From NCBI GenBank assembly GCA_003268905.1, contig QLTU01000005.1, positions 62,001 through 126,000 on the forward strand: a stretch of 64,000 bases of DNA, written 5' to 3'. A model generated the notes under the pieces. That model did no database searches. It was not told the origin of the DNA and worked only from the letters and a program-made list of their open reading frames with translations. The DNA is from Acidovorax defluvii (GTDB lineage: Bacteria; Pseudomonadota; Gammaproteobacteria; Burkholderiales; Burkholderiaceae_C). This document shows, one piece after another, positions 1 to 64,000 of the stretch (its first letter is position 1; every line of letters starts with the position of its first letter). The position numbers and the translations under genes were made by a program.

Positions 1-153
1 CTGGTGATTGCACACCGTCTCGCCACAGTTCAAAACGCTGACCGGATCGTGGTGCTGGAAAATGGACGCATCGTCGAACAGGGTACCCACGCCGTTCTGC
101 TGACGCAGGGCGGTATCTATGCGCGTCTTGCTGCACTGCAATTCACCGTATGA
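1..153 (+). CDS. ABC transporter ATP-binding protein, C-terminal end (partial)
   Basis: The window opens inside a reading frame of 50 codons that ends at TGA 151-153. It reads [10 protein letters not shown], the H-loop (switch histidine) of an ABC ATPase domain, then [18 protein letters not shown], the usual sequence after it in exporter-type ATPases (MsbA/lipid exporter or multidrug subfamily). The protein would hydrolyse ATP to drive export across the inner membrane. The substrate cannot be told because the membrane domain lies outside the window. The gene converges on the DUF1178 gene. Confidence 0.85.
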
Positions 154-218
154 CCGAACTCCGTAGTGACAGCAGTAAGATCGATGCGAAAGGGCCAGCG
201 CAGCCGCACGGCGTGGCC

Positions 219-683
219 TTATTGCAAGGTTTCTTTGGCTGCCTCTGGCAACAGGAGCGGCAGAACCGCAATGCCTTCGTCGAGCAACTGCAGGGTCTCG
301 TCGGGTGACGCCTGGCCCCGAATCGCCCGCTCTTCAACCTCTCCGCGGTGGATGCGCCTGGCTTCTTGCGCAAATTGTGGACCTACGTCTTCTGTGGTGG
401 CCATGATCTTGCGCGCCAGCAACAACCATGCCGCCTGACGATCAGCGCCAGACGCGTCGACAGTGCTGCTTGCCACCGACGAATCCGCAACGACGGGTGT
501 GGCAGTGGATTGCCGAGCACCCAGATTCAGCCTGGGCGCACTCAGTCTTTTGGAAATGTGGACGTCAGCGCACAACGGGCACTGCACGAGCGAATCGCGC
601 AGCTGCCCCTGAAAATCTTCTTCCGAGGCGAACCACCCCTCAAATACGTGGCCCTGCTGACAATGCAGGTCAAGCACCTTCAT
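219..683 (-). CDS. DUF1178 family protein
   Basis: A 154-residue protein beginning MKVLDLHCQQGHVFEGWF, the conserved start of the DUF1178 family. Cys8 and His12 plus a CPLC pair at about residues 35-38 look like a small zinc-ribbon-like knuckle, which suggests metal or nucleic-acid binding, but the function is unknown. The middle (about residues 55-80) is Ser/Thr/Ala-rich and probably disordered; the C-terminal half is helical. It starts 24 bp after the DUF2818 gene and is probably the last gene of the nuo transcript. A NUDIX hydrolase gene that often sits here in relatives is not present. Confidence 0.8.
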   Translation of the reverse strand: MKVLDLHCQQGHVFEGWFASEEDFQGQLRDSLVQCPLCADVHISKRLSAPRLNLGARQSTATPVVADSSVASSTVDASGADRQAAWLLLARKIMATTEDVGPQFAQEARRIHRGEVEERAIRGQASPDETLQLLDEGIAVLPLLLPEAAKETLQ

Positions 684-707
684 GAAGGCAGTCTCTTTGA
701 ACCGTGG

Positions 708-1013
708 TCAATCGTGGCGACGCAGCAGATAGCGGTAAACAAAACCCGGAAATGCCAGCGTAAGAAACAAGGTTCCAGTAACGGCATAGAACTCCCACCC
801 CTGTGGTGCAATCTGCCCGGCACGCCGTTCCAGCAGAAGGGCAATGCCGCCGACCAGAAAGTACAGCACCACCAGCTCAACAAGACGAACAATCAACGCC
901 TTCTTGGTCTGGGCCAAGGGCCCGACCACCATCATCCGGTGGTTGATAAACGGCAGGTTGGCCGCGATGAACGCGGCCACGATGACAAGCCAGATCGATC
1001 CAGTTTGAGACAC
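708..1013 (-). CDS. DUF2818 family small membrane protein
   Basis: A small integral membrane protein (101 residues from the chosen GTG start at 1013, reading MSQTGSIWLVIVAAFIAANL) with about three hydrophobic segments and a basic C-terminus (YLLRRHD). It follows nuoN with a 19-bp gap, the place where DUF2818 proteins are commonly found in Burkholderiales, so a role linked to complex I assembly or the membrane arm is a guess from context only. An ATG at 1067 would add 18 residues and overlap nuoN by 35 bp; the GTG start matches the family start better. Confidence 0.75.
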   Translation of the reverse strand: MSQTGSIWLVIVAAFIAANLPFINHRMMVVGPLAQTKKALIVRLVELVVLYFLVGGIALLLERRAGQIAPQGWEFYAVTGTLFLTLAFPGFVYRYLLRRHD

Positions 1014-1032
1014 AGAAGTACTTTGATTGGGT

Positions 1033-2526
1033 TCAGGTGGCCAGGGCACGCACGATGGCATCTGCACACAGGGCCATCAAACCACCGGGCAACAAGCCGA
1101 GCACCAGCACCAGTGCACCGTTGACAGTCAACACCACGCGAACATCCAGGGGCGCAGACACGCTGGTTGCCGTCAGAGGGGCATCAAAATACATGACCTT
1201 CACGACGCGCAGGTAGTAGAAAGCGCCAATCAACGACATGAGGACAGCAAACACCGCCAACGCAATGTAAAGCCCCTGTCCGGACGCCACCAAGGCCTGC
1301 AAGACAGACAGCTTGGCATAGAAACCCACCAGCGGTGGAATGCCGGCCATGGAGAATAGGCAGACAGCCATCACGCCCGCATACAGGGGGCTGCGCTGAT
1401 TGAGACCCGCCAGATCTGCGATTTCTTCGCTCTCAAAGCCTTCACGGGCCAGCAGCAAAATCACGCCGAACGCTGCCAGGGTTGTAAGGACATAGCTCAC
1501 CACGTAGAACATGGCGGAGCTGTAGGCGCTCTCAACGGCAGCGGCATCCACATTGCCGTTGATGACACCCGACAACAGGCCCAGCAAGACAAAACCCATC
1601 TGAGAAATGGTGGAGTAAGCCAGCATGCGCTTCAGATTGGTCTGGGCAATGGCTGCAAGGTTACCCACCAGCAGCGAGCCAATGGCCAGCACTGCCAGCA
1701 TCTGCTGCCAATCGATGGCCAGTGGTAACAAACCGTCCACCAAAAGCCGAATGGTGATTGCAAACGCAGCAAGCTTGGGTGCGCCACCAATCATCAGCGT
1801 GACTGCAGTGGGGGCACCTTGATAGACATCGGGAATCCACATGTGGAAAGGCACCACGCCCAGCTTGAAAGCCAGACCTGCCACCACGAAGACCAATCCA
1901 AACACCAGCACCTGGTGGCGGATCTGGCCAGAATTGACGGCCTTGAACACTTGCCCGATATCCAGGGATCCCGTGGCACCGTAAAGCATCGACAAACCAT
2001 AAAGCAGGAACCCGCTTGCCATGGCCCCCAGCACAAAATACTTCATGGCAGCTTCCGTTGCCATGGCGTTGTCGCGACGCAATGCCACCAGCGTGTAGCT
2101 GGACAGGGTGAGCAGTTCCAGGCCCAGGTAAATCACGAGGAAGTTGTTACCGGAGATCATGATGAACATGCCCAGCAAAGCCAACATCGACAGGGTGAAC
2201 AACTCGCCACCGCGCAGCATTCCACGATCGGCGGCATAAGGACGGCCGTAAACCAGCGTCACCATCACTGCCACAGTGGCGAAGCACTTGAGCCAGTTGC
2301 CCATCGCATCACTGACCACCATGTTGCCGAAACCATAGAACGTGTTTCCACTGCTGGCGTACACACCCTGCAGAACAGCAACCACTGCCAGCGTGAGCAT
2401 GGTGAGCACATAGGTGCCGGTACGGCGAGGACTGTGAACCCCCAGGTCCACAAGCATGATCACGCAGGCCATGGCCAACAGCACGATCTCGGGGTAAATG
2501 GCAAGCCAGCTGATGTTGTCAATCAT
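1033..2526 (-). CDS. nuoN: NADH-quinone oxidoreductase subunit N
   Basis: A 497-residue polytopic membrane protein, an antiporter-like subunit of the proton-pumping arm of complex I. The segment [20 protein letters not shown] and the preceding [10 protein letters not shown] are the family signature around the conserved helix Lys/Glu channel residues. It lies 24 bp after nuoM and is the last nuo gene of the operon. Length and start ([17 protein letters not shown]) match the family. Confidence 0.97.
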
Positions 2527-2550
2527 CTCGAATCTCTCAGTTCAGTCTGG

Positions 2551-4026
2551 TCAGTTCAGCTTGGACAGGGCCACGTGCTTGAGCAACTCCGCCACGGAGG
2601 TGTCCATCACGTCGGTGAAGGGGCGTGGATAAAGGCCCATGGCCAGAACAGCCACAGCCAGCAATGCCATCACCAGAAATTCACGGCTGTTGATGTCTTG
2701 CAATGCCTTGACATGGTCGTTACCCACGGGACCCAGATAAACCCGTTTGAACATCCAAAGCGTATAGGCGGCACCAAAAATCAGTGCTGTGGCAGCTGCA
2801 ACACCAATCCAGAAGTTGGCCTTCACTGCGCCAAGGATCACCATCCACTCGCCCACAAACCCGGCGGTTCCTGGAAGCCCGCAGTTGGCCATGGCAAACA
2901 GCAAGGCAAATGCCGTGAAGTTGGGCATGGTATTGACCACGCCGCCATAGGCGGAGATTTCTCGCGAGTGCACTCGGTCGTAAAGAACACCGATCGAAAG
3001 GAACATGGCACCGGAAACAAAGCCGTGCGCGATCATCTGCACCAGACCACCCGAAACACCCAGATCGTTGAAGATGAAAAAGCCGAGCGTCACAAAACCC
3101 ATGTGTGCAACGGACGAATAAGCCACCAGCTTCTTCATGTCTTTCTGAACCATGGCCACCAGGCCGACATAAATCACGGCCACCAGCGACAACGCGATCA
3201 TCAACCACGCCCATTCCCGGGAAGCATCCGGGGCAATCGGCATCGAGAAGCGCAGGAAACCGTAGGCGCCCAGCTTGAGCATGATGGCCGCCAAGACAGC
3301 AGAACCGCCTGTGGGGGCTTCCACGTGCACATCAGGCAACCAGGTGTGCACAGGCCACATAGGGACTTTCACGGCAAAGGCCGCAAAGAATGCGAAGAAA
3401 AGCATCGTCTGCGCCGTGGAGCTGAGGGGCAACTTGTGCCACGCCGCAATATCAAAACTGCCACCCGACTGGTTGTACAGAAAGATGAGCGCAATCAGCA
3501 TCAGCAGCGAGCCGAGCAGCGTGTACAAGAAAAACTTGAAGGCCGCGTAAATCTTGTTAGGCCCGCCCCAGATACCAATGATCAGGTACATCGGAATCAG
3601 GGTTGCCTCAAAAAACACATAGAACAGCAGGCCGTCGAGTGCGCAGAACACACCAATCATCAATCCTGAAAGGATCAGAAAGGCACCCATGTATTGGTTG
3701 ACCCGCTCAGTAATCGACTCCCAGGAAGCGATCACCACAATGACCGTGATGAAGGCGGTGAGGGGCACAAACCAGAAGGAAAGGCCGTCCACACCCAGGT
3801 GGTAATGGACGTTAAAACGTTCAATCCACGTGGTCTTCTCTACAAACTGCATGGCAGCAGTGCCCAGCTTGAAGCCGTCATACAGAGGCAGCGTTACCAA
3901 CAAGCCGATGACAGCGCCAATCAGGGCGATCCAGCGGACAGCACGGGAATGTTCATCCCGACCCACCGCCAGCAGCAGAACACCAAAAACGATTGGCGTC
4001 CAGATTGCAAGACTCAACAAACCCAT
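2551..4026 (-). CDS. nuoM: NADH-quinone oxidoreductase subunit M
   Basis: A 491-residue antiporter-like membrane subunit of complex I. FHVEAPTGGSAV-type sequence (here DVHVEAPTGGSAVLAAIMLK) and the upstream VPMWPVHTWLP are diagnostic of NuoM/MrpD. The start chosen is ATG 4026 (MGLLSLAIWTPIVFG), which has AAGGA at a good distance; the longer frame would run into nuoL. The gap to nuoL is 13 bp and to nuoN 24 bp, consistent with one transcript. Confidence 0.97.
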   Translation of the reverse strand: MGLLSLAIWTPIVFGVLLLAVGRDEHSRAVRWIALIGAVIGLLVTLPLYDGFKLGTAAMQFVEKTTWIERFNVHYHLGVDGLSFWFVPLTAFITVIVVIASWESITERVNQYMGAFLILSGLMIGVFCALDGLLFYVFFEATLIPMYLIIGIWGGPNKIYAAFKFFLYTLLGSLLMLIALIFLYNQSGGSFDIAAWHKLPLSSTAQTMLFFAFFAAFAVKVPMWPVHTWLPDVHVEAPTGGSAVLAAIMLKLGAYGFLRFSMPIAPDASREWAWLMIALSLVAVIYVGLVAMVQKDMKKLVAYSSVAHMGFVTLGFFIFNDLGVSGGLVQMIAHGFVSGAMFLSIGVLYDRVHSREISAYGGVVNTMPNFTAFALLFAMANCGLPGTAGFVGEWMVILGAVKANFWIGVAAATALIFGAAYTLWMFKRVYLGPVGNDHVKALQDINSREFLVMALLAVAVLAMGLYPRPFTDVMDTSVAELLKHVALSKLN

Positions 4027-4039
4027 TTTGTTCTTTTCC

Positions 4040-6082
4040 TTATTTGATGAGCTGCACCAGGGCATCGCCCCAGACGAACCACGTCATCAGGGCGAACACG
4101 CCGAGAATCATTACCAGCGCGTAATGGAACACGAAGCCGGACTGAATCCAGCGCACTGCGCCGGAAATGACGCGCACCAGCTTCCAGGAGCCGTTGACCA
4201 GTGCACCGTCGATGATGGCCTGATCGCCGCCCTTCCAAAGACCGACACCCAGTGCTCGCGCACCGCGCGCCAGGATGTTTTCGTTGATCCAGTCCAAGTA
4301 GTATTTGTTTTCCAGCAGTGTGTAGATGGGCTGCACGCGCGCCTTGATGGCGGCTGGCAACGCCGGATTGACCAAGTACATGTAGTACGAAGCCGCCACG
4401 CCGGCCAGAGCCAGCCAGAAAGGAGCAGTCTGCAGGCCGTGCAGTGCCATGGCCGCGGGGCCGTGGAAGATCTCGGCAAGCTTGGCCATCGCCGGGTGCC
4501 TGTCAGCGTTCACAAAGATCACGTCCTTGAAGAAGTCACCAAACAGCATGGGCTTTATAAACATGAAGCCGACGACGACCGACGGGATGGCCAGCAGAAC
4601 CAGCGGCACCGTGACCACCCACGGCGACTCGTGAGGCTCGTGGTGGTGGTGGTGGTCGTCGTGCCCATGGTGGTCCCCATGATGGGCATCCGGGTTCTGG
4701 TCAAAGCGCTCCTTGCCGTGGAAGACAAGGAAGTACATCCGGAATGAATAGAACGCCGTGATGAAGACACCGGCCAGCACGGCAAAGTGCGCGAAGCCAG
4801 CGGCGGGCAGATTGCTGAAATGCACGGCTTCAATGATGCTGTCCTTGGAGTAGAAGCCCGAGAACAGCGGCGTGCCTATGAGTGCCAGCGAACCCAGCAG
4901 CGAAGTGATCCAGGTGATCGGCATGTACTTGCGCACGCCCCCCATCCAGCGGATGTCCTGGTTGTGGTGAAGACCCATGATGACGGAGCCCGCGGCAAGG
5001 AACAGCAGCGCCTTGAAGAATGCGTGCATCATCAGGTGGAAAACGGCGGCTGAATACGCCGAAGCGCCCAGGGCGACGGTCATATAGCCCAGCTGGGACA
5101 GCGTGGAATAGGCCACCACGCGCTTGATGTCGTTCTGGATGATGCCGAGGAAGCCCATGAACAGCGCCGTGATGGCACCGATCACCAAAATGAAATTCAG
5201 GGCCGTATCGGACAGCTCGAACAGCGGCGACATGCGTGCCACCATGAAGATGCCTGCCGTCACCATCGTGGCGGCGTGGATCAGGGCGGAAATGGGCGTG
5301 GGGCCTTCCATTGAGTCGGGCAGCCACACATGCAGCGGAAACTGTGCGCTCTTGCCCATCGCACCGATGAAGAGGCAAATGCAGATCACAGTGATCAGCA
5401 TCCAGTCGGTACCCGGAAACGCCAGGCCACCCAGCTCCCCCGACTTGGCGAACACTTCGCCGTAGTTCAGCGTGCCAGCATAGGCCGCAATCAGGCCAAT
5501 GCCCAGGATGAACCCGAAGTCACCCACGCGATTGACCAGAAAGGCCTTCATGTTGGCGAAGATGGCAGAGGGCTTATTGAACCAGAAGCCGATCAGCAGA
5601 TAGGAAACCAGGCCCACCGCTTCCCAGCCAAAGAATAGCTGCAGCAAGTTGTTGCTCATGACGAGCATGAGCATGGAGAACGTGAACAGCGAGATGTAGG
5701 CAAAGAAACGGTTGTAGCCGTCATCCTCTTCCATGTAGCCAATGGTGTAGATGTGCACCATGAGCGACACAAAAGTGACTACCACCATCATCATGGCTGT
5801 AAGGCTGTCCACCAGGAAGCCCACCTCCATCTTGAGGCCTCCTACGACCATCCAGGTGTACAGCGTCTCATTGAAGCGCGCACCATCCAGTGCCACGCTC
5901 TTGAGCGTCATGGCAGACAGGATGAATGCAACCAACACGCCCAGGATGGTCAGCGTGTGGCTGAGGCGACGACCAATCCAGTTGCCGCCAAACGTGGTAC
6001 CAAATATACCGGCCAGCAATGCGCCTGCCAGCGGTGCCAATGGAACCGCCAAAAGCGTTGAAGCAGAGAGGGTTTGACTCAT
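4040..6082 (-). CDS. nuoL: NADH-quinone oxidoreductase subunit L
   Basis: A 680-residue subunit, the largest antiporter-like protein at the distal end of the complex I membrane arm, with the long lateral helix expected in its C-terminal part. The segment FPLHVWLPDSMEGPTPISAL is the family signature. The start is ATG 6082 (MSQTLSASTLLAVPLAPLAG); upstream in-frame codons have no support. Between two membrane helices, at roughly residues 465-485, there is a very His-rich loop (HHGDHHGHDDHHHHH) that is absent from the E. coli protein and could bind metal or simply be a tolerated expansion. Confidence 0.97.
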   Translation of the reverse strand: MSQTLSASTLLAVPLAPLAGALLAGIFGTTFGGNWIGRRLSHTLTILGVLVAFILSAMTLKSVALDGARFNETLYTWMVVGGLKMEVGFLVDSLTAMMMVVVTFVSLMVHIYTIGYMEEDDGYNRFFAYISLFTFSMLMLVMSNNLLQLFFGWEAVGLVSYLLIGFWFNKPSAIFANMKAFLVNRVGDFGFILGIGLIAAYAGTLNYGEVFAKSGELGGLAFPGTDWMLITVICICLFIGAMGKSAQFPLHVWLPDSMEGPTPISALIHAATMVTAGIFMVARMSPLFELSDTALNFILVIGAITALFMGFLGIIQNDIKRVVAYSTLSQLGYMTVALGASAYSAAVFHLMMHAFFKALLFLAAGSVIMGLHHNQDIRWMGGVRKYMPITWITSLLGSLALIGTPLFSGFYSKDSIIEAVHFSNLPAAGFAHFAVLAGVFITAFYSFRMYFLVFHGKERFDQNPDAHHGDHHGHDDHHHHHEPHESPWVVTVPLVLLAIPSVVVGFMFIKPMLFGDFFKDVIFVNADRHPAMAKLAEIFHGPAAMALHGLQTAPFWLALAGVAASYYMYLVNPALPAAIKARVQPIYTLLENKYYLDWINENILARGARALGVGLWKGGDQAIIDGALVNGSWKLVRVISGAVRWIQSGFVFHYALVMILGVFALMTWFVWGDALVQLIK

Positions 6083-6110
6083 TCTTGAGAACCTTGGGAA
6101 TGTGGGCGAC

Positions 6111-6419
6111 TCAACCCTTGAGGGTGTTGAGATCTTCCGCGTTGATGCTGGAGTTATTGCGGAACAGCAGCACCAGAATGGCCAGACCAATGGCCGACTC
6201 GGCAGCCGCCACTGTCAGGATGAAGAACACGAAAACCTGACCGTGCATATCGCCAAGATAGTGCGAGAACGCCACGAAATTCATGTTGACCGCCAACAGC
6301 ATCAACTCAATCGCCATCAGCAAGACAATCAGATTCTTGCGATTCAGGAAAATACCGATCACTGCAAGGGCGAACAGCATGGCGCCCAGTGAAAGAAAAT
6401 GGCCCAGCGTCAATGTCAT
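6111..6419 (-). CDS. nuoK: NADH-quinone oxidoreductase subunit K
   Basis: A 102-residue, three-helix membrane subunit of complex I. It shows the conserved helix-2 Glu in [10 protein letters not shown] and the helix-3 Glu in [10 protein letters not shown], both part of the proton path next to the quinone module. Its ATG overlaps the nuoJ stop by 4 bp (ATGA), indicating translational coupling. Confidence 0.97.
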
Positions 6420-7084
6420 GCTTTTTTCTCCTCGCCCGCAGGCTCGCTGGCGACTTCTGGGCCAGGCTTCTGGGTTGCCGTCAGCTTGACCACTTGCAGA
6501 CGATCACGCGCCCGCACCCTGACCTGCATCGAGGGGTCGATCGCCTTGGTGTCCTTGCGTTGGCGCAGCGTCAAAGCAATGGCGGCAACCATGGCCACGA
6601 GCAAAATGACAGCGGCGATTTCCACGGGATACAAATATTCCGTGTAGAGTAATTTGCCAAGCGCCTTGGCGTTGGAGTAAGGGACCACCTGCCCCGCGGC
6701 ATCCAGCACCACCGCTGCAGCCTTGGGTTCGTCCATACCACGGAACCCTCCAATGACCACCGCTGCCATTTCCAGGGCGATCAAGGCACCGACAAAGGCG
6801 GCCAGTGGAAAATGCTTCCAAAACCCCTTGCGGATCGTGTCGATGTGGATGTCGAGCATCATCACTACGAACAGGAACAGCACCATGACTGCGCCCAGAT
6901 ACACAAGGACCAGCACGATGGCAAGAAACTCCGCCTTGAGCAGCAACCAGATTGCCGCAGCCTGCGAGAAGGCAAGGATGAGGTGCAGCACCGCATGCAC
7001 TGGATTGCGCGCAGTAATCACCCGGAAGGCTGCAAACAGCAGCACTACCGAGAAGAGATAGAAAAAACCAGTCTTGGCGTCCAT
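6416..7084 (-). CDS. nuoJ: NADH-quinone oxidoreductase subunit J
   Basis: A 222-residue membrane subunit of complex I with five predicted helices; [13 protein letters not shown] and [18 protein letters not shown] are typical of NuoJ, the latter covering the helix with the pi-bulge. The C-terminal 40 residues are a charged soluble tail. It lies 52 bp after nuoI and overlaps nuoK by 4 bp. Confidence 0.97.
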
Positions 7085-7136
7085 GAATCGGGTCTTTGTA
7101 TAAAGTCTGGCCTAAGGGATTCGCAGCAGTAGCGCG

Positions 7137-7649
7137 TTAACGGTACTTGGCGTCAGCGGCCTTGGCCGCAGCAATTTCACCCTCGTAGCGGTCACCCACC
7201 GCCAAAAGCATGTCTTTGGTGAAATACAGGTCGCCGCGCTTCTCGCCGTGGTATTCGAGGATGTGCGTCTCAACAATCGAATCCACCGGGCAACTCTCTT
7301 CGCAAAAGCCGCAGAAGATGCACTTGGTCAGATCAATGTCGTAGCGCGTGGTGCGGCGTGACCCATCGTCACGGACATCGGATTCGATGGTGATGGCCAT
7401 CGCAGGGCAAACGGCTTCGCACAGCTTGCAGGCAATGCAACGCTCTTCACCGTTGTCATAGCGACGCAACGCGTGCAACCCCCGAAACCGTGGTGACAAG
7501 GGCGTCTTTTCCTCAGGGAACTGCACCGTCACCTTACGGCGAAAGGCATAGCGCCCAGTCAGGGCCATGCCCTTGAGCAGCTCCACGAGCATGAAGCTCT
7601 TGAGAAAGTCTTTGAACGAAAAAGGTGCAGCAGCAGCAACAGCAGTCAT
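7137..7649 (-). CDS. nuoI: NADH-quinone oxidoreductase subunit I (8Fe ferredoxin-type)
   Basis: A 170-residue peripheral-arm subunit with two classical 4Fe-4S motifs, [12 protein letters not shown] and [12 protein letters not shown], which hold clusters N6a and N6b and pass electrons towards NuoB. The N-terminal amphipathic region ([17 protein letters not shown]) docks on the membrane. Length is normal for the family, and the gene lies 12 bp after nuoH. Confidence 0.98.
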
Positions 7650-7661
7650 TTGTGTCCCCGC

Positions 7662-8744
7662 TTATTTCCAGATATTCCAAGGCGAGAGCAACCACCCGCC
7701 AACAATGAGCAACCACACCAGCGTGACCGGAATAAAGATCTTCCAGCCCAGACGCATGATCTGGTCGTAACGGAAGCGGGGGAAAGTCGCCCGGATCCAG
7801 ATAAACATCGACACCACCACAAAGGTTTTGAGGCCCAGCCAGATCCCGCCCGGAATCCAGTTGAACAATGCGCTGTCGATTGGCGAGAGCCAGCCCCCCA
7901 GGAACATCAGCGCAGCCAGGATGGACACCAGCCACATGCTGGCGTATTCGGCAAGGAAAAAGATGGCAAACCCCATGCCGGAGTACTCCACCATGTGCCC
8001 GGCAACAATCTCGGCTTCGCCCTCGACAACGTCGAAGGGATGGCGGTTGGTTTCTGCCACACCAGAAATCAGGTACACGAGGAAAATCGGCAGCAATGGC
8101 AACCAGTTCCAAGACAGAAAGACCAGTCCCTTGTCGGCTGCCATGCCACGCCCCTGCCCCATCACGATCTCCGTGAGGTTCATGCTGCCAGACACCATGA
8201 TTACCACCAGGAAGCAGAACCCCATGGCAATTTCGTAGCTGACCATCTGCGCGGAAGCTCGCAAGGCGCCCAGAAATGCGTACTTGGAGTTGGATGCCCA
8301 TCCAGCGATGATCACGCCGTAGACTTCAATGGACGTGATGGCCATCACCAGCAGCAAACCCGCGTTCACATTGGCCAATGCAACATCCGGGCCAAAAGGA
8401 ATCGCAACCCAGGCCGCCAATGCGGGCATGATCGCCATGACCGGCCCCAGCACAAACAAGCCCTTGCTGGCAGCGGTAGGCTGGATGATTTCCTTGGTCA
8501 GCAGCTTGAGTGCATCCGCAATAGGCTGCAGCAAGCCCATGGGGCCGACACGATTCGGACCATGGCGAACCTGCATGAAACCCAGCAACTTACGCTCCCA
8601 AAGTGTCAGGTAGGCAACAGCCCCCATCAACGGCGCCAGAATGACCACTATTTTCAAAAGAATCCAGAGAACCGGCCAGACGATGGCTGTCCACCAGCCG
8701 TAGCTCAACAGATTCAGACCTGCGTTGTGGATAGCATCAATCAT
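7662..8744 (-). CDS. nuoH: NADH-quinone oxidoreductase subunit H
   Basis: A 360-residue, eight-helix membrane subunit that forms the quinone chamber with NuoB and NuoD. The conserved loops [12 protein letters not shown] and [19 protein letters not shown] are both present. Its ATG overlaps the nuoG stop by 4 bp. Confidence 0.98.
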
Positions 8745-10876
8745 GCCGCGGCTCCTTCCTGCGTGCGACGGGCATCCGCCGTCAGTTGCAATGAAGTGGC
8801 CCGACGCACGATTCCATCCAGCTGGTAGATGGATGCCACTGCCGGCTCACCGGTCGCAGGACTTGCCGCCTGTGGCAGCAAAGCTTGGGCGTTACTCAGC
8901 TGTACGGACGAAACTTCAGCGATGCCACCCGCCGGTGTGTTGGTTGCCCGGGCCAGTACATCCTGAGATGTCTCGAAATCAAAGCCCGGAACATTCAAAA
9001 GGTTGGCGAGCACTCGCAACACCTTCCAGGCAGGCCGGGTTTCACCCAACGGCCGGACGACCGCATGGAAACTCTGCAACCGGCCTTCGGCGTTCACAAA
9101 ACTGCCCGAAGTTTCAGTAAACGGGGCAATTGGCAGCAGGACGTCGCTGAAAGCCATGTTGGCCTTGAAGGGACTCAGGGTGACAACCATGTCGGTATTG
9201 GCAAGCGCCTGACAGGCCGCCTCACCGCCAGCAGAGTCAAAGGCAGGTTCCGTGTTCAAAAGAATGGCGGCCTTGAGGCTCCCTGCGAGCATCTGACCTG
9301 CATTGTGGCCGCCATTGACGGGCACTGCGCCAGCGTACTGTGCACCGACCGTGTTGGCAGCCTCGGTCAGATAGCCCACCGTGGCACCCGTGTGCTCTCC
9401 GATCCACTGCGCCAGTGCCAGCAAACGGCTGGCATGCGCATGGTGGGCCGCTGCGTTACCGAGCAATATTGCCTTGCGCTCGCCGCCCAGCAGCGAGCGA
9501 GCAATAGCCAAGGCAGAATCGCCCACCTGAACCGTGTCGTCAGGAGCCTGCACGCCCTTTTCCTGGGCGACCGCTGCGGCTACGCCGGCCAGCGCCTGCT
9601 CCCAAGCGCCAGACGCCAGCACCAAAGAGTGCGTGACAGGCATGGCCCAGTCAAAAAATTCTGAATTGATAGCGCTGACAGCACAGCCATGGCGCGCTGC
9701 CTGACGAATCCGCTGTGCAAACAGCGGGTGGTCCTTGCGCAGATTGGAGCCCACCACCAGCACACGCTGCAAGTTGGACAAAGACGCAATCGACGTTCCC
9801 AGCCAGCGAATCCCGGAGGGAGCGGGGAATTCGGCATTGCGAAGTCGATAGTCAATGTTTTCACTACCTAGCCCACGCACCAGTGCGCCGGCCAGATAGA
9901 TTTCTTCAAGAGTGCTGTGCGGACTGACCAAAGCACCAATGGCGCCAGCACCGTGGTCGTTGCGAACGCATCGCAACCCATTGGCAACATACTCCAGTGC
10001 CGTCTGCCAGTCCACTTCGCGCCATGTTCCGCCCTGCTTGAGCATGGGCTGGGTCAGGCGCTCGTCGCTGTTGAGTGCTTCATACGAAAAACGGTCGCGG
10101 TCTGCAATCCAGCATTCGTTGACTGCCTCATTTTCAAAAGGCACGACACGCATGACCTTGTGATTCTTGACCTGGACAATCAGATTGGCGCCTGTGGAGT
10201 CGTGCGGGCTGACCGACTTGCGGCGTGAGAGCTCCCAGGTGCGGGCGCTGTAGCGGAACGGCTTGCTGGTCAACGCACCTACCGGGCAGATGTCGATCAT
10301 GTTGCCCGAGAGCTCGGAGTCGATCGTTTCCCCCGTCACGGTGGTGATCTCGGCGTGCTCGCCGCGATGAATCATGCCCAGTTCCATCACGCCGGCCACT
10401 TCCTGGCCAAAGCGCACGCAACGTGTGCAGTGGATACAACGCGACATCTCTTGCATAGAGATCAGCGGGCCCACATCTTTAACTGGTACTACGCGCTTTT
10501 CTTCTTCGTAGCGGGACGACGATGCTCCGTAGCCCACCGCCAGATCCTGCAACTGACACTCGCCCCCCTGGTCACAGATGGGGCAATCCAGCGGATGGTT
10601 GATGAGCAAAAATTCCATGACCGACTTTTGCGCCTGAATGGCCTTGTCGGTCTTGGTTCGCACCACCATACCCTGCGTGACTGGCGTGGCACACGCGGGC
10701 ATGGGCTTGGGCGCCTTTTCAACGTCCACCAGGCACATGCGGCAACTGGCCGCAATCGAGAGCTTCTTGTGGTAGCAGAAGTGGGGTATGTAGGTGCCGG
10801 CCTTTTCGGCAGCATGCATCACCATGGAACCCTCGGTGACTTCTACCTTCTGACCGTCCAGTTCAATTTCAACCAT
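8741..10876 (-). CDS. nuoG: NADH-quinone oxidoreductase subunit G
   Basis: A 711-residue peripheral-arm subunit. The N-terminal ferredoxin domain carries the 2Fe-2S cysteines (FCYHKK...CRMC...CATP), followed by the HxxxCxxCxxxxxC motif [14 protein letters not shown] and the CxxCxxC motif [13 protein letters not shown], then a molybdopterin-oxidoreductase-like domain that is enzymatically inactive in this family. It passes electrons along the Fe-S chain. It sits 15 bp after nuoF and is coupled to nuoH. Confidence 0.98.
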
Positions 10877-10891
10877 ATGCTTTTCTCGCGA

Positions 10892-12247
10892 TCAGGCAGA
10901 GGGTGCAGCCTGAGGGGTCTTGTTCCGGATCAACGCTTCGAACTCGGGACGGAAGTGCTTGATCATGGCGCGTACGGGCATCGCTGCCGCGTCGCCCAGG
11001 GCGCAGATGGTGCGCCCCATGATGTTGCTGGCAACGGAATCCAGCACATCCATGTCGGCGGGACGCCCGTCGCCGCGGTGAATGCGGTCCACCAAGCGCC
11101 AGAGCCAACCCGTACCTTCCCGGCAAGGGGTGCACTGCCCACACGACTCATGCATGTAGAAATATGACAGGCGCTTGAGCGACTCCACCATGCAGCGCGA
11201 GTCGTCCATTACGATCACCGCCCCAGAACCCAGCATGGAACCGGCCTTGGCAATCGAGTCGTAGTCCATGGTGCATTCCATGATGATGGATGCCGGCAAA
11301 ACGGGAGACGAAGAACCACCAGGAATCACCGCCTTGAGCTGGCGACCCGTGCGCACACCGCCAGCCAGCTCAAGCAGCTTGGCAAACGGCGTGCCCATGG
11401 GCACCTCGTAGTTGCCGGGCCGTTCCACATCGCCACTGACCGAAAAGATCTTGGTGCCACCGTTGTTGGGCTTGCCGCACGCCAGGTAGGCAGCTCCGCC
11501 GTTGCGAATGATCCAGGGCACCGCAGCGAACGTCTCGGTGTTGTTGATGGTCGTAGGCTTGCCGTAAAGGCCAAAACTGGCCGGAAACGGCGGCTTGAAT
11601 CGTGGCTGGCCTTTCTTGCCTTCCAGGGATTCGAGCAGGGCGGTTTCCTCGCCGCAGATGTAGGCACCAAAACCGTGGTGCGCATGCAGCTGAAAGCTGA
11701 AGCTGCTGCCCAGAATGCCATTGCCCAGGTAGCCTGCAGCACGTGCCTCTTCCAGAGCCGCCTCAAAGCGCTCGTACGTCTGGAAGATTTCGCCGTGAAT
11801 GTAGTTGTAGCCCACGCTGATACCCATCGCGTAAGCAGCAATGATCATGCCCTCAATCACGATGTGCGGGTTGTACATCAGGATGTCGCGATCCTTGCAT
11901 GTACCCGGCTCACCCTCGTCAGAGTTGCACACGAGGTATTTTTGCCCCGGGAACTGCCGGGGCATGAAGCTCCACTTCAATCCCGTGGGAAACCCTGCAC
12001 CGCCGCGCCCCCGAAGTCCGGACTCCTTGACGGTCGCAATCACCTGATCCTGCGTCAGACCTTCGCCGCCATTCGCGCCCAAAATGGTGCGCAGGGCTTG
12101 GTATCCGCCACGGGCTTCATAGTCCTTGATGCCCCAGTTGGAACCATTCAGGTCGGCATAAATCTGTGGCGCGATATGCCGGCCATGGAAGCAGGTTTCG
12201 ACACCTGCGGCCTGAAATTGTGCAAGTACCTGGGCAGCTGTAGTCAT
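10892..12247 (-). CDS. nuoF: NADH-quinone oxidoreductase subunit F (NADH/FMN site)
   Basis: A 451-residue subunit that binds NADH and FMN and takes the first electrons. It shows [15 protein letters not shown] (FMN/NADH binding), [14 protein letters not shown], and the 4Fe-4S (N3) motif [15 protein letters not shown]. The start is ATG 12247 ([15 protein letters not shown]), which overlaps the nuoE stop by 4 bp; the longer upstream frame is antisense-quality sequence inside nuoE. Confidence 0.98.
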
Positions 12248-12735
12248 TGCTTTGCCTCCGCCGCGCGCAGGTTGTCCACCAGCTGGTCGAGCTTGTCGTT
12301 GCCCATGAAGCTGCACATGCTGCGATCGTTCACCAGCATCACGGGTGCATCGGCACAGGCGCCAAGGCACTCGCACTGCTGCAGGGTGAACATGCCGTCT
12401 GGCGTCGTTTCGCCCATGGAAATACCCAGCTTGTGCTCAAGATGCTCCAGCGCCTTGCCACCATCACGCAAGAGGCATGGCAGGTTGGTACAAACGTTCA
12501 GCTTGTATTTGCCCACCGCTTGCTGGTTGTACATGTTGTAGAACGTGGTGACTTCGTGCACGGCGATCTGCGGCATACCAAGATATTCGGCAATGCCGGC
12601 TTCGCTGGCCTCGCTCACGTATCCCTGTTCCTGCTGCACGATGGCAAGGCAGGCCATCACGGCAGATTGCTTCTGCTCCGCCGGGTACTTGGCTACTTCG
12701 CGCGCAAATCGCGCTTTGGTCGCTTCGGTAATCAT
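12244..12735 (-). CDS. nuoE: NADH-quinone oxidoreductase subunit E
   Basis: A 163-residue thioredoxin-like subunit holding the off-path 2Fe-2S cluster N1a. The four cysteine ligands are in VCTNLPC and [10 protein letters not shown]. It overlaps nuoD and nuoF by 4 bp each, as part of the coupled nuoD-E-F block. Confidence 0.97.
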
Positions 12736-13985
12736 CGATCAATCTCTCCGAACACGATATCCATGGTGCCGATGATGGCAACCACGTCGGCCAGCATGTG
12801 GCCACGGGCCATTTCGTCCAGCGTGGCCAGATGCGCGAAGCCAGGGGCACGGATCTTCAGTCGATACGGCTTGTTGGCTCCGTCGCTCACCAGATAGATA
12901 CCGAACTCTCCCTTGGGATGCTCGACCGCAGCATAGGCCTCGCCTTCGGGAACATGGAAGCCCTCGGTGAACAACTTGAAGTGGTGGATCAGCTCTTCCA
13001 TGTTGGACTTCATGGACTCGCGATCGGGGGGGGCGATCTTGTGGTTGTCCGTGATCACCGGGCCCGGATTGACGCGCAGCCAGTCGACGCACTGCTTGAT
13101 GATGCGATTGGACTCGCGCATTTCCTGCATGCGGACCAGATACCGGTCGTAGCAGTCGCCGGTTTTGCCAACCGGAACATCAAAGTCCATTCGGTCGTAC
13201 ACATCGTACGGCTGGGTCTTGCGCAAGTCCCACGCAATGCCCGAGCCCCGCAGCATGGGCCCGGTCATACCCAGGTTCAGCGCGCGCTCGGGTGGGACCA
13301 CACCAATGCCCACGGTGCGCTGCTTCCAGATGCGGTTATCGGTGAGCAGGGTTTCATACTCATCCATACAGCCCGGAAAGCGCTGCGTGAAGTCGTCAAT
13401 GAAATCCAGCAACGAACCTTTGCGGTTGTGGTTCATCGCCTCAAGCGCCTTGGCATTCTTGATCTTGCTGACCTTGTACTGAGGCATGCTGTCCGGCAGA
13501 TCGCGGTACACACCACCAGGACGGAAGTAGGCCGCATGCATGCGCGCGCCCGACACTGCTTCGTACATGTCGAACAGGTCTTCGCGCTCGCGGAAGGTGT
13601 AGATCAGGATGGTGGAGCTGCCGCAGTCGTTGCCGTGCGAACCGAGCCACATGAGGTGATTGAGCAGGCGCGTGATTTCAGCAAACATCACCCGGATGTA
13701 TTGCGCACGCAGCGGCACCTCGATGCCCAGCAGCTTTTCAATTGCCAGGCAATAGGCATGCTCGTTGCACATCATCGAGACGTAATCGAGCCGGTCCATA
13801 TAGGGAAGCGACTGGATATAGGTCTTGTGCTCGGCCAGCTTTTCGGTGGCGCGATGAAGCAGACCAACGTGCGGGTCGGCGCGCTGCACCACTTCGCCGT
13901 CCAGTTCCAGCACCAAGCGCAACACACCGTGCGCGGCCGGGTGCTGCGGACCAAAGTTCAGGGAATAGTTCTTGATTTCCGCCAT
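12732..13985 (-). CDS. nuoD: NADH-quinone oxidoreductase subunit D (49-kDa type)
   Basis: A 417-residue subunit that forms the quinone site with Nuo[21 protein letters not shown] at the N-terminus contains the quinone-site His, and [12 protein letters not shown] and the C-terminal [10 protein letters not shown] are typical. As in most betaproteobacteria it is separate from NuoC, not fused as in E. coli. It follows nuoC after 27 bp. Confidence 0.98.
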
Positions 13986-14012
13986 GATGGATCACATGAG
14001 TCGCCCAGCGGC

Positions 14013-14621
14013 TCAGTGCAGGCCTCCGTACTTATCTTCGCGAATGATGCGGGGCGTGATTTCTCGCGGCTCGATGGAAACTGGCTCATAAACCACGCGC
14101 CGCTGCTCGGCGTCGTAGCGCATCTCCACATGTCCGGACAGCGGGAAATCCTTGCGGAAGGGATGACCAATAAACCCGTAGTCGGTCAGGATGCGGCGCA
14201 AATCGTTGTGACCATCGAAAACGATACCAAACAGGTCGAACGCCTCGCGCTCAAACCAGTTGGCCGAATTCCACAACTCGGTGACCGAGGCCACCACCGG
14301 AAAATCATCGTCCGGGCAAAACACCTTGACGCGCACGCGCTGGTTGAGACTGACAGACAGCAGATGCGACACCACACAATAGCGCGCACCTTCGTTCACG
14401 GCATCTGCATAGGCCGAGTAATCCACCCCGCAAAGGTCGATCAGCTGCTCAAAACGGCAGCCATCGGCATCGCGCAACACACGCATGGCCTCCAGGTAGT
14501 CAGCAGCGGCAACCACCACGGTCACCTCGTCCAGAGCCACCGTGATCTGCCGCACCTTGGCACCCAGCGCCGCAGCAATGTTGTCTTTGAGTTTTTCAGG
14601 CCGAATGGCAACTGCAGTCAT
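14013..14621 (-). CDS. nuoC: NADH-quinone oxidoreductase subunit C (30-kDa type)
   Basis: A 202-residue subunit of the peripheral arm. The signature ERE(A)FDLFGI is present as [17 protein letters not shown], followed by [12 protein letters not shown]. Two adjacent ATG codons (14624 and 14621) follow the sequence GAAGGG; the second has the better spacing and is chosen. The gene begins 10 bp after the nuoB stop. Confidence 0.97.
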
Positions 14622-14631
14622 CATCAACCCT

Positions 14632-15111
14632 TCAGACACGAGCAATGGTGTTGGTGCGGCGAATCTTCTGCTGCAACTGGATGATCCCGTAGATCAACGC
14701 TTCGGCCGTGGGTGGGCAGCCAGGCACATACACATCGACCGGCACGATACGGTCGCAGCCACGCACCACGGAATAACTGTAGTGGTAGTAACCACCGCCA
14801 TTGGCGCACGACCCCATCGACAGCACCCACCGGGGTTCCGACATCTGGTCATATACCTTGCGCAGGGCAGGAGCCATCTTGTTGCACAGGGTGCCCGCCA
14901 CAATCATCAGATCGGACTGGCGCGGGCTGGCGCGAAACACCTCGGCGCCAAAACGACCAATGTCGTAGCGCGCAGCGGCCGCGTGCATCATCTCGACCGC
15001 ACAGCACGCCAAACCAAAGGTCATGGGCCACAGGGATCCGGTCTTGGCCCAGTTCACCACAGAGTCGTAACTCGTGGTGATGAAGCCTTCCTTCATCACG
15101 CCTTCAATCAT
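14632..15111 (-). CDS. nuoB: NADH-quinone oxidoreductase subunit B (PSST type)
   Basis: A 159-residue subunit binding the terminal 4Fe-4S cluster N2, from which quinone is reduced. The ligands are the adjacent cysteines in LACCAVEMM, the Cys in MGSCANGGG and the one in [11 protein letters not shown]. It lies 25 bp after nuoA. Confidence 0.98.
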
Positions 15112-15136
15112 TGCATCAGTCCTTGTTGCAGCCCGT

Positions 15137-15496
15137 TCATTCCCAATTCAGGGCGCCTTTTTTCCACTCGTAGGCAAAACCCACGACAAGGATGGCGAGA
15201 AAGATCACCACGGCCACAAAGCCGGTCACCCCCACCTCCTGCAGCGAGACAGCCCAAGGGAAAAGAAAGGCGATTTCCAGATCGAACAGAATGAAAAGAA
15301 TGGCCACGAGGTAATAGCGCACATCGAACTTCATGCGCGCATCTTCGAAGGCTTCAAACCCACATTCGTAAGGGGAATTTTTTGCGGCGTCCGGGCGATT
15401 GGGGCCCAGCACATATCCTAGAACCAGCGGCACTATACCTACAGCAATGCCAACCAGGATAAACAAGAGGACGGGGAGGTACTGTTCGAGATTCAT
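15137..15496 (-). CDS. nuoA: NADH-quinone oxidoreductase subunit A
   Basis: A 119-residue, three-helix membrane subunit and first gene of the nuo operon. The loop between helices 1 and 2 has [15 protein letters not shown], with the Cys of the conserved quinone-channel region, and [20 protein letters not shown] follows. The nearest upstream feature is tRNA-Leu 73 bp away, so the operon may be read through from the tRNA promoter or start within that gap. Confidence 0.97.
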
Positions 15497-15569
15497 CTGG
15501 AGGATGTGCTCACCGCTGTGGCCTAGCCTGCAAGAACCCTGGCCGGGTCATGCAGGCTGGCCTATGTTT

Positions 15570-15654
15570 TGGTGCCGTCGGCGAGACTCGAACTCGCACA
15601 GCTTTCGCCACTACCCCCTCAAGATAGCGTGTCTACCAATTTCACCACGACGGC
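15570..15654 (-). tRNA. tRNA-Leu (anticodon GAG)
   Basis: On the minus strand an 85-nt sequence folds as a class II tRNA. The acceptor arms GCCGTCG (5') and CGACGGC (3') pair fully, followed by discriminator A and an encoded CCA. The anticodon stem CTATC/GGTAG encloses the loop TTGAGGG, giving anticodon GAG (Leu, codons CUC/CUU). The long variable arm and the T-loop GTTCGAGTC are visible. Position between secG and nuoA is usual in Burkholderiales. A TACAAT box on the minus strand at 15715-15720, about 60 bp upstream, could be its -10 element, but no -35 is clear. Confidence 0.95.
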
Positions 15655-15767
15655 TGTTTTTTTATCTGGATGGCATGAGGAACCTTGCGGTTTTGGCTTC
15701 CCAGACAATCCGGGATTGTACTCCGGAAAAACCCTTCCCCAGAGCCTGAAACCCAATTTAGTGCAGA

Positions 15768-16154
15768 TTATTTCGTCGGGATCTGGCCGGCACCCGAAGC
15801 AGCAGCCGCAGGTGCGGGCACCGCTGCATTAGAACCAGCATCCGCAGGCCCATTTACCGGCGTAGCGGGAGCCACAGCGGCTGGCGTTTCCAGCACGCTG
15901 CCCGAACCGGTGGGACGCGCGTTGCCAAAATAGGCCAGCGCCAGAGTTGCCACAAAAAACACCGTTGCCAGCACGCCCGTGGTGCGCGAAAGAAAGTTGG
16001 CACTGCCACTGGCGCCAAACAGGCTACCCGAACTGCCACTGCCAAACGCAGCTCCCATGTCTGCGCCCTTCCCATGCTGAACCAGGATCAGGCCAATCAT
16101 GCCCAGAGCCGTCAGCATCTGCACACCCAAAATCACATTTACAAGCACGCTCAT
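15768..16154 (-). CDS. secG: Preprotein translocase subunit SecG
   Basis: A 128-residue protein with the two-helix SecG fold: VNVILGVQMLTALGMIGLIL, then the conserved QHGKGADMGAAFGSGSSGSL loop, then a second helix ending near FFVATLALAYF. It is an accessory subunit of the SecYEG channel. The C-terminal 45 residues are a Pro/Ala-rich tail, longer than in E. coli but usual for the group. Its ribosome binding site AGGAG lies directly beside a half copy of the dispersed two-hairpin repeat. Confidence 0.95.
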   Translation of the reverse strand: MSVLVNVILGVQMLTALGMIGLILVQHGKGADMGAAFGSGSSGSLFGASGSANFLSRTTGVLATVFFVATLALAYFGNARPTGSGSVLETPAAVAPATPVNGPADAGSNAAVPAPAAAASGAGQIPTK

Positions 16155-16169
16155 TCTCTGTTTACTCCT

Positions 16170-16195
16170 AATTTGATAGCTTGAAGCGCATGCCC
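16170..16195 (-). repeat. Half copy of the two-hairpin intergenic element, upstream of secG
   Basis: On the minus strand GGGCATGCGCTTCAAGCTAT followed by CAAATT matches one end of the dispersed element (GCGCTT, then AGCTATCAAA). It fills the gap between the tpiA stop and the AGGAG of secG, so this part of the element forms the leader of secG. Confidence 0.55.
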
Positions 16196-16939
16196 TTATT
16201 GGGCTGCGGCAATAATTTGCAAAAAGTCTTGGGCTTTCAAGGCCGCGCCGCCAACCAAGCCACCGTCGATGTCCGGTTGTGCCAGCAGTTGCGCGGCGTT
16301 GGCCGCGTTCATGCTGCCGCCATACAGCAGGCGAATCCGGTCTGCGTGTTCACTGGCTGCTGCCAGCTGGGCACGCAAAACGGCATGCACTTGCTGGGCC
16401 TGCTCTGGCGACGCCGTGCGCCCTGTTCCAATCGCCCAGACGGGTTCATAAGCCACCACGATTTCGCTGATGCAATGGCCATTGAGGTGTATCACCGCCG
16501 CCAACTGGCGCTTGACGACCACCTCGGTTTGTCCGGCTTCGCGCTCGGCCAGGGTTTCGCCCACACATACGATGGGCGTGATGCCCTGCGCCAGCGCCCG
16601 TTGCGCCTTGACGGCCACCACGGTATCGCTCTCGCCGTGGTACTGGCGCCGCTCCGAGTGCCCCACCAGCACATACCGCACGCCAAACTCCTTGAGCATG
16701 GCCGCCGATGTCTCGCCCGTGTAGGCGCCCATCTCATGCACCGAGACGTCCTGTGCGGCCAGCGCCAGCGCAGACCCCGCCGCGATGCCCGCCACCTGGG
16801 CCAGATACGGTGCCGGCACGGCCACCGCCACATCACAGGCGGGTTGCCCCATGCCGGCGACAAGGGCCCGCACCAGTGCCTCGTTGGCAGCCAGGCTGCC
16901 ATTCATCTTCCAGTTTCCAGCGATGAGTTTCTTTTTCAT
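16196..16939 (-). CDS. tpiA: Triose-phosphate isomerase
   Basis: A 247-residue glycolytic and gluconeogenic enzyme that interconverts dihydroxyacetone phosphate and glyceraldehyde 3-phosphate. AGNWKMNG carries the catalytic Lys, [14 protein letters not shown] the catalytic His, and [13 protein letters not shown] the catalytic Glu; [13 protein letters not shown] and [15 protein letters not shown] form the phosphate-binding end. The start ATG 16939 overlaps the stop of the upstream oxidoreductase by 4 bp (ATGA); the frame is open further upstream, but only this start gives the family N-terminus. Confidence 0.97.
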
Positions 16940-17928
16940 GATGACCACGTCAAAACAATCTTGCCTGTGTGCTGGTTGGATTCCATCAGCGCATGGGCCT
17001 GCGCCGCATCCGCCGCCGCAAAAGTGCGATAGATGACGGGGCGAACCGTGCCCGCCGCAATCAGGGGCCAGACATGCTCGCGCAGCGCGCGCGCAATGGC
17101 TCCCTTGAACGCCACCGGGCGTGGACGCAGGGTGGAGCCCGTAATGGTCAGCCGGCGCCGCAGCACCAGGCCCGCATTGAAGGCGCTCTTGACCCCGCCC
17201 TGCACGGCGATGATGACCAGGCGGCCATCTTCGGCCAGGCACTCCACCTCGCGCGCCACATAGTCGCCGGCAACCATGTCGAGCACCACATCCACGCCTT
17301 TGCCGGCAGTGATGCGTTTTGCTTCCTCGACAAAGTCCTGGGTCTTGTAGTTGATGGCGTGGTGCGCGCCCAGTGCCAGGCAGGCTGCACATTTTTCATC
17401 GCTGCCCGCCGTCACGATCACCGTGGCACCCATAGCGCGCGCCAACTGAATGGCGGTAACGCCAATGCCGCTGGTGCCGCCCTGCACCAGCAGGGTTTCA
17501 CCTGCCTGCAGGCGACCCCGGTCAAACACATTGCTCCACACCGTGAAGAAGGTTTCGGGCAGAGATGCCGCCTCAATGTCGGAAAGCCCCGCGGGCACTG
17601 GAAGGCACTGCTCGACAGGCGCCACGCACCACTCGGCGTAGCCGCCACCAGCCACCAGCGCGCAAACGCGGTCGCCCACCTGCAAGCCGGCGCGCAACAG
17701 GGCCGCCGCATCGCCGCTTTCGACAACACCCGCCACCTCCAGCCCCGGCAGATCGGTGGCGCCAGGTGGAGGCGCGTAATGCCCCAGGCGTTGCAGCACA
17801 TCGGGCCGATTGATACCGCTCGCACTGACGCGAATCAGCAACTCGCCCTCCCCCGCCTGGGGCTTGGGGCGCTCGCCCAGGCGCAGCACATCGGCGGCGC
17901 CAAAGGCAGTGATTTCTACAGCGCGCAT
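16936..17928 (-). CDS. NAD(P)H quinone oxidoreductase, PIG3/zinc-less MDR family
   Basis: A 330-residue medium-chain dehydrogenase/reductase. [19 protein letters not shown] and [20 protein letters not shown] are typical of the PIG3-like quinone oxidoreductases, and [20 protein letters not shown] is the NADPH-binding Rossmann loop. It lacks the zinc-binding cysteines of alcohol dehydrogenases. Expected activity is NADPH-dependent one-electron reduction of quinones. AAGGA precedes the ATG at good spacing, and the stop overlaps tpiA, so the two are co-translated. Confidence 0.88.
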
Positions 17929-17960
17929 ACAGGAATCCTTCGCACGTCAATCTGAATGAT

Positions 17961-18011
17961 TTTGGCCGCTAGCGCTTGATGGATAAGCGCCAGCAGCTCT
18001 CATATCAATAG
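17961..18011 (-). repeat. Two-hairpin intergenic element, copy 1
   Basis: On the minus strand it reads (starting at 18011) CTATTGATATGAGAGCTGCT, then GGCGCTTATCCATCAAGCGC and TAGCGGCCAAAA. The palindrome GCGCTTATCCATCAAGCGC is the core; the AGCT arm lies on the pnp side. It occupies most of the gap between pnp and the quinone oxidoreductase gene. Related copies are annotated at 34071, 38842, 46601, 53951, 56958 and 61785. Confidence 0.75.
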
Positions 18012-18019
18012 CAGATCAA

Positions 18020-20278
18020 TCAACCGTTCAACTGGCCTGCGTTGCCTTCGGTCGGCATCGCTTGCTGCTGCTGTTGCTGCTGATCGGCGGACTGGCGATC
18101 ACGACCGCCGTCACGGCGCTCGCCACCGCGATCGCCACCACGGTCACCACGCTCAGCCGGTGCTGGACGATCGCTGCCGCCAGCGGGACGCTCGGCCAGG
18201 ACCTTCATGGACAGCTTGACGCGGCCCTTTTCGTCAGTTTCCATGACCTTGACCTTGACGATCTGGCCTTCGGTCAGGTAGTCGCCCACGCGCTCGACAC
18301 GCTCGTGCGCGATCTGGCTGATGTGCAGCAGGCCGTCCTTGCCGGGCAGCAGGTTGATGAGGGCGCCGAAGTCCAGGATCTTGGTGACCGGGCCTTCGTA
18401 GATCTTGCCGATTTCGACTTCGGCCGTGATCTGCTCGATGCGGCGCTTGGCTTCGTCGGCCTTGGCGTTGTCGGTGGCGGCGATGGTGATGGTGCCGTCT
18501 TCCTCGATGTTGATCTGGCAACCGGTTTCTTCGGTCAGCGCACGGATCACGGCGCCGCCCTTGCCGATCACGTCACGGATCTTTTCGGGGTTGATCTTCA
18601 TGGTGTAGAGCTTGGGCGCGAAGTTGCTCACTTCGGTCTTGGCTTCGCCCATGGCTTCCTGCATCTTGCCCAGGATATGAATGCGCGCTTCCTTGGCCTG
18701 TGCCAGGGCGACCTGCATGATTTCCTTGGTGATGCCCTGGATCTTGATGTCCATCTGCAGCGCCGTGATGCCGGCGGTGGTGCCCGCCACCTTGAAGTCC
18801 ATGTCGCCCAGGTGATCTTCATCGCCCAGGATGTCGGTCAGCACGGCAAAACGGTTGTCTTCCTTGATCAGGCCCATGGCGATACCGGCCACATGCGCCT
18901 TCATAGGCACCCCAGCGTCCATCATCGACAGGCAGCCGCCGCAGACCGAAGCCATCGACGACGAGCCATTGGATTCGGTGATTTCCGACACCACGCGCAT
19001 GGTGTAGGGGAATTCTTCCTTGGTTGGCAACACCGCCACCAGAGCACGCTTGGCCAGACGGCCGTGGCCGATTTCGCGGCGCTTGGTGCTGCCCATGCGA
19101 CCCACTTCGCCCGTGGCAAAGGGAGGCATGTTGTAGTGCATCATGAAGCGGTCTTCATACTCGCCTGCCAGCGCATCAATGCGCTGTGCATCGCGCTCGG
19201 TGCCCAGCGTGGTCACCACCAGTGCCTGGGTTTCACCACGAGTGAACAGGCTGGAGCCGTGCGCGCGGGGCAGCACGCTGCTGCGGATTTCGATGGGGCG
19301 CACGGTGCGCGTGTCGCGGCCGTCGATGCGGGGCTCACCGGCCAGGATCTGGCTGCGCACAATGCGTGCCTCGATGTCGAACAGCATGCCTTCGACCTTG
19401 ACGCTGTCGAATGCAACGCCGTCTTCCTTCAGGTCGGCCATGACCACGGCATAGGCTTCGCGGCAAGCGTGCGTGCGGGCCTGCTTGTTGCGGATCTGGT
19501 AGGCAGCGCGCAGCTTGTCTTCGGCCAGGGCCGTCACCTTGGCGATGAGCGGCTCGTCCTTGGCGGGCGCCTTCCAGTCCCACATGGGCTTGCCGGCTTC
19601 ACGCACCAGATCATGAATGGCATTGATGGCCACATTGCCCTGCTGGTGACCAAACACCACGGCACCCAGCATGACTTCTTCGGACAGTTGCTGCGCCTCG
19701 GATTCGACCATCAGCACAGCCGCTTCGGTGCCGGCCACGACCAGGTCCATCTGCGAGCTCTTGCGCGCCGTCTGGCCGGGGTTGAGCACATATTCGCCGT
19801 TGATATAGCCCACGCGCGCAGCGCCAATCGGGCCACTGAACGGAATGCCCGAGATGGCCAGCGCAGCGCTGGTGGCAATCAGGGCGGCAATGTCGGCATC
19901 GACTTCAGGGTTCAGCGACACCGTGTGGATGACCACATGCACGTCGTTGTAGAAACCTTCGGGGAACAGCGGGCGGATCGGGCGGTCGATCAGGCGGCTG
20001 GTGAGGGTTTCGTGCTCGCTGGGCTTGGCTTCGCGCTTGAAAAAGCTGCCGGGGATCTTGCCCGCAGCGTAGGTCTTCTCGATGTAATCCACCGTCAGCG
20101 GGAAGAAGTCTTGCCCCGCCTTGGCCACCTTGGACGCCACCACCGTAGCCAGCACCACGGTGTCGTCGATGTTCACCAGCACGGCGCCGCCGGCCTGGCG
20201 GGCGATTTCGCCCGTTTCCATGATGACGGTCTTGTCACCCCATTGGAAAGTCTTGGTGATTTTGTTGAAAATGCTCAT
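18020..20278 (-). CDS. pnp: Polyribonucleotide nucleotidyltransferase (PNPase)
   Basis: A 752-residue 3'-5' phosphorolytic exoribonuclease of the RNA degradosome. Two RNase PH domains are followed by a KH domain with the GxxG loop in [18 protein letters not shown] and an S1 domain ([18 protein letters not shown]). The last 50 or so residues are an Arg/Gly/Asp-rich tail with a run of seven Gln, encoded by CAG/CAA repeats. The start has CAGGAGC, part of or next to a half copy of the dispersed element. It lies downstream of rpsO, the usual rpsO-pnp pair. Confidence 0.98.
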
Positions 20279-20290
20279 GTTCAGCTCCTG

Positions 20291-20310
20291 TTTTAATAGC
20301 TGGCAGCGCT
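20291..20310 (-). repeat. Half copy of the two-hairpin element in the pnp leader
   Basis: On the minus strand AGCGCTGCCAGCTATTAAAA, directly followed by CAGGAGC and the pnp ATG, matches one end of the dispersed element (AGCGCT, then AGCTATCAAAA). This is the second case, after secG, in which the half element ends at the ribosome binding site. Confidence 0.5.
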
Positions 20311-20349
20311 CTGCCAGATTGGCTTGGAGGGCAATTCAGAACACGATGC

Positions 20350-20400
20350 CATTCCAGTGAACTTGCCTGCCACCAGTGTGGGATCAAGGCCATTGGAATG
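20350..20400 (-). promoter_or_regulatory. Long inverted repeat in the rpsO-pnp spacer
   Basis: CATTCCAGTG (20350-20359) and CATTGGAATG (20391-20400) are inverted repeats with nine of ten positions pairing and a loop of about 31 nt. It lies in the untranslated region upstream of pnp. In E. coli a pnp leader hairpin is cut by RNase III for autoregulation; a similar role here is inference from position only. Confidence 0.4.
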
Positions 20401-20433
20401 ACACAGCTTCGCTCTGTTTTGCGGCTCCGAAGT

Positions 20434-20471
20434 AAAAAACGCCTGAGCTAGCGGACTAACCCAGGCGTTTT
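20434..20471 (-). terminator. Rho-independent terminator after rpsO
   Basis: On the minus strand AAAACGCCTGG and CAGGCGTTTTTT form a stem of about eight GC-rich base pairs around a loop of about 15 nt, followed by a T run. It lies just past the rpsO stop and would terminate or attenuate transcription between rpsO and pnp. Confidence 0.75.
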
Positions 20472-20486
20472 GACATGCAAATCAGA

Positions 20487-20753
20487 TTACTTGCGCAGAC
20501 CCAGCTTGGCGATCAGCGCGGTGTAACGGTCGGCGTCCTTGGCCTTGAGGTAGTCCAGCAGCTTGCGACGACGGCTCACCATGCGCAGCAGGCCGCGGCG
20601 ACCGTGGTGGTCCTTGGCGTGCGTCTTGAAGTGAGGGGTCAGTTCGTTGATGCGGGCCGTCAGCAGGGCCACTTGCACTTCTGGGCTGCCCGTGTCGTTG
20701 GCAGCGCGTGCATTGGCCTTGACAACTTCGGCCTTGATAGAGGATGCGATCAT
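20487..20753 (-). CDS. rpsO: 30S ribosomal protein S15
   Basis: An 88-residue primary rRNA-binding protein of the small subunit. The whole sequence is typical, including [18 protein letters not shown] and [20 protein letters not shown]. The start ATG 20753 ([14 protein letters not shown]) has AAGGA eight bases upstream; a longer in-frame start has no site. It precedes pnp. Confidence 0.98.
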
Positions 20754-20864
20754 TGATTTTTCCTTGATGGAGACCGGCAGCAATGCCGCAGGTCAATAGT
20801 TTTTACTTGCGCCAGCGGCTGGAACGGCCATTGGCGTGCGTCTTGCACCGTGCAAAACCCGCAA

Positions 20865-20870
20865 ATTATA
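20865..20870 (-). promoter_or_regulatory. Candidate -10 box for rpsO
   Basis: A perfect TATAAT on the minus strand overlaps the stop codon of the upstream aminotransferase gene, about 112 bp before the rpsO start. No good -35 hexamer is seen at 16-18 bp. The leader contains a short perfect palindrome, TTGCACCGTGCAA on the plus strand. Confidence 0.4.
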
Positions 20871-22023
20871 ACCCGAGCCAGTTTTTTAGCCGCCCCACCC
20901 CCTGCACCAGGCGCTGCGGGTCTTTGGAGGCAAAGCACCAGCGCAGCCAGCCCTGCGCCTCATCGCCAAAGGCATTGCCGGGCGCCAGGCCCAGCCCCGC
21001 CTCAGCCACCAGGCGTTTGGCGGTGGTCAGCGAATCACCATGCCCCGGCAGGCGAAAGAAGGCATACATGCCACCGCGCGCACTGGCCACCTCTACGCCG
21101 GGCAGCGCCTGCAACAGCGGCACCAGGGTGTCGCGGCACTGCTTCAAGTGCGCCACCACGCGCGGCGTGATCTCGTCAGCGTGTTGCAATGCGGCAATGC
21201 CCGCTCGCTGCGTGAACACGCTGGCGCACGAGGTATTGAACTCGACCAGCTTGCCCATGTGGTGCGTCATGGAGGGCGGCATCACCAGCCAGCCCAGGCG
21301 CCAGCCCGTCATCAAAAAGCTCTTGGAAAAGCTGTGCACCACCACCAGGCGGTCCTCGGGCTCGGCCAGGTCCAGAAAACTGGGGGCGCAGCCATTGGCC
21401 GTGGGCTCGTAATACAGGCGTTCATACACTTCGTCGGCCAGGATCCAAGTGCCCGTGGCGCGGCAATGCGCCAGGATGGCTTGCTGCTCCTCTTGCGTCA
21501 GGGTCCAGCCCGTGGGGTTGTTGGGCGCATTCACCACCAGCAGCTTGGTGGCCGGCGTGATGGCGGCCAGCAACTCGGCCATGTCCAGCGCCCAGGCACC
21601 GCCCGGCTGGGGGCGCAGCGCAACGCAACGCAATTTGGCGCCCATGATCAAGGGCTGCGCCGTCAGGTTGGGCCACACGGGCGTGATGGCCACCACCTCG
21701 TCGCCCGCATCCACCAGCGCCTGCACCGCCAGCATCAGCGCATTGACGCCGCCCGAAGTGATGGCAATGCGGTCGGCGCCCACCGGCCGGTGCAGCCGGC
21801 TTGTGTAGGCCGCCACTTCAGCGCGCAATTCAGGCAAGCCCAGGTTGTGGGCATAAAACGTTTCGCCCCGCTGCAACGAATCGATGGCCGCCTGGCGCAC
21901 CACATCGGGCGTGCCCTCGTCACTCTCGCCAAACCAGAAGGCCAGCACATCGCTGCGCCCCATGCCAGCGTTGGCGACTTCACGGATACGGGATTCTTCG
22001 AGGTTCAGGAGGGCTTGGCGCAT
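20866..22023 (-). CDS. PLP-dependent aminotransferase, class I/II
   Basis: A 385-residue fold-type I aminotransferase. The conserved elements are NAPNNPTGWTL, DEVYERLYY and the PLP-lysine motif SFSKSFLMTGWRLGWLV. The family covers aspartate, alanine and aromatic aminotransferases, and substrate cannot be set from sequence by eye. The gene stands alone on the minus strand upstream of rpsO. The second aminotransferase of the window (57017-58246) is of a different subgroup. Confidence 0.85.
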   Translation of the reverse strand: MRQALLNLEESRIREVANAGMGRSDVLAFWFGESDEGTPDVVRQAAIDSLQRGETFYAHNLGLPELRAEVAAYTSRLHRPVGADRIAITSGGVNALMLAVQALVDAGDEVVAITPVWPNLTAQPLIMGAKLRCVALRPQPGGAWALDMAELLAAITPATKLLVVNAPNNPTGWTLTQEEQQAILAHCRATGTWILADEVYERLYYEPTANGCAPSFLDLAEPEDRLVVVHSFSKSFLMTGWRLGWLVMPPSMTHHMGKLVEFNTSCASVFTQRAGIAALQHADEITPRVVAHLKQCRDTLVPLLQALPGVEVASARGGMYAFFRLPGHGDSLTTAKRLVAEAGLGLAPGNAFGDEAQGWLRWCFASKDPQRLVQGVGRLKNWLGL

Positions 22024-22187
22024 GGTGGTGTGGCAAATGAGCCAAAATAACAGATAACCATCCTATAGGACGGAAGACATTTCAGCGATGGCTGCCTATG
22101 ATGATTCACGCCGATACAGGGCGCCAAAAACGCATGTACCCGGCACACACCACAAGCCACCCACCTTACCCGCACAGAAGGCCATCA

Positions 22188-22490
22188 ATGCAGCCCATCC
22201 TCCAAAGCCCCAAGCAATACGGAATTCATCTGCACCTGTCTGGCGCGCTTTTGAGTGTGTGCCTGTCCCTCGCCGCACTGGCCGCGCCCATGAGCGCACA
22301 CAGCGCTGACACCAAGCCCAAGCCCGCACGCCAGGCCACCGAGCACCCGGCAAAAAAGAAAGGCGCCACCAAGGTCAAGCACCAGCGCAGTTCGTCGGAA
22401 GAATCAACGGCTGAACGCGACCGGCGCCTGTATCGCGAATGCCGCGGCGCACCCAACGCGGGCGCGTGTCTGGGGTATGCGCGCCAGTAA
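22188..22490 (+). CDS. Small secreted hypothetical protein
   Basis: A protein of 100 residues from ATG 22188, which has AGAAGG seven bases upstream; an earlier ATG at 22098 lacks a site. A signal peptide is visible (LSGALLSVCLSLAALAAPMS, cleavage near AHSA). The mature part is strongly basic (KKKGATKVKHQ), then ends ERDRRLYRECRGAPNAGACL with two Cys that could form a disulfide. Proteins with this C-terminal pattern occur in Comamonadaceae but have no known function. It converges on ribD. Confidence 0.6.
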   Translation: MQPILQSPKQYGIHLHLSGALLSVCLSLAALAAPMSAHSADTKPKPARQATEHPAKKKGATKVKHQRSSSEESTAERDRRLYRECRGAPNAGACLGYARQ

Positions 22491-22543
22491 CGTGCGACGG
22501 GCATGCCGCAGCAAACGTGCGCCGGACGTTGACCAAAAACTGA

Positions 22544-23641
22544 TCAGAATCGATCCCGTCCCGCAACGCGCGCAAGCAGTCGCACATCTGAGCCCACCCT
22601 GTCCAGAGCCGTGAAATCCAGGGCCAGCGCCTGCGAGAGTTCAGTCAACGGCCCCCACTGCAGCATGCCGTACCCCTCGCCCAACAATTTGGGTGCCAGA
22701 TACACCAGCAGTTCATCCACCAACCCCTCGCGCACCAGTGAGCCATTGAGCTTGTAGCCCGCCTCTACATGCAGCTCGTTGATCTCGCGGCATCCGAGGT
22801 CCCTCACCATCGCAGCCAGATCGACCTTGCCCCGGCCATTGGGCATAAAAACCACGGTGGCGCCACGCGCCTCCAGCGCATGCATTTTGGAGTCATTTTC
22901 GATCGAAGTGTATATATAAACAGCACGATCAGCTACAAAAAGAGAAGCATCCAGCGGCACCTGCAAAGCACTGTCCACCAGCACCAGGGCCGGCTGCCGG
23001 TCCGTCTGCACCTCGCGCGCATCCAGCCGGGGGTCATCCGCCAGCACTGTACCGATACCTGTCAGCACCGCGCACGCCCGTGCCCGCCACGCATGCCCAT
23101 CGGCACGCGCGTCCGGACCCGTAATCCACTGGCTGGCACCGCTGGGCAGCGCCGTGACCCCATCCAGCGATGCCGCCACCTTCATCCGCACCCAAGGCGT
23201 CTTGCGCACCATGCGGCTGAAGAAACCCAGATTAAGCTCGCGCGATCCTTCAGCCCCCGGCCCAACCTCGACCTGCACACCGGCAGCGCGCAAGCGTGCA
23301 AAGCCCCTGCCCGATACCAGGGGATTGGGATCGGCAATAGACGCCACCACTTTAACGATGCCTGCGTTTACCAATGCATCGCAGCACGGCCCCGTGCGTC
23401 CTTGGTGGGAGCAAGGCTCTAGCGTGACGTAGGCCGTGGCACCTATTACCGAGTAGCCATGCTCATGCGCGTCGCGCAAAGCCATGATTTCGGCATGGGG
23501 GCCACCGGCGCGCTGCGTGGAGCCCTGACCAACAATGGCCCCCGACGGGTCAACAATGACGCACCCCACACGCGGATTTGGCGAGGTTCGATACAGGCCC
23601 TCTAAGGCCAGCCGCAACGCCGCGGCAGTGAAATTCGACAT
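22544..23641 (-). CDS. ribD: Bifunctional diaminohydroxyphosphoribosylaminopyrimidine deaminase / reductase
   Basis: A 365-residue two-domain enzyme of riboflavin synthesis. The N-terminal deaminase has the zinc motif HAEIMAL and PCSHQGRTGPC; the C-terminal reductase domain starts near VRMKVAASLDGVTALPSG and ends with the NADPH-binding LHVEAGYKLNGSLVREGLVDE. The start ATG 23641 (MSNFTAAALRLALEG) is chosen because the 22 upstream in-frame residues do not resemble the family. No other rib gene is adjacent and no FMN riboswitch is seen upstream. It is divergent from the pilus operon. Confidence 0.95.
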   Translation of the reverse strand: MSNFTAAALRLALEGLYRTSPNPRVGCVIVDPSGAIVGQGSTQRAGGPHAEIMALRDAHEHGYSVIGATAYVTLEPCSHQGRTGPCCDALVNAGIVKVVASIADPNPLVSGRGFARLRAAGVQVEVGPGAEGSRELNLGFFSRMVRKTPWVRMKVAASLDGVTALPSGASQWITGPDARADGHAWRARACAVLTGIGTVLADDPRLDAREVQTDRQPALVLVDSALQVPLDASLFVADRAVYIYTSIENDSKMHALEARGATVVFMPNGRGKVDLAAMVRDLGCREINELHVEAGYKLNGSLVREGLVDELLVYLAPKLLGEGYGMLQWGPLTELSQALALDFTALDRVGSDVRLLARVAGRDRF

Positions 23642-23782
23642 AAACACCCTCAGGCACAAACCTGCCCAGCCCAACAATGGCAAAAAGCTTAACACCGGGT
23701 TCAGCATTCTTTTGGGCCCAGCGGTTCATTGGCAAGCACGAACGGCATCTATGCTGCGGCGTCAGTTCGTAAGATAAGGGGC

Positions 23783-24433
23783 ATGACAAACCGACTTTCT
23801 ATTGCCTGTTCCTCCCAACAGGGCAGGCGCAACCCTCGCACCTTCAGTCGCACCTCAAAAGGCTTCAGTTTGATCGAAGTCTTGGTAGCGATTGTCATTT
23901 TGGCCTTCGGAATGCTGGGTACCGTGGGGATGCAGGCCTTCGCACTCCGCGCAAACCGGGACGCACGCCTTCAAGCCCAAGCCACCTTACTGGCGCGCGA
24001 ACTGGCAGAAATGATGCGCGGCAACAAGGAAATTGCGGTCAAGACTACCAGTACAGACAACCCCTATCTGGTCAGTGCAATGACGATAGCGACCCCTGTC
24101 TATTGCATGAGTATTGCAAACGCCGCCACCGGCTGCACCACCACCACCGATGTGGCAAGCGCAGAAATGACCGACTGGCTCGCACGGGTTGCAGCGGAAC
24201 TACCCGACGCAAGGGTTACCGTCTGCTTTGACGGAGCCCCCTTTGACACCAATGGCCTCCCCCAATGGACATGCAACGCCACGGGCGCCGACGAAATCGT
24301 CTATATCAAAATCGGATGGACCCGCGCAGGCACCGACAGGAGCCAAACGGGAAGTGCTGCCCTGGAGAGAGCCAGCGACACAGGCAGTCGTCCATATGTG
24401 ATTTTCCCTGTCACCGGTGGGAACGCAGCATGA
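23783..24433 (+). CDS. pilV: Type IV pilus minor pilin PilV
   Basis: A 216-residue class III prepilin. The PilD cleavage site is SKG/FSLIEVLVAIVILAFGML with Phe+1 and Glu+5. The C-terminal part is globular with paired cysteines. First gene of the minor pilin operon, which primes pilus assembly and carries PilY1 to the tip. ATG 23783 follows AAGGGG closely; the frame is open 18 codons further upstream. Its stop overlaps pilW by 4 bp (ATGA). A weak promoter-like pair TTGGCA-15-TATGCT (23729-23755) lies upstream. Confidence 0.85.
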   Translation: MTNRLSIACSSQQGRRNPRTFSRTSKGFSLIEVLVAIVILAFGMLGTVGMQAFALRANRDARLQAQATLLARELAEMMRGNKEIAVKTTSTDNPYLVSAMTIATPVYCMSIANAATGCTTTTDVASAEMTDWLARVAAELPDARVTVCFDGAPFDTNGLPQWTCNATGADEIVYIKIGWTRAGTDRSQTGSAALERASDTGSRPYVIFPVTGGNAA

Positions 24434-25479
24434 GAACGCACGCCACCCCATTGGCCCGACCGACCCAGTATGGTTATACGCTGTTGCAGCGCGGCATGAC
24501 CCTGATCGAGCTGCTAGTGGCCATGACACTCGGCCTCTTGATCGCGCTGGCTGCGGCAGCCGCGCTCCTGGTGTCGCGCCAGGGCTTCACGGCCGTGGAT
24601 GCATCCTCGCAACTGCGGGACAACGGCCGCTTCCTCCAGAGCATCGCCCAAAGACTGGGTGTGCAGGCTGGCTATAAAGACCTCACGTTTGCGACCAACA
24701 CCGCAGCGCAATCAAATAGCCCGGCTGGCGTAGGCCCCGAGGGCATCCGCCCCTATGTCTTTGGCCTGAACAATGCATCACGCACCTCCACCAACACATG
24801 GGATCAAGGGACGGCACGCACATCTACCCAACTCGGCTATGGCAGCGACATTCTGGTATTGCGCTACCAAACCTCCGCAGCCAATCCCACCGCGACCACA
24901 TCTGATGAAACGATCATCGACTGTGCAGGCGTTGCGCCCACAACAGCGCCAACGGGGGCAGATGACACGATAGTGAGCATTCTGCATGTAGGGGTAGGCG
25001 TTGACGGAGAGCCGTCACTGATGTGCTCCCGCTCCAACACCGGGGACGCCCCCTACGATACCCAGCCTCTGGTGCAGGGCGTGGAAAACTTCCAGGTGCT
25101 CTATGGCGTCGATGGCGTGGCCCCTGGCAATACGGTGGTGCCTATTGCTGCAGCGCCCGACTCGATTCCCGAACGCTATTTGCGGGCCGATCAACTGACC
25201 GTAGCAGGTAACGACATTGCCACCTACGCCAACTGGCGCCGGGTACGCAGCATACGCATCGGCGTTGTGCTGCGGGGTGCACCTGGCTCTGCGGTGGACC
25301 GAACCAGCCAGACCTTCTATCCACTGGGTGTTTCAAAGGGCTCGACTGCGGGTACGCCGGGCTCTGCATTTGCAAACAACTCGAACGACCCTGGCACCGT
25401 ATTTACCCCTACAACAGACGGCCGCCTGCGCCAGGCCATGACCTTTACCGTGCATTTACGTAATTACCAGGGGGAATAA
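24430..25479 (+). CDS. pilW: Type IV pilus minor pilin PilW
   Basis: A 349-residue minor pilin with prepilin site LLQRG/MTLIELLVAMTLGLLIAL (Met+1, Glu+5), followed by a long globular domain that includes DASSQLRDNGRFLQSI, typical of PilW. It interacts with PilX and PilV in the tip complex. The start ATG 24430 overlaps the pilV stop; the longer open frame lies inside pilV. Confidence 0.88.
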   Translation: MRTHATPLARPTQYGYTLLQRGMTLIELLVAMTLGLLIALAAAAALLVSRQGFTAVDASSQLRDNGRFLQSIAQRLGVQAGYKDLTFATNTAAQSNSPAGVGPEGIRPYVFGLNNASRTSTNTWDQGTARTSTQLGYGSDILVLRYQTSAANPTATTSDETIIDCAGVAPTTAPTGADDTIVSILHVGVGVDGEPSLMCSRSNTGDAPYDTQPLVQGVENFQVLYGVDGVAPGNTVVPIAAAPDSIPERYLRADQLTVAGNDIATYANWRRVRSIRIGVVLRGAPGSAVDRTSQTFYPLGVSKGSTAGTPGSAFANNSNDPGTVFTPTTDGRLRQAMTFTVHLRNYQGE

Positions 25480-25483
25480 AAAA

Positions 25484-26119
25484 ATGACGACACCCACCTC
25501 AGCATGTCCCCCCAGGACTTTAATACCAAGCGATTTTCAAAAACAGCACGGCCTTTCCCTCATCATCGTCATGCTGATACTGATTGTCGTATCAGTACTG
25601 GGAATTGGTGGCATCCAGATTGCCATGATGGGGGAACGCGGAACCCGCAATGACAGGGATATGCAAATCGCTTGGCAAGGTGCCGAAGCGGGTCTGATTG
25701 ACGCCGAGTTTGATATCGAGGGCCAGCCCGCAAGCTCCTCCAACAAGAGAAATGCTATTTTCAAACGCGGGGAAGTGGACATCCCAAAGTTTATTGTCAA
25801 TTGCGGTGATTCAGGTCAAAGCATTGGCCTTTGCCAATTGAATGACATTGGAGCAAAACCTGCGTGGTTGGCCGTTGATTTCACTGCCACAGGCAGTGGC
25901 GCCAAAACAGTAGCGCTGGGCACATATACGGGCCGTGTTTTTCCATCAGGGGCAAAAGGCATTCAGCCCGCCAACGCTCCTCGATACGTAATTGAGCTCA
26001 CTCAAGATCCAAGCAAATCCAGAACGGATCCTAATTCTTATGTGTACCGCGTCACCTCCATGGGTTTTGGCCCCAATGCCGAAACACAAGCCGTTCTGCA
26101 AATGATTTACCGCAATTGA
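25484..26119 (+). CDS. pilX: Type IV pilus assembly protein PilX
   Basis: A 211-residue minor pilin with the short leader KQHG/LSLIIVMLILIVVSVL. Position +5 is Ile instead of Glu, which is normal for PilX. The conserved AWQGAEAGLIDAE follows the hydrophobic helix, as in PilX N-terminal domains. The gene is noticeably more AT-rich than pilV and pilW. It begins 4 bp after pilW. Confidence 0.82.
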   Translation: MTTPTSACPPRTLIPSDFQKQHGLSLIIVMLILIVVSVLGIGGIQIAMMGERGTRNDRDMQIAWQGAEAGLIDAEFDIEGQPASSSNKRNAIFKRGEVDIPKFIVNCGDSGQSIGLCQLNDIGAKPAWLAVDFTATGSGAKTVALGTYTGRVFPSGAKGIQPANAPRYVIELTQDPSKSRTDPNSYVYRVTSMGFGPNAETQAVLQMIYRN

Positions 26120-26128
26120 GGGAATGCC

Positions 26129-29100
26129 ATGTTTAACTCCACCTTCAACGTTAGTGCCCCCAGCATATTTCGACGGGCCGTTCATAGTCTACGAAAACTG
26201 GTTCCGCAAAGCCCACGAGGTTATTTGGCATGGAGCCTTGTCCCGATTGCCATTGCGACTTCTTTGGTCGCGGTGGGAAGTGGCACCCCCCCAGCCATTC
26301 CACCAGTCACCCTAGCCACAGAGCCCTTGTACGCCGCCATGGTGGTGGACAAACCCGCCATAGCTCTGGCGCTCTCGGTGGAGTTCCCTACTGTCGGGGC
26401 ACAATATGTTGAACAACCCAACACCACCGATGACAGTTCATACAGCTTTGAGAAGGAATATTTAGGATATTATGATGCAGAAGCCTGCTACATCTACAAT
26501 AATAGCCCGACGGAAACCCCTCCATCCGGCTTTTCCTCGCCAGATCTGAAGCGTTTCGATCGCAGCAATTCGGCAATCAATCGCAAATGTACCGGCGAAA
26601 CATTCAGCGGTAATTTTTTGAATTGGGCATCCAGTTCGGCTGTCGATATGTTGCGCCTAGCCCTTTCTGGCGGGGACCGATATATTGATACACCATCACT
26701 TACCATCTTGCAGCGAGCAGTCTTGCCCGACTCATCGGTTTCAACAAACTTCTGGAACGGCACCAACTTCCCATCCAAAAATTTGACAAGGGCGGGTAAA
26801 AATTCTGCCAACGATTTTTGGGGTGCCATTCCACAGTCAATGCGTGCCACAGCGGGCACTAGTAACATTGCCATTGCGAATGATAAGAATAAAATATACT
26901 TTCGTGTTGGCACCAAAAGCGGAAACACTAATGCTAGCGCCACCAACTACACCTTAGGTTCCACTGGCGCCATAAAAAGCAACACAGACGGATTTTTTTA
27001 TGCGCGCGTCAAAGTTTGCGAATCAGATACATCGGGGGCACTGCTGGACAATAGAGACTACGAATTGTGCAAGCAATACCCAGCAGGAAATTACAAGCCC
27101 ACAGGCGCCATCCAAAAGTACAGCAACCAGTTGCGTCTTGCAGCATTCGGATACATGCCGCAAACCAAAAATAACAGCGCTGGCGGCGCGACGTTTGGCG
27201 GAGTTCTTCGGGCACCAATGAAATATGTTGGAGCAAAAACCTATAATATTAACGGACAAGACAACACCTCCAGCACCGGCAATCCAAATGCCGAGTGGAA
27301 TTCCAATACTGGCGAATTTATAAAAAATCCCGATTCAGACACAGAATTTGGAAATAGCGGCGTCATCAATTACCTCAATAAATTTGGACGAACTGGAACA
27401 ACCCAGGGACTCTACAAATATTACGACCCACTTGGCGAACTTTATTACGAAACCCTGCGATATTTACAGGGATTGCCTCCCACTTCAGCTGCAATCTCAG
27501 GCGTCACCACGGCGATGAAAGACGGTTTTCCGGTCTACACAACATGGAACGATCCTTATGGTGGAGGGCGCACCCCAAGCTCCGATTATTCCTGCTTAAA
27601 AAGCAACATTGTCGTCATCGGGGATGTAAACATTGACAGTAGTGGCTCAAGTCGCTACCCAAGCACAAGTGCCACAAATAATGTACCAGACATAACTGGA
27701 TGGCTAAACACCGTTAACAATTTTGAAAAGGGTGCCTCCTCCAACTATGTCGACGGCCAAGGCGTAACCCGTTCCACAGGAAATCCAAACACACCCAACA
27801 ACAGCATGCCATCGGACAAAATGATTGGCTTGTCATATTGGGCGCATACACACGATATCCGCGGAACCAACTGGACTGGCGAAGGTGGCCCGACTGGAAA
27901 GCAGCGCCCAGGCCTTCGGGTAAAAACATTTACTTTTGACGTTAATGAGTTTGCCGAGCAAAAACCCGATAATGTTCGTCGCAATCAGAATGAATTATTC
28001 ATGACGGCAAAGTACGGCGGTTTTCAATCCGATCCAAGCAACGCTGAAAAAAAACCCTACAACACTTTTGGCAATCCATTCAAAAGGCAAGATGGAACTA
28101 ACGACAACGATGTATGGCGAGATCCAAATCGGCTTGGACCAAATGGCGCGTCGGGTGGTATTGGCGAAGCCAGCACCTACTATCTACAAAGCGATGCGCG
28201 TGGCGTGCTTTCTGCTTTTGACGAAATCTTCAGCCGTGCATCTACCAGTTCGCGCAGCGTGGCTGGTGGCGGTTTGAGTACGGGCAGCAAGGTGACCAGT
28301 GGCTCGTTGTCGTATTCAGCGAAATTCGACACCAGCAACTGGAACGGCGATGTGGTGGCCGAGCCCATCAGTCAGAACGCCACGACCAAAGATCTGGTGA
28401 TCGGAAGCGCCTTGTGGAGCGCGGCGCAGCGGCTCGACAACATGACTTCACCCTCGGCCAATCGCAAGATTTTTGTTGGCAGAGCGGGGGCAACAACCAC
28501 CCCTACGGCGACTGCTTTTACCTGGGCCGCCATAGATGCCACTTTGCAAGCAGACCTGAACAAGGCCAGTCCATCAGCTGCCACAGATACGTTGGGCTCT
28601 GACCGACTGACCTATCTTCGCGGAGATAAAACCAAGGAAGGCGCGCCCTTCAGAGTGCGTAGTTCATTGCTGGGGGATATTGTCAGTTCCAACGTCGTGT
28701 ATTCAGGCGCACTTTCCAAGGCATTCACCGGCACGGGGTATGCGGCGTTCCGCTCAGCATATGGCTCACGCACGGCGGCCGTGTTTGCGGGCGCCAACGA
28801 CGGCATGCTCCATGCCTTCAATGCAGCCACTGGCGATGAACTGTTTGCCTTCATACCCAGTTGGTTGGGTCGCAATCTGTCGGCGCTGGCAGACCCTGCC
28901 TACATCAACAATCACCAGAACTATGTGGACGCCCCCGCCGCAGTAGGGGAAGCCCAGGTAGCCAACACAGGTGCGGCCACGGACTGGAAAACCGTACTGG
29001 TTTCTGGTACGGGCGGAGGCGGCTCGGGTGTCTTTGCACTGGATGTCTCTGACCCCTCCAACTTTGGTGCGTCCAACGTGATGTGGGAGTTCACGCGAGC

Positions 29101-30328
29101 CGACGACGAAGACATGGGCCAGGTGATCGGCGAGCCGAAGATCCTGAAGATCAAGACCAGCGGGACCAGCGCCACGGCAACCTACCGCTGGTTTGCCGTG
29201 GTGGGCAGTGGCGTGAACAACTATGTGCCAGACAGCGCCAACCGGTTCAGCGCCACGGGCAAACCCGCCCTGTTCCTGCTGGCGCTCGACAAACCCGCAG
29301 GCACGGCCTGGGCGCTGGGTACCAACTACTTCAAAGTGTCCGTGCCCACCGATGCCACGATCGCTGCAACCCAGGCCGCAGGCCTTGCCAACTTCAGCGC
29401 CTTGTTCGGCGCCCAGGGCGAAATGACGGACATCTACATGGGCGACCTTCATGGGTCACTCTGGAGGCTGCAATTCAGCGGCAAGCCCACGGCGGACTGG
29501 AACATGGACACGCTGTCGTTCTTCAACAAGGGCACCGCCACCAGTCCTATTCCTTATCCGCTGTATATCGCCCGCACGGGTGATGCAACGCCGAAAATTC
29601 AGCCCATCGTTGCTGCCCCCACGCCTTTTGTCGGTCCCAAGGTGGGCGGCGTGGAGTCGTTTTACGTGGCAATTGGCACCGGCAAGTACCTGGAATCGGG
29701 TGACAACATATCCACCACGCAACAGAGCTTCTATGTCGTTTACGACAACGGCTCCACAGCGGCAGATAGCAGCCCCATAGCGAGCGCAATTTCGGGCCGT
29801 GGCAGATTGGCTGCCGGGACAGTAAACACCACAACCAGAACAGTGACCGTGAACGCCTTCAAATGGGGACGCCCCGCGTCGAACACGGACACTACACAGC
29901 GCGCCGGTTGGTATTTCGATTTACCTGATTCTGGCGAACGGATTGACCAAGCGGCGCTGAACGTGGGCTCCTTGTATGCAGCAGTCAACTCAAAAATCCC
30001 GGGCTCCACTGCTGCAGGCGCGGGGTCGTGCACCAACACACTAGGCGGCGGCAATCAATACTTCCTGAATATCAACAATGGCTCAGGAACTTATACGCCA
30101 TCCACCATGGGCTTGCTTGGCCAACCAGTAATGCTCACCAGCGATGACGAAACTGTGGTGAGCAAAAGCGACAGCACAGGCAAGCGTATTCGCACGGTGA
30201 CCCATCGCCGTTTTAGTGCAGCACAAGGTGGCATTGACACCAGTGCCGCTCCCGTGACTACAAAGGAAACCATTGGACGTCTGAGCTGGCGCCAAATATT
30301 CAATTACCAAGACATGAAAAACAAATAA
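26129..30328 (+). CDS. pilY1: Type IV pilus tip adhesin / biogenesis factor PilY1 (PilC)
   Basis: A 1399-residue secreted protein with a signal-anchor-like hydrophobic N-terminus (LVPIAIATSLVAVG). Residues about 60-680 form the variable adhesin half; ALALSVEFPTVGAQY replaces the DxSxS metal site of vWA-type PilY1 proteins. From about residue 690 (ASTSSRSVAGGGLSTGSKVT) the conserved PilY1 C-terminal beta-propeller begins, with blades marked by FAGANDGMLHAFNAATGDEL and VLVSGTGGGGSGVFALDVSD. It supports pilus extension and adhesion at the tip. Base composition changes sharply near 28180: the 5' half is AT-rich, the 3' half GC-rich like the chromosome. Confidence 0.92.
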   Translation: MFNSTFNVSAPSIFRRAVHSLRKLVPQSPRGYLAWSLVPIAIATSLVAVGSGTPPAIPPVTLATEPLYAAMVVDKPAIALALSVEFPTVGAQYVEQPNTTDDSSYSFEKEYLGYYDAEACYIYNNSPTETPPSGFSSPDLKRFDRSNSAINRKCTGETFSGNFLNWASSSAVDMLRLALSGGDRYIDTPSLTILQRAVLPDSSVSTNFWNGTNFPSKNLTRAGKNSANDFWGAIPQSMRATAGTSNIAIANDKNKIYFRVGTKSGNTNASATNYTLGSTGAIKSNTDGFFYARVKVCESDTSGALLDNRDYELCKQYPAGNYKPTGAIQKYSNQLRLAAFGYMPQTKNNSAGGATFGGVLRAPMKYVGAKTYNINGQDNTSSTGNPNAEWNSNTGEFIKNPDSDTEFGNSGVINYLNKFGRTGTTQGLYKYYDPLGELYYETLRYLQGLPPTSAAISGVTTAMKDGFPVYTTWNDPYGGGRTPSSDYSCLKSNIVVIGDVNIDSSGSSRYPSTSATNNVPDITGWLNTVNNFEKGASSNYVDGQGVTRSTGNPNTPNNSMPSDKMIGLSYWAHTHDIRGTNWTGEGGPTGKQRPGLRVKTFTFDVNEFAEQKPDNVRRNQNELFMTAKYGGFQSDPSNAEKKPYNTFGNPFKRQDGTNDNDVWRDPNRLGPNGASGGIGEASTYYLQSDARGVLSAFDEIFSRASTSSRSVAGGGLSTGSKVTSGSLSYSAKFDTSNWNGDVVAEPISQNATTKDLVIGSALWSAAQRLDNMTSPSANRKIFVGRAGATTTPTATAFTWAAIDATLQADLNKASPSAATDTLGSDRLTYLRGDKTKEGAPFRVRSSLLGDIVSSNVVYSGALSKAFTGTGYAAFRSAYGSRTAAVFAGANDGMLHAFNAATGDELFAFIPSWLGRNLSALADPAYINNHQNYVDAPAAVGEAQVANTGAATDWKTVLVSGTGGGGSGVFALDVSDPSNFGASNVMWEFTRADDEDMGQVIGEPKILKIKTSGTSATATYRWFAVVGSGVNNYVPDSANRFSATGKPALFLLALDKPAGTAWALGTNYFKVSVPTDATIAATQAAGLANFSALFGAQGEMTDIYMGDLHGSLWRLQFSGKPTADWNMDTLSFFNKGTATSPIPYPLYIARTGDATPKIQPIVAAPTPFVGPKVGGVESFYVAIGTGKYLESGDNISTTQQSFYVVYDNGSTAADSSPIASAISGRGRLAAGTVNTTTRTVTVNAFKWGRPASNTDTTQRAGWYFDLPDSGERIDQAALNVGSLYAAVNSKIPGSTAAGAGSCTNTLGGGNQYFLNINNGSGTYTPSTMGLLGQPVMLTSDDETVVSKSDSTGKRIRTVTHRRFSAAQGGIDTSAAPVTTKETIGRLSWRQIFNYQDMKNK

Positions 30329-30340
30329 GAATGAAGTTTT

Positions 30341-30859
30341 ATGATAATTTTTAAAAAATCTTCCCAAGGCTTCACTCTCATTGAACTCATGATTGTGGTG
30401 GCGATTATCGGAATACTAGCGGCCGTCGCGTATCCAGCGTACACCGACTCGATTCTGAAAGGTCGCCGTGCCCAAGGCCGAACAGCCGTGGCGGAATTGA
30501 TGCAGCAGCAAGAGCGCTATATCACGCAGCGCAACTGCTATCTTGGCTTTACTACCAATTCATCGGGTGTGGCAACAGCAACTGCACCTTCGCCCAGTAC
30601 GGCTTGTGGTGGAGTCACAGCGACATCTGTGCCATTCAAGACCTTCTCTGGGGATGATCTGGCCAACTCGCACTATCTGGTCAGTGCTGACACCTGCCCT
30701 AATGGTGGGAGCACGCTCTCGATTGCGGACTGTGTTCGAGTGACGGCAACCCCCATCAAGGCGGATCCACAAGTAGGCGCCTTGCAGTTGACAAGTACCG
30801 GCACCAAAACCTGTACCGGCACAGCCGCCTCCACCAATTCCAAACTTTGCTGGCCATGA
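30341..30859 (+). CDS. pilE: Type IV pilin-like protein PilE
   Basis: A 172-residue class IVa prepilin: short basic leader, site [21 protein letters not shown] with Phe+1 and Glu+5, then [20 protein letters not shown] of the N-terminal helix. The C-terminal Cys pair ([15 protein letters not shown]) would close the D-loop. In this operon position, after pilY1, PilE is a minor pilin that links the PilVWX-PilY1 tip to the fibre. It begins 12 bp after pilY1. Confidence 0.88.
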
Positions 30860-31437
30860 TGAACAAAACCGCTGCCCATCGCAGAAACGGTGGTTTTACA
30901 CTTATTGAATTGATGGTCACCATTGCGCTGGCGGCGGCGCTTATGACAATTTCAGCCCCGAGCTTTGTTCAATATCAACGCAATTCCGAACTGACTTCGC
31001 TGACCAACTCACTATTGGCGGCCATCAATGCAGCCAAGGGAGAGGCTATGAAAACCGGCAGGAACGCTTTTGTCATTCCGCTTGGTACTGGATGGAATAG
31101 TGGATGGGTGGTTTATGTCGACATGAATAGGGACAACACCTACACAGAAGGCACAGACATCACGGTACAAAAACAGGATGCTGTAAAAAGCTACTTCAAT
31201 ATTACAGGCAACAGCATTGCCGCTGGTTCGACCCCCTATATCAAGTTTGACAACACGGGATATTCCACAGATACCGGTGCTGCACCAGTAGCACTTACTC
31301 TTTCAATCGCTCGAAACGACACCCCCAGCGCAAACGCGGCAGAGGAATCGCGGCGTGTTGTTGTTGCGCGCACAGGAAGGGTTAGAACTTGCAAACCCAG
31401 TACAGATACGACTTGCACAAGTTCGGCAACCTATTAG
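30856..31437 (+). CDS. GspH/FimT family pseudopilin
   Basis: A 193-residue minor pilin with site [21 protein letters not shown] (Phe+1, Glu+5) followed by [20 protein letters not shown], the FimT/FimU/GspH pattern. [12 protein letters not shown] is the conserved core strand of the family. It likely corresponds to FimU of the pseudomonads, but here it is at the end of the operon instead of the start. The ATG at 30856 overlaps the pilE stop (ATGA); a second ATG at 30859 is equally possible. Confidence 0.82.
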
Positions 31438-31574
31438 CAGGCTGCTGAAATACTGTAGGGAATCTCTAAAAACCGATGTTTTGACGCCAACTTGGCTGAG
31501 ACAGGTTTAAAGATTCAGTCATACTGATTTTTTGAGCAATCTTGTCCGTTTTTGGAGCATTCCCGCCCCATTCC

Positions 31575-31810
31575 TCACGCATTGCCCCCTCGTAGGCTCA
31601 CTTCGCTCGTTGATGGACAGGCCTTGTAGAACGCATCCTGGCGCAGTAGCTGGTCATCTACGGCCTGGAACAAGGCTGTGACGCCGTCAACGCCCAGGCG
31701 CTGCTGTCAGTGCCAGATCGTGTTGCGATCGGGCACGTTGGCTCAGGGGCTGTCCAAGTACTTCGCTTCGGAGGAGCGTGTGGGGCCAGACATCCGCATC
31801 ATGGCCAAGG
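31575..31810 (-). pseudogene. Degenerate IS5-type transposase fragment
   Basis: The 432-bp stretch 31438-31869 has no intact gene. Read on the minus strand, one frame gives MRMSGPTRSSEAKYLDSP, stop, ANVPDRNTIWH, stop, QQRLGVDGVTALFQAVDD, then drifts and ends at TGA 31575. VPDRNTIWHFQQRLG followed by DGVTALFxAVD is the pattern of IS5-family (IS4/IS5 superfamily) transposases just after their N-terminal domain. Two in-frame stops and loss of the DDE part show that it is dead. The AT-rich 31440-31570 part may be the end of the same element; I could not find matching terminal inverted repeats. Confidence 0.55.
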
Positions 31811-31869
31811 CGCGCCGAAACGCCGCTTTTTAATTAGGGGCGGCACAGTGCCTGCGCCGCCCACCCTTT

Positions 31870-32934
31870 TCACCCGCAAACCAGCTGACTGCCCTGCCCT
31901 TGCGCCCGCACTTGCATGCCGCCAATGGCAGCCGCTGCGGCAAAGCCGGCGTGCTGAAACGTGTCCAGCACGTGGTGCAGCGCCTCTGGGCTGCAGCTCA
32001 CCAGCAGGCCGCCGCTGGTTTGGGGGTCGGTCAGCAGGTGGCGCTGCCATTCGGGCGCACCGGGGGCCCAGGCCACATCGGCACCGTAGGCGGCCCAGTT
32101 GCGTGCCGAGGCACCAGTCACCACGCCATCCAACGCAAACTTCGCAGCGGCCTCAATGAAAGGCACCTGGGCCAAATTGACCCGGGCCGACAACCCCGAG
32201 CCCCGGCACACCTCCAACAAATGGCCGGCCAGGCCGAAGCCGGTGACGTCGGTCATGGCGTGCACACCCTCCAGCGCGCCCAGCGCAATGCCCACGCGGT
32301 TGAGTTGCGTGGTGTAGCGCAGCATGTCGGCATAACCCGCAGCGTCCAAAATGCCTTTTTTGAGCGCGGCCGACAAAATGCCCACGCCCAGCGGCTTGCC
32401 CAGCACCAGCACATCGCCTGCCTGCGCGTCGGCGTTGCGGCGCACGCGCTGGGGGTGCACAAGGCCCAGGCCCACCAGGCCGTAGATGGGCTCGAGCACG
32501 TCGATCGAATGTCCCCCCGCAATGGGGATGCCGGCTTCGCGGCACACGGCGGCGCCGCCTTCGAGCACGCGGCCAATCACTTCGGGTGGCAGCTGGGCAA
32601 TGGGCATGCCCACCAGTGCCAGCGCCATGATGGGCGTGCCGCCCATGGCATAGATGTCTGACAGCGCATTGGTGGCGGCAATGCGGCCAAAGTCGTACGG
32701 GTCGTCGACGATGGGGGTGAAAAAATCGGTGGTGGCCACCAGCGCTTGGCTGTCGTTGAGGCGGTAAACCGCCGCGTCGTCGCTGGTTTCTGTGCCCACC
32801 AGCAGCTCGGGCGGCACGATGCCCTGCGGTGCGCGTGCCAAAATCTCTTGCAGCAGGCCCGGCGCTATCTTGCAACCGCAACCGCCGCCGTGCGAGAACT
32901 GGGTAAGACGAATGGGTTTTGAATCAACAGTCAT
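31870..32934 (-). CDS. selD: Selenide, water dikinase (selenophosphate synthase)
   Basis: A 354-residue ATP-dependent enzyme that makes selenophosphate, the selenium donor for selenoproteins and for 2-selenouridine in tRNA. IRLTQFSHGGGCGCK holds the active-site Cys19 and Lys22; it is a Cys and not a selenocysteine form. DDAAVYRL, ATTDFFTPIVDDPYDFGRIA and the Gly-rich LTDPQTSGGLLVSC form the AIRS/PurM-like ATP site. ATG 32934 is chosen; a start four codons upstream at 32946 is possible. It diverges from mnmH with 48 bp between. Confidence 0.96.
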   Translation of the reverse strand: MTVDSKPIRLTQFSHGGGCGCKIAPGLLQEILARAPQGIVPPELLVGTETSDDAAVYRLNDSQALVATTDFFTPIVDDPYDFGRIAATNALSDIYAMGGTPIMALALVGMPIAQLPPEVIGRVLEGGAAVCREAGIPIAGGHSIDVLEPIYGLVGLGLVHPQRVRRNADAQAGDVLVLGKPLGVGILSAALKKGILDAAGYADMLRYTTQLNRVGIALGALEGVHAMTDVTGFGLAGHLLEVCRGSGLSARVNLAQVPFIEAAAKFALDGVVTGASARNWAAYGADVAWAPGAPEWQRHLLTDPQTSGGLLVSCSPEALHHVLDTFQHAGFAAAAAIGGMQVRAQGQGSQLVCG

Positions 32935-32982
32935 GGTGCGCGCCATTGTGCCAGCCGCCTGCGGCGCGGCGCGGGGCAAGCC

Positions 32983-34032
32983 ATGAGCCACCGCAGCCCC
33001 GTGCGCGTGGCAGACCGCCACGCGTTTCACACCCTCATTGATGCGCGGTCGCCCGCCGAATACGCGCTGGACCATATTCCCGGCGCCATCAACTGCCCCG
33101 TGCTCGACGACGACGAGCGCCGCATTGTCGGCACCATCTACAAGCAGCAGGGCGCCTTTGAGGCGCGGCGCGTGGGTGGCGCCATGGTGGCCGCCAACCT
33201 GGCGCGGCATTTGCGCACGCAGTTTGCCGACCAGCCCGCCAGCTGGAAACCGCTGATCTACTGCTGGCGCGGCGGCATGCGCAGCGGCTCGATGGTGACC
33301 TGGCTGCGCCTGGTGGGCTGGGATGCCCAGCAACTGGCCGGTGGCTATAAGTCGTGGCGCCGCCACGTCATCGACCGGCTGGCCGAGCTGGCGCCGCAGC
33401 TGCCCCTGCGCGTGATTTGCGGCCCCACCGGCAGCGCCAAAACGCGCGTGCTGCAAGCACTGGCTGCGCGCGGCGCACAGGTGCTTGACCTGGAAGCCTG
33501 CGCGCGCCACCGCGGCTCAGTGCTGGGCGCCTGGCCGGGGGTGGCGCAGCCTTCGCAAACTGCCTTTGAAACCGCCCTGCTGCATGCGCTGGAGCCCCTG
33601 GATTTGCAGCGCACCATCTATGTCGAGGCCGAGAGCAGCAAAATCGGCCGCGTGGCGGTGCCCCAGCCCCTGGTGCAGCGCCTGCGCGCCAGCCCCTGCA
33701 TCGAGGTAGCAGCCACCCTGCCGGCGCGCCTGGATTTCTTGCTGCGCGACTATGCCAACCTGGGCGACAACCCCGACCTGCTGGCCCAGCAACTGGGCGT
33801 GCTCAAAGAGTTGCACGGAAAGCAGGTGGTTGCACGCTGGCAAGACTGGGCACAGGCAGGTGCGTTGCCCCCCCTGTTCGCCGAGCTGGTGGCACTGCAC
33901 TACGACCCGCTGTATGCCCGATCGCAAAGCACGCACCTGCACCAGTGGGCTGCGCGGCACAGCCTGGCCAGCGACGATCTTTCTGAGGCCGGCATTGATG
34001 CCCTGGCCGCCCAGGTGCTGGCGCTGGGCTGA
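32983..34032 (+). CDS. mnmH: tRNA 2-selenouridine synthase (MnmH/SelU/YbbB)
   Basis: A 349-residue enzyme that converts 2-thiouridine at the wobble position of some tRNAs to 2-selenouridine through a geranylated intermediate, using selenophosphate. Residues 1-125 are a rhodanese domain with catalytic Cys94 in YCWRGGMRS. A P-loop, CGPTGSAKT (about 146-154), starts the C-terminal domain. It is divergent from selD, its substrate supplier. No selA, selB or selC is in the window, so this pair may serve only tRNA modification. Confidence 0.95.
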   Translation: MSHRSPVRVADRHAFHTLIDARSPAEYALDHIPGAINCPVLDDDERRIVGTIYKQQGAFEARRVGGAMVAANLARHLRTQFADQPASWKPLIYCWRGGMRSGSMVTWLRLVGWDAQQLAGGYKSWRRHVIDRLAELAPQLPLRVICGPTGSAKTRVLQALAARGAQVLDLEACARHRGSVLGAWPGVAQPSQTAFETALLHALEPLDLQRTIYVEAESSKIGRVAVPQPLVQRLRASPCIEVAATLPARLDFLLRDYANLGDNPDLLAQQLGVLKELHGKQVVARWQDWAQAGALPPLFAELVALHYDPLYARSQSTHLHQWAARHSLASDDLSEAGIDALAAQVLALG

Positions 34033-34070
34033 GGGCCCCCTCTGCACCGGGCAGGGCTTCGTGCTTAGAT

Positions 34071-34127
34071 AACTATCAAAACAATAGCTGCTTGCGCTTA
34101 CTGCATAAGCGCTAGAGGCATATTTGA
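34071..34127 (+). repeat. Two-hairpin intergenic element, copy 2
   Basis: Reads AACTATCAAAACAATAGCTG then CTTGCGCTTACTGCATAAGC and GCTAGAGGCATATTTGA. The arm ACTAT...ATAGCTG and the palindrome GCGCTTACTGCATAAGCGC are both present. It lies 38 bp after the mnmH stop, before the amt promoter region. Confidence 0.75.
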
Positions 34128-34202
34128 CCCAATTTTCTCGGATTCACACGACAACGGTGCCTGATATTGGTGCGCGCTGGCCACGCACCAGTATGGTTTT
34201 CA

Positions 34203-34218
34203 TGGTCCAAATTTTGCT
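34203..34218 (+). promoter_or_regulatory. Candidate sigma-54 promoter of amt, with NtrC-like sites upstream
   Basis: TGGTCCAAATTTTGCT has the invariant GG (34204-34205) and GC (34216-34217) of a sigma-54 promoter at exactly ten bases spacing and a T-rich -12 region, about 75 bp before the amt start. Just upstream, TTGGTGCGC...GCGCACCA-type sequence (34168-34194, arms TGGTGCG and CGCACCA) and GCACCAGTATGGT resemble NtrC half-sites, though not a perfect consensus. Nitrogen control of ammonium uptake makes this plausible. Confidence 0.45.
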
Positions 34219-34290
34219 TAATTTTGGTGCAAATCTGGCGCCGACGTCTTGAGCGCACGAGAACCGATCAATTCTGAGCACGAGGAAGTT

Positions 34291-35493
34291 ATGAATGCAC
34301 TCCCACAGGGCAGCGATGCCCTGTTTATTTTGCTGGGCGCCATCATGGTGTTGGCCATGCACGCGGGGTTTGCGTTTTTGGAGCTGGGCACCGTGCGCAA
34401 AAAGAACCAGGTGAATGCGCTGGTCAAAATTTTGGTGGATTTTTCGGTTTCCACGGTGGTGTATTTTGTGGTGGGCTACAGCGTGGCGTATGGCACCCAT
34501 TTCTTTGTGGGTGCAGAAACCTTGGCCCAGCAAAACGGCTATGCGCTCGTGAAGTTCTTCTTTCTGCTTACCTTCGCTGCGGCCATTCCGGCCATTGTGT
34601 CGGGCGGCATTGCAGAGCGTGCCAAGTTCTGGCCCCAACTGCTGGCAACGGCTGCCATCGTGGGCTTTGTCTATCCATTTTTTGAAGGCACCGCCTGGAA
34701 CGGGCACTTTGGCATCCAGGCTGCCATTACCGCCCTGACAGGTGCCGCTTTTCACGACTTTGCCGGGTCTGTGGTGGTGCACGCCATGGGGGGCTGGATT
34801 GCCCTGCCTGCGGTGCTGCTGCTGGGGTCGCGCTCCAACCGCTACCGCAAGGACGGCGCCATCTCGGCACACCCCCCTTCCAACATCCCGTTTCTGGCGC
34901 TGGGGGCGTGGGTGCTGGTGGTGGGCTGGTTTGGTTTCAATGTGATGAGCGCGCAGACGGTCGACAAGCTCTCGGGGCTGGTGGCGGTCAACTCGCTGAT
35001 GGCCATGGTGGGCGGCACGCTGGCTGCGCTGGTGCTCGGAAAAAACGACCCCGGCTTTGTGCACAACGGCCCGCTGGCCGGGCTGGTGGCGGTGTGTGCG
35101 GGCTCGGACCTGATGCACCCGCTGGGCGCGCTGGTGGTGGGCGCGGTGGCGGGCAGCATCTTTGTGGTGATGTTCACCCTGACCCAGAACCGCTGGAAGA
35201 TCGACGACGTGCTGGGCGTGTGGCCCCTGCACGGGCTGTGCGGCACCTGGGGCGGCATCGCAGCGGGCATTTTTGGCAGCAAGGCGCTGGGTGGGCTGGG
35301 CGGCGTGAGCCTGTGGGCCCAGCTGATGGGCACGGCCATGGGCGTGCTGTGGGCGCTGTTGGGGGGCGCGCTGGTGTATGGCGTGCTCAAGGCCACGGTG
35401 GGCCTGCGCCTGTCGCAGGAAGAAGAGTTTGATGGTGCCGACCTGTCGATCCACAAGATCAGCGCAACGCCCGACCGCGAAGTGAGCTGGTAA
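34291..35493 (+). CDS. amt: Ammonium transporter (Amt family)
   Basis: A 400-residue polytopic membrane channel for ammonium. The twin His of the pore are His164 in VVVHAMGGW and His314 in WPLHGLCGTWGG, and FFEGTAWNGHFG and FAFLELGTVRKKNQVNALVK are typical. ATG 34291 has GAGGA five bases upstream; an in-frame TTG at 34249 is less likely. Compared with classical AmtB it lacks a cleavable leader and starts directly in the first helix. No glnK neighbour is present. Confidence 0.92.
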   Translation: MNALPQGSDALFILLGAIMVLAMHAGFAFLELGTVRKKNQVNALVKILVDFSVSTVVYFVVGYSVAYGTHFFVGAETLAQQNGYALVKFFFLLTFAAAIPAIVSGGIAERAKFWPQLLATAAIVGFVYPFFEGTAWNGHFGIQAAITALTGAAFHDFAGSVVVHAMGGWIALPAVLLLGSRSNRYRKDGAISAHPPSNIPFLALGAWVLVVGWFGFNVMSAQTVDKLSGLVAVNSLMAMVGGTLAALVLGKNDPGFVHNGPLAGLVAVCAGSDLMHPLGALVVGAVAGSIFVVMFTLTQNRWKIDDVLGVWPLHGLCGTWGGIAAGIFGSKALGGLGGVSLWAQLMGTAMGVLWALLGGALVYGVLKATVGLRLSQEEEFDGADLSIHKISATPDREVSW

Positions 35494-35722
35494 GAACCTG
35501 TTCTGGGATCGTCGAATTGCCCTGCCTGGACGGTTGTTGATTTTTTCACACGGCAAGAGGCCAGTTCCTCGGCACGGCGTGCCATCTGACACCCGCCCGG
35601 CGTGCGGCCCGCTACGCTGTGGCGCATGATGTGCACAGCGAGCCCACACACTGGGCCGGCACGCCATCGCGCTGGCAAAGTCCTCGACCACCCAAATCAC
35701 CACAGCTGCCCAAAAGCCTCCG

Positions 35723-37798
35723 ATGAGCCCGCCCATGACCCCAGCCCTTGTTTCCGCCCCCCGTAGCGTGCTGCCACTGCGGCATCTGCCAGTGCTGTGG
35801 GTAGCCCTGCTGGTTGCCGTGCTGGGTGGCTGTGCCGAGTTGCCCAAGAATGTGCAGCGCCCCGTTTCAACGGCGCTGGAAACCACCGCAGGCACCGCGC
35901 TGGCCACCCAGGTGCAAGAGCGCCGCGCGGCGGCGAGTGGGCGCTTTGAATCCGGCTTTTTGCTGCTCTCCGGCCCCCAGGCGGCCTATGGCAGCCGCCT
36001 GGCACTGGTCGAGGCGGCCCAAAAAACGCTGGACCTGCAGTACTACGCCATTCATGCCGATGCCAGCACCGAACGCCTGCTGCGCAGCGTGGTGGCCGCA
36101 GCCCGGCGCGGCGTGCGCGTGCGCGTGCTGCTGGACGACTTCAACACCTCCGGCGCGGACGCGCAGGTGATGCGCCTGGCCTTTGAGCCCAACATCGAAA
36201 TGCGCATGTTCAACCCGGTGGCCGGTTCCCGTGACTCGTCTTTGTGGCGCATGGTCATTGCCCTGAGCGATTTTTCGCGGGTGCAGCAGCGCATGCACAA
36301 CAAGCTGTTCATTGCCGACAACGCCATGGGCATCGCCGGCGGGCGCAACCTGGGCGATGCCTATTTCGGCCACGACACTTCGGGCAACTTTGTGGACCTG
36401 GACGTGCTGGCGGCTGGCCCCATCGTCAAAGACCTGTCGCGCAGCTTTGATAGCTACTGGAACAACGAGCGCGCCTACCCGGTGCAGTCGCTCATCACGC
36501 GCAAAGAGCTCGATGCCCTGCGCGCTTCTGCTGCATCGGTCGAAGAGGTGGAGGAGACGCCCACCGAATCTTCCAGCCCCCCCGAGGCCGCCCCCAGCCC
36601 TGTGACAACGGCATCAGCATCAGCATCAGCATCAGCATCAGCATCAGCATCAGCATCAGCATCAGCATCAGCATCAGCAGCGGCAACGGCAACGGCAACG
36701 GCATCGCCCCCGAACGCCACGACCGCGCTGGATGCCCTGGAGGCCCAGCGCAGCCGCGTGTGGGACCGCAAGCCGCTCAATCTGGCCGCCGCACGCTTTG
36801 TGTGGGCCCCGGCCGTAGTGCTGGTGGACAAGCCCGCCAAGATTCCGGCAGATTCCGCCGCCACCACGGAGCCGCTGGCACCACAGCCCGGAACACCGTC
36901 GCCGCGTGATGCGGTGACGGCAGTGGCTGGGCAGCGCAACGCCCTGGCCCCCGCGGCCCCCGCGGCCCCCGTGCACCCCGTACATGTGGCATCGGTCACG
37001 CCGGCACCCAAAACGCCCACGGCATCAATCACCGCGTCCCCCGTGGGCACCTCCACGGCCCCTACGTCAGGCACGCCTCAGGCGCCATCGGCGGCCGAGC
37101 TTGAATACCTGGAAAGCCAGGAAGACACCGTGGTGGATGGCCTGTTGCAGCTGATGGACCAGGCCCGGCGCGATTTGCTCATTGTTTCGCCCTATTTCGT
37201 TCCCGGCCCCGAGATCACGGCCGCCTTTGCCGCCGCGCGTGCCCGGAACGTGCGGGTGCGGGTGCTGACCAATTCGCTGGCATCGAATGACGCACCCATT
37301 GCCCATGTAGGCTACGCACGCCACCGCAAGACGCTGCTGGCGATGGGCGTCGAACTGTACGAAATGCACAGCGAGGCCACCGGCGTGCGCAAGGCGTTGA
37401 GCGCCACGGGCAGTGGCAGCAGTGGCGGCAGTGACGGCATCGGTGCCACGGGGTCCACGGGCTCTTCGCGCGCGATGCTCCACTCCAAGCTGGTGATCAT
37501 GGACCACCGGCTGCTGGCCGTTGGCTCGATGAATCTGGACATGCGTTCGCAAAAACAAAACACCGAGATCGCGCTGCTGATCCGCAGCATGGATCTGTCC
37601 CGCAGGGCCGGTGCCAGCATCGAACTGGCGCTGCGCGATGCCGCCTGGCATGTGGAACTGGACGCCCGTGGCGGCCTTGTCTGGCGGGCGCCGCAGGGCA
37701 GCGACCTGCAGGACGCCACCAGCGAGCCCGGCGCAAGCGTGCCGCTGCAGTTGCTGTTGCTGCTGCTGGGGCCGCTGGCGCCCGATCATCTGCTGTAG
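35723..37798 (+). CDS. Phospholipase D / cardiolipin synthase-like lipoprotein with low-complexity insert
   Basis: A 691-residue protein with two HKD motifs: MHNKLFIADNAMGIAGGRN (near residues 190-210) and LHSKLVIMDHRLLAVGSMN (near 590). Two motifs make one active site for phosphatidyl transfer or hydrolysis. The N-terminus ends in LLVAVLGGCAELP, a lipobox, so it is likely an outer-membrane or periplasmic lipoprotein. Residues about 275-460 between the two halves are a Ser/Ala/Thr/Pro-rich linker containing an SA dipeptide run coded by an 11-copy hexanucleotide repeat. Substrate unknown. Confidence 0.85.
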   Translation: MSPPMTPALVSAPRSVLPLRHLPVLWVALLVAVLGGCAELPKNVQRPVSTALETTAGTALATQVQERRAAASGRFESGFLLLSGPQAAYGSRLALVEAAQKTLDLQYYAIHADASTERLLRSVVAAARRGVRVRVLLDDFNTSGADAQVMRLAFEPNIEMRMFNPVAGSRDSSLWRMVIALSDFSRVQQRMHNKLFIADNAMGIAGGRNLGDAYFGHDTSGNFVDLDVLAAGPIVKDLSRSFDSYWNNERAYPVQSLITRKELDALRASAASVEEVEETPTESSSPPEAAPSPVTTASASASASASASASASASASASAAATATATASPPNATTALDALEAQRSRVWDRKPLNLAAARFVWAPAVVLVDKPAKIPADSAATTEPLAPQPGTPSPRDAVTAVAGQRNALAPAAPAAPVHPVHVASVTPAPKTPTASITASPVGTSTAPTSGTPQAPSAAELEYLESQEDTVVDGLLQLMDQARRDLLIVSPYFVPGPEITAAFAAARARNVRVRVLTNSLASNDAPIAHVGYARHRKTLLAMGVELYEMHSEATGVRKALSATGSGSSGGSDGIGATGSTGSSRAMLHSKLVIMDHRLLAVGSMNLDMRSQKQNTEIALLIRSMDLSRRAGASIELALRDAAWHVELDARGGLVWRAPQGSDLQDATSEPGASVPLQLLLLLLGPLAPDHLL
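36611..36676 (+). repeat. Hexanucleotide tandem repeat (GCATCA) x 11
   Basis: Eleven perfect copies of GCATCA in the coding sequence of the phospholipase D-like gene, followed by about three copies of a related unit, CGGCAA. Read in frame they give (Ser-Ala)n. Because the unit is 6 bp, copy-number change alters only linker length and never the frame. Confidence 0.95.
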
Positions 37799-37829
37799 AG
37801 CCTGCCCCGCACGGGTGGCCGCGCCCGCC

Positions 37830-38783
37830 TCAAGGCTGCAGGGCAGCCAGCCAGGCCGTGATGGCGCGCTGATCGGTCATGGTGCGCACGTGCTGGTAGG
37901 CCAACTCGGCCTCTGGATAGCGGCGGCGCAGCAGGTTGAGCCATTGCTTGAGGCGGCCGGCGCGCTGGCGCGGCTCCAGGTCGTTGCACACCAATTGCCA
38001 GAACGCTGCCAGCTGCGGCAGCAATGCCGGCCACTGCACCGGGTCGGTGCCGGGCAGGCCCTGGTCGGCAGCACGGATGGCACGGGCCAGCCCGGGGTCG
38101 GCCACCATGCCGCGGCCCAGCATAAGGGCGTCGCAGCCCGACACTTCGCGGCAGCGCTGGGCGTCGGCCACGGTCCAGATCTCGCCATTGGCCACCACGG
38201 GTATACGCACCGCCGCCCGGATTGCCGGGATCTGCTCCCAATAGGCGGGCGGGCGGTAGCCATCGGCCTTGGTGCGCGCATGCACCACCAGTTCGCTGGC
38301 ACCGCCAGCCTCCATGGCCTGCGCGCACTCGCGCGCCAGGCTGGCGTCGTTAAAGCCCAGGCGCATCTTGGCCGACACGGGCAGGTGGGCGGGAACAGCG
38401 CGGCGCACGGCGGCCACCAGCGTGGCAATGCGCTCGGGCTCTTGCAGCAGCGCCGCCCCGCCGCCGTGGCGGTTGACCACCTTGGCGGGGCAACCAAAGT
38501 TCAGGTCGATGCCCTCGGGCCCCAGCGCCGCCAGGCTGGCCGCGTTCTCGGCCATGCACACCGGGTCGGAGCCCAGCAGCTGCGCGCGCACGGGCACGCC
38601 GGCCAGCGTGCGCCCGCCATGGTGCAGTTCGGGCAGGTAGCGCAGAAACACCCTTTCGGGCAACAAGGTGCCGGTGACGCGGATGAACTCGGACACGCAG
38701 CGGTCCACGCCGCCCACGCGGGTGAGCACATCGCGCAGCACAAAATCCAGAAGCCCCTCCATGGGGGCGAGCAGCAAGGTCAT
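37830..38783 (-). CDS. dusC: tRNA-dihydrouridine(16) synthase DusC
   Basis: A 317-residue FMN enzyme that reduces uridine to dihydrouridine in the tRNA D-loop. LAPMEGLLDFVLRDVL, LNFGCPAKVVNRHGGGAALL (with the catalytic Cys) and MLGRGMVADPGL mark the TIM-barrel Dus fold; the C-terminal helical part (YPEAELAYQHVRTM) fits the DusC subgroup. ATG 38783 is chosen because the upstream in-frame part crosses a dispersed repeat. Confidence 0.92.
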   Translation of the reverse strand: MTLLLAPMEGLLDFVLRDVLTRVGGVDRCVSEFIRVTGTLLPERVFLRYLPELHHGGRTLAGVPVRAQLLGSDPVCMAENAASLAALGPEGIDLNFGCPAKVVNRHGGGAALLQEPERIATLVAAVRRAVPAHLPVSAKMRLGFNDASLARECAQAMEAGGASELVVHARTKADGYRPPAYWEQIPAIRAAVRIPVVANGEIWTVADAQRCREVSGCDALMLGRGMVADPGLARAIRAADQGLPGTDPVQWPALLPQLAAFWQLVCNDLEPRQRAGRLKQWLNLLRRRYPEAELAYQHVRTMTDQRAITAWLAALQP

Positions 38784-38841
38784 GGTGCAGCACACCCGCC
38801 CGACTTGCGGAGGGATGCTCAGAGAAAATTCGAAGAAAAAC

Positions 38842-38890
38842 GGGCTGTAGCGCTTATGTATAAAGCGCCACAAGCTATAATTATTATAGC
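38842..38890 (-). repeat. Two-hairpin intergenic element, copy 3
   Basis: On the minus strand GCTATAATAATTATAGCTTG, then TGGCGCTTTATACATAAGCG and CTACAGCCCG. Here both hairpins are clear: the AT-rich palindrome GCTATAATAATTATAGC and the core GCGCTTTATACATAAGCGC. It lies about 60 bp upstream of the dusC start. Confidence 0.75.
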
Positions 38891-39011
38891 AACTTACGCC
38901 GTTGTCGGCGGCCCCGTCGGCAGCCGACATTGTGCGACAGGCTGACGGAGTGCTCTGCCTGCGGTGCCGCCCGCTGCACGGGTCATCACAGCGTCATCGC
39001 ACGGTGCTGCA

Positions 39012-39560
39012 ATGCACGCCATACCCTTCGCAACCCATGCCCCCATGTTGCTCCACCGAACCGACAAAGCCCGCCGTGAACTCTCGCCAGGCGTTCGCAC
39101 CCTGAGCCTGCGCGAACGCTCGTTGCTGTTGCTGGCAGACGGCAAACCCCTGGCCGATCTGCAGGCCATGTACCACGGCATCGGTGCGCAAATGGTGGAG
39201 CAGCTGGTGCGCGAGGGCTACCTCACCCACTTGGCCACCACGCGGGCGGCAGACACCGCCGCCCCCGCGCCAGAAACGCCCCCCGAACCCACCGAGGCCC
39301 TGCGCTCACTGGCGGGCACCCGCATGTACCTGTTCGATCTGTGTGAACGCCTGTTTGCCCACCGCGACCCGGATCTGGCCCGCTTTTATCACGCTGCCTT
39401 GCGCGAAGCACGCGACCGCCACAGCATGCGGGAGGTGGGCGAAGCGCTGATCGCCGAGGTGTCCAAGGTGGCCGGAGATGAACGGGCCCAAGGCATTCGC
39501 GAACGCCTGGAGCAATTGCAGCCGCCCGAACGCGCGCTGTCAGCCGCCATGAGCGACTGA
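39012..39560 (+). CDS. Hypothetical protein
   Basis: A protein of about 182 residues. The part LLHRTDKARRELSPGVRTLS followed by LRERSLLLLADGKPLADLQ looks like a small helical, possibly winged-helix-type domain; a Pro/Ala linker (about residues 80-95) joins it to a second helical domain ending RLEQLQPPERALSAAMSD. I do not recognise a named family. Start is uncertain: ATG 39012, ATG 39045 and GTG 38964 are in frame and none has a strong ribosome binding site. It is divergent from dusC. Confidence 0.6.
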   Translation: MHAIPFATHAPMLLHRTDKARRELSPGVRTLSLRERSLLLLADGKPLADLQAMYHGIGAQMVEQLVREGYLTHLATTRAADTAAPAPETPPEPTEALRSLAGTRMYLFDLCERLFAHRDPDLARFYHAALREARDRHSMREVGEALIAEVSKVAGDERAQGIRERLEQLQPPERALSAAMSD

Positions 39561-39601
39561 GCCCATCGCGCAGCCCCTTCATCCCATCGAACGGGATCGA
39601 A

Positions 39602-40750
39602 TCAGGCCGCAGCCAAGCGCCACAGCGAGGTGACTTCCGCCGCACGGGCAGCGTGCAGGGCATCGCCCGCATCGGCCGCCTTGGCGTGGTGCGGGCGAAT
39701 GTCCTCACGGCCCAGCACCTTGAGGCCGGCCTCGGCAATCCAGCCCAAGAGCTGTTCGCGGCTGCGCAAACCCAGGTGCTCGGCCAGGTCCGACAAGATC
39801 AGCCAGCCCTCGCCTGCGGGCTCCAGGTGGGCTGCGAGCCCTGTCAGAAAGCCGCGCAACATGCGGCTGCCCTCGTCATACACCGCGTGCTCGATGGGCG
39901 AGCTGGGGCGGGCCGGCACCCAGGGCGGATTGCACACCACCAGCGGCGCGCGCCCCTCGGGAAACAGGTCTGCCGACTGCAGCTGCACCTGCGCCAGCAC
40001 GCCCAGGCGCTGCAGGTTGTCGCGGGCGCAGGCCAGCGCACGCGGGTCTTGCTCGGTGGCCACCACGCGCTGCACGCCCCGGCGCACCAGCAGGGCCGAC
40101 AGCACGCCCGTGCCCACGCCGATGTCAAAGGCCAGCGCCTTCGATGGCAGCGCAGCCGCTGCCACCAGGTCCACATATTCGCCACGCACGGGCGAAAACA
40201 CCCCGTAATACGGATGGATGCGGTTGTTGGGCGCGGCGCCCAGCGCGGGCACTTCCACGCCCTTCTTGCGCCACTCGTGCGCCCCCACCAGACCCAGCAG
40301 TTCACGCAGCGAGGCCACCGAGCGTTCGCCCGTGGCCGCGCCCCAGGCTTCGGTGCAGGCCTGGCGCAGGTCGGGCGCACGGCGCAGGTCAATGGCGTAA
40401 TCGCCTTCCAGCGCAATCAGCAGGGACGACAGCACGCGTGCGCGCTGCGCCTGCGCCTGGCGGTGCAGGTGAAACGCTTCGGCCGCCGTGGCCTCTGCCA
40501 TTTTTTGTGCTGCCTTGGCCGCCGCCTTGGCCGGCTTGCGGTCCACCCGCCGCATGAGGGCCTGCAGCAGCATGCGGGCGTTCTGAAAGTCGCCCTGCCA
40601 CAGCAGACCGGTGCCTTCGCAGGCCAGCCGGTAGGCCGTGTCGGCGGGCAGCGTGTCATCGGCCACCACCACGCGGCGCGGCGCAGTGGCCCCGCTTTCG
40701 GAGCGCCAAAGGGCTTCGTGGGCTTGGCCCGAGTCGCTCCAGGAGATCAT
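39602..40750 (-). CDS. Class I SAM-dependent methyltransferase
   Basis: A 382-residue protein. The C-terminal 200 residues are a Rossmann methyltransferase: AFDIGVGTGVLSALLVRRG is motif I and VVCNPPWVPA is the NPPY-type motif IV found in enzymes that methylate bases in RNA/DNA or the Gln of release factors (HemK/RlmG-like). The N-terminal 180 residues are a helical domain with an Ala/Lys-rich coiled segment. Substrate unknown; it follows the GNAT gene after 9 bp. Confidence 0.82.
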   Translation of the reverse strand: MISWSDSGQAHEALWRSESGATAPRRVVVADDTLPADTAYRLACEGTGLLWQGDFQNARMLLQALMRRVDRKPAKAAAKAAQKMAEATAAEAFHLHRQAQAQRARVLSSLLIALEGDYAIDLRRAPDLRQACTEAWGAATGERSVASLRELLGLVGAHEWRKKGVEVPALGAAPNNRIHPYYGVFSPVRGEYVDLVAAAALPSKALAFDIGVGTGVLSALLVRRGVQRVVATEQDPRALACARDNLQRLGVLAQVQLQSADLFPEGRAPLVVCNPPWVPARPSSPIEHAVYDEGSRMLRGFLTGLAAHLEPAGEGWLILSDLAEHLGLRSREQLLGWIAEAGLKVLGREDIRPHHAKAADAGDALHAARAAEVTSLWRLAAA

Positions 40751-40759
40751 GCAATAGCC

Positions 40760-41278
40760 TTAATTGATGGGGCGTTTGAGGCGCACTTCTTCGATCTTCA
40801 CGCCGCCTACCACGGCCGTCTTGGCAGTGGAGAGCTCGCGCTTGAAACCGGCCATTTCGTGGAACCGGATGGCGCGTTCGTTGCGCAAGGGAACCCACGC
40901 GGTCACGTTGGTGCAGCCTTCTTCGTGCAGGCCGTCACGGGCGGCGTCCCACAGGGCCAAGCCTACGCCCTGGTTCCAATGCGTGGGTGCGGCGTAGATG
41001 GCCCAGATTTCACCGGTGGTGGGGCGGGATTTTTCATCGCGCGAGCGGTCATAGCCGACGAAACCCACAATCTTTTCGCCATCAATGGCGACTTGCACCT
41101 GGGGCTCGCAATATTCAATGGCTTCGCGCCAGTAGGCCTGGCGCTTTTCTACCGACATGGATTTCAACTGCTCGTCTGGCACCAGACCTTTGTAAGCCTC
41201 TTGGGCGGATACGGTGTGGATCTGGGCAATGGCTTTGGCATCGCGAAGCGTGGCGGGACGAACCTGGATACTGGACAT
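40760..41278 (-). CDS. GNAT family N-acetyltransferase
   Basis: A 172-residue acetyltransferase starting MSSIQVRPATLRDAKAIAQI. The acetyl-CoA loop is THWNQGVGLALWDAA (Q/RxxGxG/A) and the C-terminal NERAIRFHEMAGFKRE is typical of the fold. Substrate cannot be inferred. ATG 41278 is used; the upstream in-frame segment is hydrophobic but unlike the family. It is upstream of and probably co-transcribed with the methyltransferase gene. Confidence 0.85.
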   Translation of the reverse strand: MSSIQVRPATLRDAKAIAQIHTVSAQEAYKGLVPDEQLKSMSVEKRQAYWREAIEYCEPQVQVAIDGEKIVGFVGYDRSRDEKSRPTTGEIWAIYAAPTHWNQGVGLALWDAARDGLHEEGCTNVTAWVPLRNERAIRFHEMAGFKRELSTAKTAVVGGVKIEEVRLKRPIN

Positions 41279-41401
41279 GGAAAAACCGAACGAAAACAGG
41301 GAGTGAAAAAACAAAAAGGATCGGCATTGTCGCCGCAAACGCTTTTTCGCCCTGTGCTGCTGGTTAATCCGGGGGCTCGCAACGCCCCCCCACCATCACC
41401 C

Positions 41402-41967
41402 TCAGGCCCTGCTGAGCGCGGCGTTCGATGCCGTGTCCAGGCCCTGCGCCCGGGCGCGTTTGTTGCGCGGGCGCGGCACCTTCACCGCAGGCGGCACACC
41501 GTTGATGGCGCCCATGCACAGCACCAGCGCCACACTGTGCGATGCGTCCTCGCGCTCATCCGGCGCATAGGGGCGATAGCTGCCATTGCCAGCGCCGTGG
41601 CCGCGCTGCACAGAGTGAAACACCACGCGCGCGCCCTCCCGGTTGCTGCCCGAGCACAGCACGCGCAAACGCGCGTCGCGGTCGAGCGCCAGGCCCGTGT
41701 GGCCGGGCCGGTTGATGAGGTCGGTGCGCACAGCGCGCCACGTCTGCCCGTCGTCCAGCGAAAATTGCCAGGTGCCTGCCTGCGTATCCAGGTATTCAAT
41801 GACCACACCCGCCGATGCCCGCATGTCGGCGCAGTTTTCCTGCAGCAGTTGGGCCACGGTATTGCCCCCCCACACCGGCCGCCAGCAGCTGCCACGGGGC
41901 GTTGATCGACGATGCGCTGACCGAGAACGGAAGAGCGGGCGACAGAATGGGAAACACTGGCACTCAT
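41402..41967 (-). pseudogene. VCBS/cadherin-like repeat protein gene, frameshifted at a G7 tract
   Basis: Translation from ATG 41967 (MSASVSHSVARSSVLGQ), which has AGAGG upstream, runs into a run of seven G (plus strand C 41865-41871) and leaves the frame that encodes the recognisable part. After the tract the other frame reads GGNTVAQLLQENCADMRA, then AGTWQFSLDDGQTWRAV, the pattern of one VCBS/bacterial cadherin-like repeat found in large surface proteins. The span is 566 bp; one extra G would restore a continuous 188-codon frame. It may be a phase-variable gene in the OFF state, a pseudogene or a sequencing error. Alternatively a shorter product starts at a frame-matched codon. Confidence 0.5.
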
Positions 41968-42131
41968 GCGTAAACCTCTTTGTGGATAAGCTGGACAGGA
42001 TCGGATGCGCCACGCGGTCCAGCCACAGACCATCACAACGCCTGGGTCACAGTCTAGAAACCGCACGCCCGTGCGTCCATCGCACAAATGGACTAGTCGC
42101 GCACCCCGGCGTTGTGCGCAATACTCGCCCC

Positions 42132-42767
42132 ATGCCTGCCAGTCTGCTGCTTGTTGACGAGCACACCCTGTTTCGCACCGGGCTGCGCCTGATCGTGCAG
42201 GACCACCCCGGCGTGGATGCCATCTTCGAAGCCGGCACCGTGGCCGAAGCCTGCGCGCTGCGGCCAGAGACCGTGGACCTGGTGCTGCTGGACATCCAGA
42301 TGCCCGGCATGAGCGGCCTGGACGGCCTGCGCCTCTTGCGCCAGGCATTCCCCCGGGCGCGCATCGTGCTGGTGTCTGCCAGCGTGGCGCCCGACGCTGT
42401 TTACGAGGCGCGCACGCGCGGTGCCGACGGTTTTCTGCCCAAGTCGGCCAGTGGCGCCGACATTCTGGAGGCCATCAGCTGCGCGCTGTCGGGCGCGCCC
42501 TGCTTTCCCGCCCACAGCGGCAACACCACCACCACACGCGCACCGGCAGCGCCCACGCTGAACGCACGCCAGCTCGATGTGCTGTTCCTGCTGTGCACCG
42601 GCAAGCCCAACAAGGTGATTGCCCGCGATCTGGGGCTGAGCGAAAACACCGTGCGCGTGCATGTGGCCGCCATCTTTGCGCAGCTGGGCGTCAACAGCCG
42701 CAGCGCTGCCTTGCTGGCGGCACAGCGGCTGGGCCTGTCGTTGCCGCCGCTGCATGATGCCGCCTGA
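42132..42767 (+). CDS. NarL/LuxR-type response regulator
   Basis: A 211-residue two-component regulator. The receiver domain has the phospho-acceptor Asp54 in VLLDIQMPGMSGLDGL and Lys in FLPKSASGAD; the acidic pocket is VDE instead of the more usual DD. The C-terminal HTH reads NARQLDVLFLLCTGKPNKVI and ENTVRVHVAAIFAQLGV. It overlaps the start of the following hybrid kinase gene by about 14 bp, so the two are most likely partners. Target genes unknown. Confidence 0.88.
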   Translation: MPASLLLVDEHTLFRTGLRLIVQDHPGVDAIFEAGTVAEACALRPETVDLVLLDIQMPGMSGLDGLRLLRQAFPRARIVLVSASVAPDAVYEARTRGADGFLPKSASGADILEAISCALSGAPCFPAHSGNTTTTRAPAAPTLNARQLDVLFLLCTGKPNKVIARDLGLSENTVRVHVAAIFAQLGVNSRSAALLAAQRLGLSLPPLHDAA

Positions 42768-44616
42768 AACGCCAGGGACCGGTGCGCTCTGGCCCTGGCC
42801 GTCGCTGCGCTGGGAGCGCGACGAGGTGCTGCGCGAGCAGGTCGCACTGCTGCGCCAGAACTTTCCCATGACCCTGGCGGCCTCCCTGGCCACGGCACTG
42901 GGCACGATGTGGGTGATGGACGGCGCGGTCGACCCGCAGGCGCTGACGGCCTGGCTGATCTCGCATGTGCTGGTCGTGATGGGGGTCTATCTCTCGCTGC
43001 GCAGCATGGACCCGACGACCGATCCCGCCCGCTGGTCGGCCTACAAGCTGATGGTCTGCATGGCCGGCATGGGACTGAGCTGGGGCGGCCTGGGCCTGGT
43101 CGTGATGCACTGGGGCAACGCCAGCAGCGTGGTCTACGCCATTGGCATCGTCAGCACGGCGTCGTCCGGCGCCCTGGGGCTGGGAGCGCCGCTGTACCGC
43201 GCCTACCTTGTCTACCTGAGCTGCGCCATTGGCAGCGTGCTGCTGGCCATTGCCCTGGCCGGCGGGCCGGTGCTGTGGCCCGCGCTGTTCCTTGTACTGG
43301 TGTATTTCAGCCTGACCTGCATGCAGGCCAGCACGGCCGATACAGCCACCCGCCGCAGCATTGCCCTGAAATTGGAAAACCAGCGCCTGGTGGGAGAGCT
43401 GCGCGCCGAGTCCCAGCGCGCCCAGGCGGCGCAGCAGATCGCCGAAAAAGCCGATCGCGACAAGTCGCGTTTCCTGGCGGCGGCCAGCCACGACCTGCGC
43501 CAGCCGCTGCACGCCATGGGGCTGTTTCTGGAGAGCCTGCAGCGCAGCCCGCTGAACGCCCACCAGCAGACGGTGCTGGACCATGCCCACGCCGCATCCA
43601 GCGCAGCAGCCGAAATGCTCACCACCTTGCTCGACTACTCGCGGCTGGAGGCTGGCGTGGTCAAGGTGCGCCCGGCGGCATTCGCCGTGCAGCCCCTGCT
43701 CACGGCGCTGGAGCAGGAATTTGGCGTGCAGGCCGACAACGCACGCCTGGTGTACCGCACCCGCGAGACCTCACTGGCCGCGCATGCCGACCGATCACTG
43801 GTGGGCCTGGTGATGCGCAACTTCATCTCCAATGCGCTGCGCTACACCGCCCGGGGCGGCGTGCTGATTGCGTGCCGCCGGCGCGGCCAGCGGGTGGCAC
43901 TGGAGGTGTGGGACACAGGAATCGGCATTCCCCAGAGCCAGTGGGACGACATCTTTCAGGAGTTCCTGCAGCTCGACAACCCGGAACGCGACCGGCGCAA
44001 GGGCCTGGGCCTGGGCCTGGCCATCGTGCACCGGCTGGTGCACGAAATGGGAACCACGGTCGAGCTGCACTCCAAACCGGGCCGGGGCTCGGTGTTTCGC
44101 CTGTGGATGGATGCGTGGGATGGCGCACTCGAAGATGAAGCCGCACCGCTCGGCGATGACCACAGCCTGGAGGGCCTGCATGTGCTGGCCATTGACGACG
44201 ACGAGGCGGTGCTTCTTGGAATGCAGTCGCTGCTGCAAAGCTGGGGTTGCCACTGCACCGTGGCCGGCTCGGGCGCCGAAGCACTGAAGCACCTGGGCGA
44301 CGACACCCCCGATCTCATCATCACCGACTTCCGGCTGCGCCATGAGGAAACCGGCAAGCAGGTGCTGCAGGCACTGCGCACGCACCTGGGCACTGCAGTG
44401 CCGGCCATCATCATGACGGGGGACACCTCGCCCCAGCGCCTGCGCGATGCGCAAAGCACATCGGCCCTGCTGCTGCACAAGCCGGTTTCCACCGGCCAGC
44501 TGCGCGAAGCCATGGTGCAGCTCATCACCCAGCCGCAGCCCACCAACGCGGCCGGCTCCGCGATGCAGCCGGTCGACGACAACGCGGCTACAACCAGCGG
44601 CGCAGCAGGCCCATGA
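42754..44616 (+). CDS. Hybrid sensor histidine kinase/response regulator
   Basis: A 620-residue membrane kinase. About residues 35-200 hold several hydrophobic helices (a membrane sensor without an obvious periplasmic domain). A coiled coil leads to the H-box FLAAASHDLRQPLHAMGLF. The ATPase has NFISNALRYTARGG (N), WDTGIGIP (G1) and GLGLGLAIV (G2). A C-terminal receiver domain starts LHVLAIDDDEAVLLGMQSLL with Asp in LIITDFRLRHE. ATG 42754 or 42757 overlaps the regulator gene. The 3' end overlaps the convergent aldehyde dehydrogenase gene by 29 bp. Confidence 0.9.
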   Translation: MMPPETPGTGALWPWPSLRWERDEVLREQVALLRQNFPMTLAASLATALGTMWVMDGAVDPQALTAWLISHVLVVMGVYLSLRSMDPTTDPARWSAYKLMVCMAGMGLSWGGLGLVVMHWGNASSVVYAIGIVSTASSGALGLGAPLYRAYLVYLSCAIGSVLLAIALAGGPVLWPALFLVLVYFSLTCMQASTADTATRRSIALKLENQRLVGELRAESQRAQAAQQIAEKADRDKSRFLAAASHDLRQPLHAMGLFLESLQRSPLNAHQQTVLDHAHAASSAAAEMLTTLLDYSRLEAGVVKVRPAAFAVQPLLTALEQEFGVQADNARLVYRTRETSLAAHADRSLVGLVMRNFISNALRYTARGGVLIACRRRGQRVALEVWDTGIGIPQSQWDDIFQEFLQLDNPERDRRKGLGLGLAIVHRLVHEMGTTVELHSKPGRGSVFRLWMDAWDGALEDEAAPLGDDHSLEGLHVLAIDDDEAVLLGMQSLLQSWGCHCTVAGSGAEALKHLGDDTPDLIITDFRLRHEETGKQVLQALRTHLGTAVPAIIMTGDTSPQRLRDAQSTSALLLHKPVSTGQLREAMVQLITQPQPTNAAGSAMQPVDDNAATTSGAAGP

Positions 44617-46039
44617 TCTTGTCGAAGCGCGCGCCGTAAGGCGGGTAGAACACCGAGCCCATGGCCCAGCGGGACTGCACCAGCACCGCCTTCTGGTGGC
44701 AAAAGCGCAGAAAACCCTGCTCGCCGTGGTAGGCGCCCCAGCCGCTTTCGCCCACACCGCCAAAGGGCAGGTTGTCGTGGGCGATGTGCATCAGCGTGTC
44801 GTTCACCGTGACGCCACCGCTCACGGTGCGGCGCAGCACATCGTCACGCACCGCATCGCTGCGGCCAAACCAGTACAGCGCCAGCGGGCGGGGCCCCGCG
44901 TTGATGTGGGCCACGGCATCGTCCAGCCGCTCGTACGAAATCACGGGCAGGATGGGGCCAAAAATCTCCTCCTGCATCAGCGCCATGGCGGGCGTGGCGC
45001 CAAACACCAGCGAGGGCAGCATCTGGCGGCTGGCCCCGTCGCCCAGCGTGCCCACGGTGGCCGCCACGGGCTTGCCGCTGGCGGGGTCGATGGTGTGTAC
45101 CTCGGCACCTTGCGTCTGGGCCTGCTGCAGCATGGTGCGCAGCCGCGCATAGTGGCGCGGGGTGATGATGGAGGCGTAATCGGGGTTGCCCTCGATGCTG
45201 GGAAACAACCGCGCCACCGCGGCCTGGTAGGCCTGGGAGAACTCGGCCTCGCGCCCGCGCGGCAGCAGCACGTAGTCGGGGGCAATGCAGGTCTGGCCTG
45301 CATTGAGCAGCTTGCCGTGGGCAATTTTGAGCGCGGCGTCCTGCATGTCGCAATCGGCATCCACGATGCACGGTGACTTGCCCCCCAGCTCCAGCGTGGT
45401 GGGCGTGAGGTGCTGCGCCGCTGCCTGCGCCACCTTGCGCCCCACTGCGGTGGAGCCGGTGAACACCAGGTGGTCGAACGGCAGCGATGCCACCAGCGCT
45501 GCCGTGGCCGCGTCGCCCTGCACCACGCAAAACTCATCGGCTGCAAAAAACTGCGCCACCAACAGGGCCAGCTGGGCCGATGTGTGGGGTGTGAGCTCGC
45601 TGGGCTTGAGCATGACGCGGTTGCCCGCCGCCAGCGCCGTGATGGCGGGGGCCAGCGCCAGTTGCACGGGGTAGTTCCAGGGGGAAATGACGCCCACCAC
45701 GCCCAGCGGCTGGCGCGCGATCCAGCCATGCGCAGGCTGCAAAAAGAGGGGCGTACGCACCTTCTGGGGCTTCATCCAGCGCGCCAGATGGCTCAGGGTG
45801 TACGACAGCAGCGTGCGCAGCACAAAAAAATCGGCCACCTCGGTCAGGCGCGGTGAACGCATGCCAAAGTCGGCCTGCACGGCGGCGGCCAGCACGGGCC
45901 CATGCTCATCGAGCATCTTTTGCACGCGCAGCAGGCGCTCGCGACGCACCAGCAGGGGCACGTCAATGTGTGCCCGGCTGGCCTGGTGCTGAAGGTCAAA
46001 ATGGGCGCGAATGTCGTCAGGTGTCATGGCCGCCATCAT
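44588..46039 (-). CDS. Coniferyl-aldehyde-type aldehyde dehydrogenase
   Basis: A 483-residue NAD(P)-dependent aldehyde dehydrogenase. PWNYPVQLALAPAITALAAG, FTGSTAVGRKVAQAA, LELGGKSPCIVDADCD (general-base Glu) and GQTCIAPDYVLLP (catalytic Cys) are present. The short length and the C-terminal GWGAYHGEQGFLRFCHQKAV fit the coniferyl aldehyde dehydrogenase (CalB) / class 3 group. Starts at 46039, 46036 or 46027 (MTPDDIRAHF) are possible. No lignin-related genes are adjacent, so the substrate may be another medium or aromatic aldehyde. Confidence 0.85.
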   Translation of the reverse strand: MMAAMTPDDIRAHFDLQHQASRAHIDVPLLVRRERLLRVQKMLDEHGPVLAAAVQADFGMRSPRLTEVADFFVLRTLLSYTLSHLARWMKPQKVRTPLFLQPAHGWIARQPLGVVGVISPWNYPVQLALAPAITALAAGNRVMLKPSELTPHTSAQLALLVAQFFAADEFCVVQGDAATAALVASLPFDHLVFTGSTAVGRKVAQAAAQHLTPTTLELGGKSPCIVDADCDMQDAALKIAHGKLLNAGQTCIAPDYVLLPRGREAEFSQAYQAAVARLFPSIEGNPDYASIITPRHYARLRTMLQQAQTQGAEVHTIDPASGKPVAATVGTLGDGASRQMLPSLVFGATPAMALMQEEIFGPILPVISYERLDDAVAHINAGPRPLALYWFGRSDAVRDDVLRRTVSGGVTVNDTLMHIAHDNLPFGGVGESGWGAYHGEQGFLRFCHQKAVLVQSRWAMGSVFYPPYGARFDKIMGLLRRWL

Positions 46040-46154
46040 AGAAGACAGCCCGATGCCCCGGAGTCAAGCCCCTGCAACGCCCCCACGTCGGCGTCAGAAG
46101 CCACGAACCACAAAGCGCAGGCACCCGGCGCGGCTGCCAGCAGGCTCTTTCGCG

Positions 46155-46523
46155 CTACTGCTCTTCGCGAGGCTCGCGGGGTGCGCGGGGTGCGCGGGGT
46201 GCGCGGGGTTCCACATCCACCACCTCGTCGGCCCCGGGCAGCACGCCCGCGCGGCGCGAGGGGGTGTCGGCAGCGGGCGCAGGGCGCGCAGCCGACCACC
46301 GCTCGGTGGAGCGGTAAACCGTGCTCCAGCCCGTGCGCGGATCAACCCGCATGGTCCAGGGCATCACGGGCCGACCGGTGAGGCGCGCCCACAACGCGCG
46401 CAGCCCCCACACCAGCGCCAGCACCAGCACGGCGGCCAGCAAACTCAAAAATATCACCAGCCCGGCAACCACCACCACGGCCCGGATGAGCCAGCGGGTC
46501 AGGCCCGCCAAAAAATCATTCAA
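46155..46523 (-). CDS. Small membrane protein with Pro-Arg repeat tail (TTG start)
   Basis: A protein of 122 residues if it starts at TTG 46523, which has AGGAGG four bases upstream; an ATG 16 codons earlier has no site. Two hydrophobic stretches (AVVVVAGLVIFLSLLAAVLV and following) form one hairpin or a long helix. The cytosolic part is Arg/Pro-rich and ends in PRAPRAPRAPREPREEQ, coded by four 9-bp tandem repeats (plus strand 46175-46210, unit CGCGGGGTG). Function unknown. Confidence 0.55.
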   Translation of the reverse strand: MNDFLAGLTRWLIRAVVVVAGLVIFLSLLAAVLVLALVWGLRALWARLTGRPVMPWTMRVDPRTGWSTVYRSTERWSAARPAPAADTPSRRAGVLPGADEVVDVEPRAPRAPRAPREPREEQ

Positions 46524-46600
46524 ACAACCTCCTCGGTTCTCAGCCTTTGGGCGATAGGCAGGGATGTCCACTACCCACTGTCAACCACCAAAATTTATGC

Positions 46601-46653
46601 CAAATGTGCCGCTAGCGCTTATCCATAAAGCGCTAGCAGCTATCATTTTTGAC
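46601..46653 (-). repeat. Two-hairpin intergenic element, copy 4
   Basis: On the minus strand GTCAAAAATGATAGCTGCTA, then GCGCTTTATGGATAAGCGCT and AGCGGCACATTTG. The core TAGCGCTTTATGGATAAGCGCTA is the most perfect palindrome of the family. It lies 20 bp past the clpB stop, so it may act as part of the clpB 3' end. Confidence 0.8.
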
Positions 46654-46672
46654 AATTAAAATTGCCTGCCGC

Positions 46673-49279
<2,607 letters not shown>

Positions 49280-49327
49280 GGTCCATATCCTCCGAATTGC
49301 AGAGCACTTGAGGCAGTGTGTGCCTGA

Positions 49328-49334
49328 TTTCAAG
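49328..49334 (-). promoter_or_regulatory. Possible sigma-32 (-35) element of clpB
   Basis: On the minus strand CTTGAAA, the heat-shock -35 consensus, lies about 50 bp before the clpB start. A matching CCCCAT-type -10 at 13-16 bp is not convincing, so this is a weak call based on the gene being heat-shock regulated elsewhere. The rest of 49280-49546 shows only an inverted repeat GCCGTTT...AAACGGC at 49511-49529. Confidence 0.25.
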
Positions 49335-49546
49335 ACAGCACGCAGGCCAGAACTTGTGCCAGGTCAACCAACCCAAGGGCGCTGGCACCCCCTTGTAAAC
49401 CCATTTTTCCATGGCCACCGGCGCTTGACCAGCGGGGAACAGGAACTGCGGATCCGGTTCGCCAAGGCGGCGTGCAAATCCACCCGTCGGCATTGCGCGG
49501 GGCCATGGATGCCGTTTATTTGAAACGGCACCCCATTGCCCGGCCC

Positions 49547-49578
49547 AAAAAAAAGCGCAGGCGGAAAACCGCCTGCGC
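49547..49578 (-). terminator. Rho-independent terminator after the collagen-like gene
   Basis: On the minus strand GCGCAGGCGG, loop TTTT, CCGCCTGCGC, then eight T. A perfect 10-bp GC-rich stem, 21 bp after the stop codon of the collagen-like lipoprotein gene. Confidence 0.9.
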
Positions 49579-49599
49579 CTGTCGCGTCACGCCAAGGTC

Positions 49600-49905
49600 T
49601 TACTTGGCGGGCACAACAATCACGGTGTCGCCCGTTTTGCCATCAGCGCCCGCTTCGCCCTTGGCACCGTCGTAACCGGTGGCACCCGTGGCGCCAGACG
49701 CACCGGTGGCGCCGGTAGCACCGGTGGGGCCTGGAACACCCACCGTGGAGCCGGTAGCGCCGGTGGCACCCGTGGCACCCGCAGGGCCTGCCGGGCCCGG
49801 AACCACCACCACCGGTGCAGCGACCGGCGGGGTTACAACGGTTTTTTCGCAAGCGGCCAGACCGAAAGTGGCAATCAGGGCGGCAAGCAGTAGGGAATTT
49901 TTCAT
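49600..49905 (-). CDS. Collagen-like (Gly-X-Y) lipoprotein
   Basis: A 101-residue protein with a lipoprotein signal ([15 protein letters not shown], lipobox around Cys19). After a short Val/Pro spacer the mature part is almost wholly Gly-X-Y triplets: [17 protein letters not shown], a one-residue break near STVGVPG, then [19 protein letters not shown] and [17 protein letters not shown]. This would form a short trimeric collagen-like stalk anchored to the outer membrane or exposed in the periplasm. ATG 49905 follows AAGG. It has its own strong terminator, so it is monocistronic. Function unknown. Confidence 0.75.
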
Positions 49906-50283
49906 GGAAACCTTGTAGGGAGGGGATAGACGCACATGACGATGAAACTGCGCGCGGAGTTTCTTTCTTGCCAAGACCTTCAACAGTCATTGACAAGCTG
50001 TGGCGCAAATCTACAGAAAATGCCCACGCGGCCCTGTAGGACGAACCGACGCCTGCGTGTCATTGTTCAGGCCGATTCAGCCCGCCTCCAGGCTGGATGG
50101 GTGTCCGGTCGGGTAAAAGCTGTTTTCCCGTCCCAACGCCAGCGCTGCGCCCCACGGCGCCCCAATCACCGTGCGCTGGCCACCGGACGGCCGAATGTGG
50201 CGACGCGGCCGCACCAGCGGCGTGGCTGTGCTCGCGGGTCCGCAGGGCGACGCCAGCGCCAGCACTTAGCGGTCGACGGCCCC
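49906..50283. other. Intergenic stretch without a supported gene
   Basis: The 378 bp between the collagen-like gene and moaE hold no reading frame that I can support. The GC-rich 50060-50280 part is open in several frames on both strands. A GTG-started minus frame (50077-50265, 62 codons, ending in a Ser/Pro/Gly-rich segment) is the only candidate and has no ribosome binding site. No repeat or terminator was seen. Confidence 0.5.
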
Positions 50284-50841
50284 TCAGGCGTTGCGTGCGT
50301 CGATGCCCCAGCGCGCAAGGGCGGCATCGTCGCTCACGCGCGCATCCACCCAGCGGGCTCCCTGCGCGGTTTCTTCCTTTTTCCAGAACGGCGCCTGGGT
50401 CTTGAGGTAGTCCATCAAAAACTCGCATGCCTGAAAGCTCTGGCCCCGGTGGGCGCTGGTCACGGCCACCAGCACGATCTGGTCGAGCGGCTGCAGCAGC
50501 CCCACGCGGTGGATGATGCGGGCGCCAAAAATATCAAAGCGCCGCATGGCCTCGTCCACCATCGCCTCGATGGATTTTTCGGTCATGCCGGGGTAGTGCT
50601 CCAGTTCCATGGAGGCCACGGCATCGCTGTCTTGCGCCGCCCGGCCGCCCGAAGGCGCAAGCGCCCCTTCGGAGGGCAGCGAAGACACGGACGTACCGAG
50701 CGTGGGGACCACGGTACGGTCACGCACGGTGCCGACAAAGCTGCACACCGCACCCACGCCCTTGTTCTCGTGGCGCAGCGCGGCAATTTCGGTGGAGACG
50801 TCAAAGTCCTCGGTCTGGATGGAAACGCGGGGCAAGGTCAT
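50284..50841 (-). CDS. moaE: Molybdopterin synthase catalytic subunit MoaE, with in-frame repeat insert
   Basis: A 185-residue enzyme that, with thiocarboxylated MoaD, converts precursor Z to molybdopterin. GAVCSFVGTVRDRT, then ASMELEHYPGMTEKSIEAM, VGLLQPLDQIVLVAVTSAHR and the catalytic-Lys segment APFWKKEE are typical. Between the first two, at about residues 44-71, an extra segment containing PTLGTSVSSLPSEGALAPSG is inserted; the usual protein is near 150-160 residues with only a few residues here. The insert DNA is related to one in thrC. ATG 50841 is chosen; the gene is not directly behind moaD. Confidence 0.93.
   Translation of the reverse strand: MTLPRVSIQTEDFDVSTEIAALRHENKGVGAVCSFVGTVRDRTVVPTLGTSVSSLPSEGALAPSGGRAAQDSDAVASMELEHYPGMTEKSIEAMVDEAMRRFDIFGARIIHRVGLLQPLDQIVLVAVTSAHRGQSFQACEFLMDYLKTQAPFWKKEETAQGARWVDARVSDDAALARWGIDARNA
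50635..50710 (-). repeat. In-frame coding repeat, copy in moaE
   Basis: A 76-bp segment aligns without gaps to 54735-54810 in thrC, about three quarters identical by eye; the coding strand of both starts CCCCACGCTCGG and shares TCGCTGCCC and GGGCGGCC. Both genes read it in the same frame. Inside it CCGAAGG...CCTTCGG (plus strand about 50649-50670) with inner GGCG/CGCC arms can form a hairpin. Confidence 0.85.
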
Positions 50842-50898
50842 GGCAAAAAGCTCTCTACAGGGCGAAATGACGGCAGGGGACGGGGCGCGGCCCACCCC

Positions 50899-51129
50899 TC
50901 AAGGCGAGCGGTGCAGGCGTGGCGCTGCCAGCAGCGCGCACTCTTCTTCCACCACCTTGTTCAGTTGCGTCAGCGCGGGCGATGGGGGCAGCTGGGCCAG
51001 CAAGGCTTGCAGGCGGGTGACATCACCGACGGTCGGGGCCACCTTGATCTGCGCGATGGCGGCGGTCAGGTTGCCGCCCCGAACCAGCGCCAGCACCTTG
51101 GCGGGCCATTCACTTTTGTTGCGTGCCAT
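50899..51129 (-). CDS. Small hypothetical protein
   Basis: A 76-residue acidic-basic mixed protein beginning MARNKSEWPAKVLALVRGGN and followed by LTAAIAQIKVAPTVGDVTRL; mostly helical, soluble and without cysteine motifs apart from one Cys. The first 55 residues look like a real conserved unit, but I do not recognise the family. It lies between moaE and moaD on the same strand, 57 bp upstream of moaE, so it could share the transcript. No strong ribosome binding site is seen at ATG 51129. Confidence 0.55.
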   Translation of the reverse strand: MARNKSEWPAKVLALVRGGNLTAAIAQIKVAPTVGDVTRLQALLAQLPPSPALTQLNKVVEEECALLAAPRLHRSP

Positions 51130-51203
51130 AAATTGTGAAATAGGTTTGTCTGTACGATTCGCCCGCACTGTACCCGCACTGCACAACCACCCCTTCTTCG
51201 CCC

Positions 51204-51458
51204 ATGGCCACACAAACGATTCAGACACCTCTGTACAAGCTCTATCCGTCGCCACGCAACCTGCACCGCGATATCTTCGAGCACCAGGTTTTCGTGCCCT
51301 ACCCCTACGCCATCATTGACCTGGATGTCATGGAGCTTTCGGGCAAGACCACGCTGTTTGCGGCCTGTCGGCTTTCCGACATGAAGATGGGGCAGTTGGT
51401 CACCTTCGATCTGGCACCCGATCAGGCCAAGTTTGAGCGTCTGTTCACACCCGACTGA
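51204..51458 (+). CDS. Small hypothetical protein
   Basis: An 84-residue soluble protein: MATQTIQTPLYKLYPSPRNL, then HQVFVPYPYAIIDLDVMELS and a C-terminal LVTFDLAPDQAKFERLFTPD. Balanced codon use and clear protein-like composition support it as a gene. Family not recognised. It starts a two-gene plus-strand unit inside the minus-strand moa cluster, divergent from the 76-residue gene; two copies of CCCGCACTG (51162 and 51173) lie in the 74-bp divergent gap. Confidence 0.55.
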   Translation: MATQTIQTPLYKLYPSPRNLHRDIFEHQVFVPYPYAIIDLDVMELSGKTTLFAACRLSDMKMGQLVTFDLAPDQAKFERLFTPD

Positions 51459-51467
51459 ACCACGCCC

Positions 51468-51815
51468 ATGCACGACGACAACCAGATTTTCGTTCCGCCG
51501 TCTTTCATGGCCGTGTTCACCGATGCCCGTGGGCGGCTCACTGAAAAGGCCGACGCCGTGCGCACGCGCTACGAGCTGTGCGAAGACCTGGCCGGCCACT
51601 TGGTGGAACATGCGCAGACGCTCTACCACGTGCAGGCCCCTTCAGAGGCCGAGATTTTGCGGCGCATCCATGCCGGGCTGTGCACGGCCGAATCGGGTGT
51701 ATCAACGGCCGAGGCGACCTGGATCGTCACGCGGCTGGCCGAACTACTGGTGTGGCCATGCCCCGACCTGGTTGTACCGCCGCCAGAGCAGCCTGCCGCG
51801 CCCGAGGTGCCCTGA
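51468..51815 (+). CDS. Small hypothetical protein
   Basis: A 115-residue acidic, mostly helical protein (MHDDNQIFVPPSFMAVFTDA, RTRYELCEDLAGHLVEHAQT). It begins 9 bp after the previous small gene, so the two are likely co-expressed. Family not recognised; the C-terminus is Pro-rich. A toxin-antitoxin or accessory cofactor role would be guesswork. Confidence 0.55.
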   Translation: MHDDNQIFVPPSFMAVFTDARGRLTEKADAVRTRYELCEDLAGHLVEHAQTLYHVQAPSEAEILRRIHAGLCTAESGVSTAEATWIVTRLAELLVWPCPDLVVPPPEQPAAPEVP

Positions 51816-51890
51816 ACTCGAACTACCCTGAACCTGCAGGTGCTGCCCGTTGCTGCCCGGCAGCCCGGTTGCGTGCCCGGCGCTTACCTG

Positions 51891-52142
51891 TCAGCCACCG
51901 GTGACCGGCGGAAAGAAGGCAACCTCTGCCCCGTCGGCCAGCGCGGCCGATTCATCGCTCAGCGTCTGGTTGAGCGCCATGCGCACGGCCTTGCCGCGCG
52001 CCAGGCTGTCGGCATGGGGGCCACCGCGCGCAATGAGCTCGTCGCGCAGCGCGCCCAGGGTGGCGGCAGTGGTTTGCACCGGCTCTAGCCCGGTGCCGAT
52101 CGCCTCGCGGATGGAGGCGAAATAGCGCACGGTAATCTTCAT
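51891..52142 (-). CDS. moaD: Molybdopterin synthase sulfur carrier MoaD
   Basis: An 83-residue ubiquitin-like protein (MKITVRYFASIREAIGTGLE) ending in AEVAFFPPVTGG; the C-terminal Gly-Gly is the site of thiocarboxylation. It overlaps the stop of moeA by 4 bp (ATGA). Partner MoaE is encoded about 1 kb further on, past three small genes. Confidence 0.96.
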   Translation of the reverse strand: MKITVRYFASIREAIGTGLEPVQTTAATLGALRDELIARGGPHADSLARGKAVRMALNQTLSDESAALADGAEVAFFPPVTGG

Positions 52143-53368
52143 GACAGCAGCTCCGAAAACGCAATGAACCGCACGGTGTCACCCGCTGCAATGGTCTGGC
52201 CGGCCGGGTTGTCCACCACACCGTCGCCCCAGGCGGCCGAGGTGAGCACCCCCGAACTCTGGTTGTTGAACAGGTCCAGCCCGCCCGTGGCGTTGTGCCG
52301 CACACGCAAAAATTCGCGGCGTTTATCGGCCTTGGGCCAGGTGAAACCAGCGCGGGCAGCTATGGTTTGAGGAGCAACAACAGAGGCTCCCTGCAGCCGC
52401 AGCACAAAGGGCCGCACCAGCAACGCAAAGGTCAGAAAGCTCGACACCGGGTTGCCTGGCAGGCCGATGAAGTGCGCTGCCTCCCCATCGCGTGGAATCT
52501 GGCCGTAGGCAAACGGCTTGCCGGGTTTCATGGCGATCTGCCACAAATCGAGCGTGCCCAGCGCCTGAACGGCGGGCTTGATGTGGTCTTCCTCGCCCAC
52601 CGACACACCGCCGCTGGTCAGGATCAGGTCGTGGGCGCTGCTTGCCGCGCGCAGGGCCTCGATGGTGGCTTCGCGCCGGTCGGGCACGATGCCGAAGTCG
52701 GTGACCTCGCAGCCCAGGCGCTGCAGCATGGCGCGCAGAAAAAAGCGGTTGCTGTTGTAGATGGCGCCGGGGCGCATCTGCTCGGGCGGCACATCGCCGG
52801 GCATGACCAGTTCGTCGCCGGTGGAAAACAGCGCCACGCGCGGGCGGCGCGCCACCTGCAGCTGGTGCAGGCCAATGCTGGCGGCCAGGCCCAGCTCGGC
52901 AGGCGTGAGGCGCGTGCCGGCGGGCAACACCACGGCGCCGCGCGTGATGTCTTCACCGGCACGGCGAATCCACTGGCCCGGCTGCGGCACGGCGTTGATG
53001 CGCACGCGGCCATCGCCCTGCGCCTCGCAGTCTTCCTGCATCAGGATGGCATCGGCACCTGCAGGCACGGGGGCGCCGGTGAAGATGCGCGCTGCCGTGC
53101 CCGGCTGCAGGGGCTCGCCCGCGCTGCCCGCTGCAATGCGCTGTGATACGGGCAGCAGGGCACCCGCAGCCGCCACATCGGCGCAGCGCACGGCATAGCC
53201 GTCCATCGAGCTGTTGTCCTGCGGCGGCACATGCAGCGCCGAGATGCAGTCCTGGGCCAGCACGCGGCCATCGGCATCAAAGGTGGTGACGGTGTCGACG
53301 CCTGTCAGCGGCGTGGCGTGGCCCAGCAACTCGGCCAGCGCTTCATCCAGCGGTTTGAGGGGTTTCAT
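52139..53368 (-). CDS. moeA: Molybdopterin molybdenumtransferase MoeA
   Basis: A 409-residue enzyme that inserts molybdate into adenylated molybdopterin. VPPQDNSSMDGYAVR, TGAPVPAGADAILMQED, LTSGGVSVGEEDHIK and GLPGNPVSSFLTF are the family signatures. The start ATG 53368 (MKPLKPLDEALAELL) overlaps the mobB stop by 4 bp; a start four codons upstream is possible. Coupled on both sides: mobB-moeA-moaD form one translational chain. Confidence 0.96.
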   Translation of the reverse strand: MKPLKPLDEALAELLGHATPLTGVDTVTTFDADGRVLAQDCISALHVPPQDNSSMDGYAVRCADVAAAGALLPVSQRIAAGSAGEPLQPGTAARIFTGAPVPAGADAILMQEDCEAQGDGRVRINAVPQPGQWIRRAGEDITRGAVVLPAGTRLTPAELGLAASIGLHQLQVARRPRVALFSTGDELVMPGDVPPEQMRPGAIYNSNRFFLRAMLQRLGCEVTDFGIVPDRREATIEALRAASSAHDLILTSGGVSVGEEDHIKPAVQALGTLDLWQIAMKPGKPFAYGQIPRDGEAAHFIGLPGNPVSSFLTFALLVRPFVLRLQGASVVAPQTIAARAGFTWPKADKRREFLRVRHNATGGLDLFNNQSSGVLTSAAWGDGVVDNPAGQTIAAGDTVRFIAFSELLS

Positions 53369-53934
53369 TGGGGGGCGCATGGCAACAGGTCTCCGTGCAG
53401 GTCCCATTGGTAGTCGAAGCGGTCGGCGTGCTGCAGCAGCCAGTCGACCACCTGCGCGGGCGCATTGAGGTCGAGCACGGGCAGCTGGGTGGGCACCGGC
53501 AGGCCGTGCGGGGCATCGGTGGCAACAGCGACCACAAAGTCGTCTTCGGGGTAGCGCACGGGCTTGGCCGCGCGTCCGGGCTCTGGCATGCGCCACACTT
53601 CGATCTTGAGCAGATCACTGTCTTTGAAGCCCTCCACCAGCACCCAGTCCACGCCCTGGTAAAGCTCGGCCAGCAGATGGTGCACGCTGAGCGTGGCGGG
53701 CTGCTCGAACTCGCGCACCAGCATGAGGCGCTTGTCGGAGGCGGCCACCACTTCGAAGGCACCGGCTTCGCGATGGCGGTAAGTGTCCTTGCCGGGGTGA
53801 TCGATGTCGAAACTGTGGTGGGCGTGTTTGACCACCGAAACGCGCAGCCCCCTGAGCCGCAACTCGGGGATCAACTGCTCGACCAGCGTGGTCTTGCCGC
53901 TGCCGGAGAAGCCGGCAAAGCCTACAACCTTCAT
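53365..53934 (-). CDS. mobB: Molybdopterin-guanine dinucleotide biosynthesis protein MobB
   Basis: A 189-residue P-loop GTPase that assists MobA in making the guanine dinucleotide form of the cofactor. Walker A is GFAGFSGSGKTTLVEQL, followed by VVKHAHHSFDIDHPGKDTYR and VLVEGFKDSDLLKIEV. First gene of the mobB-moeA-moaD chain; thrC lies about 110 bp upstream, separated by a dispersed repeat. mobA is not in the window. Confidence 0.95.
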   Translation of the reverse strand: MKVVGFAGFSGSGKTTLVEQLIPELRLRGLRVSVVKHAHHSFDIDHPGKDTYRHREAGAFEVVAASDKRLMLVREFEQPATLSVHHLLAELYQGVDWVLVEGFKDSDLLKIEVWRMPEPGRAAKPVRYPEDDFVVAVATDAPHGLPVPTQLPVLDLNAPAQVVDWLLQHADRFDYQWDLHGDLLPCAPQ

Positions 53935-53950
53935 CCAATGCTCCTGTGAA

Positions 53951-54010
53951 TAGCTATGCTATTTATAGCTGCCAGCGCTTATCAGAAAAGCGCTAGGGGC
54001 ATTTTTTATT
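53951..54010 (+). repeat. Two-hairpin intergenic element, copy 5
   Basis: Reads TAGCTATGCTATTTATAGCT, then GCCAGCGCTTATCAGAAAAG and CGCTAGGGGCATTTTTTATT. Both arms are visible: AGCTAT...ATAGCT and AGCGCTT...AAGCGCT. It sits between thrC and mobB. Confidence 0.75.
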
Positions 54011-54044
54011 CAAAATCTTGCTGTGCCGCACTTCCGACAGGCAA

Positions 54045-55559
54045 TCACTGGCAGTGCTGTTCGATGTAGGCCTTGACCTGCTGCACATCGGCGGGCATGA
54101 CCCGCACGCGTTTGGGCAAGGCCTCGATGCCGGCAAAGCGGTCGGGCCGCTCGGGCGCATGACCGAGGGCCTCTTGAATGGTTTCGGCAAACTTGATGGG
54201 CAGAGCCGTTTCCAGCACGATCATCGGCACCGCCGGGTCGCCCCGGTGCTCGCGCGCCACCTTCACGCCATCGGCGGTGTGGGTGTCGATGGTCACGCCA
54301 AAGCGGCTGTAGGTATCGCGGATCGTGGCCAGGCGGTCTGCATGGGTGCTCTTGCCGCTTTCAAAGCCGTATTTGGCTGCAGCGTCGGCAAACAACGGCT
54401 CCGCGCTCAGGTCGAAGCGGCCATAGGTCTGCAAGGCGGCGCTGAACAAGGCCTTGGTGCGTTGGCCATTGCGCCCCAGCAGGTCGAACACAAAGCGCTC
54501 GAAGTTGCTGGCCTTGCTGATGTCCATCGAGGGGCTCGATGTTTCGTGTGTGTCGGCGCTGCCGCGCACGCGGTACACACCGGTGCGAAAGAACTCGTCG
54601 AGCACGTCGTTCTCGTTGGTGGCCACCACCAGCTTGTCGATCGGCAGGCCCATCATGCGCGCCACATGGCCGGCGCAGATGTTGCCGAAGTTGCCGCTGG
54701 GCACGGTGAAGCTGACCTTCTGGTCGTTGGGATTCGCCGACGGGCCGCCCCTAGGCGAATCAGCCCCCTCGGGGGGCAGCGAGGACACGCCAGTGCCGAG
54801 CGTGGGGGCCGGGTGTTCAGTGGCTTGGATGTAGCCCGCAAAGTAGTACACCACCTGCGCCAAGAGGCGCGCCCAGTTGATGGAGTTGACGGTGCCGATC
54901 TTGTACTTGCGTTTGAATTCGAGGTCGTTGCTGACGGCCTTGACGATGTCCTGGCAGTCGTCAAACACGCCTTCGATGGCGATGTTGTGGATGTTTTCGT
55001 CCTGCAGGCTGAACATTTGCGCCTGCTGGAAGGGGCTCATGCGGCCGTGCGGGCTGGTCATGAACACGCGGATGCCCTTCTTGCCGCGCATGGCGTATTC
55101 GGCCGCGCTGCCGGTGTCGCCACTGGTGGCCCCAAGAATGTTCAGCTCGGCACCACGGCGGCCCAGCTCGTACTCGAACAGGTTGCCCAAGAGCTGCATG
55201 GCCATGTCCTTAAAGGCCAGCGTGGGGCCGTTGGACAGGGCTTCGAGCCACAGGCTGTTTTCGAGGTGGCGCAGGGGCACGATCTCGCCCGTGCCGAATA
55301 CTTCCGCGGTGTACGTCTTGGCGCACAGGGCCTTGAGGTCGGCGGCAGGAATGTCGTCGATATAGAGCGACAGGATCTGAAACGCCAGCTCGGCGTAGCC
55401 CTGCTCGTGGTAGGCCTTGCGCAGTTGGGTCAACTTGGCGTCGTCGATCTGCGGGTAGTGCTCGGGCAGGTACAGGCCGCCGTCGGGCGCCAGGCCTTCG
55501 AGCAGGATGTCGCAAAAGTGTTTGCGGTCCGGGTGGCCGCGCGTGGAAAGGTACAGCAT
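54045..55559 (-). CDS. thrC: Threonine synthase, with in-frame repeat insert
   Basis: A 504-residue PLP enzyme for the last step of threonine synthesis. The PLP lysine is Lys117 in NGPTLAFKDMAMQLLG; LGATSGDTGSAAEYAM and SFTVPSGNFGNICAGHVARM bind the cofactor phosphate. Between YYFAGYIQAT and NDQKVSFTVPSG, at about residues 249-276, there is an extra segment containing PTLGTGVSSLPPEGADSPRG that is related to the insert in MoaE. Without it the protein would have the usual length of about 475 residues. Downstream of hom by 23 bp. Confidence 0.96.
   Translation of the reverse strand: MLYLSTRGHPDRKHFCDILLEGLAPDGGLYLPEHYPQIDDAKLTQLRKAYHEQGYAELAFQILSLYIDDIPAADLKALCAKTYTAEVFGTGEIVPLRHLENSLWLEALSNGPTLAFKDMAMQLLGNLFEYELGRRGAELNILGATSGDTGSAAEYAMRGKKGIRVFMTSPHGRMSPFQQAQMFSLQDENIHNIAIEGVFDDCQDIVKAVSNDLEFKRKYKIGTVNSINWARLLAQVVYYFAGYIQATEHPAPTLGTGVSSLPPEGADSPRGGPSANPNDQKVSFTVPSGNFGNICAGHVARMMGLPIDKLVVATNENDVLDEFFRTGVYRVRGSADTHETSSPSMDISKASNFERFVFDLLGRNGQRTKALFSAALQTYGRFDLSAEPLFADAAAKYGFESGKSTHADRLATIRDTYSRFGVTIDTHTADGVKVAREHRGDPAVPMIVLETALPIKFAETIQEALGHAPERPDRFAGIEALPKRVRVMPADVQQVKAYIEQHCQ
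54735..54810 (-). repeat. In-frame coding repeat, copy in thrC
   Basis: A 76-bp segment that aligns gap-free with 50635-50710 in moaE, in the same orientation and reading frame. Its coding strand runs CCCCACGCTCGGCACTGGCG, then TGTCCTCGCTGCCCCCCGAG and GGGGCTGATTCG. It encodes a Pro/Gly/Ser-rich loop placed just before the conserved VSFTVPSGNFGN strand. Confidence 0.85.
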
Positions 55560-55582
55560 GGCGTTCGTCCTGCGTGTTGGGC

Positions 55583-56944
55583 TTAGTTCAGCTCTTCCTT
55601 GCGGATACGGGTGATGGGCGCCAGCACCGTAGGAAGCTGCTGCATCTGGGCGATGGCATCGTTCATGGTGCCTTCGCGCGTGTCGTGCGTGAGGATGATC
55701 AGATCGGTTTGCGTGGAACCTTCGCCCCCCACCTCGTCCGCTTCGCGCTGCAGCACCGCGTCGATGCTGATGCCCGCATTGGCCAGGATGCCGGTGACCT
55801 TGGCCAGCACGCCGGCCTGGTCGGCCACGCGCAGGCGCAGGTAATAGCTGGTGACCACTTCGCTCATGGGCAGCACGGGCAGCTCGTTCATGGCCTGGTC
55901 AAGGGTGTGCGGCTGGAAGGCCAGGTGCGGCACGCGGTTGAGCGGGTCCACCGTGTGCAGGCGCGTGATGTCCACCAGATCGGCGATCACGGCGCTGGCG
56001 GTGGGCTCGGAGCCCGCGCCCTTGCCGTAGTACAGCGTGGCGCCCACGGCGTCGCCCTGCACCACCACGGCGTTCATGGCACCTTCCACGTTGGCAATCA
56101 GACGCTTGGACGGCACCAGGCTCGGGTGGACGCGCAGCTCGATGCCCCCGGCGGATTTGCCGGCGGCGTCGGTTCTTTCCACCCGCTTGGTGATGCCCAG
56201 AAGCTTGATGCGGTAGCCCAGCTGCTCGGCGTATTTGATGTCGGTGGCGCTGAGCTGGGTGATGCCTTCCACATAGGCCTTGTCGAACTGCACCGGGATG
56301 CCAAAGGCGATGGCACTCATGATGGTGACCTTGTGCGCGGCGTCCACGCCTTCGATGTCGAAGGTGGGGTCGGCCTCAGCGTAGCCCAGGCGCTGCGCCT
56401 CTTTCAGCACCACGTCGAAGTCCAGACCCTTGCTGCGCATCTCGGACAAGATGAAGTTGGTGGTGCCGTTGATGATGCCCGCCAGCCACTGGATGCGGTT
56501 GGCCGTGAGGCCCTCGCGCAGCGCCTTGATGATAGGGATGCCACCGGCCACGGCCGCTTCAAAAGCCACCATCACGCCCTTGGCCGATGCTGCGGCAAAG
56601 ATCTCGGTGCCATGCACGGCCAGCAGCGCCTTGTTGGCGGTGACCACATGCTTGCCTGCGGCAATGGCTTCGAGCACCAGTGCCTTGGCAATGCCGTAGC
56701 CGCCAATCAGCTCGATGACGATGTCGATGTCGGGGTTGGCGATGACGGCGCGTGCGTCGCTCACCACCTGCACGCCCTCACCCACCACTTTCCTGGCGCG
56801 CTCCACGTCGAGGTCGGCCACCATGGTGATCTCGATGCCCCGGCCCGCACGGCGGCGGATTTCTTCCTGGTTGCGTTGCAGCACGTTGAAGACGCCGCTG
56901 CCGACGGTGCCAATGCCCAGCAGGCCTACTTGGATCGGTTTCAT
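55583..56944 (-). CDS. hom: Homoserine dehydrogenase
   Basis: A 453-residue monofunctional enzyme that reduces aspartate semialdehyde to homoserine. The NAD(P) loop is VGLLGIGTVGSGVFNVL; the catalytic region is around INGTTNFILSEMRSKGLDF and AEADPTFDIEGVDAAHK; the C-terminal 85 residues are an ACT domain (YYLRLRVADQAGVLAKVTGI) for feedback by threonine. ATG 56944 is used. It is followed by thrC and preceded by the aminotransferase gene across a dispersed repeat. Confidence 0.97.
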   Translation of the reverse strand: MKPIQVGLLGIGTVGSGVFNVLQRNQEEIRRRAGRGIEITMVADLDVERARKVVGEGVQVVSDARAVIANPDIDIVIELIGGYGIAKALVLEAIAAGKHVVTANKALLAVHGTEIFAAASAKGVMVAFEAAVAGGIPIIKALREGLTANRIQWLAGIINGTTNFILSEMRSKGLDFDVVLKEAQRLGYAEADPTFDIEGVDAAHKVTIMSAIAFGIPVQFDKAYVEGITQLSATDIKYAEQLGYRIKLLGITKRVERTDAAGKSAGGIELRVHPSLVPSKRLIANVEGAMNAVVVQGDAVGATLYYGKGAGSEPTASAVIADLVDITRLHTVDPLNRVPHLAFQPHTLDQAMNELPVLPMSEVVTSYYLRLRVADQAGVLAKVTGILANAGISIDAVLQREADEVGGEGSTQTDLIILTHDTREGTMNDAIAQMQQLPTVLAPITRIRKEELN

Positions 56945-56957
56945 GGGGAATTTACCA

Positions 56958-57010
56958 GTCAAAATGCGCCGCAGCGCTTTATCTATAAGCGCAAGCAGCT
57001 ATCAAAAAAA
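56958..57010 (-). repeat. Two-hairpin intergenic element, copy 6
   Basis: On the minus strand TTTTTTTGATAGCTGCTTGC, then GCTTATAGATAAAGCGCTGC and GGCGCATTTTGAC. The core GCGCTTATAGATAAAGCGC is palindromic. It fills the space between the aminotransferase stop and the hom leader. Confidence 0.75.
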
Positions 57011-57016
57011 AGAGTT

Positions 57017-58246
57017 TTATTCGGTGCCGCACCGCTTGCGGTACTGCTCGAGAAAGCGCGCCACGCGGCCAATGGCCTCGCGCAGGTCGTCCTCATGGGG
57101 CAGGAACACGATGCGGAAATGATCGGGCCATGCCCAGTTGAAGCCCGTGCCCTGCACCAGCATCACCTTGGTCTCCTGCAGCAGCTCCAGAAAGAACTGC
57201 TGGTCGTCCTTGATCGGATAAATCACCGGATCTAGGCGCGGAAACATGTACAGCGCCGCCTGCGGCTTCACGCAGGTCACCCCGGGAATGGCGGTGATGA
57301 GCTGGTAGGCCAGGTCGCGCTGCTTGCGCAGGCGGCCGCCCTCGCCCACCAGCTCGTTGATGCTCTGGTAACCACCCAGCGCGGTCTGCACAGCCCACTG
57401 ACCGGGCACGTTGGCGCACAGGCGCATGTTCGAGAGCATGTTCAGGCCCTCGATGTAGTCGCGTGCGGGCTTCTTGTCGCCCGACACCACCAGCCAGCCG
57501 GCGCGGTAGCCGCAGGAGCGGTAGCTCTTGGACAGCGAGTTGAAGGTGAGTGTGAGCACGTCCTCACTCAGGCTGCCCAGCGCGGTGTGGCGTGCGCCGT
57601 CGTACAACACCTTGTCGTACACCTCATCGGCAAAGATCACCAGCCCATGCTCGCGGGCGATGGCAACGATGCCCTTGAGCAGATCGTCCGAATACAGCGC
57701 GCCCGTGGGGTTGTTGGGGTTGATCACGACAATGCCCTTGGTTTTGGGCGTGACCTTGGAACGGATGTCATCGAGGTCGGGCATCCAGCCATTGGCCTCG
57801 TCGCACAGGTAATGCACGGGCGTGCCGCCCGACAGGCTGGCCGCCGCCGTCCACAGCGGGTAGTCGGGCGAGGGCAGCAGCAGCTCGTCGCCGGTGTCAA
57901 GCAGCGCATTGGTGGCCATGACGATGAGCTCGCTTGCGCCGTTGCCCAGATAAATGTCGTCGAGCGTGACGCCCTTGATGCCCTGCTTTTGCGTCTCGTG
58001 CATCACGGCTTTGCGCGCCGCGAAAATGCCTTTGCTGTCCGAGTAGCCCGCCGAGTTGGGCAGGTTGCGGATCATGTCCTGCTGGATCTCTTCGGGCGCA
58101 TCAAAGCCAAACACCGCCAGGTTGCCGATGTTGAGCTTGATGATCTTGTGGCCGTCTTCCTCCATCTGCCGGGCCGCGTCCATGATGGGGCCCCGGATGT
58201 CGTAGCAGACGTTGGCGAGCTTGGCGGATTTGTGGACGGTTTTCAT
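57017..58246 (-). CDS. alaA: PLP-dependent aminotransferase, AlaA-type
   Basis: A 409-residue class I aminotransferase starting KSAKLANVCYDIRGPIMDAA, the AlaA (alanine-pyruvate/glutamate-pyruvate) pattern. NPNNPTGALYSDDLL, DEVYDKVLYDG and the PLP-lysine motif SLSKSYRSCGYRAGW are present. Position upstream of hom-thrC is common in betaproteobacteria and suggests a link to amino-acid synthesis from pyruvate or aspartate. The exact substrate is inferred from the family. Confidence 0.88.
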   Translation of the reverse strand: MKTVHKSAKLANVCYDIRGPIMDAARQMEEDGHKIIKLNIGNLAVFGFDAPEEIQQDMIRNLPNSAGYSDSKGIFAARKAVMHETQKQGIKGVTLDDIYLGNGASELIVMATNALLDTGDELLLPSPDYPLWTAAASLSGGTPVHYLCDEANGWMPDLDDIRSKVTPKTKGIVVINPNNPTGALYSDDLLKGIVAIAREHGLVIFADEVYDKVLYDGARHTALGSLSEDVLTLTFNSLSKSYRSCGYRAGWLVVSGDKKPARDYIEGLNMLSNMRLCANVPGQWAVQTALGGYQSINELVGEGGRLRKQRDLAYQLITAIPGVTCVKPQAALYMFPRLDPVIYPIKDDQQFFLELLQETKVMLVQGTGFNWAWPDHFRIVFLPHEDDLREAIGRVARFLEQYRKRCGTE

Positions 58247-58284
58247 GGACTGACTTTGAAATGCGGTGGGGTCAGAGACCTGCC

Positions 58285-58316
58285 AGCGCCCCGGGCGCTC
58301 TGGCGAAACTTATAAT
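58285..58316 (+). promoter_or_regulatory. Palindrome and candidate -10 box upstream of the Mth938-like gene
   Basis: AGCGCCCCGGGCGCT (58285-58299) is a perfect 15-bp palindrome, followed after 11 bp by TATAAT (58311-58316) on the plus strand. No -35 box is evident, and the palindrome lies where it would be, so it may be an operator. It is between the divergent aminotransferase and Mth938-like genes and could affect either. Confidence 0.35.
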
Positions 58317-58415
58317 TTGACCACAGATCGACGGCACCCCGAGGCCCAAACGCCCGGGAATGCTGCTCCTGCAAAGCCCCAGCCCGTGGCCTGCGCCAAC
58401 CCACCCAGCCTTCGC

Positions 58416-58796
58416 ATGAAATTCCAGCCCGAACCCTCCTCCGCACAGACCATCCGTGCCTACGGCCCCGGCTGGATCGGCATAGATGCAGAAAAGATCA
58501 CCACCAGCATCATCCTGGGCTCGGGCGGCCTGCGCATGGTCTGGCCGTGCGCCCGGTTTGAAGACCTTACGCCAGATCATTTCGCCCAGCTGGCCACCCT
58601 GGAGGCGGAGCTGATCATCTTTGGCAGTGGCGTGCGCAACCGATTCCCGCCGCCGGCCTGGCTGCAGCCACTGATGGCCCGGCGCATGGGCCTTGAAACC
58701 ATGGACACCCCTGCGGCCTGCCGCACCTACAACATCCTCGCCAGCGAAGGCCGCAACGTGGTGGCGGCGCTTGTACTGGAAACACCGGTGGCCTAG
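58416..58796 (+). CDS. Mth938-like domain protein (DUF498)
   Basis: A 126-residue single-domain protein of the Mth938/NDUFAF3 fold. TIRAYGPGWIGIDAEKITTS, ELIIFGSGVRNRFPPPAWLQ and the C-terminal GRNVVAALVL match the family, whose mitochondrial member NDUFAF3 is a complex I assembly factor; the bacterial role is not established. ATG 58416 gives the family start. The frame is open upstream but unlikely coding. Confidence 0.88.
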   Translation: MKFQPEPSSAQTIRAYGPGWIGIDAEKITTSIILGSGGLRMVWPCARFEDLTPDHFAQLATLEAELIIFGSGVRNRFPPPAWLQPLMARRMGLETMDTPAACRTYNILASEGRNVVAALVLETPVA

Positions 58797-58829
58797 AACG
58801 CGTTCGCGATCCTGGACAGAGCCCGCAAG

Positions 58830-58858
58830 TTGGCCTCAGGGCGTTTTCAGGGTAAAAT
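58830..58858 (+). promoter_or_regulatory. Candidate sigma-70 promoter of the peroxiredoxin gene
   Basis: TTGGCC (58830-58835), a 17-bp spacer and TAAAAT (58853-58858), about 90 bp upstream of the peroxiredoxin start and past the previous stop codon. Confidence 0.5.
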
Positions 58859-58947
58859 CACCGGTTGCGGTCGGGGGCACCACCAAAATCAATAACACCC
58901 AGCTCCCCCGGCTTATCAACGACTACATCCTGAGAGATTGAAGTGAT

Positions 58948-59433
58948 ATGGCGATCGTTGTCAACAAACCCCTCCCTGAATTTGAAGCCAACGCGACCGG
59001 TGGTATCAAGGTCTCCAACACCTCCCACCTCGGCCAGGTTGTTGTTTTGTACTTCTATCCCAAGGACAACACGCCTGGATGCACCACGGAAGCCATGCAG
59101 TTCCGGGACAAGTACAAAGATTTTGCAAAAATTGGCGCTGCCGTTTTCGGCGTGTCGCGCGACAACATGAAGTCGCACGACGAGTTCAAGGAGAAGCTGG
59201 AGCTGCCCTTCGAGCTCATCGCCGACACCGAAGAAAAAATGTGCCACATGTTCGGCGTGGTCAAGAACAAGATCATGTACGGCAAGAAGGTCAAGGGCAT
59301 TGAGCGCAGCACCTTCCTGATCGGACCCGACGGCATTTTGCAAAATGAATGGCGAGGTCTCAAGGTGCCAGGCCATGTGGACGAAGTGCTCAAGGCCGTC
59401 AAGTCCATCAAGGCCTTGAAAAAGGCCGCCTGA
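58948..59433 (+). CDS. bcp: Peroxiredoxin, Bcp/PrxQ type
   Basis: A 161-residue thiol peroxidase. The peroxidatic Cys is in YPKDNTPGCTTEAMQFRDKY. The resolving Cys found five residues later in many Bcp proteins (CTxxxC) is replaced here by Met; a second Cys occurs in EEKMCHMFGV, where other PrxQ members have their resolving Cys or where it is unpaired. It reduces hydroperoxides using thioredoxin. Followed by a strong terminator. Confidence 0.93.
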   Translation: MAIVVNKPLPEFEANATGGIKVSNTSHLGQVVVLYFYPKDNTPGCTTEAMQFRDKYKDFAKIGAAVFGVSRDNMKSHDEFKEKLELPFELIADTEEKMCHMFGVVKNKIMYGKKVKGIERSTFLIGPDGILQNEWRGLKVPGHVDEVLKAVKSIKALKKAA

Positions 59434-59550
59434 AACCCTGCGTTGCATGGCCCCTCACGCGGATCGCAAAGCTGCTGCGCAATCCGACACAGTGAATGGG
59501 CATAATGGTTCGATGCACCTGAAAACAGCCACGCTTTTTTCCTCCCCCAA

Positions 59551-59579
59551 AGCCGCCTTGGTCTCCAGGCGGCTTTTTG
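59551..59579 (+). terminator. Rho-independent terminator between bcp and phoH
   Basis: AGCCGCCT, loop TGGTCTCC, AGGCGGCT, then TTTT. A perfect 8-bp GC-rich stem followed by a T run, preceding the phoH start by about 40 bp; it would end the peroxiredoxin transcript. Confidence 0.85.
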
Positions 59580-59617
59580 CTTTCTGAACACCCTACTCTG
59601 CCCAAGGCCCTGCCAAC

Positions 59618-61378
59618 ATGCCCCTGCCTCCCGCCCCCAGCCGGCGCGCTGCCATCCTCGCGCCAGAAGCCTACGAAGCAAGTGCGCGCACCCGTCCCGT
59701 TAATAAAACGCACCCCGAGGTGGAGACAAGGGTTGAACCTGCCAGCCGCAGCGGTCGCAAAACCGAACGCAGCCAGGCTGCTGCCGCGGAACTGGCACCA
59801 GCGCCCGCAATGATTCAGGTGGAAACCAAATCGCGCGCACCAGCCCCTTCCCAAGAGCCCGCCGCTGCCCCCGCACCAGTGGCGCGCCGCGCCACCAGTA
59901 CCCGCAGCAGCACCGGCACCAGCAAACCTGCTCCCGGCGCGCCGGCAGCACCCGTTGCAGCGCGCAGCAAAAAGGCAGCGCCACAGGGGCCAGCCAAGTT
60001 GTTTGTGCTGGACACCAACGTTCTGCTGCACGACCCGACCAGCCTGTTCCGCTTCGAAGAACACGACATCTTCCTGCCGATGATCGTGCTGGAAGAACTC
60101 GACGGCCACAAGAAAGGCATGACCGAAGTGGCGCGCAATGGCCGCCAGACCAGCCGCACACTGGATGCACTGGCTGGTGTCCATGGCGCCGACATCGCGC
60201 ACGGGCTCAAGCTCGACTCCACGGGCCAGCGTGCTGCCGGTGGGCACCTGTTCTTTCAGACGGTTCCGCTCGACTACAGCCTGCCCACCAGCCTGCCACA
60301 AGGCAAGGCCGACAATCAAATTCTGGGTGTGGTGGAGGCCCTGCGCAAGCTGCATGCACCGCGCGAGGTGGTGCTGGTGTCCAAAGACATCAACATGCGC
60401 GTCAAGGCGCGCGCCCTGGGCCTGAACGCCGAGGATTACCAGAACGACAAAACGCTGGAAGACGGCGACCTGCTCTACTCCGGCGTGTTGGCCCTGCCCA
60501 CCGATTTCTGGGTCAAGAGCGGCAAAAACGTGGAAAGCTGGCAAAGCGGCGCGCACACCTACTACCGCATTGGCGGCCCCATCGTGCCGCAACTGATGAT
60601 CAACCAGTTTGTCTACTTTGAGGCCCCGGGCGAGCCCAGCCTGTTTGCCCGGGTCAGCGAAATCCGTGAGAAGACGGCGGTGCTGCAGACGCTCAAGGAC
60701 TATGGTTCGGTCAAGCACGCGGTGTGGGGCGTGACCACGCGCAACCGCGAGCAGAACTACGCCATGAACCTGCTCATGGACCCCGAGGTTGACTTCGTGA
60801 CGCTGACTGGCACGGCCGGCACCGGCAAAACCCTGCTGGCGCTGGCCGCCGGCCTCACACAGGTGCTGGACGACCGCCGCTATACCGAGATCATCATGAC
60901 CCGCGCCACCGTGAGCGTGGGCGAGGACATCGGCTTTTTGCCCGGCACCGAGGAAGAAAAGATGGGCCCCTGGATGGGAGCACTGGACGACAACCTCGAA
61001 TTTCTGGCCAAAGGCGACGGCGGCAACGCAGGCGAATGGGGCCGTGCAGCCACCAACGAACTCATCCGCAGCCGCATCAAGATCAAGAGCATGAACTTCA
61101 TGCGCGGCCGCACCTTCCTGAACAAATACGTGATCATCGACGAGGCGCAAAACCTGACACCCAAGCAGATGAAAACGCTGATCACCCGCGCCGGCCCGGG
61201 CACCAAGATCATCTGCATGGGCAACCTGGCGCAGATCGACACACCCTACCTCACCGAAGGATCGTCGGGCCTGACTTTTGCCGTGGACCGCTTCAAGGGC
61301 TGGCCGCACAGCGGCCACATCACGCTGGCGCGCGGCGAGCGCTCGCGCCTGGCAGACTTTGCCAGCGAGGTGCTTTAA
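59618..61378 (+). CDS. PhoH family protein with N-terminal PIN domain (PhoH2 type)
   Basis: A 586-residue protein. Residues 1-125 are a low-complexity Ala/Pro/Ser stretch. A PIN-type ribonuclease domain follows (KLFVLDTNVLLHDPTSLF, with acidic Asp132 and LEELD further on). The PhoH ATPase has Walker A LTGTAGTGKTLLALAAG (about residue 398) and Walker B VIIDEAQNLTPKQMKTLITR. PIN-PhoH fusions are RNA helicase/RNases in mycobacteria. ATG 59618 has AAGG ten bases upstream; ATG 59810 is an alternative that would drop most of the low-complexity part. Confidence 0.9.
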   Translation: MPLPPAPSRRAAILAPEAYEASARTRPVNKTHPEVETRVEPASRSGRKTERSQAAAAELAPAPAMIQVETKSRAPAPSQEPAAAPAPVARRATSTRSSTGTSKPAPGAPAAPVAARSKKAAPQGPAKLFVLDTNVLLHDPTSLFRFEEHDIFLPMIVLEELDGHKKGMTEVARNGRQTSRTLDALAGVHGADIAHGLKLDSTGQRAAGGHLFFQTVPLDYSLPTSLPQGKADNQILGVVEALRKLHAPREVVLVSKDINMRVKARALGLNAEDYQNDKTLEDGDLLYSGVLALPTDFWVKSGKNVESWQSGAHTYYRIGGPIVPQLMINQFVYFEAPGEPSLFARVSEIREKTAVLQTLKDYGSVKHAVWGVTTRNREQNYAMNLLMDPEVDFVTLTGTAGTGKTLLALAAGLTQVLDDRRYTEIIMTRATVSVGEDIGFLPGTEEEKMGPWMGALDDNLEFLAKGDGGNAGEWGRAATNELIRSRIKIKSMNFMRGRTFLNKYVIIDEAQNLTPKQMKTLITRAGPGTKIICMGNLAQIDTPYLTEGSSGLTFAVDRFKGWPHSGHITLARGERSRLADFASEVL

Positions 61379-61380
61379 AA

Positions 61381-61767
61381 ATGGCCGTAGGCTGGGTTGC
61401 GGCCCTCAAGCTGGTGCCCTGGGGCGACGTCCTGGAGGCGACACCCCAGATTTTGCAGGCGGCCAAAAAGCTGCTGGGCAGCACACGCCAAGGCACGGCA
61501 GATGCGGCTGCCGGCACGCTGGCGGGTGCGGGCGATGCAGCCACACCCCCGGTCGCCCTTCAGCTGCAGCAATTGCGCGAGCGGGTGGCGCGCCTGGAGC
61601 AGGAACAGCAGGAATCTGCCGTCCTGATCCAGTCCCTGGCAGAACAGAATGCCCAGGTGGTACAGGCGGTGGAAGTGCTGCGCCTGCGCAACCAGCGCCT
61701 CACGGCGGCCATCGCGCTGCTGGGGGCGGTGTGCGCCGGGCTCATCGTGTGGGCACTGCGGCAGTAG
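61381..61767 (+). CDS. Small coiled-coil, tail-anchored membrane protein
   Basis: A 128-residue protein beginning 2 bp after the phoH stop, so translationally coupled. It has an N-terminal amphipathic part (VGWVAALKLVPWGDVLEATP), a coiled coil (LQQLRERVARLEQEQQESAV and following) and a single C-terminal helix (LTAAIALLGAVCAGLIVWAL). Family not recognised; tight coupling suggests a partner or membrane anchor of the PhoH protein. Confidence 0.7.
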   Translation: MAVGWVAALKLVPWGDVLEATPQILQAAKKLLGSTRQGTADAAAGTLAGAGDAATPPVALQLQQLRERVARLEQEQQESAVLIQSLAEQNAQVVQAVEVLRLRNQRLTAAIALLGAVCAGLIVWALRQ

Positions 61768-61784
61768 CGCCGGCGGCCAACGCA

Positions 61785-61845
61785 AAAAAGCTATTATTTT
61801 GATAGCTACTAGCGCTTGTAAATCAAGCGCTAGCCGCTATTTTTA
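61785..61845 (+). repeat. Two-hairpin intergenic element, copy 7
   Basis: Reads AAAAAGCTATTATTTTGATA, then GCTACTAGCGCTTGTAAATC and AAGCGCTAGCCGCTATTTTT. Both arms are present: AGCTAT...ATAGCT and CTAGCGCTTGTAAATCAAGCGCTAG, the longest perfect core of the set. It lies between two convergent genes and touches the dnaB stop, so it could serve as a bidirectional terminator. Confidence 0.8.
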
Positions 61846-63264
61846 CTAGAAATCGTCGCCCGAACCCATTGCCAGGCTCTCAAAGCGCGTCTGCGACTTC
61901 TGGAAGTACAGCTTCACGGTGCCAGTGGGACCGTTACGCTGCTTGCCGATGATGACCTCGGCCACGTTCGGCTCTTTGCTGTCCTTGTTGTAGTAGTCGT
62001 CGCGGTAGATGAACATGATGATGTCGGCATCCTGCTCGATGGCGCCCGATTCGCGCAGGTCACTCATCATGGGGCGCTTGTCGGTGCGCTGCTCTACCGA
62101 GCGGTTGAGCTGCGACAGCGCAATCACCGGACACTGCAGCTCCTTGGCCAGCATCTTCAGGCCCCGCGATATTTCGCCCAGCTCGGTGGCCCGGTTTTCG
62201 CCCTGAGAACCGCTAGAGCCACTCATCAGCTGCAAATAGTCCACCACGATCAGGCCCAGCTTGCCGCACTGGCGCGCCAGGCGCCGAGCATTGGCGCGCA
62301 GCTCACTGGGCGTAAGACCCGGTGTTTCGTCGATGTGCAGCGACACCGTGCGCAACTTTTCGATGGCTTCGGTCAGGCGCGGCCATTCTTCATCACTGAG
62401 CTTGCCGGTGCGCAGGTTGCCCTGGTTGATGCGGCCAATCGAGCCGACGATACGCACGGCCAACTGGGCAGCGCCCATTTCCATCGAGAAGATAGCCACG
62501 GGCAGGCCTTCGTTCAGCGCCACATGCTCCGCAATGTTCACCGCAAACGCCGTTTTACCCATGGACGGGCGCGCAGCCAGCACCACCATGTCGCCGGCCT
62601 GCAGGCCCGAGGTCATGCGGTCAAGATCGATGAACCCGGTGGGCACGCCGGTGATGTCGTTGGGGTTGTCGGCCATCTCCTGCACGCGGTCGAGAAGGTC
62701 CACCACCAGGGTGTCCATGGCCTGAAAGCCCTGCTTCATGCGCGAGCCTTCTTCACCGATGTTGAAGATTTTTTGCTCGGCCTCGTCGAGGATCTTGTCC
62801 ACCGGCTTGCCCTGCGGGTTGAAGGCGTTGGTGGCGATTTCGTCGCTGGCCGTGACCAGCTTGCGCAGAATGGCCCGCTCGCGCACGATCTCGGCGTAGC
62901 GGCGGATGTTGCTGGCGCTGGGCACATACTGCGCCAGGTTGTTCAGATATCCCAGCCCCCCAATTTCCTCGGCCTTGCCCAGCCCCTGAAGCTGCTCATA
63001 CACCGTGATCACGTCGGCAGGCTTGCTGGCATTGATCAGGCCGCCGATGGCGGCGTAGATCAGCTTGTGCTCGTAGCGATAGAAATCGCCGTCTTTGAGC
63101 AGATCGCCCACGCGGTCCCAGGCGTTGTTGTCCAGCAGCAGCCCGCCGAGCACGCTCGACTCTGCCTCGATCGAGTGCGGAGGCACGCGCAGCTGGGCAA
63201 TCTCGCGGTCCGGCATGGGCGGTGCGAAACCGTGGTCATCGAGCGGGGGGAAAACAGCAGACAT
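61846..63264 (-). CDS. dnaB: Replicative DNA helicase DnaB
   Basis: A 472-residue hexameric helicase that unwinds DNA at the fork. The N-terminal domain starts [20 protein letters not shown]; the RecA-like domain has Walker [19 protein letters not shown] and the Walker B / DnaB motif [16 protein letters not shown], with Arg-finger region [20 protein letters not shown]. No intein is present. Downstream of rplI, as in most proteobacteria. Confidence 0.98.
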
Positions 63265-63386
63265 GGGGTTCCTTGGGGCAAGCCTTTAATGCTAGCGCAG
63301 AGCGGCCTGACGGGATGGGGACAAGCCTGTGGATAACCACGGGGAAGGCTGTGGGTTGCCCTGTATGGTTGCACCGCACCAAAAAC

Positions 63387-63410
63387 AAAAGCCGCCCGAG
63401 GGCGGCTTTT
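63387..63410 (-). terminator. Rho-independent terminator between rplI and dnaB
   Basis: AAAAGCCGCC, loop CGAG, GGCGGCTTTT: a 10-bp perfect stem with A and T runs on both sides, just past the rplI stop. It could act in both directions, but only rplI reads into it; dnaB would then need its own promoter. Confidence 0.85.
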
Positions 63411-63443
63411 GTGCATCGTCACGAAATGACGATCAGGCGACGA

Positions 63444-63896
63444 TCAGGCGCTTTCGCCGTAGACCGACACGTTGACTTCAACAACCACGTCGGTGTGCAG
63501 AGCCACGCTCACCGATGTGTCGCTCACCACCTTGATGGGGCCGTTAGGCAGGCGAATCTGGGCCTTGGCGACCTTGTAGCCTTGCTTGTTCAGCTCTTCG
63601 GCGATGTCGTGGTTGGTCACGGAACCAAACAGACGGCCATCCACACCGGCCTTTTGCGTCAGCTTGACGGTGGTGCCAACCAGCTTTTCGCCTTGGGCCT
63701 GGGCTTCTGCCAGCTTGGCAGCAGCCGCCTTTTCGAGTTCGGCGCGCTTGGCTTCGAACTCGGCCTTGGCCGATTCGGTGGCGCGGCGTGCGCGGCCCGA
63801 AGGGATCAGGAAGTTGCGGGCATAGCCGTCTTTGACCTTGACGATTTCGCCGAGGTTGCCGAGGTTCACAACCTTGTCGAGCAGAATGATTTGCAT
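63444..63896 (-). CDS. rplI: 50S ribosomal protein L9
   Basis: A 150-residue protein: [20 protein letters not shown] and [18 protein letters not shown] form the 23S rRNA-binding N-domain, followed by the long helix and the C-terminal domain. AGGAG lies ten bases before the ATG and includes the stop codon region of rpsR. Confidence 0.98.
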
Positions 63897-63908
63897 GGGT
63901 TGTGCTCC

Positions 63909-64000
63909 TTAGATCTTGTGCTGGTCGCTGTAAGGCACCAGGGCCAGGAAGCGGGCGCGCTTGATGGCGGTATTCAGCTGACGCTGGAAGATGGCGCGCG
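63909..64000 (-). CDS. rpsR: 30S ribosomal protein S18, C-terminal end (partial)
   Basis: On the minus strand the window edge enters a frame reading AIFQRQLNTAIKRARFLALV then PYSDQHKI and TAA at 63909-63911, the C-terminus of S18. Twelve bases separate its stop from the rplI start. The rest of the gene is outside the window. Confidence 0.93.
   Translation of the reverse strand, partial: RAIFQRQLNTAIKRARFLALVPYSDQHKI

What the first reader, a model, noticed from the sequence alone, without database searches (positions are those of the whole stretch)
50635..54810. Related 76-bp sequence inserted in the same frame in moaE and thrC
Seen: 50635-50710 (moaE) and 54735-54810 (thrC) align without gaps, about three quarters identical by eye, in the same orientation, and encode PTLGTSVSSLPSEGALAPSG and PTLGTGVSSLPPEGADSPRG. 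The two enzymes are unrelated, so shared ancestry of the genes cannot explain it. Both inserts interrupt well-conserved families at a surface-loop position and leave catalytic motifs intact. This looks like a mobile or spreading element that tolerates residence in coding DNA, comparable in principle to Rickettsia palindromic elements. I do not know of a description in this group.
Basis: partly seen in the sequence, partly recalled or inferred. Interest (0 to 1): 0.87.

Follow-up and report, generated by a model that had tools for sequence, protein, structure and literature searches.

The report
Mobile repeat inserted in-frame in genes
A short hairpin-forming DNA repeat sits at some thirty places in this bacterium, most of them inside or at the start of genes for ordinary enzymes, where it leaves the reading frame open and adds a short stretch of amino acids; Rickettsia is the known case of such behaviour, and the repeat probably belongs to a little-studied family first named in Bordetella.

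Summary
In detail: moaE and thrC carry related, same-orientation, same-frame inserts (79% identical, E 4.7e-12). They are two of 59 units at 33 loci of this genome. The unit (about 82 bp) folds into three hairpins with strong covariation. At 28 of 33 loci it overlaps a Pfam-supported reading frame. Same-genus relatives show an empty site at 27 of 33 loci; six are unsettled. Net length is a multiple of three at 21 of 22 coding loci with an empty relative. All six frames are usually open, yet two dominate: 12 of 16 sense and 10 of 12 antisense copies. Database proteins of about 16 other families carry the peptide. A dispersed element that tolerates coding DNA is supported. Two corrections: the family is probably the Beta-proteobacterial repeat element (BRE, 2011), though I had no reference sequence to prove it; and both sites are also filled in other lineages, so they are recurrent or old there. 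The machinery was not found; 8 Y1 transposase genes lack the repeat beside them.

The parts
50630..50710 (+). element unit inside moaE (antisense to the gene)
   Evidence: R1 match 78.9 bits; net insertion 81 bp against 4 relatives
50287..50841 (-). moaE, molybdopterin synthase catalytic subunit, 185 aa with the insert
   Evidence: Pfam MoaE spans the insert (ORF in L128); frame
54730..54810 (+). element unit inside thrC (antisense to the gene)
   Evidence: R1 match 97.4 bits; net insertion 84 bp, empty in 29 of 29 relatives aligned as DNA
54045..55559 (-). thrC, threonine synthase, 504 aa with the insert; the only full-length match to it in the genome
54731..54761 (+). hairpin 1 of the thrC unit: variable arms GATTCGCC / GGCGAATC around a conserved loop
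   Evidence: alignment columns, mapped
54763..54777 (+). hairpin 2 of the thrC unit: GCCCCC / GGGGGC
54779..54801 (+). hairpin 3 of the thrC unit, with a GA/GA internal loop; the GTGGGGGCC end follows

Best explanation
The inserts are two copies of a dispersed, non-autonomous repeat of about 82 bp that can form three hairpins on one strand, most likely the Comamonadaceae branch of the Beta-proteobacterial repeat element. Shown: units lie at 33 places in this genome; at 27 of them at least one same-genus relative has the empty site; at 28 the unit overlaps a Pfam-supported reading frame. Inferred: an unidentified factor acting in trans copies the unit to new places, probably through a single-stranded DNA hairpin; copies that shift the frame or encode a harmful peptide are lost, so that what remains in genes is a short low-complexity linker (reading near xAPSGGSxPxAxGSVGA or APTLGTGVSSLPPEGA) in tolerant loops or near N-termini; slippage between direct repeats then makes tandem arrays, kept in multiples of three inside genes.
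For: 59 units at 33 loci. An empty site in at least one relative at 27 of 33 loci. Covariation: 11 of 23 pairs change on both sides, 59 cells against 17.3 in shuffles, 0 of 500 shuffles as high; only 5 cells changed on one side, which fits a DNA hairpin better than an RNA one (inference). Net lengths (unit or array length less the projected gap): multiples of three at 21 of 22 coding loci with an empty relative (72 to 117 bp for single units, 261 and 330 for two arrays); the exception is L145, 89 bp at the start of a DctM-type gene, and one of three rows at L136 reads 82. The five loci outside genes read 739-744, 84, 91-93, 97-107 and 85. Frame use 12 of 16 and 10 of 12 (P 0.0024 and 0.0016 after choosing the best of three frames). 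Arrays inside genes: L130, L131, L135 and L139 step by 84 or 87 bp (one step with Ns set aside), L149 by 84 by unit ends; the 9-unit intergenic array L129 by 83, once 84. The peptide recurs in about 16 other families and, in the sense reading, in proteins matched as RecG, biotin carboxylase, Mpl, BoxA, UvrA and PEPC. In another genus of the family (G088), of 20 loci fetched 19 had an ORF of at least 150 aa across the unit and 9 of those ORFs have a Pfam match (the place of the unit relative to the domain was not checked).
Against: No mobilising enzyme found; by eye no terminal inverted repeat and no target duplication of fixed length. moaE and thrC are also occupied at the same place in other lineages, so some copies may be old and patchily lost. 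Coding loci were recognised partly because a frame stays open across the unit, so the multiple-of-three result is partly built in. L145 breaks the rule, and the L140 array at the start of a BioD-type gene steps by 83-84. Single sequences fold little better than shuffles. What the inserts do to the proteins is untested.
Confidence: 0.72

Rival explanations
1. Old insertions inherited from a Comamonadaceae ancestor and lost patchily; no recent movement.
For: MoaE and ThrC of several lineages are filled at the same residue. Precise loss could occur between short direct repeats at the ends of a unit.
Against: 27 different sites have an empty congener, at thrC 38 of 39. On a quick ThrC tree this genome's filled copy lies with two other filled rows and five empty congeners in one starred group; the label needs 3 changes, starred branches force 2, against 15.2 in shuffles. 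Filled rows were picked for having the insert, and the tree cannot tell gain from loss.
Confidence: 0.13
2. A RAYT or other Y1 transposase moves it, as with REP sequences.
For: Hairpin-rich, strand-specific repeat without evident inverted ends; a Y1_Tnp match in 37 of 40 genus genomes.
Against: No unit at E <= 1 in 9 stretches around 8 Y1 genes. The one genome without a DNA match to the thrC unit (G030) has a Y1 gene; G019, G026 and G038 have units but no Y1 match (82, 90 and 84% complete).
Confidence: 0.1
3. A regulatory or terminator-like RNA module that selection placed near genes.
For: Conserved three-hairpin fold; BRE was found through a small RNA of Bordetella.
Against: Both orientations occur inside enzymes, 18 of 33 loci within or between domains; no Rfam family matches the unit at E <= 1 (9 loci; its single hit, a microRNA model, lies elsewhere in one locus).
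Confidence: 0.05

Closest known systems
BRE, Beta-proteobacterial repeat element (Hot et al. 2011, PMC3110155; section 14 and passages read)
   Same: Size (75-91 bp there; 71-113 bp here, mostly 80-84), high GC, tandem copies with few bases between, Bordetella plus Comamonadaceae including Acidovorax and Polaromonas, variable unit numbers, some copies inside coding sequences.
   Different: Described as usually intergenic; in the parts I read there is no consensus fold of the repeat, no empty-site or frame analysis and no test of mobility. Here 28 of 33 loci overlap a coding frame. The BRE sequence itself could not be compared.
Rickettsia palindromic elements (review PMC10969869, section 13 and passages read; Ogata 2002 not held; Ogata 2000 not looked up)
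   Same: Small palindromic repeat inserted in frame in unrelated genes; the same peptide in different proteins.
   Different: About 150 bp and ten families, nearly half of 44 copies in ORFs (review); Rickettsia genomes are AT-rich and from intracellular bacteria (recalled). No sequence relation was tested. Here tandem arrays and both orientations are seen.
REP/RAYT and other MITEs (general knowledge, recalled)
   Same: Non-autonomous hairpin repeats, dozens per genome.
   Different: REPs are mainly extragenic (recalled); no unit found beside 8 Y1 genes; no inverted ends or fixed target duplication seen by eye.

Membership tests
BRE | sequence homology to the Bordetella pertussis BRE (3605317-3605401) | not testable with these tools
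   the paper's text holds no sequence, its supplements were not open to me, and the one scan of named genomes found only MAGs titled Burkholderiales bacterium
BRE | about 90 bp, tandem copies with few nucleotides between | tested here: met
BRE | found in several families of Burkholderiales, several copies per genome | tested here: met
   39 of 40 genus genomes, own included; 22 of 200 order genomes, 14 of 109 genera, own included, with stricter filters
BRE | usually intergenic | tested here: not met
   28 of 33 loci overlap a Pfam-supported frame; the authors also report some coding copies, so this is a tendency, not a definition
Rickettsia palindromic element | in-frame insertion in unrelated genes, with empty sites in relatives | tested here: met
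Rickettsia palindromic element | sequence homology to a described RPE family | not tested
   no RPE sequence at hand; the likeness is of behaviour only
REP moved by RAYT | copies flanking a Y1 (RAYT) gene | tested here: not met
   none in 9 stretches around 8 Y1 genes, 27,774 bases, E <= 1
classical MITE | terminal inverted repeats and fixed-length target duplication | tested here: inconclusive
   none evident by eye; the left arm resembles the right flank more than in permutations (own genome P 0.0004 and 0.06 by window), but ends shared within clades confound this

The most novel reading that the evidence does not exclude
The left arm of hairpin 1 is taken from, or matched to, the target, and the right arm is its inverted copy, so that each insertion remakes its own stem: a self-templating hairpin mode of transposition that I do not know from other bacterial repeats. 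Evidence: arms differ between copies yet stay complementary; the left arm resembles the empty site (P 0.003-0.04 by window length) and the right flank.
Probability: 0.13. Interest if true: 0.88.

Novelty: new variant of a known kind. Interest (0 to 1): 0.72.

Why it matters
Repeats that live in frame inside proteins are best known from Rickettsia, where a reduced intracellular genome could be the reason. Here a GC-rich, probably free-living group shows the same, with a larger share of its sites in coding frames (28 of 33 loci, against nearly half of 44 copies in the Rickettsia account of the review), in both orientations, and with dozens of sequenced congeners that supply empty sites. That makes open questions testable: how a repeat spreads through ordinary enzyme genes, what makes a peptide tolerable, and whether such linkers create new protein variants.

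Tried and rejected
Rfam gave no family for the element (9 loci). One 81-base query found no phage record and 8 plasmid records. Presence of a Y1 transposase does not separate carriers from non-carriers. A pattern scan of named genomes was too narrow and spent the cap. Nine paper searches (Comamonadaceae with REP or RPE, coding palindromes in Betaproteobacteria or Wolbachia, BRE by its full name, Acidovorax repeats, the core sequence) found only the BRE paper on this element. The idea that the left arm is a target duplication was weakened when clade-specific ends such as GTTTCATNTCAG turned up.

A fold of ThrC (16 sequences, mean pLDDT 69.5) gives the insert (250-276) the lowest confidence of the chain, between a helix and a strand; this fits a loose loop, but the model is mediocre.

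Six loci stay unsettled for empty sites: L131 and L135 were not in the probes, L139 and L147 were left out, L140 and L152 gave no usable relative among those fetched. 

Full report
Observation. The two stretches are as described: 79% identical, gapless, same orientation, same frame. The insertions are 81 bp in moaE and 84 bp in thrC. ThrC has one full-length match in the genome.

Empty sites at the two genes. In 40 same-genus genomes (own included), the ThrC match is in two parts, ending at query residue 248-251 and resuming at 276-278 with at most 3 bp between, in 38 of 39 relatives; the last one (G027) gave only the C-terminal part. For moaE, 11 of 12 relatives gave a match crossing the joined flanks (a cut listing), and four were aligned. 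The best solved homologue of each lacks the insert: the ThrC alignment to 3v7n breaks at 248/276, the MoaE alignment to 7l2a at 42/71.

The family in this genome. Covariance model R1 (22 rows) finds 59 units at E <= 0.01, which I grouped into 33 loci; all 59 came back from the fetched stretches. Arrays: 9 units (C8), 6 (C15, one holding a run of N), 5 (C1:257, plus a partial unit), 4 (C1:159) and three of 3; 26 loci hold one unit. R1 E-values are rough; the three weakest loci (E 0.001-0.003) also have an empty relative.

Structure. RNAalifold on A2 gives three hairpins, the same 23 pairs that I had written down by hand. 93.9% of cells pair, against 81.5% in shuffles and at most 50.5% when partners are slid; 59 cells changed on both sides against 17.3; the count of further pair types does not stand out (60 of 500 shuffles reach it). 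Single sequences fold little better than shuffles (z -1.5 to 0), so the case rests on covariation.

Genes hit. By my reading, Pfam matches span the unit or lie on both sides at 18 loci: ThrC, MoaE, FemAB-like, AAA_5, biotin carboxylase, APH-family, molybdopterin oxidoreductase, UvrA-type, AcrB-type, RecG, P-type ATPase, HrpA-type helicase, PEP carboxylase, GH3, RecJ, AroA-Cmk, spermidine synthase-type, SNF2. Ten more lie near an N-terminus or before the first domain: ABC ATPase, pilin-like, phosphoribosyltransferase, BioD-type (only part of the array lies in its frame), ABC permease, PurK, DctM, FtsZ-domain, FtsX, radical SAM. Five lie between genes or at gene ends (L129, L132, L134, L137, L156). 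Short gene names are mine, from the Pfam hits.

Frames. Sense copies use phase 0 in 12 of 16, antisense phase 2 in 10 of 12 (P 0.0024 and 0.0016 after the best of three). Each of the six frames is free of stops in 41 to 55 of 58 units, so stops alone do not explain the choice. In the one unit that I translated in six frames, the antisense frames not used are richer in Arg, Cys or Trp. Selection on the peptide is my inference.

Empty sites elsewhere. Joined-flank probes for 28 loci against 12 relatives, then comparison with fetched relatives, give at least one empty relative at 27 of 33 loci, thrC included. Seven of the 27 rest on a single relative. Net lengths at coding loci are multiples of three at 21 of 22; L145 is the exception.

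Wider spread. The ThrC insert region finds 76 proteins at E <= 0.01: ThrC and about 16 other families, counted by eye, plus one more (PF01923) in a protein that looks chimeric. The RecG insert region finds 99, mostly RecG (not each checked for the insert), with biotin carboxylases, Mpl, BoxA, UvrA, PEPC and others. MoaE spacers among the 120 listed rows: 8 residues in 19, 20-28 in 3, 32-39 in 86, 63-66 in 5, unread in 7, that is none, one or two units; the query carried the insert, so these are not frequencies. ThrC P0016 has two units. Beyond the genus, R1 finds the unit in 22 of 200 genomes of the order.

Mechanism. No transposase was tied to it. Y1_Tnp matches occur in 37 of 40 genomes, but none of 8 such genes has a unit beside it. 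No fixed target duplication is evident. The left arm resembles the right flank and the empty site more than in permutations, which may mean target-derived arms, terminal direct repeats, or both.

Known or new. The closest named family is BRE. What appears new, within the searches named in Tried and rejected, is the covarying three-hairpin fold, the mainly coding residence, the two-frame rule and the systematic empty sites.

Noticed in passing
window 53945-54010: A second, AT-rich repeat type (TAGCTGCCAGCGCTTATC...) between the gene upstream and thrC; a similar stretch flanks element locus L132.
   Followed up: no
proteins P0013, P0014, P0032: Database proteins that switch from one enzyme to another at the element peptide: recombination between units, or metagenome assembly errors at the repeat.
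   Followed up: no
L033 / G000:C15:30285-30803: Run of N inside a tandem array, so its unit count is uncertain.
   Followed up: no
G000:C22:1747-2112: A much stronger Y1 transposase match (E 6.9e-36) than the weaker Y1 genes found across the genus; no unit beside it.
   Followed up: partly
L252-L256, L302-L314 (genomes elsewhere in the order): Many units there are followed by GTTTCAT... and preceded by CATGTCAG..., suggesting clade-specific terminal direct repeats.
   Followed up: partly
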